A model generated the notes under the pieces. It worked only from the letters and a program-made list of their open reading frames with translations, was not told the origin of the DNA and searched no databases. This document shows positions 1 through 64,000 of a stretch of DNA of 64,000 bases, piece by piece (position 1 is the stretch's first letter; every line of letters begins with the position of its first letter). The DNA lies in NCBI RefSeq assembly GCF_902833145.1, contig NZ_CADFEN010000020.1, positions 1-64,000 of the forward strand, in the 5' to 3' direction. The position numbers and the translations under genes are program-made. Origin of the DNA: Burkholderia sp. BCC0506. GTDB lineage: Bacteria; Pseudomonadota; Gammaproteobacteria; Burkholderiales; Burkholderiaceae.

Positions 1-96
1 ACCATCAAGGTCATCAAGCGTCGAGCTTACGGGTACCGCGACGACGAATACTTCTTCCTCAAGATTCGCGCCGCGTTCCCCGGTAATCCTCGATGA
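1..96 (+). CDS. Transposase C-terminal end (partial, enters from left edge)
   Basis: The window opens inside a reading frame whose last 31 codons encode a basic, aromatic tail (KVIKRRAYGYRDDEYFFLKI...) ending at TGA 94-96. This tail matches my recollection of the C-terminus of ISL3-type (IS204/IS1001/IS1096/IS1165) DDE transposases. The catalytic residues would lie left of base 1, so it cannot be said whether the element is intact. Bases 97-150 would be expected to hold the right terminal inverted repeat, but the left partner is not visible. Family assignment is from memory of sequence style. Confidence 0.6.
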   Translation, partial: TIKVIKRRAYGYRDDEYFFLKIRAAFPGNPR

Positions 97-274
97 ACCT
101 TTTTTTGGCCGTATAAATCTACCTCGTTCAAAAGAGGGATAACCCTGTCAGGTGTTTACCAGATAGCGAAATATCGTCGAACTCATCAACTTATAGATCA
201 TAAGAACAGAGTAGTAACCAGGGCCGGCGGAACTGCGGAGCAGGTGTTCGCAAATCGACGCACGGGGAGGTGTC

Positions 275-991
275 ATGGAGCAGGGCAAAGACCGGTCACT
301 GGTCGCCAAAGTGATGGATGGGCTTGTCACGGGTATCGTCGAAGACAAGTACGGCGGCATCTTGCCGCCACAGGACGTGCTGTCGAAAGAATTCGATGTG
401 AGCCGCACGGTAATGCGTGAAGCGTTGTCGATGTTGCTTGCGCGCGACATGCTCGACGTGCGTCCGAAAGTCGGTACGCGCGTGCGGCCGATGCGCGACT
501 GGCGGATGATCGACGAAGACGTCGTGAGCTGGCGATTTCGGGCAAAGCCCGATCCGCAGTTCATGCGCGACGTCATCGAATTCCGGATGCTGATCGAACC
601 GCGTGCGACCGCGCAGGCGGCAGTGCGCGCGACGGCGGCCGACATCGCGGGCATTCGGGAAGCGTTCGACGCGTTCAAGGTGCTGCAGCCGGGCGACCCC
701 GGCTACGACACGGCGGACGAGTTGCTGCATACGCGGATCGTCCAGGCGAGCGGCAACCAGTTCTTCCAGCAGATGGCGGCGATCGTGCGCGGGGCCGTGC
801 GTCTCGTGAATCCGCGCGTCGTGCAGAAGGAAGGTGCGCACGACATCGCGGTGAAGGCGCATGCGCGCGTCGTCGATGCGATCGAGCGGCGCGATCCGCG
901 CGAAGCCGAAGCGGCGTCGCTCGCGCTGATCGATTTCAGCGCGGACGAGATTTCGCGCGATTTCTCGGTCGACGTCCCGGTGCGTGCCTGA
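275..991 (+). CDS. GntR-family (FadR subfamily) transcriptional regulator
   Basis: A 238-residue cytoplasmic DNA-binding protein. Residues about 10-75 form a GntR winged helix (LPPQDVLSKEFDVSRTVMREAL, then KVGTRVRP at the wing). Residues about 85-230 look like the FCD ligand-binding domain, with the expected metal-site pattern: Asp and His in DELLHTRIVQASGN, a second His in VKAHARVVDAI. The length is typical for FadR-type regulators, which usually control sugar-acid or organic-acid catabolism and bind the operon's substrate. A strong GGGGAGGTG lies 6 bases before the ATG, so the start is well supported. The next gene is an oxidoreductase of a family often controlled by such regulators, but the ligand cannot be inferred. 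Confidence 0.88.
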   Translation: MEQGKDRSLVAKVMDGLVTGIVEDKYGGILPPQDVLSKEFDVSRTVMREALSMLLARDMLDVRPKVGTRVRPMRDWRMIDEDVVSWRFRAKPDPQFMRDVIEFRMLIEPRATAQAAVRATAADIAGIREAFDAFKVLQPGDPGYDTADELLHTRIVQASGNQFFQQMAAIVRGAVRLVNPRVVQKEGAHDIAVKAHARVVDAIERRDPREAEAASLALIDFSADEISRDFSVDVPVRA

Positions 992-1092
992 CGTCTCGCG
1001 TGTCGTTCATCCTTGTGCCGCCGGGCCGTTTATCATGACGGCCGGCCGGCAGCGTGCCGGCTACCGTCATACGACCGACACGGAACCTCAGG

Positions 1093-2079
1093 ATGAACGA
1101 CAACGAACATCGCCCGGTGCGCTTCGGCATCGTCGGTGCAGGCAGCATTGCGCACCGCTTCGCGCAAAGCCTCGCGCACGTGCCGGGCGCGGCGCTCGCC
1201 GGTGTCTGGGCCCGCCGGGCCGACGCAGCGGCCGCCTTCTGCGGGACATACGGCGGCAGGCCTGCCGCGAGCCTCGACGCGCTCCTCGCGAGCGATATCG
1301 ATGCGATCTACGTCGCGACGCTTCATGACAGCCACGCGCAGTACACGCTCGCCGCATTGGCCGCCGGCAAGGCCGTGCTGTGCGAGAAACCGGCGACGCT
1401 GAACGCCGCGCAACTCGACACGGTGCTGCACGCGGCGCGCGCTGCCGGGCTGCTCTTCATGGAGGCGATGAAACCGCCATTCTTCCCGCTGTACCGTCAA
1501 TTGCGTGCGCATCTGCGTGACGATCCGATCGGCGAGATCCGGCTCGTGCGGGCGGGATGTGCATCGTCGTCGGTGCCGGAGGACCATTCCGTCTATCGTC
1601 TCGATCGCGCGGGCGGCGCGCTGCTCGACATCGGCATCTACGAGGCGTTCCTGGCCGTCGACTGGCTCGGCGCGGCGCGCGACGTGCAGACGCTCGGCCG
1701 CGTGGGTGCGACGGGGGTCGATCTGTTCGCAAGCCTGAACAGCGTGCATGCGAATGGCGGGATCGCGCAGCTCTTTTGCGGGCTCGACGTGATGGGACGC
1801 GGCGATGCGCTGATCGCCGCGGCGGGCGGCCACGTGACGATTCACGAGAAGTGGTGGAACCCTGCGCGCGCGACGATCCGCTATGCGGACGGGCGCACCG
1901 TCGAACTCGATGCACCGGCGGACGGAGGCGGGCTGAACTACGAAACCGCGCATTTCTGCGACCTGCTGCGCGCGGGCGAGACCGAAAGCCCGATCATGAC
2001 GCACGACCATTCGCGGCAGATGATCGCGATGACCGATGCGGCGCGCGCCGCGCTCGGCGTGCGCTATCCGGGCGAATAG
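1093..2079 (+). CDS. Gfo/Idh/MocA-family NAD(P)-dependent oxidoreductase
   Basis: A 328-residue cytoplasmic dehydrogenase. The N-terminal Rossmann fold starts at FGIVGAGSIAHRF (residues 10-22) and contains the family hallmark CEKPATLNAAQ near residue 97. The rest is the alpha/beta substrate-binding domain (dihydrodiol dehydrogenase-like in layout). Members oxidise or reduce sugars, inositols or cyclic diols; the substrate cannot be read from sequence. I chose the ATG at 1093, preceded by CTCAGG, over an upstream in-frame start at 1054 because the Rossmann strand normally begins within the first 10-12 residues. It follows the GntR regulator by about 100 bases in the same direction and may be its target. 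Confidence 0.85.
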   Translation: MNDNEHRPVRFGIVGAGSIAHRFAQSLAHVPGAALAGVWARRADAAAAFCGTYGGRPAASLDALLASDIDAIYVATLHDSHAQYTLAALAAGKAVLCEKPATLNAAQLDTVLHAARAAGLLFMEAMKPPFFPLYRQLRAHLRDDPIGEIRLVRAGCASSSVPEDHSVYRLDRAGGALLDIGIYEAFLAVDWLGAARDVQTLGRVGATGVDLFASLNSVHANGGIAQLFCGLDVMGRGDALIAAAGGHVTIHEKWWNPARATIRYADGRTVELDAPADGGGLNYETAHFCDLLRAGETESPIMTHDHSRQMIAMTDAARAALGVRYPGE

Positions 2080-2099
2080 GCGATAGGCGGAAAAGGAGG

Positions 2100-2128
2100 G
2101 CGCCGGGCCCGCGAGCGCGGCCCGGCGC
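2100..2128. terminator. Hairpin between convergent genes
   Basis: A perfect 10-bp inverted repeat (GCGCCGGGCC / GGCCCGGCGC, loop 9) lies between the convergent oxidoreductase and ABC permease genes. There is no long T tract, so it is a weak or bidirectional terminator candidate. Confidence 0.5.
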
Positions 2129-2139
2129 AACGGCGTGGC

Positions 2140-2832
2140 TCAGTGCCGCGACGGCAGCGACAGGCGCTTTTCGTACCAGCGCTGCACCCATTCGAGGATC
2201 TGGCACAGGATCCAGTACACGGCCGCGGCGGCGAGATAGAGCGGCAGCGGCTGGTAGGTCGCCGCGATCACTTCCTGCGCGCTGCGCAGCAGTTCGGTCA
2301 CGGTGATGACGGACACGAGCGACGTGTCCTTGATCAGGCTGATCAGGCTGTTCGACAGGCTCGGCACCGCGATGCGCAGCGCCTGCGGGCCGATCACGTA
2401 GCGCAGCGTCTGCCCCCACGACAGCCCGAGGCTGTACGCGGCGAGCCACTGGCCGCGCGCGATCCCGTTGATCGCGCCGCGCATGCTTTCCGACATGTAG
2501 GCGGCGACGTTGGCCGACAGCGCGATGACGCCGGCCGGCGTCGGATCGAGCGAGATGCCGAGGCTCGGCAGCCCGTAATAGATGACGAAGATCTGCACGA
2601 GCAGCGGCGTGCCGCGCATCAGGCTCACGTACGCGCGCGCCAGCCATGCAAGCGCATTGACCCAGATGCGCTCGAAGCCGTCGAGCGCTTCGCTTTGCCG
2701 GATCCCCATCATCGCCAGCACGACGGCGCCAAGCAGGCCGAACACCATCGACAGCACGGCGAACTTGACGGTCAGGACGGCGCCCTGGGCGAGCACCGGC
2801 AGCGATTGGACGAGCAGGGACGTTGTCGACAT
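2140..2832 (-). CDS. Polar amino-acid ABC transporter permease (cystine TcyL-like)
   Basis: A 230-residue inner-membrane permease of the HisM/GlnP type. Hydrophobic segments lie at about residues 15-45, 60-80, 90-110 and 190-215. The EAA-type cytoplasmic loop that docks the ATPase lies around residues 130-165 (GQWLAAYSLGLSWGQTLRYVIGPQALRIAVPSL). The motif SLMRGTPLLVQIFVIYYGLP is characteristic of the amino-acid subfamily, and overall style is closest to the cystine permease TcyL. It is downstream of the binding-protein gene (3749-2955) with a strong hairpin between them. No ATP-binding subunit follows; the next gene points the other way, so the ATPase must be encoded elsewhere or shared. Confidence 0.9.
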   Translation of the reverse strand: MSTTSLLVQSLPVLAQGAVLTVKFAVLSMVFGLLGAVVLAMMGIRQSEALDGFERIWVNALAWLARAYVSLMRGTPLLVQIFVIYYGLPSLGISLDPTPAGVIALSANVAAYMSESMRGAINGIARGQWLAAYSLGLSWGQTLRYVIGPQALRIAVPSLSNSLISLIKDTSLVSVITVTELLRSAQEVIAATYQPLPLYLAAAAVYWILCQILEWVQRWYEKRLSLPSRH

Positions 2833-2888
2833 GGAATACGAATCGAATGCGTGCGCGAAAGCGCAATCATAAACCGGACCGATAAAAC

Positions 2889-2920
2889 AAAGGGCGGCAT
2901 CGTTGCGGATGCCGCCCTTT
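2889..2920 (-). terminator. Intra-operon terminator/attenuator between binding protein and permease
   Basis: A perfect 13-bp inverted repeat (AAAGGGCGGCATC / GATGCCGCCCTTT, loop 6), followed on the minus strand by TTTGTTTTATC. Placed after the periplasmic-binding-protein gene and before the permease, it probably lowers permease expression relative to the binding protein, a usual arrangement in ABC uptake operons. Confidence 0.75.
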
Positions 2921-2954
2921 CCGGCCCGCCGTCAGGCGGGAAATGCAGGCGTGC

Positions 2955-3749
2955 TTACTTGATCGGCTTGGTCACGTCGATGCCGAACCACTTGTCGGAG
3001 ATCTTCGTGAACGTGCCGTCGGCCTCGAGTTGCGCCATCGCATCGTCGATCGCCTTCTGGAACTTCGGGTTGCCCTTCTTGAACGGAATGCCCGACGGGT
3101 TCGCCGAACCGACGTTCGCGCCCGGGCGCAGCGGCAGCTGCGAATTCTTCGTCAGGTACGCGAGCATCAGGCGGTCGTTGAGCGCCGCGTCGAGACGGCC
3201 GGCCGCGAGATCGCGCAGGTACTCGGGCGCACCCGGGTACGTCTTCACGTCGATGCCCGGCACCGACTTCGCCATGTCCATGTAGTTCTTGCCGAGCGCG
3301 ACGCCGAGCTTCTTGCCCTTCAGGTCTTCCAGCGACTTGAACTCGCGCGTGTCGTCCTTGCGCTGGATCAGTTGCGCCGACGAGTACGTGTACGCGGGCG
3401 AGAAGTCGAGCGTTTCCTTGCGCTTGTCGGTGATGCCGACCTGGTTGACGATCACGTCGAACTTGCCGGCCTGCAGGCCCGCGATGATGCCGCTCCATTC
3501 GGTCGTCACGAATTCGGCCTTCACGCCGAGCTTCGCCGCGACGGCCTTCGCGATGTCGACGTCGAAGCCGACGAGTTCGCCTTGCGGGTTCTTCGAGTTG
3601 AACGGCGGGAACGTGCCTTCGAGGCCGACGCGCAGCGTGCCGCGCTGCTTGACCTGATTGAGGAGGTCGGCCGCGTGCGCGGTGGCGGCGGCGAACGACG
3701 TGCCGATCACGCCGGCAACCAGCAGCTTCTTCAGCAGCGAAAATTTCAT
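2955..3749 (-). CDS. Periplasmic amino-acid (cystine-type) binding protein
   Basis: A 264-residue family-3 solute-binding protein. The signal peptide covers residues 1-26 (MKFSLLKKLLVAG..., cleavage near AAATAHAA|D). The mature domain starts with the usual LNQVKQRGTLRVGLEGTFPPF and carries the ligand signature GFDVDIAKAVAAKLGVKAEFV. Sequence style is nearest to the cystine-binding TcyJ/FliY group. The ATG at 3749 is chosen because it gives the signal peptide directly and has AAGGA 8-9 bases upstream; an earlier in-frame ATG at 3791 would add a charged 14-residue extension. It is first in the leftward transporter unit. Palindromes at 3800-3850 probably belong to its promoter. Confidence 0.9.
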   Translation of the reverse strand: MKFSLLKKLLVAGVIGTSFAAATAHAADLLNQVKQRGTLRVGLEGTFPPFNSKNPQGELVGFDVDIAKAVAAKLGVKAEFVTTEWSGIIAGLQAGKFDVIVNQVGITDKRKETLDFSPAYTYSSAQLIQRKDDTREFKSLEDLKGKKLGVALGKNYMDMAKSVPGIDVKTYPGAPEYLRDLAAGRLDAALNDRLMLAYLTKNSQLPLRPGANVGSANPSGIPFKKGNPKFQKAIDDAMAQLEADGTFTKISDKWFGIDVTKPIK

Positions 3750-3799
3750 CGTGTGTGTCCTTGCCCTGTCGGGGTCAATGGTTTTCATCATGCAGCGAT

Positions 3800-3817
3800 G
3801 ATAGCAAAAATGCTATC
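3800..3817. promoter_or_regulatory. Palindrome upstream of the binding-protein gene
   Basis: GATAGCA-AAAA-TGCTATC is a perfect 7-bp inverted repeat 50 bases upstream of the binding-protein ATG, in a locally AT-rich patch. A second inverted repeat (AATATAG 3826-3832 / CTATATT 3844-3850) sits beside it. Together they look like regulator binding sites for the transporter promoter; the regulator is not identifiable. Confidence 0.45.
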
Positions 3818-3848
3818 GGTATCTAAATATAGTTTGCTTATGGCTATA

Positions 3849-4886
3849 TTACGCGCTGCGCTCGCGGGCGATCGCCTTCACGCATTCGGACACGAGCGCC
3901 GGGCCGCGATAGATGAAGCCGGTATAGAGCTGGACGAGCGCGGCACCGGCCGCCAGCTTCGCACGGGCGTCCTCGCCCGAGAAAATGCCGCCGACGCCGA
4001 TGATCGGCACGTCGTTGCCGACTTCCGCGTGCAGCTTGCGTATCACTTCGTTCGACGCGTCGAACACGGGGCGGCCCGACAGGCCGCCGGCTTCGTCCGC
4101 GTGCGGCAGACCCTGGACGGCCGCGCGCGACAGCGTCGTATTGGTGGCGATGACCGCTTCGATCTTGTGGCGCAGCAGCGTGTCGCCGATTTCCTTGACC
4201 TGCTCGTCGTCGAGATCGGGCGCGATCTTCAGCGCGAGCGGCACGAGCTTGCCGTGCAGGTCGGCAAGGCGCTGCTGCTTGTCCTTCAGCGCGGCGAGCA
4301 GCGCGTCGAGCTCGCCCGCGCCCTGCAACTGGCGCAGGTTCTTCGTGTTCGGCGACGAGATGTTGATCGTCACGTAGCTCGCGAACGGGTACACGCGCTC
4401 GAGGCAGTACAGGTAATCTTCGGCGGCGCGCTCGATCGGCGTGTCGGCGTTCTTGCCGATGTTCAGGCCGAGGATGCCGCGATAGCGGGCGGCCTGGACG
4501 TTCTTCACGAACTGGTCGACGCCGTGGTTGTTGAAGCCCATCCGGTTGATCAGCGCCTCGGCCTGCGGCAGCCGGAACATCCGCGGGCGCGGGTTGCCGG
4601 GCTGCGGGCGCGGCGTGACCGTGCCGACCTCGATGAAGCCGAAGCCGAGCGCCGCGAGGCCGTCGATGGCCGCGCCATCCTTGTCGAGGCCGGCCGCGAG
4701 GCCGACCGGGTTGCGGAACGTGAGCCCCATCACGGTGCGCGGCGCATCGGGCACGCGGGCCGACAGCGCGCAGGCGAGGCCCGTGCGGCCGGCCGCGCCG
4801 AGCGCGCGCAGCGTAAGGTGGTGAGCGTCTTCCGCATCCATCTTGAACAGGGATGCGCGGGCCAGCGGGTAGAGGGAACTGAACAC
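3849..4886 (-). CDS. pyrD: Dihydroorotate dehydrogenase (quinone), class 2
   Basis: Oxidises dihydroorotate to orotate with FMN and membrane quinone in de novo pyrimidine synthesis. Class 2 is recognised by the N-terminal membrane-associating helix region ([22 protein letters not shown]), then [27 protein letters not shown], the catalytic Ser segment [13 protein letters not shown], and the FMN phosphate site [20 protein letters not shown] take GTG 4886 as start (345 aa), the usual length for these enzymes; an upstream TTG at 4919 would add 11 residues. No clear Shine-Dalgarno precedes either. It is the last gene of the leftward nudix-aat-bpt-pyrD cluster. Confidence 0.95.
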
Positions 4887-4985
4887 GGGAATGAGGCGGA
4901 CGGCCGAAATGAATGACAACCCACTATTTTACCGGGAGTTGCACGGCACGGGCGTGCTTCGCTTCGTAGCCTTTCGCGGCGCGGG

Positions 4986-5816
4986 TCAGCTCGAGCCGGA
5001 ATGTCCGCCCGGCAACGGCGCGCGCGCCAGCGCCGCGTCGACGGGCGGCAAGTCGATCCGTTCCGGATCGAGCGTCTTCCAGCGGCCGTCGATCAGTCCT
5101 TCGAGCGGATGGAAGTTCGCCTTGTAGGCCATCTTCGGGCTCTCGCGGATCCAGTAGCCGAGGTACACGTAGGGCAAGCCGAGGCTCTTCGCCTGTTCGA
5201 TCTGCCACAGGATGTTGTAGGTGCCGTAGCTCGTGTGCCGGTCGTCGGGCTCGAAGAACGTGTAGACCGACGACAGCCCGTCGCCGAGGATGTCGATCAT
5301 GCTGACCATCCGCAGCTTGCCGGGCTCGCCGCCCGGTGCGTCGAGGTCGCGGAATTCGACCAGGCGCGAGTTGATCCGGCTTTGCAGCAGGAACTGTTCG
5401 TACTGGTCGCGGCTGTCGCGATCCATGCCGCCGCCCGCGTGGCGCGCGGATTGGTAGCGCATGTAGAGCGCGTAGTGCTCTTCGTCGTAGTGCAGCGGCG
5501 ACACCGTCGCGACCAGCGTGCGGTGCCGTTTCCACATCCTGCGCTGCGTGCGCGTCGCCGCGAAGGCACCGACGGGCACGCGTACCGGCACGCATGCGCG
5601 GCAGCCGTCGCAGTACGGGCGGTACGTGAACACGCCCGAGCGGCGGAAGCCGGCCTTCACGAGCTCGGTGTAGATGTCGGAATTGATCAGGTGGCTCGGC
5701 GTCGCGACTTGCGAGCGCGCGATGCGGCCGTCCAGATAGCTGCACGGATAGGGCGCCGTTGCATAGAATTGCAGCGCCGAAAGCGGTGAAAGCGGCAGCT
5801 CAGTCGGGTGAGTCAT
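4986..5816 (-). CDS. bpt: Aspartate/glutamate leucyltransferase (bacterial ATE1 type)
   Basis: A 276-residue cytoplasmic aminoacyl-tRNA-protein transferase that adds Leu from Leu-tRNA to N-terminal Asp/Glu, marking proteins for ClpS/ClpAP. The ATE N-terminal Cys cluster is visible: [10 protein letters not shown] near residue 20 and [20 protein letters not shown] at about 63-82. The C-terminal GNAT-like part contains [23 protein letters not shown], a family signature. Length matches the family. It lies 33 bases downstream of aat, so both bacterial N-end-rule transferases are encoded together. The alternative symbol ate is also used. Confidence 0.93.
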
Positions 5817-5849
5817 GGGCAGCTCTCGATGCAGGGAAGGAGTGCCGCG

Positions 5850-6614
5850 CTAGCGCTCGGTCCCGGTGGGCGCCGCCGTTTCGGCGGGGCTCGTCAGCGC
5901 GGCGAGCACGCGCTTGTCGAACTGCCACGGAATCGGCGGTTCGGCTACCGCGCCGCGCACGTGAGCGACAAAGGCCTTGCGTGCGATCTCGCGGCCGCCG
6001 AGCGACGCTAGATGCGACGTATTCTGCTGGCAGTCTATCATCTCCAGCCCGTGCTCGCGAAGGTGGGCGACGAGCGCGGCCAGCGCGATTTTCGACGCAT
6101 CGGTCACGTCCGCATACATCGACTCGCCGAAAAACATCCGGCCGAACGACACGCCGTACAGGCCGCCGACGCGGCGCCCGTCGTGCCACGTCTCGATGCT
6201 GTGCGCGTTGCCGGAGCGGTAGAGCGACGTGTAGGCGTCGATGATCTCGGCGGTGATCCAGGTGCCGCGCTGCCCGCGGCGCGGCGCCTGCGCGCACGCG
6301 CGCATCACGCCGGGAAAGTCGTGATCGACGCGCACCTCCCATCCCGGCTCGCGCAGCACGCGCTTGAGCGTCTTGCGCAGCGACGGCGATACCTTGAATT
6401 CGGCCGGCACGAGGATCATGCGCGGGTCGGGGCTCCACCAGAGCACCGGCTGGCCGTCCGAGTACCACGGGAAGATGCCGCGCAGGTAGGCGTCGATGAG
6501 GCGCGACGGCAGCAGGTCGGCGCTGGCGGCGAGCAGCCCGGGGGCGCCGGTCGCGGGGCCGAGCGCGCGTTCGATGGACGGAAACGGGTCGTCCGGGCCG
6601 AGCCAGGGAACCAT
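5850..6614 (-). CDS. aat: Leucyl/phenylalanyl-tRNA--protein transferase
   Basis: A 254-residue cytoplasmic enzyme that adds Leu or Phe to N-terminal Lys/Arg, creating primary N-degrons for ClpS. Hallmarks: [23 protein letters not shown] near residues 45-65, [24 protein letters not shown] and the [13 protein letters not shown] segment. ATG 6614 gives the expected [13 protein letters not shown] start. It begins 11 bases after the nudix gene and is followed by bpt, so co-transcription is likely. Confidence 0.95.
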
Positions 6615-6625
6615 GGGTGCGGGGC

Positions 6626-7171
6626 TCAGCCGTTGCGCAGCGAGCGGAAGATATCGCCGGTGTGCACGCCGTAGTCGCCGGCGGCGCGATCGGCGAAGAA
6701 GAAGCGCAGGGTCTGGCTGACGGTCGGGAACGCGATCTCGTCCCACGGGATGTCGGCTTCGTCGAACAGTTTCACTTCGAGGCTTTCCTCGCCGGCTTCG
6801 AAACCCGGATCGGTGAGCCGCGCCAGATAGAACAGGTGGACCTGGTGCACGTGCGGCACGTTGAGCAGCGTGAACAGGTTCTGCACCTCGACGCGCGCAC
6901 CGGCTTCCTCGAGCGTTTCGCGCGCCGCGGCTTCCGCGGTCGTCTCGCCCATTTCCATGAAGCCCGCCGGCAGCGTCCAGAATCCGTAGCGCGGCTCGAT
7001 CGCGCGGCGGCACAGCAGGATCTGGTCGCCCCAGACCGGCACCGTGCCGACGACGTTGCGCGGATTCTGATAGTGGATCGTGCCGCAGTGATCGCAGACG
7101 AAGCGTTCGCGGTTGTCGCCCGGAGGAATGCGCGCAAGGACTTCGTGACCGCAGACGGAGCAGAATTTCAT
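6626..7171 (-). CDS. NUDIX hydrolase with N-terminal zinc ribbon
   Basis: A 181-residue cytoplasmic hydrolase of nucleoside-diphosphate-linked compounds. Residues 4-29 hold a four-Cys zinc ribbon (FCSVCGHEV ... FVCDHCG), as in NudC-like enzymes. The complete Nudix box [22 protein letters not shown] lies near residues 75-96, with all catalytic Glu and Arg positions present. Its substrate cannot be deduced; NADH or ADP-ribose-type substrates are plausible. The ATG at 7171 is preferred to a TTG six codons upstream. It is the first gene of the leftward aat-bpt-pyrD cluster. Confidence 0.9.
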
Positions 7172-7308
7172 GTCGAGTGGAAGGGACAAGGTGATGCGAG
7201 TGTATCACCGGGCCGCGGCATTCTCGAACGCCTGCGCGCGGCGCGGCGTGTCGGGCGAAACGGCGGGCGCGCGAGCGAAGGGGGCGCGGCGCCCGGACGC
7301 GCAAAAAC

Positions 7309-7337
7309 AAAAAGCCCGGCGCGAGGCCGGGCTTTTT
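7309..7337 (-). terminator. Terminator after tRNA-fMet
   Basis: AAAAAGCCCGGC / GCCGGGCTTTTT inverted repeat. On the minus strand the T run follows the stem, 18 bases past the tRNA 3' end. Confidence 0.85.
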
Positions 7338-7354
7338 GCGAAATTCTGGACGGT

Positions 7355-7431
<77 letters not shown>

Positions 7432-7629
7432 TCCGTCGAAGAAATGAATTATATGGGATAACCCGAATGCGTGCAAGTGTTTTCCGGCACCCGGTAGGGC
7501 GAGCGCCGGTGGCGGCCGGTACGTCGAAGCACGTGCGCTAGAATCGAGCGGTTTGTGTCGCCATCCCGGCAGCGGCCCGCGCGATCGCATCGGCGCCGTT
7601 GCGACTCTCATTACTGCATCGACGGATTC

Positions 7630-8127
7630 ATGGATATCGCTCACGATCTGCAATCGATCGGCGCGCAGGAACAGGCGCTCGTGTTTCCCCATTTCGACCC
7701 CGCCCGCGCGTGGGCGCTCGGCAACCGGATGCATGCGCTAGCCACGTCGCGCGGCCATGCGATCGCGATCGACATCGTCACGTTCGGCCAGCCGCTGTTC
7801 TATGCGGCGCTCGCCGGCGCGACGCCCGACAACGCCGACTGGGTGCGCCGCAAGCGCAACGTCGTCGCGCATTTCCGCCGCAGCTCGTACGCGATCGGCC
7901 TGCGCATGCAGCAGGCCGGCGCGACGCTCGCGGACAAGCACGGGCTGCCGGTCGCCGAGTACGCGTCGCACGGCGGTTCGTTTCCGCTGACCGTCGCCGG
8001 CGCCGGCGTGATCGGCTCGATCACCGCGTCCGGGCTGCCGCAGCGCGCGGATCACGAATTCGTCGTCGAGGCGCTGTGTGCCGAGCTCGGTCACGACTAC
8101 GCGGTACTGGCCCTCGCAAGGAACTGA
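7630..8127 (+). CDS. UPF0303 / heme-degrading-domain-like protein
   Basis: A 165-residue cytoplasmic protein with the order and length of the UPF0303 (DUF336-related) family: an alpha-helical N-terminus, then [18 protein letters not shown], a central [19 protein letters not shown], and the Gly-rich tail [26 protein letters not shown]. The fold is shared with GlcG/HbpS-type proteins; no reaction is established for the group. The gene stop lies three bases before the next ATG, indicating translational coupling with the SMR gene. Confidence 0.8.
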
Positions 8128-8130
8128 GCG

Positions 8131-8469
8131 ATGCAACTGCCCGGTTACGCATGGCTCGCGATCGCGATCGTCGCGGAAGTGATCGGCACGTCCGCGCTGC
8201 GCGCGGCGGACGGCTTCACGCGCTTGTGGCCGTCGGTGCTCGTCGTCGCCGGTTACGGCATCGCGTTCTACTGCCTGTCGCTCACGTTGCGCACGATGCC
8301 CGTCGGCATCATCTATGCCGTCTGGTCGGGCGCCGGCATCGTGCTGATCACGCTCGTCGCGATGCTGCTCTATCGCCAGGTGCCGGACGTGCCGGCGGTG
8401 ATCGGCCTCGGGCTGATCATCGCCGGCGTCGTGGTGCTGAACCTGTTCTCGAAGATGCAGGCGCACTGA
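8131..8469 (+). CDS. Small multidrug resistance (SMR) family efflux protein
   Basis: A 112-residue inner-membrane proton antiporter subunit with four hydrophobic segments (about residues 7-25, 34-52, 58-80, 86-106). The essential Glu corresponding to EmrE Glu14 is Glu16 in AIVAEVIGTSALRAADGF, and the GIIYAVWSGAGIVLI segment of helix 3 is present. SMR proteins act as dual-topology dimers and export cationic compounds or guanidinium; substrate is not predictable. It is coupled to the upstream UPF0303 gene. Confidence 0.93.
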   Translation: MQLPGYAWLAIAIVAEVIGTSALRAADGFTRLWPSVLVVAGYGIAFYCLSLTLRTMPVGIIYAVWSGAGIVLITLVAMLLYRQVPDVPAVIGLGLIIAGVVVLNLFSKMQAH

Positions 8470-8491
8470 GCGTGCGACTGCCGTTTGCCGG

Positions 8492-9655
8492 ATGACCTTC
8501 ATGACCGATTCCACTTCCGCCGCCGTTTCTGTCGAATCCGTCCAGCCCGACGTGCGCGCGTATGTCGCGAACCGCATCGGCTTTCTCGAACTGAACCGGC
8601 CGAAGGCGCTGAACGCGCTGTCGGTCGGCATGATCCGGCTGATGCAGGAGGCGCTCGACGCGTGGCGCGACGATCCCGACGTCGTCGCGGTCGTCGTGCA
8701 CAGCCCGCATCCGCGCGCGTTCTGCGCAGGCGGCGACGTGCGCTTCTTTCACGACGCGTGGCAGCGCGGCGACCGCGCGGCGGTCGACACGTTCTTCATC
8801 GAGGAATACACGCTGAACCATGCGATCTTCACCTATCCGAAGCCGTACATCGCGCTGATGCACGGTGTCGTGATGGGCGGCGGCATGGGGATTTCGCAGG
8901 CGGCGCGGCATACGGGCGGCCTGCGCGTCGTGACCGACTCGACGAAGATGGCGATGCCCGAAACGCGTATCGGCCTGTTCCCGGACGTCGGGATGAGCTG
9001 GTTTCTCGCGCGCACGCCCGGCGCGATCGGCCGCTATCTCGCGGTGACCGGCGCGACGCTCGACGCGGCCGGCGCGCTGTACGCGCAACTCGCCGACGTC
9101 TATCTGCCCGATGCCGCGCTGCCGGCGTTGCTCGACACGCTGCGCGGCGCGCGTATCGACAGCGGTGCGCAAGCCGTCGCATGCGTGACCGATGCGGCTG
9201 CCGCGCATAAGGTCGTGCCGACGCCCGATACGTCGGCGCTTGCCGATGCGCGCGCCGGGATCGACCGGCATTTCGCGCAGCCGGACATCAACGCGATCCT
9301 CGCATCGCTCGACGCCGAGCAGGATTGCGCGGCGGTCGACGGGTGGGTCGAGAAGGCGACCCACGCGATGCGCGAGCAGTTGTCGCCGTTGTCGATGGCC
9401 GTGTCGCTCGAAGTCGTCGAACGCGCGCGCGGCGCGACGATGGCCGATTGCCTGCGGCGCGACCTCGATCTCACGCGCTCGACCTTCGCGCGCGGCGACG
9501 TGATCGAAGGCGTGCGCGCGCTGATCGTCGACAAGGATCACCAGCCCGTGTGGCGCTTCAAGTCGACCGCCGACGTCGGGCGCGCCGACGTGCTCGCGAT
9601 GTTCGACAGCCCGTGGACACCCGACACGCATCCGTTGCGCACGCTGAAGGACTGA
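8492..9655 (+). CDS. Enoyl-CoA hydratase/isomerase family; 3-hydroxyisobutyryl-CoA hydrolase-like
   Basis: A 387-residue crotonase-superfamily enzyme, longer than simple hydratases (about 260 aa), as expected for the HIBYL-CoA hydrolase branch of valine catabolism. The first oxyanion-hole segment is HPRAFCAGGDVRFF; the second is MHGVVMGGGMGIS. The branch-specific PETRIGLFPDVGMSWFLAR carries the catalytic Glu and Asp. The C-terminal 120 residues match the extra helical region of this branch. Two ATGs nine bases apart (8492, 8501) are possible, and neither has a strong ribosome site. A terminator follows the stop. Confidence 0.88.
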   Translation: MTFMTDSTSAAVSVESVQPDVRAYVANRIGFLELNRPKALNALSVGMIRLMQEALDAWRDDPDVVAVVVHSPHPRAFCAGGDVRFFHDAWQRGDRAAVDTFFIEEYTLNHAIFTYPKPYIALMHGVVMGGGMGISQAARHTGGLRVVTDSTKMAMPETRIGLFPDVGMSWFLARTPGAIGRYLAVTGATLDAAGALYAQLADVYLPDAALPALLDTLRGARIDSGAQAVACVTDAAAAHKVVPTPDTSALADARAGIDRHFAQPDINAILASLDAEQDCAAVDGWVEKATHAMREQLSPLSMAVSLEVVERARGATMADCLRRDLDLTRSTFARGDVIEGVRALIVDKDHQPVWRFKSTADVGRADVLAMFDSPWTPDTHPLRTLKD

Positions 9656-9691
9656 CGTCGATCGGGCCGACCGGCGCGCGACGCTGAAACG

Positions 9692-9725
9692 AAAAGGCCG
9701 CGTGCATTGTGCACGCGGCCTTTTT
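9692..9725 (+). terminator. Rho-independent terminator
   Basis: AAAAGGCCGCGTGCA / TGCACGCGGCCTTTTT: a long GC-rich stem with a T run, directly after the hydrolase gene. It also separates that gene from the convergent membrane-protein gene. Confidence 0.88.
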
Positions 9726-9767
9726 CATGGATGCCGGCCGGCCCGAAGGACGCGCCGCCCGCCGGCG

Positions 9768-10196
9768 TTATGCGTCGCCCGCGTCGTCCGACATGAACGC
9801 GCGCATGAACACGAGCGCGCCGAAGCCCCACACCGCGTTCGCCGCGAAGCCGGCCGCGAGCACGGGCATCATGTTGCCCGACGGCCAGATGCCGCGCAGC
9901 GGATCGATCGCGAACACGCGGGCGGCCGTCAGCACGATGCCGCCGAACACGAGCGCGCCGATCCACGATGCTTCGCGCTCAGGCGAGACGCGCAACAACC
10001 ACGCCATCGGAATCGCGCAGCACGCGCTGATCAGTGCATTCGCGACAAATTCAGGAATGCCGAGCGGCGCGAACGGTTGGGTCGAGAAGCCGGTTGCGGC
10101 GATCAGGTCGGCCGTGTGGAGGAGGGCGAGCGTGGCCTCGCGGAAAAACAGTGCGGCCAGGAAGCCGGACAGGAATGGCAGGATGACTTTCTGCAT
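9768..10196 (-). CDS. Predicted integral membrane protein, unknown function
   Basis: A 142-residue hydrophobic protein with about four membrane segments (residues 2-22, 43-66, 75-97, 108-130). I do not recognise the family. The ATG at 10196 is preferred over a GTG four codons upstream. It is a single leftward gene facing the terminator at 9692-9725, and its promoter would lie in the 340-base divergent gap shared with the sulfonate genes. Confidence 0.7.
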   Translation of the reverse strand: MQKVILPFLSGFLAALFFREATLALLHTADLIAATGFSTQPFAPLGIPEFVANALISACCAIPMAWLLRVSPEREASWIGALVFGGIVLTAARVFAIDPLRGIWPSGNMMPVLAAGFAANAVWGFGALVFMRAFMSDDAGDA

Positions 10197-10537
10197 CGAT
10201 GAGTGCACCGCGGGCGCGCACGGCCGGGGCCGGGCGCGCGAAGTTATTCGGATAGGTGCGTCATTATAGGGCCCGGCCGCGGCGATATTCGCTCCAGCGT
10301 CGTGCTAATCACGAAAGCGGAAAACCTAAGCTCAAAAAAATCGTTCCAAAGCCCCGTAGCGATCCCTAGACTGATTTCCCAGAAACAGCCGTGCGATCGC
10401 GTCCTCGTCCGCTGCACGGCCTGACCGGCGAGCCATCCCGATTCGAATGCACACCATGCATGCGTCGCTCATTCGCGACGCGAGCAGGGCGATGCTTTTT
10501 TCAAATTTCGGCAGTGACAGTCAAGCAGGAGCAGCAG
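10197..10537. other. Divergent intergenic region before ssuD
   Basis: A 341-base gap without a convincing gene. It must hold the promoters of the leftward membrane-protein gene and of the rightward ssu cluster. The centre (10310-10350) is locally A-rich. I see no clear CysB- or Cbl-like operator by eye. Confidence 0.4.
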
Positions 10538-11695
10538 ATGAATGTGTTCTGGTTTATCCCCACGCATGGCGACAGCCGCTATCTCGGCACGGCCGAGGGC
10601 GCGCGCGCCGCGGACTACGATTACTTCAAGCAGGTCGCCGTGGCGGCGGACACGCTCGGCTACGACGGCGTGCTGCTGCCGACCGGCCGTTCCTGCGAGG
10701 ATGCGTGGGTCGTCGCGTCGAGCCTCATTCCGGCGACGCAGCGCCTGAAGTTCCTGGTCGCCGTGCGTCCCGGCATCGCGTCGCCGGGGCTCGCCGCGCG
10801 GATGGCCGCGACGTTCGACCGCCTGTCGGGCGGCCGCCTGCTGATCAACGTCGTCACGGGCGGCGATGCGGCCGAGCTCGAAGGCGACGGCCTCTTTGCC
10901 GATCACGACACGCGCTACGAGATCACCGACGATTTCCTGAATATCTGGCGCGGGCTGCTCGCCGCGTCGCACGACAACGGCGGGTTCGACTACATCGGCA
11001 AGCACCTGCAGTCGAAAGGCGGCAAGGCGCTTTATCCGCCCGTGCAGCATCCGCATCCGCCGCTGTGGTTCGGCGGTTCGTCGCCGGCCGCCCACGCGAT
11101 CGCCGCCGATCACATCGATACCTACCTGACGTGGGGCGAGCCGCCCGAGGCCGTCGCGAAGAAGATCGCCGACATCCGCGCCCGTGCCGACGCGCGCGGC
11201 CGCAAGATCAAGTTCGGCATTCGCCTGCACGTGATCGTGCGCGAGACCGAGGATGAAGCATGGCGTGACGCCGAGCGGCTGATCAGCCGGCTCGACGACG
11301 ACACGATCGCGCGTGCGCAGAAGGCGTTCGCGAACATGGATTCGGAAGGCCAGCGCCGGATGGCCGCGCTGCATGGCGGCAAGCGCGGGGGGCGCGAGAC
11401 GCTCGAGGTGTATCCGAACCTGTGGGCCGGCGTGGGGCTCGTGCGCGGCGGCGCCGGCACGGCGCTCGTCGGCAATCCCGAGCAGGTCGCGGAACGCATG
11501 CGCGAATACGCGGATCTCGGCATCGAGACGTTCATCCTGTCCGGCTATCCGCACCTCGAGGAGTCGTATCGCTTCGCGGAACTCGTGTTCCCGCTGATCA
11601 AGGGCAAGGGCGCTCAGAAAGCGGCCGGCCCGCTGTCGGGGCCGTTCGGCGAGATCGTCGGCAACAACTATCTGCCGAAGACGAGCCAGAGCTGA
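10538..11695 (+). CDS. ssuD: FMNH2-dependent alkanesulfonate monooxygenase
   Basis: A 385-residue TIM-barrel flavin monooxygenase that cleaves C1-to-medium-chain alkanesulfonates to aldehyde and sulfite, using FMNH2 from a reductase. It starts [17 protein letters not shown] and contains [29 protein letters not shown] and [21 protein letters not shown], all typical of SsuD. The ATG at 10538 follows CAGGAG. The gene is followed within 17 bases by ssuC. The usual FMN reductase gene ssuE is not present nearby. Confidence 0.95.
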
Positions 11696-11711
11696 ACGAC
11701 GGAGGCATGCG

Positions 11712-12524
11712 ATGACAACGAAAACGTCGACGACGGGCGTCGCCGTGGCTGCCCGCGCGTGGCGCGGCGTCGCGCCGTGGCTCGTGCCGCTCGCGTTGCT
11801 GGTGGTGTGGGAAGTCGGTGCGCGTACCGGCTGGCTGTCGACCCGCATACTGCCCGAGCCGGTGGCGGTCGTGCGCGCGGCCTGGTCGCTCGTGACGTCG
11901 GGCGAAATGTGGGCGAACGTGAAAGTAAGCACGTGGCGGGCGCTGTTCGGTTTCGCGATCGGCGGCGGTGTCGGTCTCGCGCTGGGGCTCGCGACCGGTC
12001 TGTCGAAGGCCGCCGAGGTCGCGCTCGACTCGACGATCCAGATGATCCGCAACATCCCGGCGCTCGCGATGATCCCGCTCGTGATCCTGTGGTTCGGCAT
12101 CGACGAGAAGGCGAAGCTGTTCCTCGTCGCGCTCGGCGTGTTCTTTCCCGTCTACATCAATACGTATCACGGGATCCGCTCGGTCGACGCGAACCTGATC
12201 GAGATGGCGAAGAGCTACGGCGTACGCGGTTTCGCGCTGTACCGCGACGTGATCCTGCCCGGCGCGCTGCCGTCGATCCTCGTCGGCGTGCGTTTCGCGC
12301 TCGGACTGATGTGGGTGATGCTGATCGTCGCGGAGACGATTTCCGCGCAGTCGGGCATCGGTTACATGACGATGAACGCGCGTGAATTCCTGCAAACCGA
12401 CGTGGTGGTGGTCGGCATCCTGCTGTACGCGGTGCTCGGCAAGCTGGCCGATGTGCTGGCGAAGTGGCTCGAGCGCGTGACGCTGCGCTGGCACCCCGCC
12501 TATCAATCAGGAGCGAAGGCATGA
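11712..12524 (+). CDS. ssuC: Aliphatic sulfonate ABC transporter permease
   Basis: A 270-residue inner-membrane permease of the BPD (nitrate/sulfonate/taurine) class, with about six hydrophobic segments. The ATPase-docking loop reads [35 protein letters not shown] (about residues 164-198). Preceded by GGAGG seven bases before the ATG. Its last codons overlap the ssuB start by ATGA, so the two are translationally coupled. Confidence 0.93.
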
Positions 12525-13480
12525 ATGCGACGACTTCGGCGGCCGCCTACGGCCCGCTCGCCGGCGCAGACCTCGAGGCCGAACTGGCGCAAGCCCGCGT
12601 CGCGGACGGCGACGCTCGCGATGCGGCGATCCTCGAACGTGACGGCGGCGCATCCGTCGTGCCGCTCGCGCGGCGGCGCGCGGGCAGCCCGGCCCCCGAC
12701 GACGCGGTGACGCTGTCGGGCGTCAGCAAGCGCTTCGGCGCTCGCACGGTGCTCGACAACGTCGAGCTCGGCATCGCGCGCGGCAGCTTCGTCGCGATCG
12801 TCGGTCGCAGCGGCTGCGGGAAATCGACGCTGCTGCGTCTCGTCGCCGGGCTCGAGCAGCCGAGCAGCGGCGCGCTCGTGACGCGCGGCGAGGGCGGCGG
12901 CGCGCTCGACACGCGGATCATGTACCAGGACGCGCGGCTGCTGCCGTGGAAGACCGTGCTGCAGAACGTGATGCTGGGCCTCGGCCGCGGCGCGCGCGAC
13001 CAGGCCCGCGCGGTGCTCGACGAAGTCGGGCTGCTGGAACGCGCGAACGACTGGCCCGCGCAACTGTCGGGCGGGCAGCGGCAGCGCGTCGCACTGGCCC
13101 GCGCGCTCGTGCACCGGCCGCAGTTGCTGCTGCTCGACGAGCCGCTCGGCGCGCTGGACGCGCTCACCCGCATCGAGATGCATGCACTCATCGAGCGCCT
13201 GTGGCGCGAGCATCGGTTCACCGCGCTGCTCGTCACGCACGACGTGCAGGAGGCCGTCGCGCTCGGCGATCGCATCCTGCTGATCGAGCAGGGGCGTGTG
13301 GCGCTCGACCAGGCGGTGCCGCTCGACCGGCCGCGGGCCCGCGCGTCGGCCGCATTCGCGGCGCTGGAAGACCGCGTGCTGAAACGCGTGCTCGCCGGCG
13401 GCCCCGGCGCGGCCGAGCCGGACGCGGAGCATGAAGCTGACAAGGTTCGACCGGTCGGGCAGATCCGCTGGGCCGTTTAA
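12521..13480 (+). CDS. ssuB: Aliphatic sulfonate ABC transporter ATP-binding protein
   Basis: A 319-residue cytoplasmic ATPase. Walker A is GRSGCGKST (about residue 95), Q-loop [10 protein letters not shown], signature [15 protein letters not shown], Walker [14 protein letters not shown]-loop LLVTHD. An unusual 65-residue N-terminal extension precedes the ATPase domain, as in Burkholderia-type SsuB proteins I recall. The start is fixed by the ATGA overlap with ssuC and the GGAGCG upstream. Confidence 0.93.
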
Positions 13481-13536
13481 TTCCGGGCGGCTCCGGCCGC
13501 CCGTTCTGAGACTTTTTCTTCGGAGCGATCATCCCG

Positions 13537-13752
13537 ATGAGCATCACTGCAATCAACGTACGTAACCAGTTCAAGGGCAAGGTCAAGGAGATCATTCGCG
13601 GGTCCGTGGTTTCCGAAGTCGACGTCGAGACGCCGTTCGGCATCGTCACGTCGGTGATCACCACCCGTTCGGTGGACGAACTCGAACTGAAGGTCGGCGC
13701 CGAAGTCGTCGCGCTGGTGAAGTCGACGGAAGTTTCGATCGCGCGTCTCTGA
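13537..13752 (+). CDS. Mop-like molybdopterin/molybdate-binding (TOBE) protein, SsuF-like
   Basis: A 71-residue protein made of a single TOBE/Mop domain: NVRNQFKGKVKEIIRGSVVSEVDVETPFGIVTSVITTRSVDELELKVG... ending in KSTEVSIARL. Mop domains bind molybdate or related oxyanions. A Mop-like gene named ssuF closes the ssu operon of Pseudomonas putida, and this gene holds the same place 56 bases after ssuB. Its exact role in sulfonate use is not settled. Confidence 0.85.
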   Translation: MSITAINVRNQFKGKVKEIIRGSVVSEVDVETPFGIVTSVITTRSVDELELKVGAEVVALVKSTEVSIARL

Positions 13753-13897
13753 GCGCGCGTGTCGCGCATCCCGCGCGGCGCCGGCGGGCAGCATGCCTGC
13801 CGGCGCCGCGTTTGCGTTCGCGCAGCGCGTTTGCCTCGGTATTCGGCGTGCCGACGAAGTGCTAGGATGGAACGACACCGATGCCGGAGGCCAACGC

Positions 13898-14095
13898 ATG
13901 ACCCCCATCCTTTCCCCCGAAGCCATCGAGGCGCTGAAATGGATCGACCAGTTCGGCGACAGCCGGCCGGTTCCCGTCGCGTTCGACGACGTCGTCTATG
14001 CGTTGCTGAATGACGGGCTGATCTATCAGGCGACGGCCGACCGGGTCGACCTGACGGCCGATGGTCGGTCATTTTTGTCCGACGAATACGATTGA
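13898..14095 (+). CDS. Small hypothetical protein
   Basis: 65 residues, MTPILSPEAIEALKWIDQF..., acidic at the C-terminus, no membrane segment. Looks like a compact helical or winged-helix-like protein (LLNDGLIYQATADRVDLTADGRSFL resembles a C-terminal wing). A good GGAGG sits nine bases before the ATG. Function unknown. Confidence 0.65.
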   Translation: MTPILSPEAIEALKWIDQFGDSRPVPVAFDDVVYALLNDGLIYQATADRVDLTADGRSFLSDEYD

Positions 14096-14150
14096 GCGCG
14101 CGGCGCCGGCCGCGCAGGCGGCCTGGCGCGGCGTCGCCACGGAGCGTGCG

Positions 14151-14396
14151 ATGGAACCGAGAGGCAGCGACCTCGGCGATTTCAGCGAGCCGTACCGCGG
14201 CTTCGAGATCGAGGTGAAGACCGAGCAGGTCTGGGACGGCGAGCACGCGCACTACCGCGTGCTGCAGGGCGACGCCGTGCGGATCGACTGGCGGCGGGTC
14301 AAGGTCGACGGGATGCTGCTCACCGAACGGCGCGTGATCGAGCGGGTTTTCGACGAGGCGCGCCGGGCGGTCGACGCGGAGCTGGGCGACCGGTAG
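14151..14396 (+). CDS. Small hypothetical protein
   Basis: 81 residues, soluble, charged (SEPYRGFEIEVKTEQVWDGEHAHYRVLQG... then a helical tail ERVFDEARRAVDAELG). GGAG lies seven bases before the ATG at 14151. It may be co-transcribed with the preceding small gene. Family not recognised. Confidence 0.6.
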   Translation: MEPRGSDLGDFSEPYRGFEIEVKTEQVWDGEHAHYRVLQGDAVRIDWRRVKVDGMLLTERRVIERVFDEARRAVDAELGDR

Positions 14397-14478
14397 CGCG
14401 TGTGTCGGACCGGCATGGCCGGTATTGCGGTAAAATATCAGGTTGTTTCCGCGCCGTCCGGCCTGTACCCCAAACTCC

Positions 14479-15513
14479 ATGTCCGTTTCGTCCTCGCTTC
14501 CTCCCCGCCGCGTATCCGTCGCGCCGATGCTCGACTGGACCGACCGCCATTGCCGGTCGTTCCACCGCACGCTGACGCGCAATACGTGGCTGTATACGGA
14601 GATGATCACGACGGGCGCGCTGCTGTTCGGCGATGCGCAGCGGCATCTCGCGTTCACGCCGAGCGAATCGCCGATCGCGCTGCAACTGGGCGGCAGCGAG
14701 CGCGACGATCTCGCGCGCGCGGCGAAGCTCGGCGAGCAGTGGGGCTACGACGAAATCAACCTGAATTGCGGGTGCCCGTCCGAGCGCGTGCAGCGCGGCG
14801 CGTTCGGTGCATGCCTGATGAACGAGCCGCAACTCGTCGCCGACTGCGTGAGGGCGATGCGCGACGCGGTGTCGGTGCCGGTGACGGTCAAGCACCGGAT
14901 CGGTGTCGATGCGGTCGAGGACTACGCGTTCGTGCGCGACTTCGTCGGCACGGTGGCCGAGGCCGGTTGCGAAACGTTCGTCGTGCATGCCCGCAACGCG
15001 ATCCTCAAGGGCCTGTCGCCGAAGGAGAATCGCGAGATCCCGCCGCTCAAGTACGACTATGCGTATCGGTTGAAGCGCGATTTTCCGTCGCTGGAGATCG
15101 TGATCAACGGCGGTATCACGACGCTCGACGAAGTCGCGCAGCATCTCGAGCACGTCGACGGCGTGATGCTCGGCCGCGAGGCGTATCACAACCCGTACGT
15201 GCTCGCGGAGGTCGATGCGCGCTTCTACGGATCCACCGAAGCGGTGCCGACGCGCGAAGCGGCCGAAGCGCAACTGATCGAATACTGCGCGGCCGAACTG
15301 AAGCGCGGGACCTACCTCGGCGCGATCGTGCGGCACGCGCTTGGGCTGTATCGCGGCATGCCGGGCGCACGTGGCTGGCGTCGCGTGCTGTCCGACAACA
15401 AGAAGCTCGCACGCGGCGATCTGGCGGTGTTCGATGAGGCACGCGCGCATCTGAACGAAGCCGAAGAAATTTTTGAAAAAAAGGCTTTGCAAGATTCAAA
15501 AGTCTTCGTATAA
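14479..15513 (+). CDS. dusA: tRNA-dihydrouridine(20/20a) synthase
   Basis: A 344-residue flavoenzyme that reduces uridine 20/20a in the tRNA D-loop using FMN and NADPH. The TIM barrel starts RRVSVAPMLDWTDRHCRSF. The catalytic Cys is in NLNCGCPSERVQRGAFGACLM, the FMN-binding parts are VINGGITTLDE and DGVMLGREAYHNP, and KHRIGVD is DusA-typical. The ATG at 14479 is the first in a good context. It lies just upstream of tRNA-His, which it probably shares a transcript with or precedes. Confidence 0.95.
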   Translation: MSVSSSLPPRRVSVAPMLDWTDRHCRSFHRTLTRNTWLYTEMITTGALLFGDAQRHLAFTPSESPIALQLGGSERDDLARAAKLGEQWGYDEINLNCGCPSERVQRGAFGACLMNEPQLVADCVRAMRDAVSVPVTVKHRIGVDAVEDYAFVRDFVGTVAEAGCETFVVHARNAILKGLSPKENREIPPLKYDYAYRLKRDFPSLEIVINGGITTLDEVAQHLEHVDGVMLGREAYHNPYVLAEVDARFYGSTEAVPTREAAEAQLIEYCAAELKRGTYLGAIVRHALGLYRGMPGARGWRRVLSDNKKLARGDLAVFDEARAHLNEAEEIFEKKALQDSKVFV

Positions 15514-15567
15514 TCTTGTTCTTCGCTGCTGAAACAAAACAGCGAAACGAAGCAAGCAGTATCAGTG

Positions 15568-15643
15568 GTGGCTGTAGCTCAGTTGGTAGAGTCCAGGATT
15601 GTGATTCCTGTCGTCGTGGGTTCGAGTCCCATCAGCCACCCCA
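15568..15643 (+). tRNA. tRNA-His (anticodon GTG)
   Basis: Cloverleaf with acceptor GTGGCTG / CAGCCAC, anticodon loop TTGTGAT, T-loop GGTTCGAGTCC and encoded CCA. The extra G-1 of tRNA-His is present at 15567 opposite discriminator C73. The prophage integrase lies 1 kb downstream, so this gene is the likely attachment site. Confidence 0.95.
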
Positions 15644-15660
15644 ACAAATTCAAGCACTTG
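15600..15660. other. Candidate prophage attL (3' half of tRNA-His)
   Basis: Inference from position: tyrosine integrases of this type usually recombine within the anticodon-to-3' part of a tRNA gene, and the chromosome-to-phage transition (dusA to TIR gene to integrase) falls here. The matching attR copy would lie beyond base 64,000, so core length cannot be defined. Confidence 0.5.
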
Positions 15661-15689
15661 CAGCAGAATCAAGCTGACGTGTTACAAGT

Positions 15690-15723
15690 TTTGGAAGATG
15701 AGATTCCAAAATTTGGAAGATGA
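15690..15723. repeat. Two 12-bp direct repeats beside attL
   Basis: TTTGGAAGATGA occurs at 15690-15701 and again at 15712-15723 (22 bp apart). The sequence between them makes a TTCCAAA/TTTGGAA palindrome. Their place just inside the phage end suggests integrase arm-type binding sites, but this is inference. Confidence 0.4.
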
Positions 15724-15730
15724 ATAATGA

Positions 15731-15756
15731 AGGCCCGCCAATGAGCGGGCCTTTTT
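15731..15756. terminator. Terminator downstream of tRNA-His
   Basis: AGGCCCGC / GCGGGCCT stem followed by TTTTT on the plus strand; 87 bases after the tRNA, ahead of the TIR gene. Confidence 0.75.
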
Positions 15757-15787
15757 GCGTCTAACAACATTGGCCAGAGGAGGCATC

Positions 15788-16648
15788 ATGGCGCCGGGGC
15801 AGAAGCCGCTGATCTTTATCTCCCACATTCACGAGGAAGGTGCGCTCGCAAAACTCTTCAAGGACACGATCGAGACTGAATTTGGCGGATTCGTTGAGGT
15901 GTTCGTCTCGTCCGACCATGAAGGTATTGCCCGCGGGCCCGGGATCTCGGCTGGGTCTCATTTCGTGGAAGCGGTCGAGTCAGGTCTCGTCAACTGTGTC
16001 GCCGCGTTCTACCTGATTAGTCCGAAATCGGTGCGACGTCCTTGGGTCAATTTCGAGTTGGGTGCAGTTTGGTGCCGAGGCGCAGTCCAGAAGGCGTCTG
16101 GAGGCGATAGGATTATGGCGCTGCCGGTCTGCCATTCTGGTGTCATCCCATCGGGACTTCCGGCGCCACTAAACGCCCTGAATGCAATCTCGGCGACCCG
16201 AGCCTCGGATTTGGAGTTCGCATTCAAGTCGCTGCAGCGCGCGCTTGGAGTCGCCGGTTCGCCCTTGCGTACGGATTTCGAGAGTTTTGCCGCAAGTACC
16301 AAGCGTTTTGAGGGGCTGTATACGGTTGGAGAAGTCTTGGCGAAAAATCTCTATGCAACATTGACGATCCGCGACGAGGTCGATCGCTTGATTGACCTTT
16401 GTAAAAATGAAGCAAAGCGGGGGACCAAGGAGTTCACCATTAATATCGCGAGGGTGAGGGAGGCAACCGCTGACGTATGGTCCGAAAGCGTCCGAGAGCA
16501 GTTGTCGGGGAAAGTGTCGATGAAGATTGAAAACGGTGCTTTGGGTTTGGGGCCGACAGGCGCGCATAGCATCTGTGACATTGTGCTTACACTCGACCCG
16601 AGCTTGATTGTCGAACACGCGGACACGATCTTGTCGATGTATAAGTGA
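15788..16648 (+). CDS. TIR-domain protein with unknown C-terminal domain (candidate phage-defence moron)
   Basis: 286 residues. Residues 6-100 fit a bacterial TIR fold: strand A LIFISHIHEE, helix A LAKLFKDTIETEF, strand B VEVFVSSD, a BB-loop with Gly/Pro (IARGPGI), then FYLISPKSVRRPWVNFELGAVW, where Glu90 sits at the position of the NAD-hydrolase catalytic Glu. Residues about 170-286 form a domain I do not recognise. Many bacterial TIR proteins cleave NAD+ or make signalling nucleotides in anti-phage defence; that role here is inference. GAGGAGG precedes the ATG. It is AT-richer than its neighbours and lies between attL and the integrase, a hot spot for accessory genes. No partner cyclase or sensor gene is adjacent. 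Confidence 0.75.
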   Translation: MAPGQKPLIFISHIHEEGALAKLFKDTIETEFGGFVEVFVSSDHEGIARGPGISAGSHFVEAVESGLVNCVAAFYLISPKSVRRPWVNFELGAVWCRGAVQKASGGDRIMALPVCHSGVIPSGLPAPLNALNAISATRASDLEFAFKSLQRALGVAGSPLRTDFESFAASTKRFEGLYTVGEVLAKNLYATLTIRDEVDRLIDLCKNEAKRGTKEFTINIARVREATADVWSESVREQLSGKVSMKIENGALGLGPTGAHSICDIVLTLDPSLIVEHADTILSMYK

Positions 16649-16677
16649 CGACGGCGGTGGTCCCGCTCCCGGCGGAA

Positions 16678-17799
16678 CTACCGAGTAGCGCGGACCCGGC
16701 GCTCTCGTCGGCGGTCGTACGTCTTCCGCACCATACGCTCATCCGCATGGCCGGTCGCATCAATGATGCGATCGTCGCCTTCCTCCTGGCGGTCAGTAAC
16801 GGCGGCCGGACGCATGTCGCGCAGCGCGAACCGTTCGAACGGCAGGCCGCGCGCCAGCGCTTCCTTCTCGCAGTAGCCCATCAACCGCGACCAGTTCGTG
16901 TTCCACCCGCTGCGCGTGTACACCTGGCCGGCCGTGTTGCCGAAAACATAAACGCTCGACGTCCGCTGCAGCGCCAGCGCTTCGTCGATCACGGCCTTCA
17001 GCTCGGGCGACCACAGCACGAGCTTCACGCGCTGCTGCTCGCCGGCCTTGCGCTTCCCGATCGGTACCTCGATGCCCTCCGGGCGGATGCTCTGGCGGTG
17101 CAGCTCTCGCATCTCAGTCGGCCGGCTGACGGTCAGATATGCCGCCTTCACGCAGAGCGCGAGGATCAGGTACACGGAACTCGGGTGCTGGTCGCCCACG
17201 CTCCGGCGCGACCGCGCGACTTCCACGGCCAGATCAATCTCGTCCTGACGCACATACCGCTGGCGCGGCCGCGTCGGGTTGTACTCGATGCCGCGGCACG
17301 GGTTCGTTTCGAGCTCGCCGCGGCGCCGGCCATATTCGAGAACGGCAGACAGCAGGGCGATTTCCTTGTTCGCCTTCGCCGGCGCGCCGAGCTGCGCACG
17401 CTTATCGAGGTATCCGTACACGTGCTTCGGTTTGATCGCGGCCGGCGCCATTTTCCCGAAGACCTTGACCAGGCGCTTCGACTCGACGCGGTTCTCGTCC
17501 AGGGTGGACTGGGCCTTACGGCGCTCGTCGGAGTGCGGCAGTCCGTCCTGCCATTCGAAGTACCGGGCGACGAGCGCCTCGACCGTGCCCGGTTCGATCG
17601 CGTTCCCGTTGAGCGCCTCCGCGCGCTCGATCGCCTGCTTGCGGATCTCGGCGAGTGCTTCCTTGTTGTGCGCCGGCGCCGACAGGCGGAACGCCCAGCG
17701 GCCGTTCGGCAGCTTGTAGCCGAAGCTGACCTTGTGTTTCCCGTAGTGGGCGTAGAGCCGGAAGGGCAACCCATCCGGCCGTTTGCGTCGTCCGATCAT
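16678..17799 (-). CDS. int: Prophage tyrosine integrase
   Basis: A 373-residue site-specific recombinase. The N-terminal 60 residues are an arm-binding type region, residues about 72-165 the SAM-like core-binding domain, and the rest catalytic. First catalytic Arg is Arg226 in TVSRPTEMREL, a beta-strand Lys lies in GKRKAGEQQRVKL, and Gly350-His351 with nucleophile Tyr361 (GHADERMVRKTY) is intact. The usual HxxR box reads RDMR, with Arg327 in the His position, a variant I recall in related phage integrases. The ATG at 17799 follows the Xis-like stop by two bases. Confidence 0.93.
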   Translation of the reverse strand: MIGRRKRPDGLPFRLYAHYGKHKVSFGYKLPNGRWAFRLSAPAHNKEALAEIRKQAIERAEALNGNAIEPGTVEALVARYFEWQDGLPHSDERRKAQSTLDENRVESKRLVKVFGKMAPAAIKPKHVYGYLDKRAQLGAPAKANKEIALLSAVLEYGRRRGELETNPCRGIEYNPTRPRQRYVRQDEIDLAVEVARSRRSVGDQHPSSVYLILALCVKAAYLTVSRPTEMRELHRQSIRPEGIEVPIGKRKAGEQQRVKLVLWSPELKAVIDEALALQRTSSVYVFGNTAGQVYTRSGWNTNWSRLMGYCEKEALARGLPFERFALRDMRPAAVTDRQEEGDDRIIDATGHADERMVRKTYDRRRERRVRATR

Positions 17800-17801
17800 G
17801 A

Positions 17802-18041
17802 TCAAAGTGCGGCGAAGTTCGGTTCTTCCGACGCGGCGGCGCGGTGCCGGCGCGCGGGTGTCGGCAGTGCAGTGCCGTTCATGCGGGCGTCGTAGTACTC
17901 GCGCGCGACGAGCGGCACGCCGGCGATGTTGACCGCGAACGGCCAGTGATTGCGCTCGAGCCAGCGCTTCATGCAGGCGTGGCTACGCGGCTTGCAGCCG
18001 ACCAGCTCAGCAAGCTCCAGCGTGGTGAGATAGAGGCTCAT
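17802..18041 (-). CDS. DUF4224-like protein, probable excisionase
   Basis: 79 residues: YLTTLELAELVGCKPRSHACMKRWLERNHWPFAVNIAGVPLVAREYYDARM is the DUF4224 pattern, a small MerR/Xis-like winged helix found directly upstream of integrases. It probably bends att DNA for excision. It ends two bases before the integrase ATG, so expression is coupled. The ATG at 18041 overlaps the upstream gene's stop. Confidence 0.75.
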   Translation of the reverse strand: MSLYLTTLELAELVGCKPRSHACMKRWLERNHWPFAVNIAGVPLVAREYYDARMNGTALPTPARRHRAAASEEPNFAAL

Positions 18042-18736
18042 GATTCGATCCTTCGAAATGCCACGACCCATACCCATGGGTTCGTGTCCCAGCCGTGCCC
18101 GCGCGCGGCATTCAGGCTGTCCCACAGGTCGTGAAAGGCGCGGATGCTCGGCGGCCGGAAGGCTCCGGTGCTGTGGCTGCGCACGTGGTTATCAGCGATC
18201 GTCACGCCTTCGTCGCGCGCGTCCGACTCGCTGATGTTCTGGAGGCGCTCGGCGCGCACGCCGGTGATCTCGAGCGTGATGCGCGACGCCCAGCGCGGCA
18301 TGTGGATGGATGGCGTCCAGCCGCGCGATTCCTTGGCGTCGAGCGCCTGGAACGTGTTGAGGTCGATGTCGACTTCGGCGCGGCCGTCGTCGGCCTGGTA
18401 CGCGATGCCGGCATAGCGGCGTGTCGGTCGGCTGCCTTCGAACGTCTCGGTGCCGATGCGGCGCACCTCATGCGTTTCGCGCACCCACAGACGGTCGCCG
18501 ACGTCGCCATGCGGGCAGACGTAGCAATCGCCGGTACGTGTGTGCCAGATCGCGGCCAGCTCCGGCGCGGGCGTCCCGCCGGCATACTTCACCGAGCCGC
18601 CACCGGCCGTCGTCGGTTCCCAGACACCGAGCGGGTTGTGGTGCGGCAGTTTGACGATGCGCCGGGTCTGCGTCTTCCGACCTTCGAGGATGGCGCGCAC
18701 CATCGGGCCGCTGAAAAGGAGAGGGCGTTCCGTCAC
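18038..18736 (-). CDS. Phage protein of unknown function (ASCH/PUA-like suspected)
   Basis: 232 residues from a GTG start at 18736 that overlaps the next upstream gene. It begins TERPLLFSGPMVRAILEGRKTQTRRIVK, a widespread phage family start, and has GDVGDRLWVRETHEV and MPRWASRITLEITGVRAERLQNISE; the latter resembles ASCH/PUA RNA-binding folds. No reaction is established. Linked by ATGA-type overlaps to both neighbours. Confidence 0.7.
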   Translation of the reverse strand: MTERPLLFSGPMVRAILEGRKTQTRRIVKLPHHNPLGVWEPTTAGGGSVKYAGGTPAPELAAIWHTRTGDCYVCPHGDVGDRLWVRETHEVRRIGTETFEGSRPTRRYAGIAYQADDGRAEVDIDLNTFQALDAKESRGWTPSIHMPRWASRITLEITGVRAERLQNISESDARDEGVTIADNHVRSHSTGAFRPPSIRAFHDLWDSLNAARGHGWDTNPWVWVVAFRRIES

Positions 18737-18930
18737 AGGTCGAGCTCCTTCGTTTCTGCGAACGTCGTCGTCGCGAGGCGCACCATCTCGCGGATGTTTG
18801 TCGACAACTTCCACGACGGGTAGGTGGTCGCGAGCTGCTCCTGCAGCTTCTTCCACTCGCCGAGCGTCATCGTCATGGTGAGCGTCATCGGCACGTCGTC
18901 GGGCCGCTGGATTTTGAATTCGAATTTCAT
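18733..18930 (-). CDS. Small phage protein
   Basis: 65 residues, soluble, MKFEFKIQRPDDVPMTLTMT then a helical segment EWKKLQEQL. A strong CGGAGG precedes the ATG, and it overlaps both neighbours by four bases. Function unknown. Confidence 0.7.
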   Translation of the reverse strand: MKFEFKIQRPDDVPMTLTMTMTLGEWKKLQEQLATTYPSWKLSTNIREMVRLATTTFAETKELDL

Positions 18931-19856
18931 CGTGCCTCCGGGAATTCGTCGTGCGTGCGGCCGTCGAGCAGCCGGCCGGCGGCGCGCTTGCCAAGGCGAA
19001 CGGAATGCCTGCCGTCTGGCCATTCGTGGAGCGGCGAATGCACGGTGCCGAGCATATCGACGCCACGTTGATCGTGGTCTATCCACTCGCCCCATTGCTT
19101 AAACAGGAACGGAACGCCGGCGGCCGCGCACTGGTCGCGCAGCGACCGGGCCCAGTCCGGATGCATCGGCCGCGCGCCGGGACCGCTTTCGCCGCCGACG
19201 ATCACCCAGTTGACCGCGTTCCCTGGCGATATATGGCCGCCACATTTGTGCGCGCGGAAGCCGCGCAGCACGTCGTCGCAGTAAGACCAATCGCTATCGG
19301 GTGAAGACCGCATGACGCGCGTCAGATCCACTGGCCCGAGAAGCGGCTCCATGGATAGAAAGCGGACGCGCGCCGGCACCGAGAGCAGCTTCGGTATGTC
19401 GCGGTCGGCCTCTTCCTGGTTGACGATCGTCGCGCCGAGCCACACGTTGTCCGGCAGCCGCTCGACGCCGATATGGCGCAGCATCGTCGGCACATTGCCG
19501 ATCCGCTTCGTGAGCAGGAGCCAGTCGAGGTTCGGGGTGTCGGCGATCAGCCTGAACAGGTCGCGGCGCCACAACAGGTCGACCGCGTTGTCGAACGGAT
19601 CGCAGAGGCTCGGGAAGATTCGCAGGCGCTTGCCGAGCTCGCGCGCCTTCCGGTCCCACCTCAGCGGCAACTTCCACGAGTCAGGCGCGGTGCGTCGACG
19701 TGGCGCGCCAGCGCCCCAGTTCACCGCCGTGCCGCCAGCGAAGCGTGCGTTGCGCGCCTCGGCGTAGCAGTGGTCGCAACCGGGGCCGACTTTCTGGCAA
19801 CCTTCCCACGGCGACCAGGTGTAGTCGCACCACTCGATTTTTGTGTTCTCGCTCAT
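18927..19856 (-). CDS. DUF5131 (Gp37/Gp68-like) phage protein
   Basis: 309 residues. The start MSENTKIEWCDYTWSPWEGC and Cys cluster CQKVGPGCDHCYAEARN (about residues 20-36) are the signature of the Gp37/Gp68 family. These have a CxxxxxxCxxC arrangement resembling radical-SAM iron-sulfur sites, followed by IFPSLCDPFD, LLLTKRIGNV and WVIVGGESGPGARPM. A radical-SAM-like activity is often suggested but unproven. Overlaps its neighbours by ATGA. Confidence 0.82.
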   Translation of the reverse strand: MSENTKIEWCDYTWSPWEGCQKVGPGCDHCYAEARNARFAGGTAVNWGAGAPRRRTAPDSWKLPLRWDRKARELGKRLRIFPSLCDPFDNAVDLLWRRDLFRLIADTPNLDWLLLTKRIGNVPTMLRHIGVERLPDNVWLGATIVNQEEADRDIPKLLSVPARVRFLSMEPLLGPVDLTRVMRSSPDSDWSYCDDVLRGFRAHKCGGHISPGNAVNWVIVGGESGPGARPMHPDWARSLRDQCAAAGVPFLFKQWGEWIDHDQRGVDMLGTVHSPLHEWPDGRHSVRLGKRAAGRLLDGRTHDEFPEAR

Positions 19857-20233
19857 GGTCTGTTGTCCGCTCCGCAGTGTGGGCAGTCGAGGGAATAACG
19901 GTCAGCGTCTCGCAGGAAGCGGCCGCATCCGACGCAGTTCACGCGGTCGGCGTGCAGCTTCTGAGGCTTGGTCAGTGTGATTCCGGTTCCAGCGAGCGCC
20001 TCGTCGCGCTTGATGTGCTGCGCGTCGACGGCCGGCCGCCACTTGGAATCGATGTAATCCTTCGGCCACGGGATGTCGGTCGCGCGCGCGTTGTGGCGCG
20101 CCTGTGCCTCTTCTTGCGTGTAGACGTTTGCTTTGCGCAGGTCGGTCGTGTAGCCATTTCCATTCTGGGCCCACCACAGCACGTCGTTGCCGACGAACGA
20201 ACGGCTGTCCTGAAGGTAGAAAAGTTCGGTCAT
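19853..20233 (-). CDS. Phage protein with C-terminal zinc ribbon
   Basis: 126 residues, MTELFYLQDSRSFVGNDVLWW..., soluble. The C-terminus has a four-Cys zinc ribbon (CVGCGRFLRDADRYSLDCPHC, about residues 100-120). Coupled by overlaps to both neighbours. Function unknown. Confidence 0.7.
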   Translation of the reverse strand: MTELFYLQDSRSFVGNDVLWWAQNGNGYTTDLRKANVYTQEEAQARHNARATDIPWPKDYIDSKWRPAVDAQHIKRDEALAGTGITLTKPQKLHADRVNCVGCGRFLRDADRYSLDCPHCGADNRP

Positions 20234-20466
20234 ATCTGGATGTCCACGTATTTCGTGGTGAGACGCGCTTCCTCGCTGTGGTGCCGGCGATAGACGATAC
20301 GAATGCCGCCACCGAGGTCGAGCGGCCGGCCGCGGCCGTTGTCGTCGTTGAGCTCGGCTTGGTGGTCGCAGCAGACCGAGCGCAGTGTGTCGGCGAGGGC
20401 GAGGGGATCGGCCAGCAGTCGATGCAGGAAGTCGTGGTTGATCTCGATGACAGTTCGCGTGCTCAT
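20230..20466 (-). CDS. Small phage protein
   Basis: 78 residues, MSTRTVIEINHDFLHRLLADPLALADTLRS..., with an Asp/Gly-rich loop and a beta C-terminus. Resembles short phage proteins of early operons; role unknown. ATGA overlap with the downstream gene. Confidence 0.65.
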   Translation of the reverse strand: MSTRTVIEINHDFLHRLLADPLALADTLRSVCCDHQAELNDDNGRGRPLDLGGGIRIVYRRHHSEEARLTTKYVDIQI

Positions 20467-21023
20467 GCCGCAAGCTCATCGTCGTCGACGTCCATGGGCT
20501 GCTGAAAGACACGGCCGCGCTCGCCGACGGGGATCGTCACGAGGCCGGCCGCGGCGAGGAACGGATTGCGCTTCATGGCGTGGCGCGCCGCACGAGCAGC
20601 TTCGGTTTTGATAGCTGCCGGGCACGGCACGTCAGGCCCGGTGCCGACCGCCCAGACCGCCCGCCACTGAGCTCGGCCCTCGGGTGGGATCCAGTCAACG
20701 ATCTGCACTTCGGTGCGATGAATCGTCAGCAGCTCGCTGACGCGCTGCTGCGAGACACCGCAGCGTGTCACCAGCTCGCGAACCGACAGGTGCTCCGTTT
20801 CAAGAATGGCACGCATCCTGTCCCACGCCGGTGTCGCACGCGCCCTGTAGTCGCGCCGCGCCCGCTTGATCTTGAGCACCCTGGTGGCAAAGGTCTGGAC
20901 TGACTTACGCGAATGACGCGGAAACGCTGCGTACAGAGCCTTGGCTGGGATGGGAGACGGATAGAGGCGGGCGAGCAGGCGCGCCTCGGCGGTCGTCCAC
21001 AGGTTGTGTGTCGACGTCGTCAT
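20463..21023 (-). CDS. HTH DNA-binding phage protein
   Basis: 186 residues. The N-terminal NLWTTAEARLLARLYPSPIPAKALYAAFPRHSRKSVQTFATRV is SANT/Myb-like. A second HTH reads LSVRELVTRCGVSQQRVSELLTIH (about residues 90-113). Probably a transcription or recombination accessory factor of the leftward operon. The ATG at 21023 is preferred over an upstream start at 21056. The divergent gene at 21060 begins 36 bases away, so this marks a local promoter region. Confidence 0.65.
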   Translation of the reverse strand: MTTSTHNLWTTAEARLLARLYPSPIPAKALYAAFPRHSRKSVQTFATRVLKIKRARRDYRARATPAWDRMRAILETEHLSVRELVTRCGVSQQRVSELLTIHRTEVQIVDWIPPEGRAQWRAVWAVGTGPDVPCPAAIKTEAARAARHAMKRNPFLAAAGLVTIPVGERGRVFQQPMDVDDDELAA

Positions 21024-21059
21024 GCTACGATTCCTCCGGATTTTTCCAGCGAGCACCAG

Positions 21060-21269
21060 ATGAAGACGGTTTTCCTGATGCGTGGGTACGAGATGAACTG
21101 CACGCCACGCCCGACCGACGACGGCAAGTTCGCCGCGCAGGTGGAAGTGACGAAGGTGGGATTCAGCCGCGAGGCGGCGTTCCGTTCGCTGGGTCTGTTC
21201 GACGGCGAAGAGGAGGCCGTTGCGTACGCGAAGAACTTCTCGGTCGAATGGCTCAGCCGATATGGCTGA
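21060..21269 (+). CDS. Small phage protein (rightward, divergent)
   Basis: 69 residues, MKTVFLMRGYEMNCTPRPTDDGKFAAQVEVTKVGF..., soluble beta-rich then helical (EEEAVAYAKNFSVEWL). First of three rightward genes inside the leftward operon. Function unknown. Confidence 0.65.
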   Translation: MKTVFLMRGYEMNCTPRPTDDGKFAAQVEVTKVGFSREAAFRSLGLFDGEEEAVAYAKNFSVEWLSRYG

Positions 21270-21426
21270 AGATTCTTGGGATTGGCGTCCTAAAACTATA
21301 ACATCTGGGCGTTGTATTAATTCACTTTCGGCTTATCATCTGAAATTGGTAACATTATTTTATGGAGATGAAATGGCCGATTTTCCCGCGTACGGATCAG
21401 TGGCTAAAGCCGAGGTGCCTGCATGA
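21262..21426 (+). CDS. Very small AT-rich gene coupled to both neighbours
   Basis: 54 codons starting at the ATG inside GATATGGCTGA, overlapping the previous stop, and ending in an ATGA overlap with the next gene. The protein MAEDSWDWRPKTITSGRCIN... has no recognised domain. Its base composition is AT-richer than the surroundings. The exact overlaps are the main support. Confidence 0.5.
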   Translation: MAEDSWDWRPKTITSGRCINSLSAYHLKLVTLFYGDEMADFPAYGSVAKAEVPA

Positions 21427-21908
21427 GTTGGCATCGTGGTGATTGGCTTTCATTTGCGCAGGCTGCTGCAACTATGCTTGCAATTGTCGCAGCATACGGG
21501 GTTGTGTTCTTGCAGAGTCGCCTCGATAAATTGCGCAATCAGCACCGACTCGATTCAGTGCGAGCGGCGATAGTTGAGGTGGCGACTAAGTGCCGTGAGC
21601 TTACGTACGAGGCCTACGACCCCATGGACGTTTTTCACCAGGTCGGAACATGGGAGCAATATCGAGCGTTTCGCTCACGCCAATTCCTTGAATATCGCGA
21701 GATAGTCGGAACACTATCAACTCAAGATATTGCGGATCTTAAGTTGCTCGATGTCGCTATGAAGCTCCGTGTTAATTTACGCGATATGGAGACAATTATC
21801 GCGGAATCAAACTTTCACTCTGCAGAAGGTTGGATTAACTCGCGACGTATGATTACCCATTGCAAGAATAACTTCGACGCGATTTCGGGGGCACTTGCGA
21901 GCCCCTGA
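21423..21908 (+). CDS. Single-span membrane protein, candidate exclusion/moron protein
   Basis: 161 residues. Residues about 10-30 form one membrane helix (FAQAAATMLAIVAAYGVVFLQ) followed by a charged, mostly helical cytoplasmic part (DKLRNQHRLDSVRAAIVEVATKCREL...). AT-rich and oriented against the surrounding early operon, typical of moron genes such as superinfection-exclusion proteins. No family recognised; function is inference. Confidence 0.6.
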   Translation: MSWHRGDWLSFAQAAATMLAIVAAYGVVFLQSRLDKLRNQHRLDSVRAAIVEVATKCRELTYEAYDPMDVFHQVGTWEQYRAFRSRQFLEYREIVGTLSTQDIADLKLLDVAMKLRVNLRDMETIIAESNFHSAEGWINSRRMITHCKNNFDAISGALASP

Positions 21909-21953
21909 TTTCACGGATTTCATGGTGCTGCACGTCGTCGCCGTCGACAGTGG

Positions 21954-22193
21954 TCAGGTCCGCACCCACCCTGTCGACGTCGAGCGGATCTTCCCAGTCT
22001 TGCGCATCGCCTGAAGGCGCCTGTCGACGATTCGCCAAGCCACCACTTCACCGAAGGTGGTTGGCCGACATTCTTCGCGCGCGAGGCGCTCGCTTTCCTC
22101 GCGCACTGCGCCGGTATTGACCGCCGCAAACTTCTTCGGCGTCTCGTCGATCGACGCGACGATCATCGCGTCGAGCTTCTCGTACTTGCTCAT
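21954..22193 (-). CDS. Small phage protein
   Basis: 79 residues, helical: MSKYEKLDAMIVASIDETPKKFAAVNTG... then REESERLAREE and a basic C-terminal half. It has the look of a small winged-helix regulator but no clear match. ATGA overlap with the upstream gene. Confidence 0.6.
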   Translation of the reverse strand: MSKYEKLDAMIVASIDETPKKFAAVNTGAVREESERLAREECRPTTFGEVVAWRIVDRRLQAMRKTGKIRSTSTGWVRT

Positions 22194-22375
22194 GATGGGT
22201 CTCCTGACACGGTACAGGCGGTGCATACGCCGCGCCACTCGCCGGTCGCGTCGTGGACGTCCCCCGTTCCGTCGCAGGCCGAGCAGCGCGGCGTCAATTC
22301 CGGATACAGCCTCTCGCGCAGGTGATCGGGCAACCCGGCCGCGCGGATCTCGAAAACTTCGACGTCGGTCAGCAT
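22190..22375 (-). CDS. Small DnaJ-like zinc-motif protein
   Basis: 61 residues with two CxxC pairs (RCSACDGTGDV ... GVCTACTV), like one DnaJ cysteine-rich repeat. Many phages encode such mini zinc proteins; function unknown. Overlaps both neighbours. Confidence 0.65.
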   Translation of the reverse strand: MLTDVEVFEIRAAGLPDHLRERLYPELTPRCSACDGTGDVHDATGEWRGVCTACTVSGDPS

Positions 22376-23832
22376 GTGGCATCTCCTGCGCGGGCGGCGA
22401 AGTGATTGACGAGCGCGGTCGCCGCTCCAAGCGCTTCGACGGGCAGAGTGATTCCATGCGCGTCGCAGACCGCGATGATGTCGTCGTCCGTCACCTCGGC
22501 GCGCGGCTCCGGCTCGCCCGGATTGGCGGCGAGGAGGTTCCGGACGACCGTGGCCGTCGCGGCTTCTACGGTCTGGTAAGGGCCGCTGGCTTCCATCGCG
22601 CTCATTGCTGCTTCGTACATGCGATACGCGCGCTCGTCCGTCAGCCGGACCCGATCGTCTGCCTGGGCGTTTGGCTGCGGGGCAGCATACAGCTTCGTTT
22701 GAGGCGGAAGCTCTCGTAGCAGCTTGACGCCGCCGACGTAGTTCGGGTCGCGGATCGCCACCGGTTCCATCGCCTGCGCGGGGGTGATCACGCCGAGCGC
22801 GATCGAATAGTTCTCAGCCAGTCGCGCGCCTGGTGCGCCGGCATGCTCGATCATGTCGCGCTTCTTCGCGTCGGAGATGCAGTCGCGCGGATCGTTGGCT
22901 CGCATCCATGCGACAGCCGCCCCTTCCGCCCCCGTCTCGTTGGCAGAGGAGGCGCGAGCAGCCGCGAGTTCTTCGATTACGGCGGTCGCGGCGGTGAAGT
23001 CGTTCATGCGGCCGGTATAGTCGCGCGCCCACTCTGGCACGCCGTTCGACCATTCGCCGTGCGTGCGCAGGTGCAGCCATTCGGCATAGCGCGGCGCCCG
23101 TTCCGCCCCCGTCTCGTTGGCAGAGGAGGCGCGGGCGGTGCGCAGCCACGACAGCGGCGATCCAGCCTCGGTGATAGCGTCGAGAGCGCTAACCGCCGCA
23201 TCCAGATTTCGGCGAATCAGCTCCGGCCGACTTGCGAAACCGACCATCGCGACCGCGAGCGCATGTCGCGTGCGATCCCATGCCGCCCGCTCGTTCGCTG
23301 GCGCGGGTGCGCGCCGTGCCGCATCTCGGCGAGCCCACCATTCCCTTGCCGCCAGCCGGTTTTTCTCGATTTGCTCGTCTGTCAGATGAATCAGGTCGTC
23401 GATCGGCGCTGCTGCGGGCTGCTCGACAGGGGATGTGGTGAGGATAGCGCGCACGGCCGCAATTAGCCGGTTCACGTTTGCTCGGTCACGCGGAAATTCC
23501 ACTCCCGAGAGGTCGAAGGCGTGAACGATATGCTCGTCCGTCAGCGCATCAGCGCGGCTTACTTTCGAACTCGTCTCATTGCCGGCGGCGGTGTGCGTGT
23601 CGACAATGCCTTCTGCGGTTGGGCTCTCCATACCCGGCCGCGCTGCTGTCGCCTCGCTTGCCTGTTCGGGAGCGGGGCTCTTTCGCGCGCTAAGGTTCTC
23701 GGTCTGCGTGCCGTTAACTGCTGAGGACAGTCCTCGTGCCTCGATTGCTGTTCCGTTTTCTTGCCCGCTCGCGCTCCGCGTGAGCGGGCTTTTTTCGTTT
23801 CGAGTTGTCATGGTGTGAGCCTCGGTGGTCAT
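22369..23832 (-). CDS. Large phage early protein with internal repeat, unknown function
   Basis: 487 residues. The first 90 are low-complexity and polar (Ser/Thr/Glu/Ala). Then two related acidic segments start LTDEHIVHAFDLSGVEFPRDRANVNRLIAAVRAIL and VTDDDIIAVCDAHGITLPVEALGAATALVNHF, which look like duplicated helical modules near the two ends of the ordered region. A third LTDE segment (LIHLTDEQIEKNRLAAREWW) and a fourth (VRLTDERAYRMYEAAMSAM) occur. A 33-bp in-frame repeat is described separately. The start at 23832 is fixed by the ATGA overlap with the upstream gene. No domain recognised. Confidence 0.65.
   Translation of the reverse strand: MTTEAHTMTTRNEKSPLTRSASGQENGTAIEARGLSSAVNGTQTENLSARKSPAPEQASEATAARPGMESPTAEGIVDTHTAAGNETSSKVSRADALTDEHIVHAFDLSGVEFPRDRANVNRLIAAVRAILTTSPVEQPAAAPIDDLIHLTDEQIEKNRLAAREWWARRDAARRAPAPANERAAWDRTRHALAVAMVGFASRPELIRRNLDAAVSALDAITEAGSPLSWLRTARASSANETGAERAPRYAEWLHLRTHGEWSNGVPEWARDYTGRMNDFTAATAVIEELAAARASSANETGAEGAAVAWMRANDPRDCISDAKKRDMIEHAGAPGARLAENYSIALGVITPAQAMEPVAIRDPNYVGGVKLLRELPPQTKLYAAPQPNAQADDRVRLTDERAYRMYEAAMSAMEASGPYQTVEAATATVVRNLLAANPGEPEPRAEVTDDDIIAVCDAHGITLPVEALGAATALVNHFAARAGDATC
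22924..23133. repeat. 33-bp perfect direct repeat, 177 bp apart
   Basis: Copies at 22924-22956 and 23101-23133, starting TTCCGCCCCCGTCTCG. The spacing of 177 bp is a multiple of three, so both copies encode the same peptide, ARASSANETGAE, inside the 487-residue protein. Probably a recent recombination or slippage product. Confidence 0.85.
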
Positions 23833-24089
23833 GCGAATAGGTCGCCCTGCTTTTTGCCGCTCGACTCCGCCAGGTGCGTAGGGCAGAAGTGGGTATCGGC
23901 GCCGATCAGATGTGCATGCACCGCGCACAGGTGCCGGTCGCACGTCTTGCCCGGCTTCGTCTGGAAATCGCACTGGTAGCCGCTTGGCGCGTTGCAGCCC
24001 TCGACCGAGCAGCGGCGCTCGCGCGTGCGACCTCGCGTGCAGATGATTCCTGACATGCCGCCAGGCAGGCGAAACGGGGTGCAGGGCAT
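23829..24089 (-). CDS. Cysteine/histidine-rich small phage protein
   Basis: 86 residues with many zinc-ligand candidates (CSVEGCNAP...YQCDFQ...TCDRHLCAVHAHL...HFCPTHL). Looks like a small treble-clef zinc protein. A good CGGAGG supports the ATG at 24089. Function unknown. Confidence 0.68.
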   Translation of the reverse strand: MPCTPFRLPGGMSGIICTRGRTRERRCSVEGCNAPSGYQCDFQTKPGKTCDRHLCAVHAHLIGADTHFCPTHLAESSGKKQGDLFA

Positions 24090-24102
24090 AGGTGCCTCCG
24101 TT

Positions 24103-26013
24103 CTACAACGACTGCGGCGCGACCGTCAGCGCGATCGCGATCGGGCGCACCCAGACCGGCGTCGACGAAAGCTGGAACGTCTCGCCGGACTCGGCGAGCA
24201 GCAGCGTGGTGCCCATCACTTCGGCGATCGCCTGTGCGGCGTCCGGTGGTACGGCGTTGCCGATGCGCTCGCGCCACGCCTGGTCGGACAGTCCGTCGAG
24301 CTCGAGATACTCCTCTGGCTCGACGAGCGACTGCAGGACGGCCAGCTCGAGCGTGGTGAACGGCCGGTGCCACGTACCGTCGAGCGCGCGGATTACGGCG
24401 ACAGTCTTCTCGTTCGCCGCGGGCATGCGCGGATCGGCGACGGACCAGCGCCCGTTGTCGTGGCCGGCGGCGGCCGACACCGCGCCGCTGTGCTGGTCCC
24501 AGCCGACGACGCCGTAGTGGCCGCCGGTCAGGTACGCGTCGCCGCGCTCGCGGCGCATGCCCGGGCGCGGATCGGCCACCGCGAACGCGCCTTGGCCGCT
24601 GTCGCTGCGCGCGATGACCGTGCCGGCGGGCTCGTCGAAGCCGGTCACGCGGTACTTGCCGGCGCCTTCGAAACCGGTTCTCGAGCGCGGATCGGCAACC
24701 GCATACGCGCCCTGGTCATCGCCGCCGATGACCGTGCCGGCGTGGCCGGCCCATTCGGTCACCTTGTACTTGCTGAACAGCGGGCCGGCCGGCGGCCGCG
24801 GGTCGGCGATGCCCTGACCGCCGGCGCTCGGCCCAGTGCCGCCCGTGACAACGCCGGCCGGCTGATCGAACGGCACGATGCGGAAGCAGTTGTTGTGCTT
24901 CACGCCCGTACGGGGATCTGCCACGGTGTAGTAGCCCTGTCCAGGCGTCTGCTGCCCCGCGATCGTGCCGCTATGGTCATCCCATGGCAGCACGCCATAC
25001 GCGTGTCCGTCGTTCCACTTCGTACTCTGGGCGAAACGCGGATCAGCGACCGAAAACGTACCATTGCCCGGGCGGCTCGCACCGGCCACCACACCGCACG
25101 GTTCCTCCCAGCGGTTCACGCCGAGCACGCCGTTGTGCATGTCCGGCACGATCAGGTAGTCGCGCAGCTGCCCGTTCTCGACCGCGAGCTTGTTCAGGCT
25201 GCGCCAGTCGCTGCCTGCTTCGACGAACGCGAGGCGCACCCACGTTTTCCACTGCAGCGACGGCACGCGGTGCATCGGGCCGGCGGCCTCGACGTCGCCC
25301 GGCAGCGGCATGCGTCCGAGCAGCGTGCCGACTCCCTGCAGCCGCTTTTGCTCCGGTTCGTACAGGAACGCCGGCACCTTCTCAATGTGCCGCGCGACGA
25401 GCAGAAATCGCTTGCGGCTCTGTGCCAGCCCACCGATCACGCCGCAGTCATGCGTCGTTTCGTTGACCGCGTAGCCGTAGTGTCGAAGGATCTGGCCGAT
25501 CTGGTCGAGCAGATGGCGGCCGCGCGTCGCGAGCCGGGGGACGTTTTCGAACACGATCAGCTCGACCGGGTCGTCCTTCCATGCTTCGCACATCAGCCAC
25601 ACGCAGCGCAGCGTCAGCTCGTTGAGCGCCTGGTACTTCGGCGTGCGGCTGAGCGTTTCCGACAGCAGCCCGGACGCGCCCTTGCACGGCGACGAGATGA
25701 ACACGCAGTGTGGGTGCTGGTAGCCGGCGGCGCGGCGCACGTCATCGGGCGTCGCCTCGCGCCACCCGGGCGGCGGCTCGGCGCTATGGAAGGCGGTGTA
25801 TTGAGCCCGCGTGAAGAGGTCCATAAGCGTGCACGGCACGCCGACGATCGTCCGGAAATCGCGGCACGCGGCGGGATCATTGTCGATACCGCCAAGCACG
25901 CGCCATGCAGCGATCATTGCGCCGACTTGCGAGACCGCTTTCTTGAAACCCTTCATGCCGGCGCCGAGGCCGGAGCAGAATCCGAAAACCTTGAATTCGC
26001 GAGTAGTGTTCAT
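24103..26013 (-). CDS. DNA (cytosine-5-)methyltransferase with six tandem VADPR repeats
   Basis: 636 residues, methylating cytosine C5 in DNA, probably to protect phage DNA from host restriction. Motif I is FGFCSGLGAG (10-19); the catalytic Cys110 is in ISSPCKG; motif VI is ENV (156-158); motif VIII QSRKRFLL (198-205); motif IX RPFTTLELAVLQS (550-562); motif X RIGNAVPPDAAQAI (583-596). Between motifs VIII and IX, where target-recognition residues lie, residues 292-529 carry six repeats of about 40 residues, each ending (V/I)ADPR. This makes it much longer than ordinary phage Dcm-type enzymes (about 350-450 aa). All catalytic motifs look intact. Confidence 0.9.
   Translation of the reverse strand: MNTTREFKVFGFCSGLGAGMKGFKKAVSQVGAMIAAWRVLGGIDNDPAACRDFRTIVGVPCTLMDLFTRAQYTAFHSAEPPPGWREATPDDVRRAAGYQHPHCVFISSPCKGASGLLSETLSRTPKYQALNELTLRCVWLMCEAWKDDPVELIVFENVPRLATRGRHLLDQIGQILRHYGYAVNETTHDCGVIGGLAQSRKRFLLVARHIEKVPAFLYEPEQKRLQGVGTLLGRMPLPGDVEAAGPMHRVPSLQWKTWVRLAFVEAGSDWRSLNKLAVENGQLRDYLIVPDMHNGVLGVNRWEEPCGVVAGASRPGNGTFSVADPRFAQSTKWNDGHAYGVLPWDDHSGTIAGQQTPGQGYYTVADPRTGVKHNNCFRIVPFDQPAGVVTGGTGPSAGGQGIADPRPPAGPLFSKYKVTEWAGHAGTVIGGDDQGAYAVADPRSRTGFEGAGKYRVTGFDEPAGTVIARSDSGQGAFAVADPRPGMRRERGDAYLTGGHYGVVGWDQHSGAVSAAAGHDNGRWSVADPRMPAANEKTVAVIRALDGTWHRPFTTLELAVLQSLVEPEEYLELDGLSDQAWRERIGNAVPPDAAQAIAEVMGTTLLLAESGETFQLSSTPVWVRPIAIALTVAPQSL
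24427..25140. repeat. Six tandem repeat modules in the methyltransferase gene
   Basis: Encodes six copies of a W/F-D-x-x-(A/S)-G-(T/V)-V...G-x-G...(V/I)ADPR module; the ADPR ends lie at residues 326, 368, 406, 443, 483 and 529. The copies are diverged at DNA level, so they are old. The last copy leads directly into motif IX. Confidence 0.85.
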
Positions 26014-26029
26014 GGTTCGATGGAATTTT

Positions 26030-26061
26030 CGAAAAAAGAAGGGCGCCGAAAATCGGCGCCC
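26030..26061 (-). terminator. Leftward terminator upstream of the methyltransferase
   Basis: GGGCGCCGA / TCGGCGCCC stem with a T-rich tract on its left (minus-strand 3') side. It would stop leftward transcription arriving from 27 kb, implying that the methyltransferase group has its own promoter or relies on antitermination. Confidence 0.6.
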
Positions 26062-26179
26062 CCTCGAATGCCGCGCGGACCGAGGTAAGCCGCGCGGGGG
26101 ATGATCAATTGCTGGAAACTGTGGACGTTCGAGAGCACCGTGCTATAGGATTTAACGAACCTTCCAAAGGAGATCCGTG

Positions 26180-26449
26180 ATGTGGCGCGATGAAACGTAC
26201 AAGGGCTTTGAAATCCACGTTCTCCCCGTGTTGAAGCACAATCCATCGCCCGGGCAACAGGTTCCATATAGCTATACGGGCTACGTGAATCGACCTGGCG
26301 CAGTCATTCAGGTGGAGGCGAACGTTCGTCGTTTCACTCACTCGTCTGCCGATTTTCCCGACGAAGCGACGGCAGCTCAGGCTGCATTCGAAGAAGGGCG
26401 GTCGATAATCGATCGAACGCATCCTGGCCTGACGACAGACGGGCTCTGA
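26180..26449 (+). CDS. Small phage protein (rightward)
   Basis: 89 residues, MWRDETYKGFEIHVLPVLKHN..., beta-rich with a C-terminal helix (EATAAQAAFEEGRSIID). AAAGGAG lies eight bases before the ATG at 26180; a GTG three bases earlier is also possible. Its start resembles the YRGY...DFTP segment of the next protein, so the two may share a small fold. Function unknown. Confidence 0.65.
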   Translation: MWRDETYKGFEIHVLPVLKHNPSPGQQVPYSYTGYVNRPGAVIQVEANVRRFTHSSADFPDEATAAQAAFEEGRSIIDRTHPGLTTDGL

Positions 26450-26465
26450 CTGTAGGATTTTCGGC

Positions 26466-27005
26466 ATGGCGAGCGCGTGGCACGCTCGTCGAACATCACT
26501 CAAATTGGACACTTCCGTGAGCGACACTGAAAAGCGACTGGCCGCATTGGAGATAGCAATCAAGCATGTTTTTGAGCAGTTGCCTTCTGAATATTTGAAA
26601 GCAGCGTGCCAAGAGCTCGATAACAAGATCGCGAACTGGCAGGCAACTCCTGTTCCACAAAGTTCGACAATGACTCGGAGAAACGCAATGCAATCGGTTG
26701 CTGAGTACAATCCGAATGCCACTTCGCAGGCAATGGAGCGACAAGCCATTGGGGATGCGTTGACGCAAGCTCGCAAATTGATTGCGCAACATATCTACAC
26801 GATCGAGTACCGCGGATACAGCGTTGACTTCACGCCACTTGACTGCGGCGACGGGGAGTTCGGAGCCCGGTGGTCTGTGCGAAACAATCACCCGAATGCG
26901 GATGGATCCTGGGTAAGCCTTAGCGACCTCGGGTGTCGCGGCTCGAAAGAGGAAATGGCCAGTGTCGGGGAGCGAGAAGCGAAGCGCTGGATCGATGAAA
27001 AGTGA
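26466..27005 (+). CDS. Phage protein of unknown function (rightward)
   Basis: 179 residues from the ATG at 26466; a GTG at 26517 (VSDTEKRLAALEIAI...) is an equally good start. The N-terminal half is helical; the C-terminal part YTIEYRGYSVDFTPLDCGDGEFGARWSVRNN ends in a helix SVGEREAKRWIDEK and resembles small phage proteins of the type just upstream. AT-richer than the flanks. Likely moron pair with the previous gene. Confidence 0.6.
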   Translation: MASAWHARRTSLKLDTSVSDTEKRLAALEIAIKHVFEQLPSEYLKAACQELDNKIANWQATPVPQSSTMTRRNAMQSVAEYNPNATSQAMERQAIGDALTQARKLIAQHIYTIEYRGYSVDFTPLDCGDGEFGARWSVRNNHPNADGSWVSLSDLGCRGSKEEMASVGEREAKRWIDEK

Positions 27006-27052
27006 TCAGGCTTTGTGAGCAGGAGATCTGTCCGATGGTCGCCCGCCAAAAT

Positions 27053-27081
27053 ACCGCGCAAGGTTATGTGGCTTGCGCGGT
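27053..27081. terminator. Hairpin between convergent units
   Basis: ACCGCGCAAG / CTTGCGCGGT perfect 10-bp stem, loop 9, between the rightward moron pair and the end of the leftward ATPase operon. No T tract; a bidirectional terminator is plausible. Confidence 0.5.
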
Positions 27082-27095
27082 GGTAGAGTGATCAA

Positions 27096-27713
27096 CTACT
27101 TCGGGCGCCACTCGGTGCCGCGGACAATCCGGCCGACCGGCTCGAGCACAAGTACCTCGGATTCCTTCTCGCTGCGCACGAGCGCGCTGCCGCGCCGCTG
27201 GGCTTTCTCGAGCGACGCGTGGCGCCGCGGCTTGCAATATCTGCCGACCGTCACGAACAGCGGTGCACGCGCGCCGACCGGCCCAAGCGTCAGCTCGTCG
27301 ATGCGCGCTTCGAGTGCCGCGGCGTTCGCGCGCCAGGTGTCAGCTCGTCGATGCGCCGCGTCGCGCTCGGCGGTGAGCCGTTCGACCTCGGCTTGCAGGT
27401 CTGCGATGACGCGCGGGACGTTGTCAGCGCCGACGGCCGACGCTGGAAGCTTGGCAATGGCTTCGGCCAGCGTCGGCGCCGCGGCGGCCGCAGGTGCATC
27501 ATTGGATGCCGGTACTGTCGCGGCGGCGCGCGCGAGCCAGTACACGTACTCGTTGCCGCCGCCGGCCCGCTTCTCGCGCTCGACGAGCGCCTCGCCGAGC
27601 ATCTGGTTCAGCTCCTTCGTCACGTCGAGATGCGGGAGCCCGGTTCCGGTCGCCACGGCCTTCGCCGTGGCTTCCGATGTCGCGGCGAGATACTTCTCGA
27701 TGTCCTCTCTCAC
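27096..27713 (-). CDS. Phage protein with wHTH-like N-terminus and coiled coil
   Basis: 205 residues from a GTG start at 27713, preceded by GGGAGG and overlapping the ATPase stop (GTGA). Residues 1-60 look like a winged helix (IEKYLAATSEATAKAVATGTGLPHLDVTKELNQML). Residues 105-142 are a coiled coil (IADLQAEVERLTAERDAAHRRADTWRANAAALEARIDEL). The C-terminus is basic. Probably a DNA-binding accessory of the ATPase encoded just upstream. Confidence 0.65.
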   Translation of the reverse strand: MREDIEKYLAATSEATAKAVATGTGLPHLDVTKELNQMLGEALVEREKRAGGGNEYVYWLARAAATVPASNDAPAAAAAPTLAEAIAKLPASAVGADNVPRVIADLQAEVERLTAERDAAHRRADTWRANAAALEARIDELTLGPVGARAPLFVTVGRYCKPRRHASLEKAQRRGSALVRSEKESEVLVLEPVGRIVRGTEWRPK

Positions 27714-29476
27714 GCTGCCTCCCGTATTGCGTGCTGCGCGGCCGGCGCGACCTGACCGTCCTCGACCCAGAACGCTTCGATGGCTTCGGGCAGGCCGCCG
27801 GGCGGCGTTTTCAGACTCATGAACACCAGCGCCGAGTCGATCTGCTCGGTGTAGGCCAGGTCGTCGAGCCAGTAGAGCAGCCGGTCGCGTTCCGGGCCGA
27901 CCAGGACGTCGGCGCGATCGAGTACAAGCAGCTTCAGGCCCGAGAAGTGGCTGATCGCCGCGGCGACGTGCGCGTCGACGCGCCAGCGCTCCGATTCGGA
28001 CAGCAGGGCGTAGGCGCGCCCGTCGGCGAAGATTTCCATCTCCGGCGTGATTGTCACGTCGGCCCATTCGGACATCTCGGCGAGCGCGACGAGGCGCTCG
28101 TTCATCGGCGTCAGCGCTTCGCTGAGCAGGTCGGCCGGGATGCCATTCGGTGCGAGCGCGTCGGCGATCGCCTCGTACGCCGCGACGTCTTCGTGCAGCG
28201 CCGCAGCCTGCTTTGCCAGAGAGGCGGCGCCGGCGGCGCGCCGTTCGATTTCGCGAAGCGTCGCGATGTCGGTGTCGAGCTGCTTTCGGCGGCGTTGGAG
28301 GTCGGCCAGTTCGGAGCGCGCGGCGTCGCCGCTCTCGCGCGCGGCGGCCGCGCCGCTGTCCTCCGCGTCGTCCTCGAGCGCCCGCAGCTGCGTCGCAGCC
28401 GCGTCCGCCGCTTCGACGTCCCGTTTGCGATTCGCGGCTGCGTTCTGCAGCGTCTTCAAACCCTGCTCGTACTCGGGCAGCTTCGCGGCCGCGTCAGCGT
28501 CGCGCGCGCCGGCTGCGGCCGCCGTCGATAGCACGCCGTTGAGGTAGCGCAGGAGCGCGCCGCATTCCGGGCACGAACATTCGGTGCCGGCCGGCGCCGC
28601 GCCGGCGAGCACACGAAGCGCTTCGACCTTGGGCTGGAATTCGGCGACCTGTTCGTCGGCGATCTGCGCGAGCTCGACCGCCTTCGCATAACCGGCGGCG
28701 CGCGTGCGCAGGTCGGCGATCTTCGACGCACGCGCACGTGCCGCCGTGTCCGCCGCGTCGGCCGCGCCGATCTGCTGCTGCAGTTCGCCGATGCGGTCGT
28801 CGAGCGCCGCGCGATCACCCGTGAGCTTCCGCAACGCGGCTTCGTCGAAGTCGACCGCCGCCGGGCGCCAGGTTGCCGCCTTCTGGCTGCCGTATGTCTC
28901 GCCGGTCGCGTTGCGCCACGACTGCTTCGCGCCGCGCGCGCGATCGGCCGCTTCCTTCTGTGCCGCTTCGAAGCCGGCGCGCAACATCGGCGTGATCGCC
29001 GCGAGCCGCGCGGCGGCCGGCGCCGGTACCGCATCGGCGCGAAGCCCAAGCTTGTCGAGCAGCCGGGCACGCATTTCGTCGACGCCGATCTTCACGCCCA
29101 TCAGGTCGTACAGGAACACCCGGCGCTCGGCCGCGCCGAGGTGCGCGAACCGCTGCGCGTCGAGCACCAGCGGAAGGCGTGGATCCTCGGCGAGCTCGCG
29201 CTTCAGCTTGCCGGACGGCAGCATGACGCTGTTCGCCTGCTCGCCGCACGCGACCACGATCTGGCCGCCGTCGGCCCCCTCGGTGACGAGCGAGCCGTAT
29301 TCCTTCTTCAGCGCGACGCGCACCGTGTCGCCGGTGAGCGCCATACGCACGGCTTCCTGCAGGCTGCTCTTGCCTGCGCCGTTCGGGCCGGTGAAGAGGG
29401 TGACGGGCTTCGCGAGCCGGATGTCCGCCGAGCGGATCCCGAGCACGTTCGCCACGTAGATGTCGGTGATTTTCAC
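27710..29476 (-). CDS. SMC/RecF/SbcC-like AAA ATPase
   Basis: 588 residues. Walker A is FTGPNGAGKSS (residues 28-38) at the end of a RecF/Rad50-type N-terminal strand region. Long coiled-coil segments lie at about 215-290 and 350-450, broken by a CxxC zinc-hook-like apex (TECSCPECGALLRYL, about residue 325). The C-terminal Walker B-like strand is LKLLVLDRADVL, with Arg after the Asp where a catalytic Glu is usual. The form suits a DNA end-processing or annealing partner of the phage recombinase. GTG start 29476 overlaps the upstream stop. Which nuclease it pairs with is unknown; the Cas4-like gene is the obvious candidate. Confidence 0.8.
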   Translation of the reverse strand: MKITDIYVANVLGIRSADIRLAKPVTLFTGPNGAGKSSLQEAVRMALTGDTVRVALKKEYGSLVTEGADGGQIVVACGEQANSVMLPSGKLKRELAEDPRLPLVLDAQRFAHLGAAERRVFLYDLMGVKIGVDEMRARLLDKLGLRADAVPAPAAARLAAITPMLRAGFEAAQKEAADRARGAKQSWRNATGETYGSQKAATWRPAAVDFDEAALRKLTGDRAALDDRIGELQQQIGAADAADTAARARASKIADLRTRAAGYAKAVELAQIADEQVAEFQPKVEALRVLAGAAPAGTECSCPECGALLRYLNGVLSTAAAAGARDADAAAKLPEYEQGLKTLQNAAANRKRDVEAADAAATQLRALEDDAEDSGAAAARESGDAARSELADLQRRRKQLDTDIATLREIERRAAGAASLAKQAAALHEDVAAYEAIADALAPNGIPADLLSEALTPMNERLVALAEMSEWADVTITPEMEIFADGRAYALLSESERWRVDAHVAAAISHFSGLKLLVLDRADVLVGPERDRLLYWLDDLAYTEQIDSALVFMSLKTPPGGLPEAIEAFWVEDGQVAPAAQHAIREAA

Positions 29477-30354
29477 GATTGCTCTCCCTGCGGTCCGCGC
29501 GGCCGCAGCACCGAGCGGCCGCCGTCCGAATCCATCGCACTGACGATGCCCTTCGCTTCGAGCAGCTCGATCAGCCGCGCGGCGCGGTTGTAGCCGATCT
29601 TGAACTGGCGCTGCACGCTCGAAATCGTGACCTTCTGCTGCTCGATCACGAACGCTTCGACTTCGGCGTACAGCGGATCCTCGTTGCCCGAGGCGGCTTG
29701 CTCCTCGTGCCACTCCTTCCAGCCCTTCACCCATGCGATGCACAGCTCGCCGGCCATCACTGGGCATTCGCTTTCGGGCTTGCCGTCGGCGGCCGCCTGC
29801 CGGCCGGCCTGATGCTGTTCGGCGATCTGCGCTTGCGTCGGGCCGTCGCCGAGCTTCGGCACCTCGCGGAAATCGGCGTCGACGACGTCGCTGTCCGGCT
29901 TGTCGCCGTCCATGCCGTCGCCGTCGTTATCGGTGTACTCCCGGCCGAGGTCGAAACCGCGCTGATCCGATTCGCCGCGGATCTCGTCCATGCCGCCGGT
30001 GTGCTCGCTCGGGTTGGCGACGACGACCAGAACGGTTTTCCCGCTGGCTTCGTACAGCTCGTGCAGGTTCGGCTGAGAGCCGCCGAATTTCACGACCGCC
30101 TTGACGCCGTCCTTGATCGTTATCTGGTCCAGGTCTCCCTGGACGACGATGCGGCCATCGCTCGCGATCAGGTGCGTCGCCATCTTCACGTTGTGCTCCA
30201 CGCGCGCACGCAGCCGATCGATGACGTCGTTCTGCTTCTTCTCGGACAGCTTCACCCAGATGTCGGGCATCAGCTTCATCTCGGTCACCAGCGCGGAAAG
30301 CAGGTCTTTGCCGATGCTGTCGGCGGTCATCTGGAGGACGTTCTTGTCGGTCAT
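29473..30354 (-). CDS. Three-part phage protein: N-terminal domain, RMF-like segment, FtsK-gamma-like winged helix
   Basis: 293 residues. Residues 1-115 are an unrecognised domain (KNVLQMTADSIGKDLLSAL...). Residues 182-215 (QAGRQAAADGKPESECPVMAGELCIAWVKGWKEW) resemble ribosome modulation factor. Residues 226-284 (DPLYAEVEAFVIEQQKVTISS..., then RQFKIGYNRAARLIELLEAKGIV) closely match the FtsK gamma domain, which reads KOPS sites on host DNA and activates XerD. The linker 140-175 is acidic. The protein sits between the RecT-like gene and the ATPase, so a recombination or replication role is likely. Confidence 0.75.
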   Translation of the reverse strand: MTDKNVLQMTADSIGKDLLSALVTEMKLMPDIWVKLSEKKQNDVIDRLRARVEHNVKMATHLIASDGRIVVQGDLDQITIKDGVKAVVKFGGSQPNLHELYEASGKTVLVVVANPSEHTGGMDEIRGESDQRGFDLGREYTDNDGDGMDGDKPDSDVVDADFREVPKLGDGPTQAQIAEQHQAGRQAAADGKPESECPVMAGELCIAWVKGWKEWHEEQAASGNEDPLYAEVEAFVIEQQKVTISSVQRQFKIGYNRAARLIELLEAKGIVSAMDSDGGRSVLRPRGPQGEQS

Positions 30355-30384
30355 GTCGAAATCCTTGGCGGCGGGAGGTGCGCG

Positions 30385-31584
30385 TTAGTCGGCGTTGATC
30401 GGGTTGCGCGGGCGGCGGCCGGCCGGCGCGGTCGTCTGAGTGGTTGTCTTGCCGGCGGCCGCCTGTTCAGCTGCCGCCGTGATGGCGCGCATGCGCGCCG
30501 AGGCGAGGGCGTTCAGTTCGGCCTTGGCGGTCTCGTCCGGCACGCCGGCGATCGCGCTGCGCGCGAGGTCGAGGTCCTCGGGCGTCTTGGCGGACTCGAT
30601 GTCCTCGCGGATGCCGTGCACCAGACCGCTCACATCGAAGTCGAAGCCGCCTTGGCCGCCGTCATCGTCATCGCCCGGTTCACCCTGGTCGTCGACGGGG
30701 TCTGCGTGCGCGTCCGACGGCGGCGCGGCGTTTTCGCGCGATTCGGTGGCGGGACCGGTTTGCGCCGGCGTGGCGCGCGAGACTTCCTCGGCCGGCTGTG
30801 CGCGGCCGGCGCGCAGCTCGTCGAGCGTCGAGCGGTTGACGGAGTAACTGCCGTCTTCGTGCACGTCGACGATGTCCGCCACTTCCTCGACGCTCGTCAG
30901 GCCCATCAGCAGCTCGGGCGCGTACAGCTTCCCGAAGAACGACGCGGTGCGATAGCGCAGCATGACCTCGTCCATCGTCTGCCACTTGCTGCCGTTCTTC
31001 GTGTACCAGCCTTCCTTGACGGCCATCTCGATCGACACGGCAGGCGATTCAATCCGCTCGCCGGTCTCTTTCTCGATGGCCCACGCCACGCAGACCTTGT
31101 CGACGATCGGCACGCGCTTCGTGACCGTGCTGCGGTTGCCGTTCTCCCAGACCGTTTCGACGCGTTCGACTGTCTTGTCGCCGAGCACTTTGATGTCGAA
31201 GCGCAGGGGCGAGAAGCGACCGCAGCCGTTTACCGCAGCGATGATCCACTGCGACGACCAGGACGGCCGGCCCTCGACGATGTACAGGTTCTGCATCACC
31301 ATCAGCGGATCGGCGCCCATGCGCTGCGCCATATTCAGTGCAACGACGGCGTTCGCGAGCGCGTTCGGGTTCTCACGCGATTCCTTCACGTTGCCGTACT
31401 TGTCGAGCTTCTCGATGACCTTGCGATACGCGGCAGGCACGAGCGTCGACGACGCGAGAAGGTTCGCGGCGCGCTGCATCAGCTCGAACGACTGCAGCGA
31501 GCCGAAGCCGGGGGCCACGGCGGGCATGTTGGCCTCGCGCGGTAGCGGCGAGCGGACGGATTCAAGAGTGGTGGGCGTGGACAT
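30385..31584 (-). CDS. RecT-like single-strand annealing recombinase (candidate)
   Basis: 399 residues. Residues 30-240 follow the layout of phage RecT/Ehly-type proteins: FELMQRAANLLASSTLVPAAYR, then ANAVVALNMAQRMGADPLMVMQNLYIVEGRPSWSSQWIIAAVNGCGRF, and LRYRTASFFGKLYAPELLMGL. Residues 255-320 are a polar, acidic linker, and the C-terminus is a short helical region. It would anneal complementary ssDNA during phage recombination. It lies next to a Cas4/RecB-like nuclease, the usual exonuclease/annealase pairing. Confidence 0.75.
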   Translation of the reverse strand: MSTPTTLESVRSPLPREANMPAVAPGFGSLQSFELMQRAANLLASSTLVPAAYRKVIEKLDKYGNVKESRENPNALANAVVALNMAQRMGADPLMVMQNLYIVEGRPSWSSQWIIAAVNGCGRFSPLRFDIKVLGDKTVERVETVWENGNRSTVTKRVPIVDKVCVAWAIEKETGERIESPAVSIEMAVKEGWYTKNGSKWQTMDEVMLRYRTASFFGKLYAPELLMGLTSVEEVADIVDVHEDGSYSVNRSTLDELRAGRAQPAEEVSRATPAQTGPATESRENAAPPSDAHADPVDDQGEPGDDDDGGQGGFDFDVSGLVHGIREDIESAKTPEDLDLARSAIAGVPDETAKAELNALASARMRAITAAAEQAAAGKTTTQTTAPAGRRPRNPINAD

Positions 31585-31595
31585 GGATTTCTCGG

Positions 31596-32405
31596 TTATT
31601 CGTGGAATTGGCAGATGCCGTAGCGCGGGCAGTATTTCTTGTCGCACAACAGCGATTTCGGGTTGGGGTAGAAGCGACCAGAGCGGAACATGTCGGCGGC
31701 GAACTGGATCAGCCCTGGCGTTTCCTCGGTGCCGAGCATCACGCGCTTGGCGTTCTTGACCGGGGCAGTCGCGACCTCCGGCGTGCCCTTCGTCTTGAGC
31801 CCGATGATCTCGGCCGTGTCGGCGATCAGCTCGCCGGTCGTGTGCTCGTAGAGCATCTCGTAGGTGCCGATCTGTGGCCCATGGCCCTTCGTGACAGCGA
31901 CGCCCTGCGCGACAGCCTTCGATCCGCTCTTCAGGTCGGCGATGCCCGGGCCGAGCGCCGTGCGACGGACACGTGCGCGGTCCATCGTGCCGGTGAGGCG
32001 GATCACGATCCCACCGCCGCAGTCGATGTCGAGCGGCTTCGTTTCCATCTCGACCGCGACGAAGTTGTATCGCGGCGTGATTTCGAGGCAGTACTTCGTC
32101 GTGAGCGAGATGCCGATGCGCTCGGCTTCCTTCAGGTTGAGATCGTCGCTCGCCGGGTTGTACTCGTTCGACGGGTCGTGCAGCTTGTCGACGAATGCTC
32201 CGGCCGCGTCCTCGACGGTCAGGCCGGAGCCGTCGAGCACGCTTTGGTCGTAGGCGGCCGTGCCGGCGTGGATCGCGGTACCGAGCGCGGCGCGCAGGCC
32301 CACGACGTTGCGCATCTTCAGTAGGTGGATTGCTTCCCACCTGTAGGCGCATTCGAACAGTGCACCCCAGCTCGACGCGCGCACGGTATAGACCGAGGGA
32401 GTCAC
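31596..32405 (-). CDS. PD-(D/E)XK nuclease, Cas4/RecB-like with iron-sulfur cysteines
   Basis: 269 residues. Nuclease motifs in order: GTAIH (42-46), an acidic strand ending near Glu119, GTMDR (Asp142), IADLKS (Asp157, Lys159) and a later QIGTYEMLY (Gln178, Tyr182), the RecB-type QxxxY motif. Cys19 with Cys254, Cys259 and Cys265 gives the 4Fe-4S arrangement of Cas4/AddB enzymes. Expected to resect DNA ends for the annealing protein downstream. The GTG start at 32405 overlaps the upstream stop by GTGA. There is no CRISPR array or other cas gene in the window. Confidence 0.82.
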   Translation of the reverse strand: MTPSVYTVRASSWGALFECAYRWEAIHLLKMRNVVGLRAALGTAIHAGTAAYDQSVLDGSGLTVEDAAGAFVDKLHDPSNEYNPASDDLNLKEAERIGISLTTKYCLEITPRYNFVAVEMETKPLDIDCGGGIVIRLTGTMDRARVRRTALGPGIADLKSGSKAVAQGVAVTKGHGPQIGTYEMLYEHTTGELIADTAEIIGLKTKGTPEVATAPVKNAKRVMLGTEETPGLIQFAADMFRSGRFYPNPKSLLCDKKYCPRYGICQFHE

Positions 32406-32701
32406 GCCGCACCTGCCGTTTCGGCATCAACATCCGCGGCCGGTGCCGGCATCTTTTCGATGCACACGTACGGGAAGCGATCGGGGAACGGCTTGATGTG
32501 CTTGTAGAAGTGCGAACCGAGAGAGTCGGCGGTCTTGAGCGCATCGAAGTTCGCCTGCGTGAAGCCGGTGTAGTGGTACAGCGACGTCGGCGCATTCGTC
32601 TTGCGATCCTTGAAGCGGACCGCGAGCGTTTCGGATTCGACGTCGTAGCCGATGCTATGGATCTGCGTCGACTCGACGGGTTGGGTGTCGATGGTTTTCA
32701 T
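32402..32701 (-). CDS. KTSC-domain small protein
   Basis: 99 residues. The part IHSIGYDVESETLAVRFKDRKTN..., then SLYHYTGFTQANFDALKTADSLGSHFYKHIKP, is the KTSC domain, a small fold also found at the C-terminus of some lysyl-tRNA synthetases and in phage early genes. Function unknown. The ATG at 32701 is preferred over an upstream start at 32746. Confidence 0.75.
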   Translation of the reverse strand: MKTIDTQPVESTQIHSIGYDVESETLAVRFKDRKTNAPTSLYHYTGFTQANFDALKTADSLGSHFYKHIKPFPDRFPYVCIEKMPAPAADVDAETAGAA

Positions 32702-32833
32702 CTCGGATGCTCCTGATAGAGGGTGCGGGGCGTGCGCGGGCAGCACGCAGACTCACGGCGCGGCGGCATTGGATTCGACGGGGTGAGCGGAAACAGCGCG
32801 CCTCGTGTTGCGAAGCTGGGCCGCTAGGAGGCG

Positions 32834-32977
32834 TTACAGAATGCCGAAGTGCTTGCTGATGCCGTCGACGGCGACAGCGAGAAGGGCGACCGCAACGAGG
32901 ATCGCGACGACGAGGGCCCGCGCGGCGCGCGGATGCCGGCGCTCGAAGAGGTCGGCGTGATCGGTGAAGCGGCTCAT
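32834..32977 (-). CDS. Very small membrane protein (47 aa)
   Basis: MSRFTDHADLFERRHPRAAR followed by one hydrophobic helix (residues 21-38). It overlaps the next upstream small membrane gene by ATGA. Part of a three-gene set of mini membrane proteins. Function unknown. Confidence 0.55.
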   Translation of the reverse strand: MSRFTDHADLFERRHPRAARALVVAILVAVALLAVAVDGISKHFGIL

Positions 32978-33141
32978 GAGGGCCTCGTGACGAAAGCGGC
33001 GACGGCCGTGCCGTCCGCGTTGAGCCGGGCAAGCACGAATGTGCATACCGCGGCGATCGTGAGCGCGACGAGGTAACCGGCTATGGGATTCCATTCGAAT
33101 ACCCGATCGAGCAGCGCGCCGAGGAGGTCGAAAGGCGTCAT
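32974..33141 (-). CDS. Very small membrane protein (55 aa)
   Basis: Reading frame from ATG 33141: MTPFDLLGALLDRVFEWNP, then a hydrophobic helix (IAGYLVALTIAAVCTFVLA), then a polar tail ending ...VTRPS. Overlaps both neighbouring small membrane genes by four bases (ATGA). The coupling supports it as a real gene. Confidence 0.55.
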   Translation of the reverse strand: MTPFDLLGALLDRVFEWNPIAGYLVALTIAAVCTFVLARLNADGTAVAAFVTRPS

Positions 33142-33314
33142 CCGAGGCTCCGGAGGTAGGGGCCGGCCAGATCAGCGCCGAACCAGAGCGCGCCGATCAC
33201 GACGCCGTATGCGATCGCCCAGGCCGATCCTTCGAGCACGTAGCGCAGGCGCGATACAGGCGATTGCCTGTACTGACGAAATACAGGCTGGAAACTGTTG
33301 AGAGGTGAGCGCAT
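33138..33314 (-). CDS. Very small membrane protein (58 aa)
   Basis: MRSPLNSFQPVFRQYRQSPV, a basic N-terminus, then one membrane helix (AWAIAYGVVIGALWFGADLA). ATGA overlap with the following gene. First of the three coupled mini membrane proteins. Confidence 0.55.
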   Translation of the reverse strand: MRSPLNSFQPVFRQYRQSPVSRLRYVLEGSAWAIAYGVVIGALWFGADLAGPYLRSLG

Positions 33315-33315
33315 G

Positions 33316-33588
33316 TTAGTCCTTCCCGTGGAAGTAGTCTTCGTTGCTGAACAGATGCGCATCGGCAAATTCCGTCGGCTCGCCGCCGCGCTCGCGCGCC
33401 TCTTGGCGATCCCAGTACGCGCGGCACTGGCCCGTGCGCTGTTCCTGCTTGATGGCCTTGCACGACTTCGAGCAGAACAGGCCCCAACCACGCTTCACAT
33501 CAGCAGCGCGCGCGAAGAACGGCGTCTTGCAGCGCTTGCATTTGCGCTCGACCATCTTCGGCGCCGGCGTGCGTTTGACTTCGCTCAC
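33316..33588 (-). CDS. Zinc-ribbon/MYM-like small protein
   Basis: 90 residues. RKCKRCKTPFFARAADVKRGWGLFCSKSCKAIKQEQRTG is a four-Cys zinc-finger pattern of the kind found in phage-encoded small proteins. The ATG at 33588 overlaps the upstream stop. Probably nucleic-acid binding; exact role unknown. Confidence 0.68.
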   Translation of the reverse strand: MSEVKRTPAPKMVERKCKRCKTPFFARAADVKRGWGLFCSKSCKAIKQEQRTGQCRAYWDRQEARERGGEPTEFADAHLFSNEDYFHGKD

Positions 33589-33935
33589 GGCGCACCTCCC
33601 GCGACCGTGATGTGGCGAACGGGATCGGACACCGGCATTGGCGCGCGGAAACCTGCCTTCGCCAGCGCGTCGTCGACAACGGCGCGGATGCCGGACGTGA
33701 GCACGGTCTTCGAAGCGACCAGGTGCAACGCGTCGATCAGGTGCGCCACCGGTTGAAGGTGTGCGTCGAGCGATCTATCGGCCGCGAGCGAGCGCGCGTA
33801 AGCGTCAGCCGACGCGTTGTCGCCAGCGTCGGACGGTAGCTCGCCATATGCGAAGCTCGAATCAGCCCGTTCCTGCGCCAGTTCCTTCGCACGCTGCAGC
33901 CATGCTTGGCCGACCGAGTGCTTGTTCTCGTTCAT
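33585..33935 (-). CDS. Phage protein of unknown function
   Basis: 116 residues, acidic and helical (GQAWLQRAKELAQERADSSF...), no domain recognised. The ATG at 33935 is chosen as it directly follows the upstream gene; an in-frame start at 33974 would overlap it by 38 bases. Confidence 0.6.
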   Translation of the reverse strand: MNENKHSVGQAWLQRAKELAQERADSSFAYGELPSDAGDNASADAYARSLAADRSLDAHLQPVAHLIDALHLVASKTVLTSGIRAVVDDALAKAGFRAPMPVSDPVRHITVAGGAP

Positions 33936-33936
33936 G

Positions 33937-34359
33937 TCAGGCACCTCGCGCGGCGAGAATGGTGTCGGCTTCACGTAGCCTTTGGTCGTAGAGCTTGATG
34001 ACCGCCTCGCGATCGAGCGGTTTGCGCCAGCTCTTGCGCTGGAATGCGCGACATGTATGGAAGCAGCCGTTCATGAGCTCCTGAGACGGGGTTCGCATGT
34101 CCAGCGGGCAGAGTTGCCGATCCTCGAGATACTTCGGGGTGTTGCGATCCTTCGTCTCTGGAAACAGCATGTCGATCGGGTATTCCCAGTCTCCGGACTC
34201 TTCGCTGCAGAGTCCCCACGTGCAGCCGCTCGATTTGAAGCCGGGCTCATCATCGTCGTGCGCCGCATATTCGCGACCGTCGACAATGCGTTGCCGAAAG
34301 CGTTTCAGAGCAGCGACGTACCGCTCGTCTGATAGATACAGTTCATCGCGTTCGCTCAT
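33937..34359 (-). CDS. Phage protein of unknown function
   Basis: 140 residues, MSERDELYLSDERYVAALKRF..., with conserved-looking cysteines (SSGCTWGLCSEE, RQLCPLDM, GCFHTCRAF) that may bind a metal. Overlaps the upstream gene by ATGA. Family not recognised. Confidence 0.62.
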   Translation of the reverse strand: MSERDELYLSDERYVAALKRFRQRIVDGREYAAHDDDEPGFKSSGCTWGLCSEESGDWEYPIDMLFPETKDRNTPKYLEDRQLCPLDMRTPSQELMNGCFHTCRAFQRKSWRKPLDREAVIKLYDQRLREADTILAARGA

Positions 34360-34700
34360 GCTGCACCTCGCGCGCGGAGCATGGCATCGGCTAGCACGTA
34401 TGCAGCAGCGGCGATCCGGTCGCCGGGCTGCGCGTGCTCTCCGTGGAAATTCGGGGTGAAGAAAATCGAGCTCGGGTCAGTGTCGTCGCTAAGCGGTTCA
34501 GCCAGCATTCCGGTCAGCGCCTTCGCTGCGAAATAGTCGCGCAGCGTCATGCCGGCGCAAGCGCGAGCCGTCGCTTCGATATAGAGGCGGTCCCGCTCGG
34601 CCGAGTCGGTGATTCCTTCAATTGCGGCTGCGCCGATGCGATGCACCGACTGTGCATCGGTAAGCGGAAACGCCGGGCCGCCGTGCTTCGTGTTGTCCAT
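34356..34700 (-). CDS. Common phage early protein (unknown function)
   Basis: 114 residues, MDNTKHGGPAFPLTDAQS... with GMTLRDYFAAKAL near the middle, a motif seen in many phage early-region proteins. Then a C-terminal helix IAAAAYVLADAMLRARG. No established function. The ATG at 34700 is the natural start. Confidence 0.7.
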   Translation of the reverse strand: MDNTKHGGPAFPLTDAQSVHRIGAAAIEGITDSAERDRLYIEATARACAGMTLRDYFAAKALTGMLAEPLSDDTDPSSIFFTPNFHGEHAQPGDRIAAAAYVLADAMLRARGAA

Positions 34701-34829
34701 ATCGATCCTCGTCGCGGTACTGACGGCCATCGTCAGGCAGCGCCACACGCTGCGACCACGCCGCGATGCTCTGCAGCGGGCAGGTTTCGGCCTTGTGGTC
34801 AGATTGCCCGCCGTAGCGGGCGCGGTTGG

Positions 34830-35087
34830 TCAGGCGATGGGCCGCTGCTCGTCCGGCGCGGCTGCAGAGGCCGTAATCTTGTCGAGCGCGAGCCCGGCGT
34901 TCTCGGCTTCCAGCGCGGTGATGCGGGCAGTCGCTGCAGCGAGGCGCTTGCCGGCGTCCTCCAGCAGTGCGACCGCGAGCGCGGCGGGGTTCGGGTGGAA
35001 CGCGTCGAATTCGTTCAGTTGCAGGAACGCGCGGATCACCGCGAGGGCACGCTCGTCGCTTACCAGCTTCAGGCTTTGGATGTCCAT
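34830..35087 (-). CDS. Small phage protein with helical coiled segment
   Basis: 85 residues, MDIQSLKLVSDERALAVIRAFLQLNEF... and a coiled-coil LLEDAGKRLAAATARITALEAENAGL. GGAG lies upstream of the ATG. The 34701-34829 gap before the next gene has no ORF I can support. Confidence 0.62.
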   Translation of the reverse strand: MDIQSLKLVSDERALAVIRAFLQLNEFDAFHPNPAALAVALLEDAGKRLAAATARITALEAENAGLALDKITASAAAPDEQRPIA

Positions 35088-35129
35088 CCTTTTTCTCCAG
35101 GGGGGGCCGCGCGGGGCGGGCGGCGTTGG

Positions 35130-35546
35130 TCAGTCGTCGAGCGCGCGACGAGCGGTGTGGTCGGTGCAGCTGGAGAACCCGGCGTTGCCAGGGCCGAATT
35201 TCTGGCCGCATCCCGAGCAGTAGACGTTGGCGAAATGCGGCGCGGCGCTGGCGAGATCAGCGTCGGCGATGCGCTGCGCGATTTCCGCGTCGAGGACTGC
35301 CTTGCAGACGCTCCAAACCTCGTACACGTCCTCGATGTAGCCGCGGCGCAGCGCAGCGTCGAGCACCGCGATCTGCTCGGCCGAGAACGGGAGAACGTCG
35401 AACGTAACGCCGTCGGCGATCGCTTCGTTGCGCTCGTCGCGCGCCAGTGCGGCGTCGTCGTCCGCGGCCTGCAGCTGGTCGGCGTGTCGGTCGACCAGCG
35501 CGGGCAGGGTGCGGACGTTGTGGTGAAGAGGTCGAGGAGTGTGCAT
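35130..35546 (-). CDS. First gene of the leftward early operon, unknown function
   Basis: 138 residues, helical and acidic, with a C-terminal Cys/His zinc-like motif (VYCSGCGQKFGPGNAGFSSCTDHTARR). GGAGG precedes the ATG at 35546. It is the first gene after pL and a 500-base leader, the place held by N in lambda, but the sequence does not resemble N (not Arg-rich at the N-terminus). Confidence 0.6.
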   Translation of the reverse strand: MHTPRPLHHNVRTLPALVDRHADQLQAADDDAALARDERNEAIADGVTFDVLPFSAEQIAVLDAALRRGYIEDVYEVWSVCKAVLDAEIAQRIADADLASAAPHFANVYCSGCGQKFGPGNAGFSSCTDHTARRALDD

Positions 35547-36053
35547 TGCGCCCTCCAATGAAAGTAGGATTGCTAACCAAATTACAGTCTTGAACTGCGT
35601 TGCTGCATGCGCAGCTCTCACTGGTGACGCCTCGAGAGTACGAACCGCCACCGGTCAGAGCTGTTTCGGGACAGTCTTATGGAGCCGGGCCGGCGCTGAT
35701 CTCCGGCTTTGGGACTCCAGCGCTCAGCTGGTTGCGCATCAGCCTGCGCATTCCGGCTCCATGAGACTGCATCACTCGCGCGCCCGGCTACTCCCGGCCG
35801 TGCCGGCTCCGGGCCGCGCGAGGTTTGTGCCGATTACGAAGCCATCGGTCACGTGTTGCTGGCTGTCTTGCATCAGGTTCGTTCAAGCCTGCAAGCGGTA
35901 GCCAAACTTCGGCCTAGCGCGCTGCGCCTGTCCTGACTCACGACGCTGATCGCGCCGGCCGGTTGCTCCGCATGTGCGGTCCCGGCTTACCTTCGATTGT
36001 TAGAGAGCGATCCGCCTGGGCGGTGGCGCGGCATCGGTGTCGCGTTGATGGGA
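35547..36053 (-). other. Long untranslated leader of the leftward early transcript
   Basis: About 500 bases between pL and the first gene with no convincing ORF on either strand. It contains the strong inverted repeat described at 35672-35769. It may also carry antitermination (nut-like) signals, which I cannot identify by eye. Confidence 0.55.
35672..35769 (-). ncRNA. Predicted structured RNA element (four-way junction)
   Basis: Outer arms 35672-35688 and 35753-35769 pair over 17 positions with one mismatch (CAGTCTTATGGAGCCGG against CCGGCTCCATGAGACTG). Inside are three hairpins: GCCGG 35689-35693 / CCGGC 35703-35707, CCAGC 35717-35721 / GCTGG 35727-35731, and TGCGCA 35733-35738 / TGCGCA 35745-35750. 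The strand is assigned minus because pL transcribes this leader leftward, but the symmetry allows either. Function unknown. Confidence 0.45.
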
Positions 36054-36094
36054 ATTATAACTAAGGTTATCAGCGTGTCAACAACCAAAGTTAT
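36054..36094 (-). promoter_or_regulatory. pL promoter with two repressor operators (OL1, OL2)
   Basis: On the minus strand TTGACA (36081-36076), 16 bases, then TATAAT (36059-36054): a consensus sigma-70 promoter firing leftward. Operator copies ATAACTAAGGTTAT (36057-36070) and ACAACCAAAGTTAT (36081-36094) cover the -10/spacer and the -35, centres 24 bp apart. Same 14-bp motif as in OR, so repressor binding would shut the promoter. Confidence 0.85.
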
Positions 36095-36188
36095 CGACCG
36101 GGTCAGAAATTTGTAACAGCGTGGCGGCGGCCCGTTTGTTAAGCGTCTGCTGACGGCAGTTGAAAGTCTTCGGGAACTGGGGCTAAAC

Positions 36189-36208
36189 TACTGTACATGC
36201 ATACAGTA
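36189..36208 (+). promoter_or_regulatory. LexA (SOS) box
   Basis: CTGTACATGCATACAG matches the CTGT-N8-ACAG consensus perfectly and has TA on both flanks. A promoter-like TTGAAA (36160-36165) and TAAACT (36184-36189), spacing 18, places the box on the start point of the rightward gene at 36238. Confidence 0.8.
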
Positions 36209-36237
36209 CATTGACGAACCGAAGACGAGGGCGGCCA

Positions 36238-36561
36238 GTGAAAGAGGAATCGAAGACGCGCCTGCGCTGCAAGCCCGGGGGCTTGGCAAGGGTGGTGGCG
36301 AGCAGGAACCCTGCGTTGGTCGGCACGATCGTGGCGATTCAACGGCTGCGGTCGGATGGTCGATGGGATGTGCTGCTCGAGAAGCCCGTGTTCGGTTTCA
36401 CGGAGCGGATGAAGCGACCGGTCGTGACACGGGAGTTTTCGTTCTGGGATGCGTCGCTGGAGCCGCTTCCAGAAGTGGTTTGGCGGGTCAGCCGCCGAAT
36501 GGCCTGTCTTCGTCCTGAGCGGGCGAATCGTGCGGAGCTGACTGGGCTAGCAGCCCACTGA
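36238..36561 (+). CDS. LexA-controlled small protein, candidate antirepressor
   Basis: 107 residues from GTG 36238 (GAGGGCGGCCA upstream). Basic N-terminus (KEESKTRLRCKPGG), then a beta-rich SH3-like region (LARVVASRNPALVGTIVAIQRL..., then WDVLLEKPVFGF). Its only visible control is the LexA box 30 bases upstream. Its last 74 bases overlap the 3' end of the convergent repressor gene. In phages with non-cleavable repressors (Gifsy, 186) a LexA-controlled antirepressor triggers induction; by position this gene is the candidate. No sequence similarity to a known antirepressor is claimed. Confidence 0.65.
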   Translation: MKEESKTRLRCKPGGLARVVASRNPALVGTIVAIQRLRSDGRWDVLLEKPVFGFTERMKRPVVTREFSFWDASLEPLPEVVWRVSRRMACLRPERANRAELTGLAAH

Positions 36562-36832
36562 TGTACGCCTCGACTTTGGCGCGGCCGAGCTCGTCGAGTC
36601 GATCGTAGCCGGGCGGAACCGGCTGGGCCGCGTCGCCGAATTCGAGCCACTCCAGTGTGGTTTGCAGTGCGCGCGCGAGCGCGAACCCGTTCGTGGTCGT
36701 GGTGCTGCCGCCTCGTTCAACCTTGGCTATCGCAGGCTGCGATACGCCGACAAGTTCCGCGATGTGCTTCTGGGACAGGCCCAGTGCCTCGCGACGCTCC
36801 TTTGCCCGGCGCCCGAATTCAGGATTTTCCAT
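36488..36832 (-). CDS. CI-type repressor, HTH only
   Basis: 114 residues. The HTH_XRE domain spans residues 5-62 (EFGRRAKERREALGLSQKHIAELVGVSQPAIAKVERGGS). The remaining 50 residues are a short tail. There is no S24/LexA-type Ser-Lys peptidase domain, so RecA-stimulated self-cleavage is not expected. It should bind the 14-bp operators at OL and OR. The ATG at 36832 is chosen because the likely -10 (TATACG, 36847-36842) leaves almost no leader; the ATG at 36841 is possible. Confidence 0.83.
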   Translation of the reverse strand: MENPEFGRRAKERREALGLSQKHIAELVGVSQPAIAKVERGGSTTTTNGFALARALQTTLEWLEFGDAAQPVPPGYDRLDELGRAKVEAYISGLLAQSAPHDSPAQDEDRPFGG

Positions 36833-36844
36833 AGCGGGCATCGT

Positions 36845-36905
36845 ATAACCTTGGTTGTAGGGCGGCAAATAACCAAAGTTCTTGCGGATGAATAACTTTG
36901 GTTAT
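36845..36905. promoter_or_regulatory. OR region: three repressor operators between cI and cro
   Basis: ATAACCTTGGTTGT (36845-36858), ATAACCAAAGTTCT (36869-36882) and ATAACTTTGGTTAT (36892-36905), centres 24 and 23 bp apart. The rightward promoter is read as TTGCGG (36882-36887) with TAGTAT (36905-36910), spacing 17; the leftward cI promoter as TTGCCG (36868-36863) with TATACG (36847-36842), spacing 15. All three sites overlap promoter elements. Confidence 0.82.
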
Positions 36906-36916
36906 AGTATTGCCGC

Positions 36917-37225
36917 ATGAAACCGACCAATTGCTCCGTGCCGGCTCTGCAGGCAGCGATCCAAAAAGCTGGGTCGCAGTCCGCACTTGCCCGCCTGATC
37001 GGCAAAAAGCAGCCGCACATCCACAAGTGGCTGCATTCCCCCAATGCAATGAGACCCGAGAACTGCGTGCTCGTCGGGAACGCCGTCGGCATCCCGTACA
37101 GGGACTTTCGCCCCACCGATTGGCATCTGATCTGGCCTGACGCGTCGGCCGCTGCGTCGGGGCGCATGGGCGCATGCATGTCGAATGAGGGGCAGCGCGA
37201 CGTGCTTCGTGCAGGCGTCGACTGA
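36917..37225 (+). CDS. Cro-like regulator (YdaS/Cro type)
   Basis: 102 residues. VPALQAAIQKAGSQSALARLIGKKQPHIHKWLH is a Cro/YdaS-type helix-turn-helix (residues 8-40). Divergent from cI across OR, so it should direct the lytic switch. The ATG is only about seven bases from the predicted -10, with no Shine-Dalgarno, suggesting a leaderless mRNA. Confidence 0.82.
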   Translation: MKPTNCSVPALQAAIQKAGSQSALARLIGKKQPHIHKWLHSPNAMRPENCVLVGNAVGIPYRDFRPTDWHLIWPDASAAASGRMGACMSNEGQRDVLRAGVD

Positions 37226-37341
37226 TCGCAATGGTTTGCATTCGTTGATAGCTGGCCAGGTGTTGTCCTGGCCTTTATTTCGCCCCGGCGCCAACTGGGT
37301 AAGCAAGTGGGTAATCAACTGGGTAACGATTGATTTTTCGT

Positions 37342-37716
37342 ATGAATCAGACCGAATTCAGGATGTTCGCGCCGTGGGTGCAGGCTGCGACGCTGCCGGA
37401 CGGGGAGATCGAAGCGATGAGCTTCGAGGACTGCCTCGCGCACGCGCTCGAGCTCGGGCTGCGGCGTTTCGATCGCAAGACGCTCGCGCGCAACTGCGGG
37501 ATTCACTACCCGCATTTCAACGACGTCATCGCCGGGCGCCGGCCCTTCAACGCGACGAAGCTGCACCTGTTCTGCATGTTCACGGGCTGCGACTACCCGC
37601 GGCAGTGGCTCGCCATCCAAGAGCGGAAGGCGATCGAGGAATACCGGCGGGTCAGCCAGCAAGCGATCGGCGAATTCGTGCAGCAGGCAGTCGGCCAGCG
37701 CCAGGTGGCGGCATGA
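37342..37716 (+). CDS. Phage regulatory protein, CII-like position
   Basis: 124 residues. MSFEDCLAHALELGLRRFDRKTLARNCGIHYPHFNDVIAGRRPFNATKLHLFCMFTGC contains an HTH (residues about 40-75) and resembles phage regulators found right after cro. Acting as a CII-type activator is inference from position. ATGA overlap with the next gene. Confidence 0.68.
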   Translation: MNQTEFRMFAPWVQAATLPDGEIEAMSFEDCLAHALELGLRRFDRKTLARNCGIHYPHFNDVIAGRRPFNATKLHLFCMFTGCDYPRQWLAIQERKAIEEYRRVSQQAIGEFVQQAVGQRQVAA

Positions 37717-37934
37717 CGCTGACTCTCAGCCAGCGCGACGTCGGCAAGCCCTTCGCCCGAAAGCTCGGGCGCCCGATGACTTACCTCGGCCTCGTCGAGG
37801 AAAAGCACCTTTTCATCTTCCGCGATCCCCCGCAGGACTATCTCGCGTTCCGTCCGGACCAGCTCTGGATGCTCGAGCGCGTGCGGCCCGAGGCGGCGCC
37901 GATCGATTACAAACGTGAGGGCCATGTGAAATGA
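37713..37934 (+). CDS. Small phage protein
   Basis: 73 residues, MTLTLSQRDVGKPFARKLGRPMTYLG..., beta-rich, aromatic. Start fixed by ATGA overlap with the upstream gene. Function unknown. Confidence 0.62.
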   Translation: MTLTLSQRDVGKPFARKLGRPMTYLGLVEEKHLFIFRDPPQDYLAFRPDQLWMLERVRPEAAPIDYKREGHVK

Positions 37935-37969
37935 CGTGCGCCCTCAATTTGCGCAGTGGAGAGCTCGCG

Positions 37970-38671
37970 CTAGATTTTCTGCGTTTCACGTCCACAGATC
38001 CAAATTGCTTCGTCGAGACTCGTCTTCGCGTTCGCGAGATGCACCCTGGATTCGTTGAGGCATTTGTCACGAAATTGTGTAGCAAGACCAGACTGTCCGG
38101 CGAATTTCAGCAACCTAATTGCTTCTCTCTGCTGGGCTTGTGCGGTCGCAATGTGCATCGCGCAGTTGTGGGGCATGCCAACAAGGTCTCGAATTTCCTC
38201 GTATGTCAGCATATCGAGCGATTCCAGTTGAGAGTGAGCGGTGTTTGCGAGAAGAGCGCACTGACGATTTCGGGTATCGAACGCTGGGATCTTGCTCTTG
38301 GGATAGCCTGCTTCCGTAGTCCTTTGGGCTATCGATACTGCCTGATCAACGTTAAAAGTGGCGGCGGCGAGGAGTTCTCTGCTCCTGGTCAAAATATGAA
38401 CCTTTCCGGCAGCAGTCAGGCGCGCGATGACAAGTTCGTCGTTCCTGCGCTGACGGCGATCGGAGAGTGCGGCCCACAGTGCAATGCCAGCTGCCCCAAA
38501 CGTGCCAAGCGCAACCAGTGCATTAACTGGTACTCCGATTGCGGTCCAGAAATCTTTCGGCTCTACGTTCGCCCGAAATATCGCGATGGCGACGCAAGTG
38601 ATTGCCACGTAGCCAATCACGATCAACAGTGCGACGAACGCAAAGTGAGCGATGGTCCATGCTCGTTTCAT
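37970..38671 (-). CDS. Two-span membrane protein with helical domain, candidate moron
   Basis: 233 residues from ATG 38671. Membrane helices at about residues 8-30 and 45-67; the rest is a soluble helical domain (NDELVIARLTAAGKVHILTRSRELL..., then SLDEAIWICG). It runs against its neighbours, is AT-richer and stands alone between two rightward blocks. This resembles phage-encoded exclusion or conversion genes. No family recognised. Confidence 0.65.
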   Translation of the reverse strand: MKRAWTIAHFAFVALLIVIGYVAITCVAIAIFRANVEPKDFWTAIGVPVNALVALGTFGAAGIALWAALSDRRQRRNDELVIARLTAAGKVHILTRSRELLAAATFNVDQAVSIAQRTTEAGYPKSKIPAFDTRNRQCALLANTAHSQLESLDMLTYEEIRDLVGMPHNCAMHIATAQAQQREAIRLLKFAGQSGLATQFRDKCLNESRVHLANAKTSLDEAIWICGRETQKI

Positions 38672-38727
38672 AAATTCCCCGTAGCTCTTTTTAGGGGAAA
38701 GATCGTAGCACGCGTGGGAGGCGGGAT

Positions 38728-39846
38728 ATGAACTGGCTCGACCGCTCCCACCGCGGCGACTGCCGCGACCTGATGCGCGCAATGATCGCCGACGGCGTGC
38801 GCGTGCAGACGATCGTGACGTCGCCGCCATACTGGGGCCTGCGCTCGTACCTGCCCGACGGGCACCCGGACAAACATCGCGAGATCGGCCAGGAGCCGAC
38901 GCTGCGCGAGTTCATCGACACGCTGGTCGGCGTATTCGACCTCGCGCGCGAGCTACTCGCCGACGACGGCACGCTCTGGATGAACATGGGCGACGCATAC
39001 GCTGGCTCATGGGGCGCGCAAGGGCGCGGCGGTCAGATGGCCAGCCGGTCTACGATCAGCGCTCAGCAGATCGCGGCCGCTCAGCGCAAGCAGAGCGGTA
39101 CCGGCGCGCTGTCTCGCTCTGGACTGAAGGCGAAAGACCTCATGGGCCAGCCGTGGCGCCTCGCGTTCGCGCTTCAGGACGCTGGCTGGTACCTGCGGCA
39201 GGACATCATCTGGCACAAGCCGAACCCCATGCCGGAGAGCGTGCGCGACCGGTGCACGAAAGCGCACGAGTACCTGTTCTTGTTGAGCAAGAGCGAGCAG
39301 TACTTCTACGACTTCGATGCGATGCAGGAACCGGTCAGCGGCGGCGCACACGCTCGGCGCGAAGCGCAGGGGCTCAAACGCCCGGGCTTCGGACATGGAT
39401 ACGATGCCGCGCCAAAGGATCGATACAAAACCCCGGACGGATGGGCAACGCATCCGGGCGCGCACGGCTCGTTTCACCGCGATGGCCGAGAAAAGGGGCG
39501 AAAGCTTTCGGCGGCCGGCAGCGGCGTGAAGAACAACACGAGCATGGATGCTGCGCTTTCAGACATGCGCAGTACCCGCAACCGTCGCAGCGTCTGGACC
39601 ATCCCGACGCAGTCGTTTGACGGCGCGCACTTCGCGACCTTCCCCGAGGCACTCGTCGAGCCCTGCGTGCTCGCCGGCAGCCGGCCGGGCGACGTTGTGC
39701 TCGATCCGTTCTTCGGCAGCGGCACCGTCGGCCAGGTTGCGCAGCGGTTCGGGCGGCGCTTCCTTGGCTGCGAACTGAATCCCGACTACGAGCCGCTGCA
39801 GCGCGATCGCCTGCGGCAGCCCAGTTTGATGCTGGGGGGGGCGTGA
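38728..39846 (+). CDS. DNA methyltransferase (N4-cytosine or N6-adenine, beta class)
   Basis: 372 residues. The catalytic motif TSPPYW is at residues 31-36 and the SAM-binding motif VVLDPFFGSGTVGQVA lies near the C-terminus, so motif IV precedes motif I (beta-class order). The long middle (about 95-310) holds the target-recognition region with the basic SMD-like stretch. TSPPYW favours N4-cytosine but does not exclude adenine. It is a second DNA methyltransferase of this prophage, without a partner nuclease. Stop overlaps the next start. Confidence 0.9.
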   Translation: MNWLDRSHRGDCRDLMRAMIADGVRVQTIVTSPPYWGLRSYLPDGHPDKHREIGQEPTLREFIDTLVGVFDLARELLADDGTLWMNMGDAYAGSWGAQGRGGQMASRSTISAQQIAAAQRKQSGTGALSRSGLKAKDLMGQPWRLAFALQDAGWYLRQDIIWHKPNPMPESVRDRCTKAHEYLFLLSKSEQYFYDFDAMQEPVSGGAHARREAQGLKRPGFGHGYDAAPKDRYKTPDGWATHPGAHGSFHRDGREKGRKLSAAGSGVKNNTSMDAALSDMRSTRNRRSVWTIPTQSFDGAHFATFPEALVEPCVLAGSRPGDVVLDPFFGSGTVGQVAQRFGRRFLGCELNPDYEPLQRDRLRQPSLMLGGA

Positions 39847-40817
39847 TGGAACGGCAAACCTTGCACGTCGTTTCCCTGTCCGGTGGCAAAGACAGTACCG
39901 CGACGCTGCTCGTCGCGCTCGAGCTGCACGGTCGCGAAAACGTACGCGCGGTGTTCGCCGACACCGGCAACGAGCACGAGTCGACGTACGAATACGCGCT
40001 TGAATACCTGCCGCGCGTGCTCGACATCACCGTCGACGTGGTGCGCGCCGACTTCACCGACGAATTTGCGACGAAGCGCGCGAACCTCGCGCGGATCGCC
40101 GCCGGCGAGCCGGAATCATCTGTGTACGGCAGGCGCGAGTTCATGTACGCGTGGACGCCCGAGGCGGCCGCTCGCGCGCTCGACCTGCTGCACCCGACCG
40201 GGAACCCGTTCCTTGACCTCTGCATGGTGCGGGGCGGCTTCCCGTCCCGGAAGCGGCAGTTCTGCACGGAATGTCTGAAGCGGAACCCCCTGACGGAATA
40301 CGCTCTGAGCCTGATCGACGCCGGGTATTTCGTCGAATCGTGGCAGGGCGTGCGTGCGGACGAGAGCGAGGCGCGTCGGTGGCTTCCGCATTACGAGTGG
40401 CGCGGGGGACATTACGCCGTGTTCCGTCCGATCCTGCGCTGGAACGTTGCCGACGTGTTCGACGCGCACGCGGCTGCCGGCATCGCCGCAAACCCGTTGT
40501 ACCGCGAAGGTATGACGCGCGTCGGCTGCATGCCTTGCATCAATGCGGGGAAGCTCGAATTGCGCGAGATCGCGCGCCGCTTTCCCGAGCACGTTGAGCG
40601 CGTAGCGGAGTGGGAGCGCCTCGTATCGGCGGTATGCCGTCCAGGCAGTCCAGTCTCGTTCTTCCACTCCGATTCGTGGCGCGTTGACCGACGTGTGACG
40701 CTTATCTCCGATGTCGTCGAGTGGTCGAAGACCACTCGCGGCGGCCGGCAGTACGACCTCCTCGCGGACGCCGAACCGGCGACCGCATGCGCCTCGGCGT
40801 ATGGACTTTGCGAATGA
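39846..40817 (+). CDS. PP-loop (PAPS reductase-like) ATP pyrophosphatase family protein
   Basis: 323 residues. The PP-loop SLSGGKDSTATLL (residues 10-22) binds ATP; FADTGNEHESTYEY follows. Two CxxC motifs (RQFCTECLKRNPL and VGCMPCINAGK) suggest a metal or persulfide site. Phage members of this family are common; whether they reduce sulfate, modify a base (DndC-like) or thiolate tRNA is not known. ATG 39846 is taken; a GTG three bases earlier overlaps the upstream stop. The stop forms ATGA with the next gene. Confidence 0.8.
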   Translation: MERQTLHVVSLSGGKDSTATLLVALELHGRENVRAVFADTGNEHESTYEYALEYLPRVLDITVDVVRADFTDEFATKRANLARIAAGEPESSVYGRREFMYAWTPEAAARALDLLHPTGNPFLDLCMVRGGFPSRKRQFCTECLKRNPLTEYALSLIDAGYFVESWQGVRADESEARRWLPHYEWRGGHYAVFRPILRWNVADVFDAHAAAGIAANPLYREGMTRVGCMPCINAGKLELREIARRFPEHVERVAEWERLVSAVCRPGSPVSFFHSDSWRVDRRVTLISDVVEWSKTTRGGRQYDLLADAEPATACASAYGLCE

Positions 40818-42013
40818 ACGACCTCCCGAATCCTCTCACCCCAGCGGACTGCGATCTGCGCAATTTCCGCGAAATGCCGATCGATGTGCCGCGGCTCCTT
40901 GGCTCCGATCTCGTGCACGACGAGTCGCCCGAGGCGTGTTGGTCCGCGATGCTGCTCTGGTGCGTGTCGTGGCACGAGGTGCCCGCCGGAAGCATGCCCG
41001 ATAACGACGAGTGGCTCGCGAAGCGTGCCGGCTACTGGCATAAGGGCAAGCTCGATCCGACATGGCACCAGGTGCGCGCCGGCGCGCTGCACGGCTGGAT
41101 CAAATGTACCGACGGGCGCCTGTATCACCCGGTCCTCGCTGAAAAGGTCAACGCGGCGTGGTTCTCGAAGCACCGCCACGCGCACGACAAGCTCGGCGAG
41201 CGTATCCGGAAACGCAACAAGGCGAGGGCGGAACGAGGGCTTGCTCCGCTGGAAGTACCCGAATTGGATGCATGGATCGACATGGGCCGCCCGTTGGAGC
41301 GCGAACTTTTTCCGTTGGAATTTAGTACTACTTCCAGTGGAAGTGAGAAGACTTCCGGGGGAAAAGGGAAATCTTCCGGAGGAAGTGGAGCTCCTTTCCG
41401 TGGTCAAGGCGGGGGAATTCCTCGGGAAGGGTCTGATAGTTCCGCCGGAATTCCTCCGGAAAACGCTCTTAAGGGAGCGGAGCGGAACGGAACAGAACAT
41501 GTAAACCCAAGCGGCGGCGGCACAGCACAGGCAGTAGCGCGCGACGACGCGCCGATCGCCGCCGCCGCTTTCGTCGAAGTTCTTCGCTCGTCGGGCGTCG
41601 GCTTCGCCGCCGATGACGCGCGCTTGGCGAGCTGGCCCGGGCGCGGGGTGACGGCCGACGACCTCCGCGCGGCCATCGCCACGGGGCGCAAGCGCCGTGA
41701 GCGCGAGCGGTCCGAGCAGCCGCTGAACCTCGGCCTGCTCGAGCTGATCCTCGGCGATCTGCTCGCCGCGCGCGCTGCGAAGCCGGGCCCCGGGACACGC
41801 CCGGTCGGCGACTGGTGGCGCTCGTGGACCGGCATCGTCGAGCACGGCGGCACGCTCGGCGTCGAGCAGGGCCGCGACGAACCTCCGTTCGATTTCAAGC
41901 TGCGCGTGTTCGACGCCGCGGGCGACGGCCCGTGGTGGGACGACCACAACCGCGCGTTTCGCAACACTGCCGGCCCCGTCGCGGCCGGCGCTTTGATGGG
42001 GGAAGGGCGATGA
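40814..42013 (+). CDS. DUF1376-like phage replication protein carrying an internal iteron array
   Basis: 399 residues. Residues 20-165 fit the DUF1376 replication-initiator/loader family (LVHDESPEACWSAMLLWCVSW, AGYWHKGKLDPTWHQV, GWIKCTDGRLYHPVLAEKV, then a basic segment RIRKRNKARAERG). Residues 170-235 are a Gly/Ser/Pro low-complexity linker, the part whose DNA carries TTCCNNNGGAA repeats. The C-terminal part is a helical domain of the helicase-loader type (PLNLGLLELILGDLLAARA, then PVGDWWRSW). The arrangement copies lambda, where the origin lies inside gene O. Confidence 0.78.
   Translation: MNDLPNPLTPADCDLRNFREMPIDVPRLLGSDLVHDESPEACWSAMLLWCVSWHEVPAGSMPDNDEWLAKRAGYWHKGKLDPTWHQVRAGALHGWIKCTDGRLYHPVLAEKVNAAWFSKHRHAHDKLGERIRKRNKARAERGLAPLEVPELDAWIDMGRPLERELFPLEFSTTSSGSEKTSGGKGKSSGGSGAPFRGQGGGIPREGSDSSAGIPPENALKGAERNGTEHVNPSGGGTAQAVARDDAPIAAAAFVEVLRSSGVGFAADDARLASWPGRGVTADDLRAAIATGRKRRERERSEQPLNLGLLELILGDLLAARAAKPGPGTRPVGDWWRSWTGIVEHGGTLGVEQGRDEPPFDFKLRVFDAAGDGPWWDDHNRAFRNTAGPVAAGALMGEGR
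41310..41461. repeat. Phased TTCCNNNGGAA iterons, candidate replication origin
   Basis: Exact 11-bp motif TTCCNNNGGAA at 41310, 41332, 41353, 41374, 41418, 41440 and 41451, with a half-intact copy at 41396. Start-to-start spacing is 22, 21, 21, 22, 22, 22 and 11, so all copies face the same side of the helix. Imperfect matches in phase also occur at 41289 and 41244. The left flank 41303-41330 is AT-rich. Likely binding sites of the phage initiator. Confidence 0.8.
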
Positions 42014-42270
42014 ACTGCAAAGTCGGCGACATGGCCGTGATCACGCGCGGCAAAGCCCGCGACCGCATCGTCGAGGTGAAAGCACCCTACGGCGACTACC
42101 TGGGCTTCGGCTTCTGCTGGTACGTCGAGGCACCGACGCCGATCCCGGGGACGGACGTCCTCACGTTTCGGCCGTGCGAGCTGAAGACCGGGTGGATTCC
42201 GGACGCGTGGCTGCGCCCGATAAGCGGCGTCCCGGTGACTGGCGACGTGTGCGACGAGGTGACGGCATGA
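42010..42270 (+). CDS. Small phage protein
   Basis: 86 residues, MNCKVGDMAVITRGKARDRIVEVKAPYGDY..., a beta-barrel-like (KOW/SH3) start and ending in an acidic tail. ATGA overlaps on both sides. Function unknown. Confidence 0.65.
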   Translation: MNCKVGDMAVITRGKARDRIVEVKAPYGDYLGFGFCWYVEAPTPIPGTDVLTFRPCELKTGWIPDAWLRPISGVPVTGDVCDEVTA

Positions 42271-42536
42271 GGGTCTTGGGAATGGATGTGATCGAGTCGC
42301 CGCTGTGCGCTGACGTGCCGCGCATGACCGTTTCGCCGCGATTCGCCGAGCTGATGCCCGCCGAGTTCGTGAGCGACTTGAACCGATGGATGCGCGAGTT
42401 CTTCGGCACTTCCGACGTGTCGTACATCGTCGAAGGCCGCACGATCGTCATGAGCCCGCGCGCGGCCGCTGCTCTCCGCCGGCAGGCTTCTCAGGCTTCG
42501 GTTCGTCCCTGGCACTGGCAAGGGTGGCGGGCATGA
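42267..42536 (+). CDS. Small phage protein
   Basis: 89 residues, MRVLGMDVIESPLCADVPRM... with a helical middle (FAELMPAEFVSDLNRWMREFF). ATGA overlap with the neighbours. Not recognised. Confidence 0.6.
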   Translation: MRVLGMDVIESPLCADVPRMTVSPRFAELMPAEFVSDLNRWMREFFGTSDVSYIVEGRTIVMSPRAAAALRRQASQASVRPWHWQGWRA

Positions 42537-43003
42537 CGCAGCAATCGCTCATCACGGCGTCGCCGATCGCGCAGCGTGTCGAGTTCGTTGTCCCGGGCAA
42601 ACCGGTCGCGAAAGGGCGGCCGCGTTTCTCTCGCCGCAACGGCATCGTGCGCACGCACACGCCCGAGGAATCCGAGCGCTACGAAAACCTCGTGAAGATG
42701 GCCGCGCGCGCGGCGATGCGCAGTGCGTCGCCGTACGCCGGCCCGATCCGCCTGATCGTGCACATCGGCCTGCCGATTCCGGCGAGCTGGTCGATGAAGC
42801 GGCAGGACGCGGCCGCGGCCGGCGCCATCGGCGCGACGAAGAAGCCCGACGCCGACAACGTTGTCAAGGCGTTGAAGGACGGCATGAACGGAGTGGTGTA
42901 CGTCGACGACGGCCAGGTCGTCGACCTCTGGGTGTCGAAGCGCTACGCGCGCACGCCGGGCGTGCGGATTGAGGCGATCGAGTTGAATTTGAAGTCAGCA
43001 TAA
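42533..43003 (+). CDS. RusA-family Holliday junction resolvase
   Basis: 156 residues. RusA features: FVVPGKPVAKGRPRFSRR at the N-terminus and the catalytic KKPDADNVVKALKDGMNGVVYVDDGQVVDL, whose aspartates match RusA Asp70, Asp72 and Asp91. Resolves branched DNA during phage replication and packaging. Start by ATGA overlap. Confidence 0.93.
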   Translation: MTQQSLITASPIAQRVEFVVPGKPVAKGRPRFSRRNGIVRTHTPEESERYENLVKMAARAAMRSASPYAGPIRLIVHIGLPIPASWSMKRQDAAAAGAIGATKKPDADNVVKALKDGMNGVVYVDDGQVVDLWVSKRYARTPGVRIEAIELNLKSA

Positions 43004-43014
43004 GGAGCGGGGCC

Positions 43015-43341
43015 TTGAAAGCAAAATGCAAACTCACAATCAACGAGATGATCGGGAAGATGAAGCCTGGCGTCCGGTATTCGGCGCACGACCTAGCACG
43101 CCGCTTGAAGCATCCCGTTTCGTCCGTGCGGCAGCTGCTGTCGCTCGACGTCGCGCTCGCGCGGCTCGACTGCCACTCGGAGAGCCGCGGCCGCATGTAC
43201 TCACTCGCGGGCACGAGCCGCTCGCCGGGCACGCACGTCGACACGCGCATCCGGCCGGACTTCACGAGCAACCTGACGGGTTACATGGCCGAGCTCAACA
43301 CGCGCCAGGCGCTGGCGATGATGACGCGGGGTGTGCGATGA
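43015..43341 (+). CDS. HTH phage protein (TTG start)
   Basis: 108 residues starting at TTG with AAGGAGCGGGGCC just upstream, a strong ribosome site that decides the start. GVRYSAHDLARRLKHPVSSVRQLLSL is a winged-HTH-like segment. ATGA overlap with the next gene. Likely a DNA-binding regulator. Confidence 0.65.
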   Translation: MKAKCKLTINEMIGKMKPGVRYSAHDLARRLKHPVSSVRQLLSLDVALARLDCHSESRGRMYSLAGTSRSPGTHVDTRIRPDFTSNLTGYMAELNTRQALAMMTRGVR

Positions 43342-43931
43342 GCGATGTCGTCGAGTTCAAATCGGCGTTCGACGCCGTGCGCTTCGCGCTCTGCTACTCG
43401 TCGCAGCAGTACGGCGAGACGATGATGGCGAAGCGGCTGCGCGGCGAGTCGATCGGCACCGGCATGGGGCTGGTCGGACTCGACGGAGCGGGGCAGGCCG
43501 GAGAGATTCGCCGGCACCTGTGGGAACTGCCCGATCTGCACCTGTCCGTGCTCGTCGCGCGCGCCGCGCCACACGACCTGCCGTGCTCCTGCGGCGCGGC
43601 GTGCTGCAGCGGTCGGACGCCGAACCTCGAGTGGCAGGCGGCGGTCGGCTGGCTCATTCGCGCGTCGGCAGCCTACTGTTCGGGCTTTTCGCACTACCGC
43701 GTGCGGCGCGCGATCATCGAACGTCTGTTCGGGGTGAAGTGCGACCTGGTCGACATCGCGCACGACTGCGAGGCGCACGTGAACACCGTCAGCAAGCACA
43801 ACTCCGCGGTACGGAAGTGGATCGAGGGCGACAAGAAGGCCGGCGAGGCGGGCGTCGAGGGGCTCGCATGGTCGGTGATCGAACGGCGGTTCAGCGAGCT
43901 CGGATTGCTGCAGGAACGATCGACCGCTTGA
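43338..43931 (+). CDS. Putative late-gene regulator (Q-like antiterminator)
   Basis: 197 residues. A Cys-rich cluster DLPCSCGAACCSGRTP (about residues 79-94) may bind zinc. A C-terminal HTH-like segment follows: LVDIAHDCEAHVNTVSKHNSAVRKWIEG. Last gene of the rightward early operon, ending on a consensus promoter that is followed by a terminator, as for Q in lambdoid phages. Function assigned by context; sequence similarity to lambda Q is not evident. Confidence 0.6.
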   Translation: MSDVVEFKSAFDAVRFALCYSSQQYGETMMAKRLRGESIGTGMGLVGLDGAGQAGEIRRHLWELPDLHLSVLVARAAPHDLPCSCGAACCSGRTPNLEWQAAVGWLIRASAAYCSGFSHYRVRRAIIERLFGVKCDLVDIAHDCEAHVNTVSKHNSAVRKWIEGDKKAGEAGVEGLAWSVIERRFSELGLLQERSTA

Positions 43932-43956
43932 CAATGTGTGTTTGGCACACAATAAT
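43928..43956 (+). promoter_or_regulatory. Candidate late promoter (pR'-like)
   Basis: TTGACA (43928-43933), 17 bases, AATAAT (43951-43956). The spacer holds an inverted repeat GTGTG-TTTGG-CACAC. The -35 overlaps the end of the Q-like gene. Confidence 0.78.
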
Positions 43957-43999
43957 CCGCCATATTCGATACACGTCATACGTGCGTCCGAAGCAAAGA

Positions 44000-44022
44000 G
44001 GCCCGCGAAAGCGGGCTTTTTC
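44000..44022 (+). terminator. Candidate tR' terminator
   Basis: GCCCGC-GAAA-GCGGGC stem followed by TTTTT, about 40-60 bases downstream of the predicted late start point. Confidence 0.82.
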
Positions 44023-44066
44023 GTTTTCGGGGGCGTCTCAGTCGCGACCTGCTGACAATCTCAAAA

Positions 44067-44091
44067 AGAGAGCCCGCGAACGCGGGCTCTG
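44067..44091 (-). terminator. Leftward terminator
   Basis: AGAGCCCGCG / CGCGGGCTCT stem with AAAAA to its left, giving a T run on the minus strand. It ends the small leftward gene at 44123-44374. Confidence 0.75.
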
Positions 44092-44122
44092 TCGATTTTG
44101 CTCGCCTGCGCTGAAGTCGCGG

Positions 44123-44374
44123 TTAGCCGGTGATTTGCTTCGCCAAGCTTACGACGCCATCCACGCGGCTTTTGATTGCGTCGATAGTCGTTTGCGAGGC
44201 GCTCGTATCAGCGTAGGCGCCGCGAAGCGAGTTGTGAACCGAACGTTGAAATTGGTCGATCTTCTCCTGATCCAGTCCAGCGACGGCGCTAACCAGTACC
44301 GACAGAATCGCAGTGTCGGCGATCTTGACGCCGATATTGAACTGCTCTTCAGGGCTTTTTTCGTTGTTGCTCAT
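44123..44374 (-). CDS. Small helical protein, leftward moron
   Basis: 83 residues, MSNNEKSPEEQFNIGVKIADTAILSVL..., amphipathic helices, no membrane span. GAGGT precedes the ATG. It stands alone between the late promoter/terminator and the packaging genes with its own terminator. Function unknown. Confidence 0.65.
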   Translation of the reverse strand: MSNNEKSPEEQFNIGVKIADTAILSVLVSAVAGLDQEKIDQFQRSVHNSLRGAYADTSASQTTIDAIKSRVDGVVSLAKQITG

Positions 44375-44470
44375 TTTTACCTCGTCTGCGATGTGGTTGA
44401 AAATTGGGCACAGGCCGGTACCCATTTTAAAAAATGGGGGCGCATTTGATTCTTTCAAGAGCCGGTCTCG

Positions 44471-45136
44471 ATGAAGGATGAGATTTTCAAGAAGGGCGGG
44501 AAGTCTGGAGTTGTGTCCCGGCCCGTCCCACCTGACGCTCTCTTCGACGACTCGAACTGGATCCGACACATCATGCCGGCCGACGGCGTCGCCGAGTGGG
44601 TGAACGAGACGCTCCTGCGCGACGGCGCGCCGCTGCACAACCCTGACCACGAGCACCTGATCGGCGCCGACGTCGCTTACCTCTGGGCTGCCGTCGAGAA
44701 CGTGCGCCAGATGCGCCGCGTCGTCGGCCAGTGCGAAGAGGTGACGATCCGCGCCGGCGGCTGGCAGCGCGCCCGGCAGGAACAGCAATACCTCGAATGG
44801 TTCGGCCGCGTGCCGGCGTTCCTGATCACGCTCGATGCGCACTACGCGCGCGAGTGCAACGATCTGCAGTGGTGCGCGCTCGTCGAACACGAGCTGTATC
44901 ACATCGGCCAGCGCCTCGATGAGTTCGGCGCGCCGGCCTTCACGAAGGACGGCATGCCGAAGCTCGGCATCCGCGGGCACGACGTCGAGGAATTCGTCGG
45001 CATCGTCCGGCGTTACGGCGTGGCCGGCGGCGCGGGCGACACGGCGAAGCTCGTCGCCGCGGCCCAGCGCTCGCCCGAGGTCGGCCACGTCGACATCGCG
45101 CGCGCCTGCGGCACCTGCATCCTGCGGGCTGCATAA
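44471..45136 (+). CDS. Putative phage metallopeptidase
   Basis: 221 residues. The VEHELYHIGQRLDEFGAP segment (about residues 138-155) gives an HExxH-type zinc site, and FLITLDAHYARECNDLQWCALVEHEL matches the phage-metallopeptidase family often encoded before terminase. A C-terminal ARACGTCILR is Cys-rich. Target protein unknown; head maturation or host-protein cleavage are both possible. Confidence 0.78.
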   Translation: MKDEIFKKGGKSGVVSRPVPPDALFDDSNWIRHIMPADGVAEWVNETLLRDGAPLHNPDHEHLIGADVAYLWAAVENVRQMRRVVGQCEEVTIRAGGWQRARQEQQYLEWFGRVPAFLITLDAHYARECNDLQWCALVEHELYHIGQRLDEFGAPAFTKDGMPKLGIRGHDVEEFVGIVRRYGVAGGAGDTAKLVAAAQRSPEVGHVDIARACGTCILRAA

Positions 45137-45154
45137 CCCGAACGTTTTCCCGCT

Positions 45155-45634
45155 ATGGCAGCACTTCCCGACGCGATCAAGGTGTTCATCGTGCAGTCGC
45201 TGGCGTGCTTCGACACGATCTCGCGCACCGCGAAGGCCGTTCGCGAGGAGTTCGGCGTGGAGGTGTCGCCGCAGCAATGCGAGCGTTACGACCCGACGAA
45301 GCGCGCCGGCGCGACGCTCAGCAAGAAGTATCGCGAGATCTTCGAGCGCACGCGCGAGGAGTTCCTCAACGACACGTCGCGCATCGGCGTGTCGCACCGC
45401 GCCGTGCGCCTGCGCGCGCTCGACCGTGCCGTCGCGGAAGCGGAGCGACGCAACAATCTGCCGCTGATGGCGCAGCTGCTCGAACAGGCTGCGAAGGAAT
45501 CCGGCGACGCCTACACGAACCGGCGCCGCCTCGAACACACTGGGGAGAACGGCGGCCCGATCGAGAACAGGACGGTCGTCGTCGATGAAAGCCAGGTCGC
45601 AGCCGCCGTCGCCAAACTCGAAGACGAGTATTGA
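45155..45634 (+). CDS. Terminase small subunit (DUF2280-like)
   Basis: 159 residues. [46 protein letters not shown] has an HTH pattern typical of DUF2280 small terminases, followed by helical [14 protein letters not shown] and a C-terminal oligomerisation/large-subunit-binding region. Recognises the packaging site. Overlaps the large subunit gene by 50 bases. Confidence 0.82.
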
Positions 45635-47138
45635 CCCCGCCATCGAGCGGGCCGTCCTGAAGGCGAAGTGCGAGCGGGATCACCTGTTCTTCAGCCGGTA
45701 CTTCTTCAAGCACCGGCAGGCGATCAAGTTCCGCGTCAACTGGCACCACGTGCTGATCGCGGACACGGTGCAGCGCGTGATCGACGGCACGCTAAAGAAC
45801 GTCGTCATCAACGTGCCGCCGGGCTCGTCGAAGACCGAGCTGGTCGCGATCAACCTGATCGCTCGCGGCCTCGCGCTGAACCCGCGCGCTCGGTTCCTGC
45901 ACATCAGCTACTCGGACGATCTCGCGCTGTTGAACAGCGAGACGGCGCGCGACATCGTCGCCTCTGGCGAGTATCAGGCGCTCTGGCCGCTCGCGATCGC
46001 CGACGATGCGAAGTCGAAGAAGCGCTGGAACGTGATGATCGACGGCCGAAAGGCCGGCGGCGTGTACGCGGTTTCGCTCGGCGGCCAGATTACCGGCTTC
46101 CGCGCCGGGCACATGACCGAGGGTTGGCAGGGCGCGATCATCATCGACGACCCGCTGAAGGTTGAAGACGCGTACAGCAAGACCGCGCGCGACAAGGCGA
46201 ACCGAAAGCTGCTGTCGACCGTGAAGAGCCGGAAGGCGAATCCGGACACGCCGATCATCGTGATCATGCAGCGGCTCGCGGAGGAAGATCCGACGGGCTT
46301 CATCAAGGCGCGCAAGCTGCCCGGCGAGTGGGAGTTCATCGAGATCCCCGCGCTGATCACGGACGAGTACGTCGCGAAGTTGCCGGCGCACATCCGCGAG
46401 CGCGTCGAGTGCGACGAGCGGGACGCGGACGGCCGGTACAGCTACTGGCCGTACAAGGAACCGCTGCAGGAGCTGCTCGCGTCCGAGAAGGCCGACGCGT
46501 ACGTCTTCAACGGCCAATACATGCAGCGGCCGTCGCCGCTGGGCGGCGGGATCATCCAGAGCGGCAAGTTCCTGCGCTACGGCGCGCTGCCGCAGCTGCA
46601 ATACCGGAAGATCTTCGCCGACACGGCGCAGAAGACCGCCGAGCGGAACGACTACAGCGTGTTCGAGTGCTGGGGCCTCGGGTACGACAACCGTGTGTAC
46701 CTGATCGACCTGGTGCGCGGGAAGTGGAAGGCGCCCGAGCTGAAGCGCCGCGCGATCGACTTCTGGAACAAGCACGCGGCCATCGGCGCCGACGACCCTG
46801 GCGCGCCGGTGCTGCGGCAGATGAAGGTCGAGGACAAGTCCAGCGGTACCGGCCTGATTCAGGACATTCAGGCCGAAGGCGGCATCCCTATCGAGGGCAT
46901 CGAGCGCGTGAAGGACAAGCTGACGCGCGTGATGGACGTCGTCAGCCACATCGACGCCGGCAACGTCGGCGTTCCGCTGGATGCCCCGTGGGTCAGCGAC
47001 TTCTTGACCGAGTGCGACTCGTTCACAGCTGACGACACGCACATGCACGACGACCAGATCGATCCGATGGTCGACGCAATCAACGACATGCTGGGAGGCG
47101 CGAAGGACCTGTCGGTCTGGGAGCGGCTTGCCGGTTGA
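45585..47138 (+). CDS. terL: Terminase large subunit
   Basis: 517 residues. The ATPase motor has Walker [17 protein letters not shown] (about residues 75-90) and Walker [14 protein letters not shown]. The C-terminal RNase H-like nuclease begins [22 protein letters not shown] and has a later acidic region ([15 protein letters not shown]). Pumps and cuts phage DNA at the portal. The ATG at 45585 overlaps the small subunit by 50 bases; no later start keeps the N-terminal adenine-binding part. Confidence 0.93.
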
Positions 47139-47158
47139 GCACGACAGGATTTCCCGGA

Positions 47159-48625
47159 ATGTCGAAACGGAAGCAACAGACCCGGCCGCCGCGCGCGCCG
47201 GTGGCGACGCACGCCCATCGCACGGTCGACTCGTTCGCCAACTTCGAAGCGCGGCTCGGATGGGGGGCCGACAACCAGGCGTCGGCGGCGCAGTACACGC
47301 TGTCGTACCAGAGCCGCAACCGCGTCTGGCTGGAAGCCGCCTACCGCGGTTCGTGGATCGTGCGCGCTGCGGTGGACGCGATCCCGGAGGACATGACCCG
47401 CAAGGGCATCGAGATGTCCGGGCTCGATCCGACCGACGTGTCCAAGATGGAGACGGCGCTGACGCGCAAGGCGATCTGGGACCAGCTCTGCGATACCGGC
47501 AAGTGGGCACAGCTGTACGGCGGCGCGATCGCAGTGATGCTGATCGACGGCCAGGACATGTCGCAGCCGCTGCGGCGCGAGACGATCGGGAAAGGCCAGT
47601 TCAAGGGCCTGCTCGTGCTCGACCGCTGGATGGTTGCGCCACCGGTCGGCGAGGTCGTTACCGAGTTCGGCCCCGATCTCGGCATGCCGAAGTACTACGA
47701 CGTGCTGCCGTCGACGATCGGCTTGCCGCAGGGGCGCATTCACCACTCGCGCGTGCTGCGAATGGACGGTGAGGCACTGCCGTACTACCAGCGCATCAGC
47801 GAAAACGGCTGGGGACTGTCGATTCTCGAGCCGATGTGGGACCGGCTGATCGCGTTCGACAGCGCGACGGTCGGCGCCGGCCAGCTCGTCTACAAGGCGC
47901 ACCTGCGCACGCTGAGCGTCGAGAAGCTGCGCGAGATCATCGCGGGCGGCGGCCCGGCGCTCAACGGTCTGTTGAAGCAGGTCGAGATGATCCGGCTTGG
48001 GCAGTCGAACGAGGGCATCACCCTCATCGACGCGACCGACAAGTTCGAGACGCACCAGTACGCGTTCAGCGGGCTGTCCGACGTCATGCTGCAGTTCGCG
48101 ATGCAGCTCAGCGGCGCGACGGGCATTCCGCTCGATCGCCTGTTCGGCCAGCAGCCGGCCGGCCTGAGCGACACCGGCGAAGGGTCGCGCCTGCTGTATC
48201 ACGAGAAGGTGCACACGCGGCAGGAGCGTCGGCTGCGCAACCCGCTGCACGGGCTGCTTGACGTGATGTGCCGGTCGGAAATCGGGCACCCGCTGCCCGA
48301 GGACTTCTCGTACGAGTTCAACCCGCTGCAGGAGATGTCGGCCGCCGAGAAGGCGGAGATCGGCAACAAGACGGTCGACTCGGTGACGAAGGCCGTCGAC
48401 GCCGACCTGATTCCGCGCAGCCAGGGCATGCGCGAACTGAAGGCGTCGGCGCCCGACACCGGCATGTTCGGCGACATCCCCGACGAAGCGATCAAGCAGG
48501 CCGAGCGCGATGAAGAGGGCGAAGACCCGCCGGGAATTGATCCGGCGCTTCCGCTCGGACCGGCGCCGGGCGCGGCCGCGCGCACGAACGATTCTCTGCT
48601 TCGCAGGCTTTTCCGACGTCGATGA
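47159..48625 (+). CDS. Phage portal protein (DUF1073-like)
   Basis: 488 residues. SRNRVWLEAAYRGSWIVRAAVDAIPEDMTRKGI and FGQQPAGLSDTGEGSRLLYHEKVHTRQERRLRNPL are characteristic of DUF1073 portals. Forms the dodecameric entry for DNA. ATG 47159 is taken; a TTG at 47135 overlapping the terL stop is an alternative. Stop overlaps the next gene. Confidence 0.9.
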   Translation: MSKRKQQTRPPRAPVATHAHRTVDSFANFEARLGWGADNQASAAQYTLSYQSRNRVWLEAAYRGSWIVRAAVDAIPEDMTRKGIEMSGLDPTDVSKMETALTRKAIWDQLCDTGKWAQLYGGAIAVMLIDGQDMSQPLRRETIGKGQFKGLLVLDRWMVAPPVGEVVTEFGPDLGMPKYYDVLPSTIGLPQGRIHHSRVLRMDGEALPYYQRISENGWGLSILEPMWDRLIAFDSATVGAGQLVYKAHLRTLSVEKLREIIAGGGPALNGLLKQVEMIRLGQSNEGITLIDATDKFETHQYAFSGLSDVMLQFAMQLSGATGIPLDRLFGQQPAGLSDTGEGSRLLYHEKVHTRQERRLRNPLHGLLDVMCRSEIGHPLPEDFSYEFNPLQEMSAAEKAEIGNKTVDSVTKAVDADLIPRSQGMRELKASAPDTGMFGDIPDEAIKQAERDEEGEDPPGIDPALPLGPAPGAAARTNDSLLRRLFRRR

Positions 48626-49377
48626 TCCTCACCCTCGATCGAAAGCGCGACCGGCGCAAGAACCCGGTTCGGCTGAGCGGTGCCGAGCGGCAGTACGGCA
48701 GCCAGTTGCGAAAGATCGCCCATCAGGTCGGCGTGCTCGTGAACGGCTTTCCGGCCGATGACGCGTCGTATGCGCCGACGATCGAGGAACTGTTGCGGCG
48801 GTACACCGAGGCGCTCGCGCCGTGGGCCGAGGCGACCGCAGCGCGCATGATCGCCGACCTGAATCGGCGCGACGAGCAGATGTGGATGAAGCAGGCCGCG
48901 GACATGTCGCGCGCGCTGCGCGACGAGATCCGCGGGGCGGCCACCGGCGAGACGATGCGTGCGCTCTTGTCCGAGCAGGTGCGGCTGATCAAGTCGATCC
49001 CGCTCGACGCAGCCGAGCGCGTGCACCGGCTCACGCTGGAAGGAATCGTCGACAGCACGCGCGCCGCGCAGATCTCGAAGGCGATTCAGGAGTCAGGGCA
49101 GGTCGCGAAAAGCCGGGCCGACACGATCGCGAGAACCGAGGTCAGTCGTACGGCCGCGACCCTCACCGAGGCGCGCGCGCTCGACGTCGGCAGCCCCGGC
49201 TACTTCTGGCGGACGTCGGGTGACTCGGACGTGCGCGAGGACCATCGCGAGCTCGAAGGCAAGTTTTTCACCTGGGACAAGCCGCCGATCGCGGACAAGC
49301 GGTCGGGTGCGCGAGCGCATCCGGGCTGCATCTACAACTGCCGGTGCTGGGCGGAAGTCGTGCTTCCGAAGGGGTGA
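48622..49377 (+). CDS. Head morphogenesis protein (Mu gpF / SPP1 gp7-like)
   Basis: 251 residues. The C-terminal domain SRADTIARTEVSRTAATLTEARAL...GYFWRTSGDSDVREDHRELEGKFF...HPGCIYNCRCWAEVVLP is the minor head protein signature, with its Cys/His pattern. Needed for head assembly. ATGA overlap with the portal. Confidence 0.9.
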   Translation: MILTLDRKRDRRKNPVRLSGAERQYGSQLRKIAHQVGVLVNGFPADDASYAPTIEELLRRYTEALAPWAEATAARMIADLNRRDEQMWMKQAADMSRALRDEIRGAATGETMRALLSEQVRLIKSIPLDAAERVHRLTLEGIVDSTRAAQISKAIQESGQVAKSRADTIARTEVSRTAATLTEARALDVGSPGYFWRTSGDSDVREDHRELEGKFFTWDKPPIADKRSGARAHPGCIYNCRCWAEVVLPKG

Positions 49378-49378
49378 T

Positions 49379-49672
49379 ATGGCGAAGATGAAACGCGACA
49401 GCAGCGGATCACTGCTGTTCGAGTGCCCGTGTGGTGAGCTGCACGTCGTCTATCCGCATGGTTGCGATTCCCCGAACCCGGCGCGATGGAATTGGAACGG
49501 CAGCGTCGATGCCCCGACGTTGTCGCCGTCGATCCTCGTGTCGTGGCCCGGCCCCGGCGACCGCCAGAACGTCTGCCATTCATTCATCACGGATGGCCGG
49601 ATCCAGTTCTGCGGCGACTGCACACACGAGCTCGCCGGGCAGACGGTCGAGATTCCGGATTGGGTGGACTGA
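49379..49672 (+). CDS. DUF6527-like small protein
   Basis: 97 residues. The start LLFECPCGELHVVYP and W-N-G...APTLSPSILVSWPG... CHSFITDGRIQFCGDCTHELAGQTVEIPDW match the small zinc-binding DUF6527 pattern (Cys16, Cys18, Cys66, Cys78, Cys81, His83). Lies between head genes; role unknown. Confidence 0.75.
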   Translation: MAKMKRDSSGSLLFECPCGELHVVYPHGCDSPNPARWNWNGSVDAPTLSPSILVSWPGPGDRQNVCHSFITDGRIQFCGDCTHELAGQTVEIPDWVD

Positions 49673-49674
49673 AC

Positions 49675-49842
49675 GTGACGACACATCGAACGACGTTGCG
49701 CGTGCGAGTGCGCACCGCATGGTGGTTGCCGCTGTACGTGCGATCCCTAGCCGTCTGGTGCCGGATCACACGCACCGAGCCCGATTACGAGCGAGTCCGT
49801 GGCGTCATCGCGCGCGGCGTCCGAACCAGCATCGAAGACTGA
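49675..49842 (+). CDS. Very small basic protein (55 aa)
   Basis: GTG start two bases after the previous stop. VTTHRTTLRVRVRTAWWLPLYVRSLAVWCRI... is basic and weakly hydrophobic. It ends just before the next ATG. Possibly a membrane-associated peptide; not recognised. Confidence 0.45.
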   Translation: MTTHRTTLRVRVRTAWWLPLYVRSLAVWCRITRTEPDYERVRGVIARGVRTSIED

Positions 49843-49843
49843 T

Positions 49844-51298
49844 ATGCGCATTTTCACCACAGACCACGCGTGCACGTGCGGCTCGCATGCGCCGCGCGCC
49901 CGCGCGCATACCCGCGACGGCATCACCGCGTCGGGCGTGTACGCGACCGAGCAGCTCGGCGAGCGGCAGTCGATCACGCCGGAAGGCTTCCTGCTCTGCG
50001 AGGCCGTGCCGATCGCGCGCGTCGGCGCGCAGGACTACGCCTATTTCGAGCTGCCCGAGATCGAGGCAAAGGACGGCGTCATCGTCGCCGAGCGCACCGC
50101 GGAGGTGCTGTTTGCCCCCGAGACGCTTGCCAGCTTCGAAGGCAAGCCGATCACGATCGACCATCCGCCGGATTTCGTGACGCCGGCTAACTACATGTCG
50201 GTGGCGCGCGGCACGGTCCGCAACGTGCGGCAAGGCGAAGGCGACCAGGCCGAGCTGATGCTCGCCGACCTGTTGATCACCGACGCCGAAGCGATCCGTC
50301 GCGTCCAGAGCAAGGGCGCGGACGCGCTCACGCAGGTCAGCAATGGCTACGACGCCGACTACGAACAGATTGCGCCTGGGCGGGCGCGACAGGTGGTGAT
50401 CGTGGGCAACCACGTCGCCCTCGTGAAAAGCGCCCGCTGTGGCCCCGTGTGTTCGATCGGGGATAGCAGTTCCAACCTACTCCCGACAGGAGATGCAAGC
50501 ATGGCAACCAAGAAAGGCTCCAAGTTCGTCGACGCGTTGCGCAAGGCGTTCATGACGCGCGATTCCGAAGCGTTCGAGAAGGTCGCGAGCGAGATGACCG
50601 GCGACGAAGGTGGCGAGGGTGGCGACGGCCAACCCCAGATTCACATCCACATGCCCGGCACCGGCACCGATCCGAAGGCGGGTGTCTCCGCGACTGGCGA
50701 CGATGGCGCGGGCGGTGGCGAAGGCGATCCGCTGAAGCAGGTGCTCGACGCGATCCAAGCCACCAACGGCAAGATCGATGCGCTGGCCGATCGCGTGACG
50801 AAGCTCGAAGGCGGCGGCACGCCGACCGGCGACGGCGATGACGACGATCTGGACGGCACCAGCACGACGGACAACGACGGTGCCGGCGAAGGCGGCGACG
50901 ACAAGCCCGGCGCGCGCACGGGCGACAGCTCCGCGCTGCGCGACCAGTTTCAGGACGCGCTCTCGCGCGCCGAGATCCTCGCGCCGGGCGTGCGGCTGCC
51001 GACGTTCGATGCGAAGGCGGTCCGCAAGAAGACGGTCGACGCCATCTGCGTGCTGCGCCGCCGCGCGCTGCGCGCCGCGATGGACAACGAGAACGCCGAA
51101 CTGGTGAAGTCGGTGGTCGGCGGCGCGAACGTCGCCAGCATGACCTGCGATTCCGTCGCGGCGTTCTTCAATGCCGCGTCGGAGCTCGTGCGCAGCAAGA
51201 ACTCCGGTATGACGCAGCGCCGGACGAACGATTCCACTCAAACCGAGCGGAAAGACATCAACGAAATCCACGCGGAATTCTGGAAGGTCCGCAAGTAA
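49844..51298 (+). CDS. Prohead protease/scaffold fusion (DUF2213-like)
   Basis: 484 residues. Residues 1-215 are DUF2213: GITASGVYATEQLGERQSITPEGFLLCEAVPIAR..., then FEGKPITIDHPPDFVTPANY and VSNGYDADYEQIAPGRARQVVIVGNHVALVKSARC, with His and Ser candidates of a herpes-type protease. Residues 215-390 are a low-complexity Gly/Asp/Thr scaffold linker with a coiled-coil segment (LKQVLDAIQATNGKIDALADRVTKLEGGG). The C-terminus is helical. Directs capsid assembly and is probably self-cleaved. Confidence 0.85.
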   Translation: MRIFTTDHACTCGSHAPRARAHTRDGITASGVYATEQLGERQSITPEGFLLCEAVPIARVGAQDYAYFELPEIEAKDGVIVAERTAEVLFAPETLASFEGKPITIDHPPDFVTPANYMSVARGTVRNVRQGEGDQAELMLADLLITDAEAIRRVQSKGADALTQVSNGYDADYEQIAPGRARQVVIVGNHVALVKSARCGPVCSIGDSSSNLLPTGDASMATKKGSKFVDALRKAFMTRDSEAFEKVASEMTGDEGGEGGDGQPQIHIHMPGTGTDPKAGVSATGDDGAGGGEGDPLKQVLDAIQATNGKIDALADRVTKLEGGGTPTGDGDDDDLDGTSTTDNDGAGEGGDDKPGARTGDSSALRDQFQDALSRAEILAPGVRLPTFDAKAVRKKTVDAICVLRRRALRAAMDNENAELVKSVVGGANVASMTCDSVAAFFNAASELVRSKNSGMTQRRTNDSTQTERKDINEIHAEFWKVRK

Positions 51299-51307
51299 GG
51301 AGCCGAC

Positions 51308-51814
51308 ATGCCCTCGTTGCAAGCTTATCAATATCGCATGCCGGCAGGCTTTGCCGGTGACCTCCAGCGCGCCGAAGTCGCCACGATCGAGACGCAGCTG
51401 ATCGACCCGGCGGCACCGCCGACGGCGTTCGGCGTTCCCGTGAAGATGGTGAACGGCAAGATCCAGCCGATCAACAACGCGGCCGACACGGCGGCGCTCG
51501 TATACGGCGTGAACCTGCGCGCGTATCCGATCCAGGGCAACGGCACGGATCCGCTCGGGACGTCGACGCCGCCGACGAGCGGCGTGACCGACATCCTGAA
51601 GCGCGGCTACGAGAACGTCGCGCTCGGCGGCACCGCGCCGGCCACGAAGAACGGTACGGTGTACGTGCGCGTCGCGGCGGCGGCCGCCGGCAAGCCGCTC
51701 GGTGGTTTCGAAGCGGCGGCCGACGGCACGAACACCGTTGCGATGCCGGCGAACTGGTACTTCACCGGCCCGGCCGACGCATACGGCATCGTCGAAATCG
51801 CCGTCAACATCTGA
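51308..51814 (+). CDS. Structural cement / head decoration protein
   Basis: 168 residues, MPSLQAYQYRMPAGFAGDLQRAEVATIETQLIDPA..., beta-rich, ending AYGIVEIAVNI; matches the small gp24-like structural cement type placed before the DUF2184 capsid gene. Stabilises the expanded capsid. A terminator hairpin follows. Confidence 0.82.
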   Translation: MPSLQAYQYRMPAGFAGDLQRAEVATIETQLIDPAAPPTAFGVPVKMVNGKIQPINNAADTAALVYGVNLRAYPIQGNGTDPLGTSTPPTSGVTDILKRGYENVALGGTAPATKNGTVYVRVAAAAAGKPLGGFEAAADGTNTVAMPANWYFTGPADAYGIVEIAVNI

Positions 51815-51840
51815 TCCGGCGCTGAACAGCGCTTCACCCG

Positions 51841-51864
51841 AAGCCCCGCAATCGCGGGGCTTTT
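51841..51864 (+). terminator. Hairpin before the capsid gene
   Basis: AAGCCCCGC-AATC-GCGGGGCTTTT: a terminator-like stem 20 bases before the capsid ATG. Late antitermination would read through; otherwise it may protect the upstream mRNA. Confidence 0.7.
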
Positions 51865-51883
51865 GCATTTCTGGAGCCATTAC

Positions 51884-52975
51884 ATGGACATGTCCGAACT
51901 GAAGCACCTGCGCCGGGCCGGGGCCTCGATCCCGATGTCGGCGGCCGTCGCGGACGCGACGCGCCGGCTGATCCGCGCGCGTACGCAGGACCAGCAGTAC
52001 ACGTACGATCGCCAGACGATCGACTCGACCGGCGCATTCCTCGTCGGGCAGCTCGAACGCCTCGACCAGACGCTGAACGAGCCGCTCGTCGAGTACACCT
52101 GGTCGCGCGACATCTACATCCGCAGCGACGTGTCGGCGGCCGACGAAGTCGCGTCGTTCACGAACTCGGCGTTCGGGATGAGCGGCGGTATCAACCCGAA
52201 CGGCCTGAACTGGATCTCGAACGAGGGCAACGCGCTCGCGGGCCCGTCGGTCGACATCGGCAAGACCGCACAGCCGATGCTGCTCTGGGGTGCCGAAGTC
52301 AAGTACACGGTGCCCGAGCTGATCAAGTCGCAAGCGCTCGGCATGCCCATCGACTCGCAGAAGGTCGAGGCGATGAACATGAAGCGCAACATGGACCTCG
52401 ACCAGATCGTCTACTACGGCGATCCGCAGATGAGCTTCACCGGCCTGGTGAACTCGACCGGCGCCGTCGGGAGCGTTTCGAACGTCGCGAACGGCGCGGC
52501 CGGTACGCCGCAGTGGAACACGAAGACGCCGGACGAAATCCTGAAGGACGTCAACGAGATTCTGACGTCGGCGTGGCAGGCGTCCGGCTGGAAGGTGAAG
52601 CCGAACCGCCTGATGCTGCCGCCGGCAACGCTCGGTGGCATCGCGTCGCGCCTGATCAGCACGGCCGGCAGCAAGTCGATCCTGACGTACCTGCTCGAGA
52701 ACAACATCTGCACGCAGCAGGGCACGCCGCTCGAAATCCTCGAGCTGAAGTGGCTGATCGGCGCCGGCGCGGGCGGCACCCAGGGGCAGCTCAACACCGT
52801 CGACCGGATGGTCGCGTACAACAGCGACAAGAAGTACGTCCAGTTCCCGATGACGGACCTGCAACGCACGCCGCTCGAGTACCGCTCGCTGTTCCAGATC
52901 ACGACCTACTGGTCGCGTATCGGCCGCGTCGAGTGGCGTTACGGCACGACGGCGGCTTACCGGGACGGGATCTGA
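51884..52975 (+). CDS. Major capsid protein (DUF2184-like)
   Basis: 363 residues from ATG 51884 (TCTGGAG upstream). Sequence order EYTWSRDIYIRSDVSAADEVASF, ALAGPSVDIGKTAQPMLLWGAEVKY, QIVYYGD, LMLPPATLGG, and the end YWSRIGRVEWRYGTTAAYRDGI fits the DUF2184 capsid group (HK97-like fold). Upstream in-frame ATG 51863 lies inside the terminator region and is rejected. Confidence 0.92.
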   Translation: MDMSELKHLRRAGASIPMSAAVADATRRLIRARTQDQQYTYDRQTIDSTGAFLVGQLERLDQTLNEPLVEYTWSRDIYIRSDVSAADEVASFTNSAFGMSGGINPNGLNWISNEGNALAGPSVDIGKTAQPMLLWGAEVKYTVPELIKSQALGMPIDSQKVEAMNMKRNMDLDQIVYYGDPQMSFTGLVNSTGAVGSVSNVANGAAGTPQWNTKTPDEILKDVNEILTSAWQASGWKVKPNRLMLPPATLGGIASRLISTAGSKSILTYLLENNICTQQGTPLEILELKWLIGAGAGGTQGQLNTVDRMVAYNSDKKYVQFPMTDLQRTPLEYRSLFQITTYWSRIGRVEWRYGTTAAYRDGI

Positions 52976-52976
52976 C

Positions 52977-53453
52977 ATGGCGAAGATGGCGAAGATCAAC
53001 GTTGTGACGGCGTTCACGATCCGGCTGCTCCACGAGGGCGAGGAGGTCGTCCGCCGCGTCGAGGCCGGTGTGCAGGAGGTCGAGGACTTCATCGCCGAGC
53101 ACTGGTACGCGAAGGCGCACACGGGCCCGCTGCCGGAGAAATCCGGCGATGTGGGTGACCCGCAAGGCGCCGCGACCGATCAGGCTGCGGCGCTCGCCGC
53201 GGCGAAGGCTGATCTCCAGGCTAAGTCGGACCGCCTCGAAAAGCTGCGCACCGAGCTCGATACGTTCGGCAAGGGGCTGGACGACCGCGCGGCCGCGCTC
53301 GACACGCGCGAAGCTGCGGTCGCGGCGAGCGAGCAGGATCTCGCCGCGCGGGTCGCGGCCTTCGAGGCAGCCCAGAAGGACGCCGCGGCGGCTGCGAAGG
53401 ATGGCGCAGCCGACGGCGCGGCGCAGAAGTCCAGCAGTGGGAAGAAGGCATAA
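52977..53453 (+). CDS. Head-associated protein with coiled coil
   Basis: 158 residues. Residues 1-50 form a small domain (NVVTAFTIRLLHEGEEVVRRVEAGVQEVEDFIAEHWYAKAH), then a long Ala/Asp/Lys-rich coiled coil (AAAKADLQAKSDRLEKLRTELDTFG...). The N-terminal part looks like a head-stabilising module. Exact role not known. Confidence 0.7.
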   Translation: MAKMAKINVVTAFTIRLLHEGEEVVRRVEAGVQEVEDFIAEHWYAKAHTGPLPEKSGDVGDPQGAATDQAAALAAAKADLQAKSDRLEKLRTELDTFGKGLDDRAAALDTREAAVAASEQDLAARVAAFEAAQKDAAAAAKDGAADGAAQKSSSGKKA

Positions 53454-53516
53454 TGGCCTCCCGGCGCCGCGCCGTGAAGGCGCGCGCCGGGCATCCGCTC
53501 ATTGGCAAGGTGACAC

Positions 53517-53897
53517 GTGGATATCGCCCAGTTCCGACAATCGTTCCCCGAGTTCGACGCAGCTACGTATCCGGATCCGCTCGTCCAGTTCTGGATGACC
53601 GTGGCGGTGTCGCTCGTCAATGCTGACCGGTGGCGCGAGCTGACCGATCTGGGTATCGCGCTGGTCACGGCGCATCATCTCGCGCTCGCGCTGAAGGACC
53701 AGAAGACTGCCGCAGTCGGCGGCGTGCCCGGGCAGGTCACTGGGCCGCAGTCGTCGAAGGCCGTCGACAAGGTGAGCGCGAGCTACGACACCGCGGCTGT
53801 CGCCATCAAGGATGGCGGCTTCTGGAACGCCACGATGTACGGCGTTCGCTATCTCAGCCTCGCGCTGATGATGGGCTCGGGCGGCATTCAGCTGTAG
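53517..53897 (+). CDS. Head-tail connector protein (DUF4054-like)
   Basis: 126 residues from a GTG start with AAGGTGACAC upstream. MDIAQFRQSFPEFDAATYPDPLVQFWMTVAVSLVNADRW... and helical NATMYGVRYLSLAL match DUF4054 adaptor proteins attached below the portal. Confidence 0.85.
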   Translation: MDIAQFRQSFPEFDAATYPDPLVQFWMTVAVSLVNADRWRELTDLGIALVTAHHLALALKDQKTAAVGGVPGQVTGPQSSKAVDKVSASYDTAAVAIKDGGFWNATMYGVRYLSLALMMGSGGIQL

Positions 53898-53926
53898 CGC
53901 CGCCGCTGCCCGTCGGGAGAAATCCA

Positions 53927-54409
53927 ATGGGCAGTATGAAAATCGATCGCCTCGACGAGGTGCTGAAGTCGATCAGCGGGCTGGTACAGAAGGAGGTGCT
54001 GGTCGGTGTGCCGGACAGCACCGCCGGCCGAAAGGACGAGGGCGAGCCGCTCAGCAACGCCGAGATCGGCTACATCATGGAAAACGGCTCGCCGGCGAAC
54101 AACATCCCGGCGCGGCCGCACTTGGTGCCGGGTGTGCAGGACGCGCGGCCGAAGTTCGAGCCGCACCTGCAGAAGGGTGTCGAGGCGGCTCTCGACGGCG
54201 ATCTTGAGAAGGTCGATCGCAGCCTGAATCGCGCTGGTCAGGTTGCGGTGAACTCGGTGCGCGCGAAGATCAACAGCAACATCGCTCCCAAACTCGCCGA
54301 CTCGACGCTGGCCGCGCGCCGGCGCCGCGGCGTCACGCGGGAGAACACGCTGGTCGACACCAGCCAGTATCGGAACGCGACGACGTACGTCGTGCGCCGC
54401 AAGAAGTAG
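53927..54409 (+). CDS. Neck/tail completion protein (HK97 gp10-like)
   Basis: 160 residues. KIDRLDEVLKSISGLVQKEVLVGVPDSTAG, NAEIGYIMENGSPANNIPARPHLVPGVQD and the C-terminal LVDTSQYRNATTYVVRRK are the usual gp10-type features. Joins head and tail. GGGAG supports the ATG. Confidence 0.85.
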   Translation: MGSMKIDRLDEVLKSISGLVQKEVLVGVPDSTAGRKDEGEPLSNAEIGYIMENGSPANNIPARPHLVPGVQDARPKFEPHLQKGVEAALDGDLEKVDRSLNRAGQVAVNSVRAKINSNIAPKLADSTLAARRRRGVTRENTLVDTSQYRNATTYVVRRKK

Positions 54410-54431
54410 TTTTCAGTCTCCCTGATGCGAG

Positions 54432-54454
54432 GGCCGCCATGCGCGGCCTTTTTT
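54432..54454 (+). terminator. Attenuator-like hairpin in the neck gene region
   Basis: GGCCGC-catgc-GCGGCC followed by TTTTTT, 20 bases before the next ATG. Likely a partial terminator controlling tail genes or requiring antitermination. Confidence 0.7.
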
Positions 54455-54470
54455 CGTTGGTGCGCTCGCT

Positions 54471-54842
54471 ATGGCCTTCCTCGACGTAACTGATGTCCTG
54501 CTCGATCCGGATTTCATGGACACGGGCCTGATCTGCAACCGCATGACGCAGACGATCGACGGCCACGGCCGCGCACAGAACACCGCAGTATCGACGCCGT
54601 TCGCCGCCGTCGTGACGAGCGACAAGGGGGACATCCTGCACCGCAACGCGGACGGTAGCCGAATCATCGGCTCGATCACGCTGCACACGATGTTCCGCCT
54701 GATGGACGGCAGCGCCGGCCACGACGCCGACGAAGTCGTGTGGGCGGGCCGCACCTACACCGTCGTCAACGTGAACGACTACTCGCACTTCGGCCGCGGC
54801 TTCGTCTGTGCGACGTGTGACCTGAAACCTCTTTCGGGATGA
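54471..54842 (+). CDS. Head-tail joining protein
   Basis: 123 residues, MAFLDVTDVLLDPDFMDTGLICNRMTQTIDGHGRA..., with VWAGRTYTVVNVNDYSHFGRGFVCATCDLKPL. Fits the small stopper/joining protein expected at this place; assignment from context and size. Confidence 0.72.
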   Translation: MAFLDVTDVLLDPDFMDTGLICNRMTQTIDGHGRAQNTAVSTPFAAVVTSDKGDILHRNADGSRIIGSITLHTMFRLMDGSAGHDADEVVWAGRTYTVVNVNDYSHFGRGFVCATCDLKPLSG

Positions 54843-54846
54843 CCTC

Positions 54847-55437
54847 ATGAACGACAGCTCGACCGGCGGATACCTGGCGCCAGCCGTCGATGCGCCGCCG
54901 GCCGAGGACGACGATCTCGACGATCTGGTCCATGACCTGATCGCTGGCGTCACGGCGCTGCCGCCCGACCTTGTTCGGCCGCGCTGGCAGCCGACCGTGC
55001 CGAAGCAGCCTGAGCCGTCCATCGACTGGTGCGCGTTCGGCGTCCAGGAGCAGGAGCCGGACGCAGGCCCCGCGATCCAGCATGACGGTACCGGAGAGGG
55101 GCACGACACGTACATCCGGCACCAGGACATCGACGTCATGTGCACGTTTTACGGGCCGCGCGCGAAGGGATACGCGCAGCGGCTCGCTGACGGCATCGCG
55201 ATCCCGCAGAACCGCGAGCAGCTCCAACTTCAGGACATGGCATTCGTCCGCGTCGGTGCGATTCGCGCGGCGCCCGACCTGGTCAACCAGCAGTGGGTGC
55301 GGCGCTACGACATGACCGTGACGCTGCGCCGCAAGATCACCCGGACCTACGCGGTCCTCAACCTCAAATCGGCCACCGTGGCGACGACGACCGACTCGTC
55401 GACGCCGGTGGCCGGTGTTTCGAACATCCACTCGTAG
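54847..55437 (+). CDS. Tail terminator/neck protein (LIC_12616-like)
   Basis: 196 residues. N-terminal acidic stretch (APPAEDDDLDDLVHDLIAG), then RWQPTVPKQPEPSIDWCAFGVQEQEPDAG...DIDVMCTFYGPRAKGYAQRLADGIAIPQNREQL and MAFVRVGAIRAAPDLVNQQWVRRYDMTVTLRRKI: the pattern of phage neck-terminator proteins in DUF3383-sheath phages. Stops tail-tube growth. Confidence 0.8.
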   Translation: MNDSSTGGYLAPAVDAPPAEDDDLDDLVHDLIAGVTALPPDLVRPRWQPTVPKQPEPSIDWCAFGVQEQEPDAGPAIQHDGTGEGHDTYIRHQDIDVMCTFYGPRAKGYAQRLADGIAIPQNREQLQLQDMAFVRVGAIRAAPDLVNQQWVRRYDMTVTLRRKITRTYAVLNLKSATVATTTDSSTPVAGVSNIHS

Positions 55438-55446
55438 GGGACCAGC

Positions 55447-56922
55447 ATGTCCAACGGATTGCCGGTGTCGCGTCTGATCCACGTGACGATCAACCTTGCC
55501 GCTCTCGCGGCGCAGGGCGCGAACATGAACACCGGGCTGATTCTCGGCCCGTCCGCCATCATCGATACCAACGAACGTGCGCGCTCGTACGGCGGCATCG
55601 ACGAGGTGACGTCCGACTTCGGCACGAACACGCCGGAGTACTTCGCGGCCGCGCTGTATTTCAACCAGGTGCCGCAGCCGCAGCAGTTGATGATCGGCCG
55701 GTGGGCGAAGACTGCGACGTCCGGGTCGCTGCGTGGCGGCCTGCTGTCGACGGCGCAGCAGGATATGACCGCCTGGAAGGCGATCACGACCGGCGCCTTC
55801 AACATCACGATCGACGGCACTGCGAAGACGGTCACCGCGCTCGATTTCTCGGCGCAGACGAACCTGAACGGGGTCGCGACGGTGATCAACGCGAAACTGA
55901 CCGGCGCGACGATCGCGTGGAATGGCTCGCAATTCGTAGTGACGTCGAGCACGTCCGGCACCAGCTCGACCGTCGGGTACGCGACCGCACCGGGCAGCGG
56001 CACGGACGTATCCGCCATGCTGGGCTTGACCAGCAGCCTCGCCGGTACGCCGGCGGCTGGCATTGCACCGGAACAGCCGGTCGACGCTGCGGCGGTGTTC
56101 CTCGATCGCTTCGCGAACATGTTCCTCGGTCTCGACTTCGCTGACGCGTCGATCACCGACGCGCAGCACATCGCGGTCGCGAACCTCATCGAAGCCGACC
56201 AGCGGCACATCTATGGCATCACGACGCAGAACCCGCAGGTGCTGGACTCGACCGTGTCGACCGACATCGCGAGCAAGCTGCAGGCGCTGAAGCTGAAGTA
56301 CACCATCGTGCAGTACTCGAGCGCGACGCCGTATGCGGTGTCGTCGCTGCTCGGCCGACTGCTGACGGTGAACTTCAACGGCAACAACACGACGATCACG
56401 CTCATGTTCAAGCAGGAGCCGAGCGTCGCCGCTGAACAGCTGACCAGCACGCAGGCGAACACGCTGCAGGCGAAGAACTGCAATGTATTCGTCAACTACA
56501 GCAACGATACGTCGATCATCCAATACGGCGTGACGCCGAGCGGCCTGTTCGCCGACTCGGTCTACAACGCGATCTGGTTCCGCAACCGCATCGAGACGGA
56601 CGTCTACAACCTGTTGTACCAGAGCCCGACGAAGATTCCGCAGACCGACGGCGGCAACGCGCAGATCGCGGCGACGATCTCGTCGTCCTGCGAGGCGGCA
56701 GTGAACAACGGGTATCTGGCACCGGGGGTCTGGAATTCGGCTGGCTTCGGCGCACTGAATCAGGGCGACACGCTGGCCCAGGGCTACTACGTCTATGCGC
56801 CGCCGATCGCGACTCAGTCGCAGGCCGATCGCGAGGCGCGCAAGTCGGTCACGTTCCAGGTCGCGGCGAAGGAAGCCGGTGCGATCCACAGCGTCGACAT
56901 CCTCGTCAACGTCAACCGCTAA
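55447..56922 (+). CDS. Tail sheath protein (DUF3383-like)
   Basis: 491 residues. [83 protein letters not shown] is the hallmark start of DUF3383 sheath proteins. The C-terminal [52 protein letters not shown] is the usual closing beta region. Shows the phage has a contractile tail. Confidence 0.93.
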
Positions 56923-56937
56923 CAGGGGCATCTCAAC

Positions 56938-57378
56938 ATGACGACTTACAGCTTTCAGGACGTCGCGGCGACGATCGTCGGCCCGGGCGGTGCGTTCTCG
57001 CTCGGCTACGGCGAAGCGACTGCGGAAGAAGGCATCACGATCGTGCGCGCGGGCGATAAGAACACGATGACGATCGGCTCGGACGGCGAAGGCATGCACA
57101 GTCTGCATGCCGACAAGTCCGGGCAGGTCACGCTGCGCTACCTGAAGACCGCGCCGATCAACGCGAAGTTGATGGCGCTGTACGACGCGCAGTCGCTCGA
57201 CAGCCGCCTGTGGGGCAAGAACCTGATCGAGGTTCGGCAGACGGCGGCCGGTGACGTGCTGACCGCGCGCAGCTGCGCGTTCAAGAAGGCGCCGGACCTG
57301 AAGTACGCGAAGGACGGCGACATCGTCGAATGGGTCTTCGACTCGATCAAGATCGACAACATCTTAGGCACGTATTAG
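56938..57378 (+). CDS. Tail tube protein (DUF3277-like)
   Basis: 146 residues. TYSFQDVAATIVGPGGAFSLGYGEATAEEGITI...GEGMHSLHADKSGQVTLRYLKTAPINAKLMALYDAQ...KIDNILGTY fits the inner-tube protein that follows the sheath gene. Its stop overlaps the antisense HNH gene by four bases. Confidence 0.9.
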   Translation: MTTYSFQDVAATIVGPGGAFSLGYGEATAEEGITIVRAGDKNTMTIGSDGEGMHSLHADKSGQVTLRYLKTAPINAKLMALYDAQSLDSRLWGKNLIEVRQTAAGDVLTARSCAFKKAPDLKYAKDGDIVEWVFDSIKIDNILGTY

Positions 57379-57929
57379 GCGCGTTCGCGCTTGTGATCGA
57401 GCTTGGCGAACTCCCGGCGGGCGAAGATGGCGGCACCGCAGAAGGCAGCATGGGCTTCCGCTTCCGTTCCGTAGGTTCCGAGATAGACGTTCTCACCTCG
57501 ATGGCTCATCTGAGCAAGCCATCGATGGGGTCCGAGTTGTCGGACGCCGCGGGAGTTTTCCACGTCGAACACCGAGTTCGCCATGTTCTTCAGGCGCGTC
57601 GCCTCGCGGAGATTCGCGGCCTTGTTGTTGGTGCGGTCGCCGTCAACGTGATCAACCTCGGCTTCAGGGAAGCGGCCATGGTGTAGCGCAAACGCGATTC
57701 GGTGAGCATAGAACAGAACGCGTTTCCCGTTCTCATCCTTGAACGGCAACATCAAGTAGCCGTTCGCGACACGACCGCCTGCGACTTTGCCTGCGTACAG
57801 GCTGTTGAACCGCCGGCATACAGCCGCGGTGCTGAAGTGGGATTCGGGACGGGTGCGCCACGTCAATATCCCAGTGGCTGCATCGTAATTGAGGCACTCG
57901 CGCAGGTATTCGATAGGCAATTCACGCAT
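57375..57929 (-). CDS. HNH homing endonuclease with AP2 DNA-binding domain
   Basis: 184 residues, antisense within the tail operon. The HNH site reads EVDHVDGDRTNNKAANLREATRLKNMAN (about residues 92-119). The C-terminal GVRQLGPHRWLAQMSHRGENVYLGTYGTEAEAHAAFCGAA is an AP2 fold. A free-standing homing endonuclease inserted exactly between tube and chaperone genes. The ATG at 57929 is chosen; the track upstream to 58004 would overlap the chaperone leader. Confidence 0.9.
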   Translation of the reverse strand: MRELPIEYLRECLNYDAATGILTWRTRPESHFSTAAVCRRFNSLYAGKVAGGRVANGYLMLPFKDENGKRVLFYAHRIAFALHHGRFPEAEVDHVDGDRTNNKAANLREATRLKNMANSVFDVENSRGVRQLGPHRWLAQMSHRGENVYLGTYGTEAEAHAAFCGAAIFARREFAKLDHKRERA

Positions 57930-58006
57930 TGTTTTTCTAGGGTATATATGAACAAGGACATTGTCTATTTTGACGCTGAGCACGTCAATGTCGAGGGTCG
58001 CCAATC

Positions 58007-58567
58007 ATGACGACCGAAGTTCAACTCAACGGCACGCGATACGTGATCGGCAAGCTGAGCGCGATGCAGCAGTTCCACGTATCTCGGCGCATCGCGCCGA
58101 TCATCCCGCCGATGATCCCGGTGCTGATGAAGTTCTATGCCGAGCTCGAGCAGGCCGACGTAGCACGCGAGCAGGCGCGCGCGAACGCCGCGCTCGCGGC
58201 TCTCGAAGAAGCCGGTGGCACGGAAGCGCAGGACACCGCACCGCCGGCACCCGAGGCGGATCGCTCGCGCGAGCTCCTGTCGCTGGTCGACGCGATCGCG
58301 CCGGTGCTGCAGCCGTTCGCAGATGCGTTGGCCGGTCTGAAGGACGAGGACGCCGAATACGTCTTCGGCACGTGCCTGTCCGTTGTCGAGCGCTGGCAGG
58401 GGGCGGGCTGGGCGAAGGTCTGGAATACCGCTCACAAGACGTCGATGTTCGACGACATCGGCATCGACGTGATGCTGCCGCTCGTTGTGCGCGTGGTGGT
58501 GGCGAACCTCGGCCCTTTTATCAGCGGGCTGCTTACCAGCCAAGCGAGCAGCCCGGCGGCGACGTAG
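58007..58567 (+). CDS. Tail assembly chaperone, unshifted form
   Basis: 186 residues, MTTEVQLNGTRYVIGKLSAMQQFHVSRRIAPIIPPMIPVL..., helical with an acidic middle. Position between tube and tape measure and the built-in slippery sequence identify it as the short chaperone form that coats the tape measure during tail assembly. The frameshifted form leaves this frame after residue 171. Confidence 0.88.
   Translation: MTTEVQLNGTRYVIGKLSAMQQFHVSRRIAPIIPPMIPVLMKFYAELEQADVAREQARANAALAALEEAGGTEAQDTAPPAPEADRSRELLSLVDAIAPVLQPFADALAGLKDEDAEYVFGTCLSVVERWQGAGWAKVWNTAHKTSMFDDIGIDVMLPLVVRVVVANLGPFISGLLTSQASSPAAT
58513..58519 (+). promoter_or_regulatory. -1 ribosomal frameshift heptamer C_CCT_TTT
   Basis: CCCTTTT in the exact X_XXY_YYZ register of the chaperone frame (codons CCT 58514, TTT 58517). 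Slippage gives CCC TTT and continues as TAT CAG CGG... into the -1 frame, which stays open to 58749, right before the tape measure gene. Confidence 0.85.
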
Positions 58568-58749
58568 GCTGGATTCGCACGCTGCCCGGCGGTGAGGACT
58601 GGCTGCTCGCTCCGGTACATGCGCAGATGTGCCGGTACGAGTCGCTTCTCGACGGAACGCTCGGCCTGGCCGACGTTGCGCTCATGAACGATTCCCTCGC
58701 CGTCCGGGCGGACAACGAAGCGGCGTACCGCCGCAAGATGGAAAGATAA
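58519..58749 (+). CDS. Tail assembly chaperone frameshift extension
   Basis: A -1 frame coding stretch of 76 residues (YQRAAYQPSEQPGGDVGWIRTLPGG...) ending two bases before the tape measure ATG. There is no independent start with a ribosome site. Expected to be made only as the C-terminal part of a 247-residue fusion (171 + 76) by frameshifting at 58513-58519. The equivalent of lambda gpGT. Confidence 0.85.
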   Translation, partial: YQRAAYQPSEQPGGDVGWIRTLPGGEDWLLAPVHAQMCRYESLLDGTLGLADVALMNDSLAVRADNEAAYRRKMER

Positions 58750-58750
58750 A

Positions 58751-60934
58751 ATGGCTGATTCGGTCGTCATCCGCGAGTTCCTGGTCGCGCTCGGCTTCAA
58801 GGTCGACGAGAAGGGCCTGAAGAACTTCAAGGAAGGCGTCGAAGGCACGACCAAGGGCGTCAAGCAGTTGATCGCCACGGTGTCCGGCGCCGCGCTCACG
58901 GTGAGCGCGGGCGTCGCGGCATTCGCGTCGAAGCTCGAACGCCTGTACTTCGTGTCGCAGCGGACCGGCGCGTCGGCGACCAATCTGCGCGGCTTCGAGT
59001 TCGCCGCGCGCAACATGGGCGTCTCGGCCGAAGCGGCCACGGGCACGATTGAGAACCTTGCGCGCTTCCTGCGCAACAACCCGGCGGGCGAGGGCTATCT
59101 CGCGACGCTCGGCGTGCAGACGCGGAACGCAAACGGCGAGCTGCGCGACACGGTCGACATCATGTCCGACCTCGGGAAGTCGCTCGCGAACAAGCCGACG
59201 TGGCTTGCCAGCCAGTACGGCAACATTCTCGGCATCGACGAGAACCTGATGCTCGCGATGCGCAACGGGGACTTCGAGAAGCTCCTGGCGCAATACCGCG
59301 AGATGTCGAAGTCGACCGGGCTGGACAAGGCGGCCGACGACTCGCACCGCTTCATGACGCAGTTGCGTGGCCTCGGCACGTCGTTCGAGAACCTCGGCAT
59401 TCGCGTCGAGGGCGCGATGCTGCAGAAGATCGGGCCGCAGCTCGAGCGGTTCCAGCGTTGGATGGACGAGCACGGCGACGAGATCGCGAACCGGATCACG
59501 GAAATCGCAAACGCGGTCGTGAGAGCGGCCGCGGCGATGGGGCCACCGCTGGCGTGGCTTGCGGAAAAGTTCGTCGAGCTCGATCGGGGCACGGACGGCT
59601 GGTCCACGAAAATCTTGCTGCTTGGTGTAGCACTGAATGCCCTCGGCGTGTTTCGCATCGCTGGCGGCATCTGGAAGATGGTCGCGGCACTGCGCGCGGC
59701 CGGCGCGGCCACGACTGCCGCATCCGCAGCGGGTGGCGGATTGCTTTCCGTGCTCGGCAGCCTCGCTACGGCCGTGACCGCCGTCGGAGCTGCGTTTGCG
59801 GGTTGGAAGATCGGCGACGCACTGCGCGACAAGGTCGACGGCTTGATCACGCAATTGTCTGGCGGAAAGTACCGCTCGCTCTGGGACGTGCTGACCGGAA
59901 AGGATCGGCGCGGCCTCGGTGCGACCGGCGGCTACACGCAGGAGGAAATCGACAGCGTGAAGGACGGCGGCGGCGCGAAATTGACGCCACCGCGCGCCGA
60001 GCAGTCCCGGATGCCGGCGCCCTTGGTTACACCGGAGCCGGCTGCAACAGAGCCCGCCGAAGGTCCGCAGGAGCCTCCCGCGCGAATCTCAGATTCGCAA
60101 GATGCGACACCGCAACCTCAGCCTAGACGGTTCCCGCAGGCTCAACCGCCGATGTGGCCGCAGCCGGTACAGCAGCCAGTGGCACCTCCGTCGCCGGCAC
60201 CGCGGATCGAGAGGGTTGCGGTTCGCGACGACGGCGGTCTGGCTGGCCGTCTCGGCCAGTTGGCGGACACCGCGTTCGGCAAGTTGATCGCGCGCGGCGA
60301 GGGCGATTACAACAGCGTGAACCGCGGCGCGCGCGGCGGTTACCGCGCCGGCACCGAGAACCTCGAGGGCATGACGCTGGCGCAGGTGATGGCGGCGCAG
60401 CGCGCCGGGCAGTTCAACGCGGCGGGCCGATACCAGATCATCGGCAGCACACTGGCCGAGGCCGCACGCGGGTTGAAGCTGAACGGGTCCGAGATGTTCG
60501 ACCGGAAGCTGCAGGACCGGATCTTCGAGCAGTACCTCGTGCGCAACAAGCGTCGTGCGATCGCCGATTACGTCGAAGGGCGTAGCGACGACCTGCGCGG
60601 CGCTCTGCGCGCGGCGTCGCGCGAGTGGGCGAGCGTCGCAGACCCGGATACCGGTCGCAGCTACTACGCTGGCAAAGGCAACAACCGTGCGAGCATCACG
60701 GCCGCTGAAATGGCGGCCGCGCTGCGGAACACTCGCGCGACTTACCAGCCGCCGGCCACGCTGGTCGCGCAACCGGCAGCGCGCGGCGGCGCGGCGAAGG
60801 TCGAGCTGCACCAGTCCACGCAGATCCATGTGACTGGCGCTAGTGATCCTTCGGCGGCCGGCCGTGCGGTCGAGCGCGAGCAGCGCGCGGTGAACGCCGA
60901 TATGGTGCGCAACCTGCAGGGGGTAATCGCATGA
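58751..60934 (+). CDS. Tail tape measure protein with lysozyme-like domain
   Basis: 727 residues, short for a tape measure, so the tail should be short. Residues 1-230 are helical (FKVDEKGLKNFKEGVEGTTKGVKQLIATV...); membrane-active hydrophobic segments lie at about 290-360 (ILLLGVALNALGVFRIAGG, then Ala/Gly-rich). A Pro-rich linker spans about 415-490. Residues about 505-640 (IARGEGDYNSVNRGARGG..., EGMTLAQVMAAQRAGQFNAAGRYQIIGSTLAEAARG) form a lysozyme-like domain with Glu517 as the likely catalytic acid, for local wall opening at DNA entry. Stop overlaps the next gene. Confidence 0.85.
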   Translation: MADSVVIREFLVALGFKVDEKGLKNFKEGVEGTTKGVKQLIATVSGAALTVSAGVAAFASKLERLYFVSQRTGASATNLRGFEFAARNMGVSAEAATGTIENLARFLRNNPAGEGYLATLGVQTRNANGELRDTVDIMSDLGKSLANKPTWLASQYGNILGIDENLMLAMRNGDFEKLLAQYREMSKSTGLDKAADDSHRFMTQLRGLGTSFENLGIRVEGAMLQKIGPQLERFQRWMDEHGDEIANRITEIANAVVRAAAAMGPPLAWLAEKFVELDRGTDGWSTKILLLGVALNALGVFRIAGGIWKMVAALRAAGAATTAASAAGGGLLSVLGSLATAVTAVGAAFAGWKIGDALRDKVDGLITQLSGGKYRSLWDVLTGKDRRGLGATGGYTQEEIDSVKDGGGAKLTPPRAEQSRMPAPLVTPEPAATEPAEGPQEPPARISDSQDATPQPQPRRFPQAQPPMWPQPVQQPVAPPSPAPRIERVAVRDDGGLAGRLGQLADTAFGKLIARGEGDYNSVNRGARGGYRAGTENLEGMTLAQVMAAQRAGQFNAAGRYQIIGSTLAEAARGLKLNGSEMFDRKLQDRIFEQYLVRNKRRAIADYVEGRSDDLRGALRAASREWASVADPDTGRSYYAGKGNNRASITAAEMAAALRNTRATYQPPATLVAQPAARGGAAKVELHQSTQIHVTGASDPSAAGRAVEREQRAVNADMVRNLQGVIA

Positions 60935-61506
60935 TCCTCGACATGATCATGATCTCGCCGAAGATGATCGGCAGTATTACGGTGCAGGTCGCGATCGAAG
61001 AGGTCTACAACGATGAGCTGACGATCACCGAGCATCCGGTTGAGCAAGGGGCGGAGATCACCGATCACGCTTTCAAGCGCCAGCCGGATCTCTCGATGCG
61101 GTGCGGCTGGAGCAACGCGGACTATGAAGCGCTGCTCGGTGCGGCGGAGGCGACGTTCGACGGCGGCGGCTTGCCGTCTGCGCAGTACGTCAATGCGATC
61201 TATTCGCAGCTCCTCGCGCTGCAGCAGGCGCGCACGCCGTTCGACGTCACGACGAGCCGCCGGACCTACCAGAACATGCTGCTGCAGGGGCTGCGGCTGA
61301 CCACTGACGAGAAGACGTCGAGCGCGCTGATCCTGACGGCGACGCTCAAGCAGATCCGCATCGTGTCGACGCAGGTGACGAAACTGCCGCCGCGCGAGAA
61401 TCAGGCCGACCCGGCATCGACGGCCGAGACCGGCAACGGTGGTACGAAGGCCGCCATGCCGGCGACGCCAGCGCCGGGCGGCGCGGTACCGCCGGGGAGT
61501 ATGTGA
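60931..61506 (+). CDS. Baseplate/distal tail (Dit-like) protein
   Basis: 191 residues. MISPKMIGSITVQVAIEEVYNDELTITEHPVEQGAEITDHAFKRQPDLSMRCGW is typical of the Dit-like first baseplate protein placed after the tape measure. The C-terminus is Pro/Ala-rich. ATGA overlaps on both sides. Confidence 0.8.
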   Translation: MILDMIMISPKMIGSITVQVAIEEVYNDELTITEHPVEQGAEITDHAFKRQPDLSMRCGWSNADYEALLGAAEATFDGGGLPSAQYVNAIYSQLLALQQARTPFDVTTSRRTYQNMLLQGLRLTTDEKTSSALILTATLKQIRIVSTQVTKLPPRENQADPASTAETGNGGTKAAMPATPAPGGAVPPGSM

Positions 61507-61823
61507 TGCCGAGCTTCTTCGAGATTCCGTTTTCGCCGCGCCCCGAGCGCTTCACGGTCACGCTTAGCGGGACCGACTACCGTCTGACCGTCCAGTACCG
61601 CAAGGCCGGCGGCGCGGGGTGGGTGCTCGACGTCGCGGACGCGCAGGACAACCCGTTGGTGTCCGGCATCCCGCTGGTGACCGGCATCGACCTGCTTGGC
61701 CAGTACAAGCACCTGGGGTTCCAAGGGCGGCTATGGGTGCAGGGCGCCGCTGATCCGGACGACGTTCCGACGTACGAGGATCTCGGCATTGGATCGCACG
61801 TTTTCTGGGTGACGGATCAATGA
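61506..61823 (+). CDS. Baseplate plug protein (DUF6983-like)
   Basis: 105 residues. FEIPFSPRPERFTVTLSGTDYRLTVQYRKAGGAGWVLDVADAQDNPLVSGIPLVTGIDLLGQY is the plug-family pattern. Sits between Dit-like and hub genes. Confidence 0.82.
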   Translation: MPSFFEIPFSPRPERFTVTLSGTDYRLTVQYRKAGGAGWVLDVADAQDNPLVSGIPLVTGIDLLGQYKHLGFQGRLWVQGAADPDDVPTYEDLGIGSHVFWVTDQ

Positions 61824-62788
61824 GCGTTCAGCAGTTCGGCCGGAAGGTATCGCTGGTCATCGGCTTCGATAGCGGCGATTCGCTCGATCTGTCCGAGCTG
61901 CGGATCGTGTTCCGCGTACAGCGGGGCGACCTGCAGACGCCGAACTCGGCGCGGATCCGGGTCTACAACGTGTCCGCGACGACGGCGCGGCGCGCGCAGA
62001 AGGAATTCACGCGCGTCGTCCTGCAGGCCGGCTATGAGGGCAACTACGGGATTATCTTCGACGGGCAGATCAAGCAGGTGCGGCGCGGGCGCGAGAGCCA
62101 GACCGATACGTTCCTCGACATCACCGCGGCGGACGGCGACTCGGCGTACAACTTCGCCGTGGTCAACACGACGCTATCGGCCGGGTCGACGCCCGCGGAT
62201 CACGTAGCGGCAGCATGCACTGCGATGAGCCCGTATGGCGTGCAGCAGGGATACTTGCCCGAACTACCGTCGAACCCGCTGCCGCGCGGGAAGGTGATGT
62301 TCGGAATGGCGCGCGACTTCATGCGATGGACCGCGCGAACCACGCAGACGGTCTGGAGCATCCAGGACGGGAAGGTCGTGTTGGTGCCGGAAACGGCGTA
62401 TATGCCAGGCGAGATCCCGGTGATCACTTCCGCGACCGGCATGGTCGGGCTGCCGCAGCAGACCGCGAACGGCATCGAGGTGAAGATGTTGCTGAACCCC
62501 AGCGTGAAGATCGGTCGGCTGATCTGTCTGGACAACGCGAGCATCCAGCAGTACGAGTACAGCTTGAACGTCGGCCAGCAGGCCAAGAACGAGCGGATCG
62601 AGATGCAGGCGAAGCTGCAGGACGACGGTTTCTACTACGTGATGCTCGCGGAGGTGGGCGGCGATACGCGCGGTGAAGAGTGGTACACGAGAGTGACCTG
62701 CCTGGCGGCCGACGTGACGGTGCTGCCCGATTCCTTCAGGGACAAAGCTGCGGTTCCGTCAGCCGACGTGATCAAGCGGTTCGGCTAA
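61820..62788 (+). CDS. Baseplate hub protein
   Basis: 322 residues. KVSLVIGFDSGDSLDLSELRIVFRVQRGDLQTPNSARIRVYNVSATTARRAQKEF and a central LDITAADGDSAYNFAVVNTTLSAGSTPADHVAAAC fit T4 gp27-type hub proteins of this phage class. Trimeric hub under the tape measure. Its stop overlaps the antisense moron by four bases. Confidence 0.83.
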   Translation: MSVQQFGRKVSLVIGFDSGDSLDLSELRIVFRVQRGDLQTPNSARIRVYNVSATTARRAQKEFTRVVLQAGYEGNYGIIFDGQIKQVRRGRESQTDTFLDITAADGDSAYNFAVVNTTLSAGSTPADHVAAACTAMSPYGVQQGYLPELPSNPLPRGKVMFGMARDFMRWTARTTQTVWSIQDGKVVLVPETAYMPGEIPVITSATGMVGLPQQTANGIEVKMLLNPSVKIGRLICLDNASIQQYEYSLNVGQQAKNERIEMQAKLQDDGFYYVMLAEVGGDTRGEEWYTRVTCLAADVTVLPDSFRDKAAVPSADVIKRFG

Positions 62789-63330
62789 CGCAGTTCCTTC
62801 TGATACTGCGAGATGCTTTTGCCGAATTCGTCCGGAGTGATCGCGCGTTTCACGAACCTTCCTGAGCCGTCGTTGAGAATTTTCACCTCTGCGTAGTTGA
62901 TCAGTGAATCTTGGCGACTGTTTCCGAACTTCGTGACGATTAGAACGGAATCATTGACCGGGCTGAGCACTTTTCCCCAGCACGCGGCGACGAGGGCTCG
63001 ACCATATAACGATTCGGCCGCCCGCATGTTGGGCGCATCGGTGATAGGTAGGCGACACGGCATGTTTCTGTAGAGGATCGAGCTCATTGCCGAGCGAGGG
63101 ATCGTGTCTTCGACGGTTTTCGCGAATACGTAGGCCGACTGTCCAATGGTTGAGCGATCAAATGACCTCGCGCGGATAGCTGCGTCTTCCTGCTCCTGAG
63201 CGATTTTCCATTTCGGCACCTCGTTCTGTTCGGCCGCGAACGCTCGATTCTTCGCGATCAAATCCTCAACGTCAGCGGCTTGAACGTAGCCGGCAGTCAT
63301 TGCCAGCACGGCTGCAACAAACAGTTTCAT
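62785..63330 (-). CDS. Secreted/periplasmic protein moron (lysogenic conversion candidate)
   Basis: 181 residues with a clear signal peptide MKLFVAAVLAMTAGYVQA|AD. The mature part is helical then beta-rich (DLIAKNRAFAAEQNEVPKWKIAQ..., then YAEVKILNDGSGRFVKRA) with Cys92 and Cys117 that could pair. AT-richer and antisense within the baseplate operon, replacing the normal hub-to-gp138 junction. No family recognised. Could be expressed from the lysogen. Confidence 0.75.
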   Translation of the reverse strand: MKLFVAAVLAMTAGYVQAADVEDLIAKNRAFAAEQNEVPKWKIAQEQEDAAIRARSFDRSTIGQSAYVFAKTVEDTIPRSAMSSILYRNMPCRLPITDAPNMRAAESLYGRALVAACWGKVLSPVNDSVLIVTKFGNSRQDSLINYAEVKILNDGSGRFVKRAITPDEFGKSISQYQKELR

Positions 63331-63340
63331 ATCGAAGTCC

Positions 63341-64000
63341 ATGGATAGACGTGAAAGGGTAGGCGACCCGGAGGTCGCCTTGCGTGAAGCGTTCGACGGC
63401 GTACGCGCGGGCATCTGGACAGCGATGCCCGGCATTATCCAGTCGTTCGAAAGCGCGGCCGACCGACCGCCGACGTGCAGCGTCCAGCCGGCCATCAAGG
63501 CGCTGGTGCGCGGCATCGATGGCACGATCCAGAGCGTCGCGCTGCCGCTGCTGGTCGACTGCCCGGTCCAGTTCCCCGCCGGCGGAAATTGTACGTTGAC
63601 GTTCCCGGTCACGCCCGGCGACGAGTGCCTCGTCGTGTTCGCCTCGCGCTGCATCGACGCCTGGTGGCAGTCGGGCGGCGTGCAGGAGCAGGCGGAGCTG
63701 CGCATGCACGACCTGTCGGACGGATTCGTGCTACTCGGCTTTCGGTCGCGGCCGCGCGCGCTCGCCGGCGTCAGCGGCAGTTCGACGCAGCTGCGCAGCG
63801 ACGACGGCGCGACGTACATCGACCTGAACCCAACGCTGCAGAAGGTCAAGATCGTCGCGCCGGGCGGCTTCGATGTCGTCGCGCCGCTGTCGACGTTCTC
63901 GGCGGCCGTGACGATCACCGGGCTGCTGACGTTCGTCGGTGGGATGGTCGGCAGCGCGGCGAGCGGTGCCGCCGCGGTGTTCAACGGCATCCTCAACGTG
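63341..64000 (+). CDS. Baseplate spike/assembly protein (Gp138/GpV-like), N-terminal part
   Basis: 220 codons, open at the right edge. EAFDGVRAGIWTAMPGIIQSFESAADRPPTCSVQPAIKALVRG...PLLVDCPVQFPAGGNCTLTFPVTPGDECLVVFASRCIDAWWQSGG is the Gp138 N-terminal OB-fold domain. LRSDDGATYIDLNPTLQKVKIVAPGGFDVVAPLSTFSA begins the beta-helix. Punctures the outer membrane. ATG 63341 lies ten bases from the divergent moron start. Confidence 0.88.
   Translation, partial: MDRRERVGDPEVALREAFDGVRAGIWTAMPGIIQSFESAADRPPTCSVQPAIKALVRGIDGTIQSVALPLLVDCPVQFPAGGNCTLTFPVTPGDECLVVFASRCIDAWWQSGGVQEQAELRMHDLSDGFVLLGFRSRPRALAGVSGSSTQLRSDDGATYIDLNPTLQKVKIVAPGGFDVVAPLSTFSAAVTITGLLTFVGGMVGSAASGAAAVFNGILNV

What the first reader, a model, noticed from the sequence alone, without database searches (positions are those of the whole stretch)
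41310..41461. Helically phased TTCCNNNGGAA iteron array inside the replication gene: candidate phage origin
Seven exact copies of the palindrome TTCCNNNGGAA (41310, 41332, 41353, 41374, 41418, 41440, 41451) plus a half copy at 41396 fall at 21-22 bp steps, the last at 11 bp, so all lie on one face of the helix. Weaker in-phase matches extend left (41289, 41244). The protein region they encode is a low-complexity Gly/Ser linker, as if DNA sequence rather than protein were under selection. In lambda the origin lies inside O in the same way. The initiator of DUF1376-type phages and its iterons are little described.
Basis: partly seen in the sequence, partly recalled or inferred. Interest (0 to 1): 0.85.

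Follow-up and report, generated by a model that had tools for sequence, protein, structure and literature searches.

The report
Phage replication origin inside initiator gene
A virus of bacteria appears to carry the start point for copying its DNA as a row of evenly spaced binding sites hidden inside the gene for the protein that starts the copying, and one short helix of that protein seems to be matched to the sequence of those sites.

Summary
The array is real: seven exact TTCCNNNGGAA at the stated places. It exceeds synonymous-codon permutation (7 observed; at most 4 in 20,000), lies in two reading frames and mostly encodes a predicted disordered linker. Of 73 viral stretches with three phased copies, 67 lie inside relatives of this gene. 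Other relatives carry other palindromes in the same place: GTCCCNNGGGAC (80 of 90), ATCGCCCCCCGAT (25 of 29). A polypurine tract follows the arrays. Best explanation: an iteron-type phage origin inside the initiator gene. New here: array type is only weakly tied to the winged-helix core but closely to residues 122-138 of the helix after it. A rule fixed from that helix was tried on 36 held-out relatives: predicted A, 5 of 6 have A arrays and none B sites; predicted B, 9 of 18 have two or more B sites, 5 one, 3 none, 1 a lone A site; of 12 others, 11 have neither. Rac prophage gene ydaU holds a similar array, a candidate for oriJ. Binding and origin firing are untested; physical linkage of helix and array is the main caveat.

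The parts
40814..42013 (+). candidate replication initiator gene, 399 aa
   Evidence: PHROG 22470 'replication protein' E 9.5e-34; relative in phage Magia annotated replication protein
40814..41155 (+). codes for the winged-helix core, residues 1-114 (DUF1376-like, below Pfam cut-off)
   Evidence: AlphaFold2 model of residues 1-172, pLDDT 94.6, pTM 0.84; Pfam 23.1 bits. 'Winged helix' is my reading of the secondary structure and the fold matches
41162..41308 (+). codes for residues 117-165: end of the long helix 106-140 and a short tail; candidate recognition segment
   Evidence: residues 122-138 track array type
41244..41254 (.). decayed left iteron CTCCGCTGGAA
   Evidence: one mismatch; exact in L009, L010
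41310..41320 (.). iteron 1
41332..41342 (.). iteron 2
41353..41363 (.). iteron 3
41374..41384 (.). iteron 4
41396..41406 (.). half iteron in phase
   Evidence: read from sequence
41418..41428 (.). iteron 5
41440..41450 (.). iteron 6
41451..41461 (.). iteron 7, abutting iteron 6
41330..41548 (+). codes for the predicted disordered linker, residues 173-245, on which most of the array is laid
   Evidence: pLDDT under 50
41471..41509 (.). polypurine tract followed by GTAAAC; candidate opening or loading element
   Evidence: sequence; a purine tract follows the arrays of types A, B and C
41540..41950 (+). codes for the folded C-terminal domain, residues 243-379; proposed contact to the replication machinery (inference)
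   Evidence: model; exchanged independently of the N-terminal half

Best explanation
The array is the replication origin of this prophage's phage. The 399-aa protein encoded around it is the initiator. Its N-terminal part is a winged helix continued into a long basic helix, and it binds the TTCCNNNGGAA iterons on one face of the DNA. The neighbouring polypurine and AT-rich DNA opens, and the C-terminal domain recruits the host replication machinery. Shown: the array, its DNA-level constraint, its conservation and its place inside this gene family, the co-variation of helix residues with iteron type, and the independent exchange of C-terminal domains. Inferred: binding, which residues touch DNA, strand opening, helicase recruitment and origin firing.
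For: Seven sites against at most 3 (whole gene) or 4 (linker) in 20,000 synonymous permutations. Sites in 68 distinct type-A genes fall in frames 161/148/16, so a repeated peptide does not explain them. DNA-only scans land in this gene family: 67 of 73 stretches for type A, 80 of 90 for type B, 25 of 29 for type C. In 12 of 21 annotated records the next gene is called helicase, helicase loader, DnaA-like, primase or ATP-binding protein. Helix residues predict the array on held-out loci. The 60-bp stretch at 41316 ranks 17th least stable of 5,400 overlapping stretches in 33-60 kb. Closest solved folds are N-terminal domains of RepA plasmid initiators, but weakly.
Confidence: 0.83

Rival explanations
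1. The array is an operator at which the protein, or another regulator, controls transcription of the replication operon, and the origin is elsewhere.
For: Palindromes suit dimeric regulators; iteron-binding initiators often also regulate themselves (established knowledge, recalled).
Against: The sites lie some 500 bp inside the gene, not at its start. Arrays of three different sequences keep the same place in the linker. No second array of this palindrome occurs in the window.
Confidence: 0.08
2. The repeats come from a low-complexity Gly/Ser protein linker and mean nothing at the DNA level.
For: The linker is Gly/Ser-rich. One scan hit (L086) is an in-frame peptide repeat, and L096 and L125 show the same spacings (not translated).
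Against: Synonymous permutation never gave more than 4 sites; sites lie in different frames at 21 and 22 bp steps; the linker residues change between relatives while the sites stay.
Confidence: 0.02
3. The array is a partition or other maintenance site rather than an origin.
For: Phased palindromes also occur in centromere-like sites (recalled); phage phi297 has a ParA-like gene nearby.
Against: The array sits inside a gene with a replication-protein profile, and relatives lie next to replication genes in 12 of 21 records; no par gene was recognised among the window ORFs scanned.
Confidence: 0.04
4. For the helix claim only: helix residues and array type go together merely because they are neighbours in the DNA and are exchanged as one block, not because the helix reads the site.
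For: The helix is encoded directly before the array. Only 5 supported independent changes exist on the core tree, too few to reach p 0.05. Held-out prediction does not separate the two views.
Against: Within type A the segment 116-160 is only 46% identical on average, yet R130, R132 and K133 are 68 of 68 and D or E129 is 68 of 68. On the 5 supported pairs residues 129, 132 and 138 follow the type in 4.4 to 4.7, ten control residues in at most 2.0. The C-terminal domain is also close to the array yet shows no link to type. Residues 122, 126, 129, 132 and 136 fit one helix face.
Confidence: 0.3

Closest known systems
Phage lambda O protein and ori-lambda
   Same: Phased iterons inside the initiator gene; lambda's four iterons are annotated inside O. 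Modular initiator (recalled).
   Different: No Phage_rep_O match up to E 0.5; a DUF1376-like core; shorter palindromes at about 21.5 bp; a polypurine tract after the array.
Rac prophage ydaU and oriJ of E. coli K-12
   Same: DUF1376 gene in the order racR, ydaS, ydaT, ydaU, then ydaV, whose counterpart in phage 683R6 is called DnaC-like. ydaU carries three exact TGTTNNAACA at 33 and 23 bp, followed by an AT-rich tract. The window also has a YdaS-like gene.
   Different: Different iteron sequence. oriJ is named as an active Rac origin in PMC3945230 (passages seen); searches listed no paper that I saw map it to ydaU.
RepA initiators of staphylococcal multiresistance plasmids (PDB 4pql, 4pt7, 4pta, 5kbj; plasmid source recalled)
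   Same: Top fold matches to the N-terminal model. That their iterons lie in the rep gene is recalled.
Gifsy-2 type O proteins
   Same: C-terminal part like that of YdaU (47% over YdaU residues 155-267) and a phased palindrome array in the gene.
   Different: The YdaU search matched only its C-terminal part, so the N-terminal half is different or too distant to see.

Membership tests
Iteron origin inside an initiator gene (lambda-like organisation) | several phased repeats within the initiator coding sequence | tested here: met
Iteron origin inside an initiator gene (lambda-like organisation) | easily opened element next to the repeats | tested here: inconclusive
   low duplex stability at 41316, but also elsewhere, and a purine tract; opening not measured
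Iteron origin inside an initiator gene (lambda-like organisation) | initiator binds the repeats | not testable with these tools
   only co-variation
Iteron origin inside an initiator gene (lambda-like organisation) | replication starts there | not testable with these tools
   GC skew uninformative
PHROG 22470 replication protein | profile match | tested here: met
   E 9.5e-34, residues 4-140
Pfam DUF1376 (PF07120) | score at or above the curated cut-off | tested here: not met
   23.1 against 30.1 bits for the window protein; relatives L052, L055 and L024 pass, L054 at 29.7 does not
Lambda O family (Phage_rep_O) | Pfam match | tested here: not met
   not among families up to E 0.5
RepA_N plasmid initiators | Pfam match | tested here: not met
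   not among families up to E 0.5
RepA_N plasmid initiators | fold of the N-terminal winged helix | tested here: inconclusive

The most novel reading that the evidence does not exclude
A whole class of phage initiators carries a readable origin code. A recognition helix (about residues 119-140) beyond the winged-helix core sets the iteron sequence, helix and array are exchanged as one cassette between phages, and the origins of many phages, including oriJ of the Rac prophage, can be located and typed from the protein sequence alone.
Probability: 0.5. Interest if true: 0.77.

Novelty: new variant of a known kind. Interest (0 to 1): 0.62.

Why it matters
A capped search of viral contigs with this N-terminal family alone gave 556 relatives, yet a full-text search for the Pfam name found 5 papers, each naming it once, never in title or abstract. 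The work gives this family a candidate origin, a candidate DNA-reading helix and three iteron types in an unchanged layout, and makes the place of E. coli's oriJ testable in a laboratory strain. If the helix code holds, phage origins can be predicted from protein sequence.

Tried and rejected
GC skew across 22-64 kb gave no switch at the array. The exact-palindrome permutation test (58 genes) gave 27 genes above all 100 permutations, but one of these (L052) scored on a GC palindrome away from the linker, and lambda O did not pass (8 of 100 permutations reached it), so it is not a general detector. Sequence search of solved structures found no convincing relative (best E 0.048 and 0.33). The full-length model gave no match below E 3.9. 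NCBIfam gave no family. A class-wide genome search gave only 3 of 369 genomes. Of 7 of 398 family genomes with a phased pair, 4 have it in this gene family and 3 (L151, L153, L154) do not; the reversed control pattern matched in 3 genomes.

Test that I had to replace: a first trial of the helix rule on 32 loci (predicted A 6: 5 A, 1 none; B 13: 10 B, 3 with one site; other 13: 12 fewer than two sites, 1 B) proved on checking to hold 13 loci at 90% or more of a training row, among them all five A successes. Its 19 held-out loci give A 0 of 1, B 3 of 6 with two or more sites and 3 with one, other 12: 10 with none, 1 with one, 1 with two B sites. The larger held-out test is.

Rows dropped: L113, L101, L137 and L172 (incomplete cores) from the core tree. 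In one search the top A/B pairs by core identity rest on the truncated L113 and are not used. Residues from 156 (type B) or 166 (type A) on, and 144-147 where the left site is kept, are themselves encoded by sites, so their link to type is partly trivial and only 122-138 is used. In one search, 43 of 79 loci were set aside as 90% or more like a training row or duplicate (29 A/A, 13 B/B, 1 B/none). Its misses: L410 predicted A without array; L412, L452 and L467 predicted B without sites; L440 predicted B with a lone A site.

Full report
OBSERVATION. The window has seven exact TTCCNNNGGAA at 41310-41461, as reported; the whole window has 8, against a shuffle mean of 0.53 and maximum of 2. They lie in a 399-codon gene (40814-42013) whose residues 4-140 match a replication-protein family (PHROG 22470, E 9.5e-34). 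Pfam DUF1376 is below its cut-off in this protein but passes in the relative from Burkholderia phage Magia, which is 54% identical over the whole length.

DNA OR PROTEIN. Codons were permuted among positions of the same amino acid, so that the protein stayed the same. In 20,000 permutations the gene had at most 3 sites, and with codons permuted only within the linker at most 4; observed are 7. Among 68 type-A genes with distinct N-terminal parts the sites fall in frames 161/148/16. The repeats are therefore a DNA feature. Spacings in 12 genes not chosen by their array (the window and 11 found by protein) fit a 10.75-bp period.

RELATIVES. Protein searches gave 7 loci in genomes and 39 in viral contigs. 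Eleven of these 46 carry three or more TTCCNNNGGAA in a phased cluster in the gene: L006, L009, L010, L011, L013, L014, L015, L017, L023, L025 and L030 (L011 and L030 are one prophage); L016 has three with a 54-bp gap. Others have a different palindrome at the same place: GTCCCNNGGGAC at 22-23 bp in Magia-like genes, ATCGCCCCCCGAT in a third group. DNA-only scans of the viral collection then tested specificity. Three phased TTCCNNNGGAA: 73 stretches, 67 inside an ORF with this core (E under 1e-3), 2 inside ORFs that look like another phage initiator type (L122, L128; my reading of the translations, no search), 4 in other ORFs. Phased GTCCCNNGGGAC pairs: 90 stretches, 80 inside, 10 in ORFs without a core hit. 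ATCGCCCCCCGAT pairs: 29 stretches, 25 inside; of the 4 misses, L336 and L355 are cut pieces of the contigs of L040 and L042. Stretches were not de-duplicated; 6 of 73, 8 of 90 and 14 of 29 lie on contigs already found by protein.

ANATOMY. AlphaFold2 on an alignment of 97 sequences gives a confident N-terminal model (pLDDT 94.6, pTM 0.84): a winged-helix-like core, then one long helix, residues 106-140, then a short helical tail. The full-length model has a disordered linker at 173-245, on which most of the array is laid, and a folded C-terminal domain. The best fold matches are N-terminal domains of RepA plasmid initiators, weakly. Directly after the array comes a polypurine tract: the best 30-bp purine fraction averages 0.90 (type A, 62 genes), 0.86 (B, 66) and 0.87 (C, 12), against 0.66-0.67 further downstream and 0.77-0.81 after codon permutation (one per gene). 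In 12 of 21 annotated records with this gene (L052-L071 and L074) the next gene is annotated as helicase, helicase loader, DnaA-like, primase or ATP-binding protein; L056 and L074 are nearly the same gene.

MODULES. In the Burkholderia set (6 type A, 7 type B) types A and B share 61% of the core, only 27% of residues 117-165, and 75% of the C-terminal domain. Type-A genes with unrelated C-terminal domains (L009, L010, L011, L023, L025) share with the 6 on average 84% of the core, 72% of the segment and 22% of the C-terminal domain. L017 has a core closer to type B (73% against 58%), a segment closer to type A (63% against 32%), and type-A iterons.

A CANDIDATE CODE. Over 68 type-A and 76 type-B genes, information between residue and array type averages 0.06-0.16 bit in stretches of the core and 0.43-0.48 bit from residue 121 on; the part from about 156 on is partly trivial because sites encode it. 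Type A has D or E129 and R132 in 68 of 68; type B has A129 in 62 of 76, K132 in 71 and R137 in 75. R130 and K133 are common to both. The separating residues 122, 126, 129, 132 and 136 lie on one face of the long helix. On a tree of the core alone the type changes 14 times; 5 independent changes have support. On these, residues 132, 138 and 129 follow the type in 4.7, 4.5 and 4.4 of 5 on average and never go against it; 126 follows in 3.5, 122, 123 and 136 in about 2, 134 in 1.1; ten control residues follow in 0.4 to 2.0. Five pairs cannot reach p 0.05.

HELD-OUT TEST. The rule (A: D/E129, R130, R132, K133; B: A/G129, R130, K132, R137) was written. A first trial proved largely not held out (see Tried and rejected). 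I then fetched 79 new loci by the core alone and kept the 36 that are distinct and under 90% of any training row. Predicted A 6: 5 have two or more A sites and no B site, 1 has neither. Predicted B 18: 9 have two or more B sites, 5 have one, 3 have none, 1 has a lone A site. Other 12: 11 have neither, 1 has one B site. No predicted A had B sites. Loci with three phased A sites or an exact phased B pair would mostly have been in the training set already, so the test is hard on the rule. Physical linkage of helix and array remains the main alternative.

RAC. E. coli ydaU, a DUF1376 gene in a similar gene order, has three exact TGTTNNAACA (0 of 100 permutations reached this) and an AT-rich tract after them. 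PMC3945230 (passages) states that Rac has an active origin, oriJ; searches showed me no paper that maps it to ydaU. The array is offered as a candidate for oriJ.

LITERATURE. Full-text searches for DUF1376 gave 5 papers, each naming it once, seen as listings only. Lambdoid O and iteron work (PMC7466680, passages) is the closest experimental model. Passages of PMC11014345, PMC5700373 and PMC2647930 added nothing on this point. That RepA_N plasmids carry iterons in their rep gene is recalled. Subscription papers are not in the library, so earlier work cannot be excluded.

VERDICT. An iteron origin inside a phage initiator gene is a known kind; this family and its helix-to-array relation look like a new variant.

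Noticed in passing
L056:7512-7577 (Rac ydaU): TGTTNNAACA array in ydaU followed by an AT-rich tract; candidate for oriJ.
   Followed up: partly
L122:1823-2842 (-) and L128:3302-4237 (+): The same 21-bp phased TTCCNNNGGAA array inside two ORFs that look like another phage initiator type, without the core hit.
   Followed up: partly
L134:2-1237 (-): Five phased TTCCNNNGGAA (one step of 11 bp changes frame) inside an ORF that does not look like an initiator.
   Followed up: no
L383, L384, L389 linkers: Relatives with another kind of helix (..TRQQQHRER..) show GTAACG/CGTCAC-like repeats in the linker, again before a purine-rich stretch.
   Followed up: no
L006:5001-5798: The closest relative's reading frame ends early, after the array; pseudogene or assembly error.
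   Followed up: no
36917-37225: YdaS-like gene (Pfam 36.6 bits, cut-off 30) next to a repressor gene on the other strand, as in the Rac prophage.
   Followed up: partly
38728-40817: DNA methyltransferase and phosphoadenosine phosphosulfate reductase genes directly upstream of the initiator gene; a methyltransferase also precedes the relative on the Herbaspirillum plasmid (L057).
   Followed up: no
L057, L058: Two plasmid records of 41-43 kb with phage structural genes carry this initiator gene; they may be phage-plasmids.
   Followed up: no
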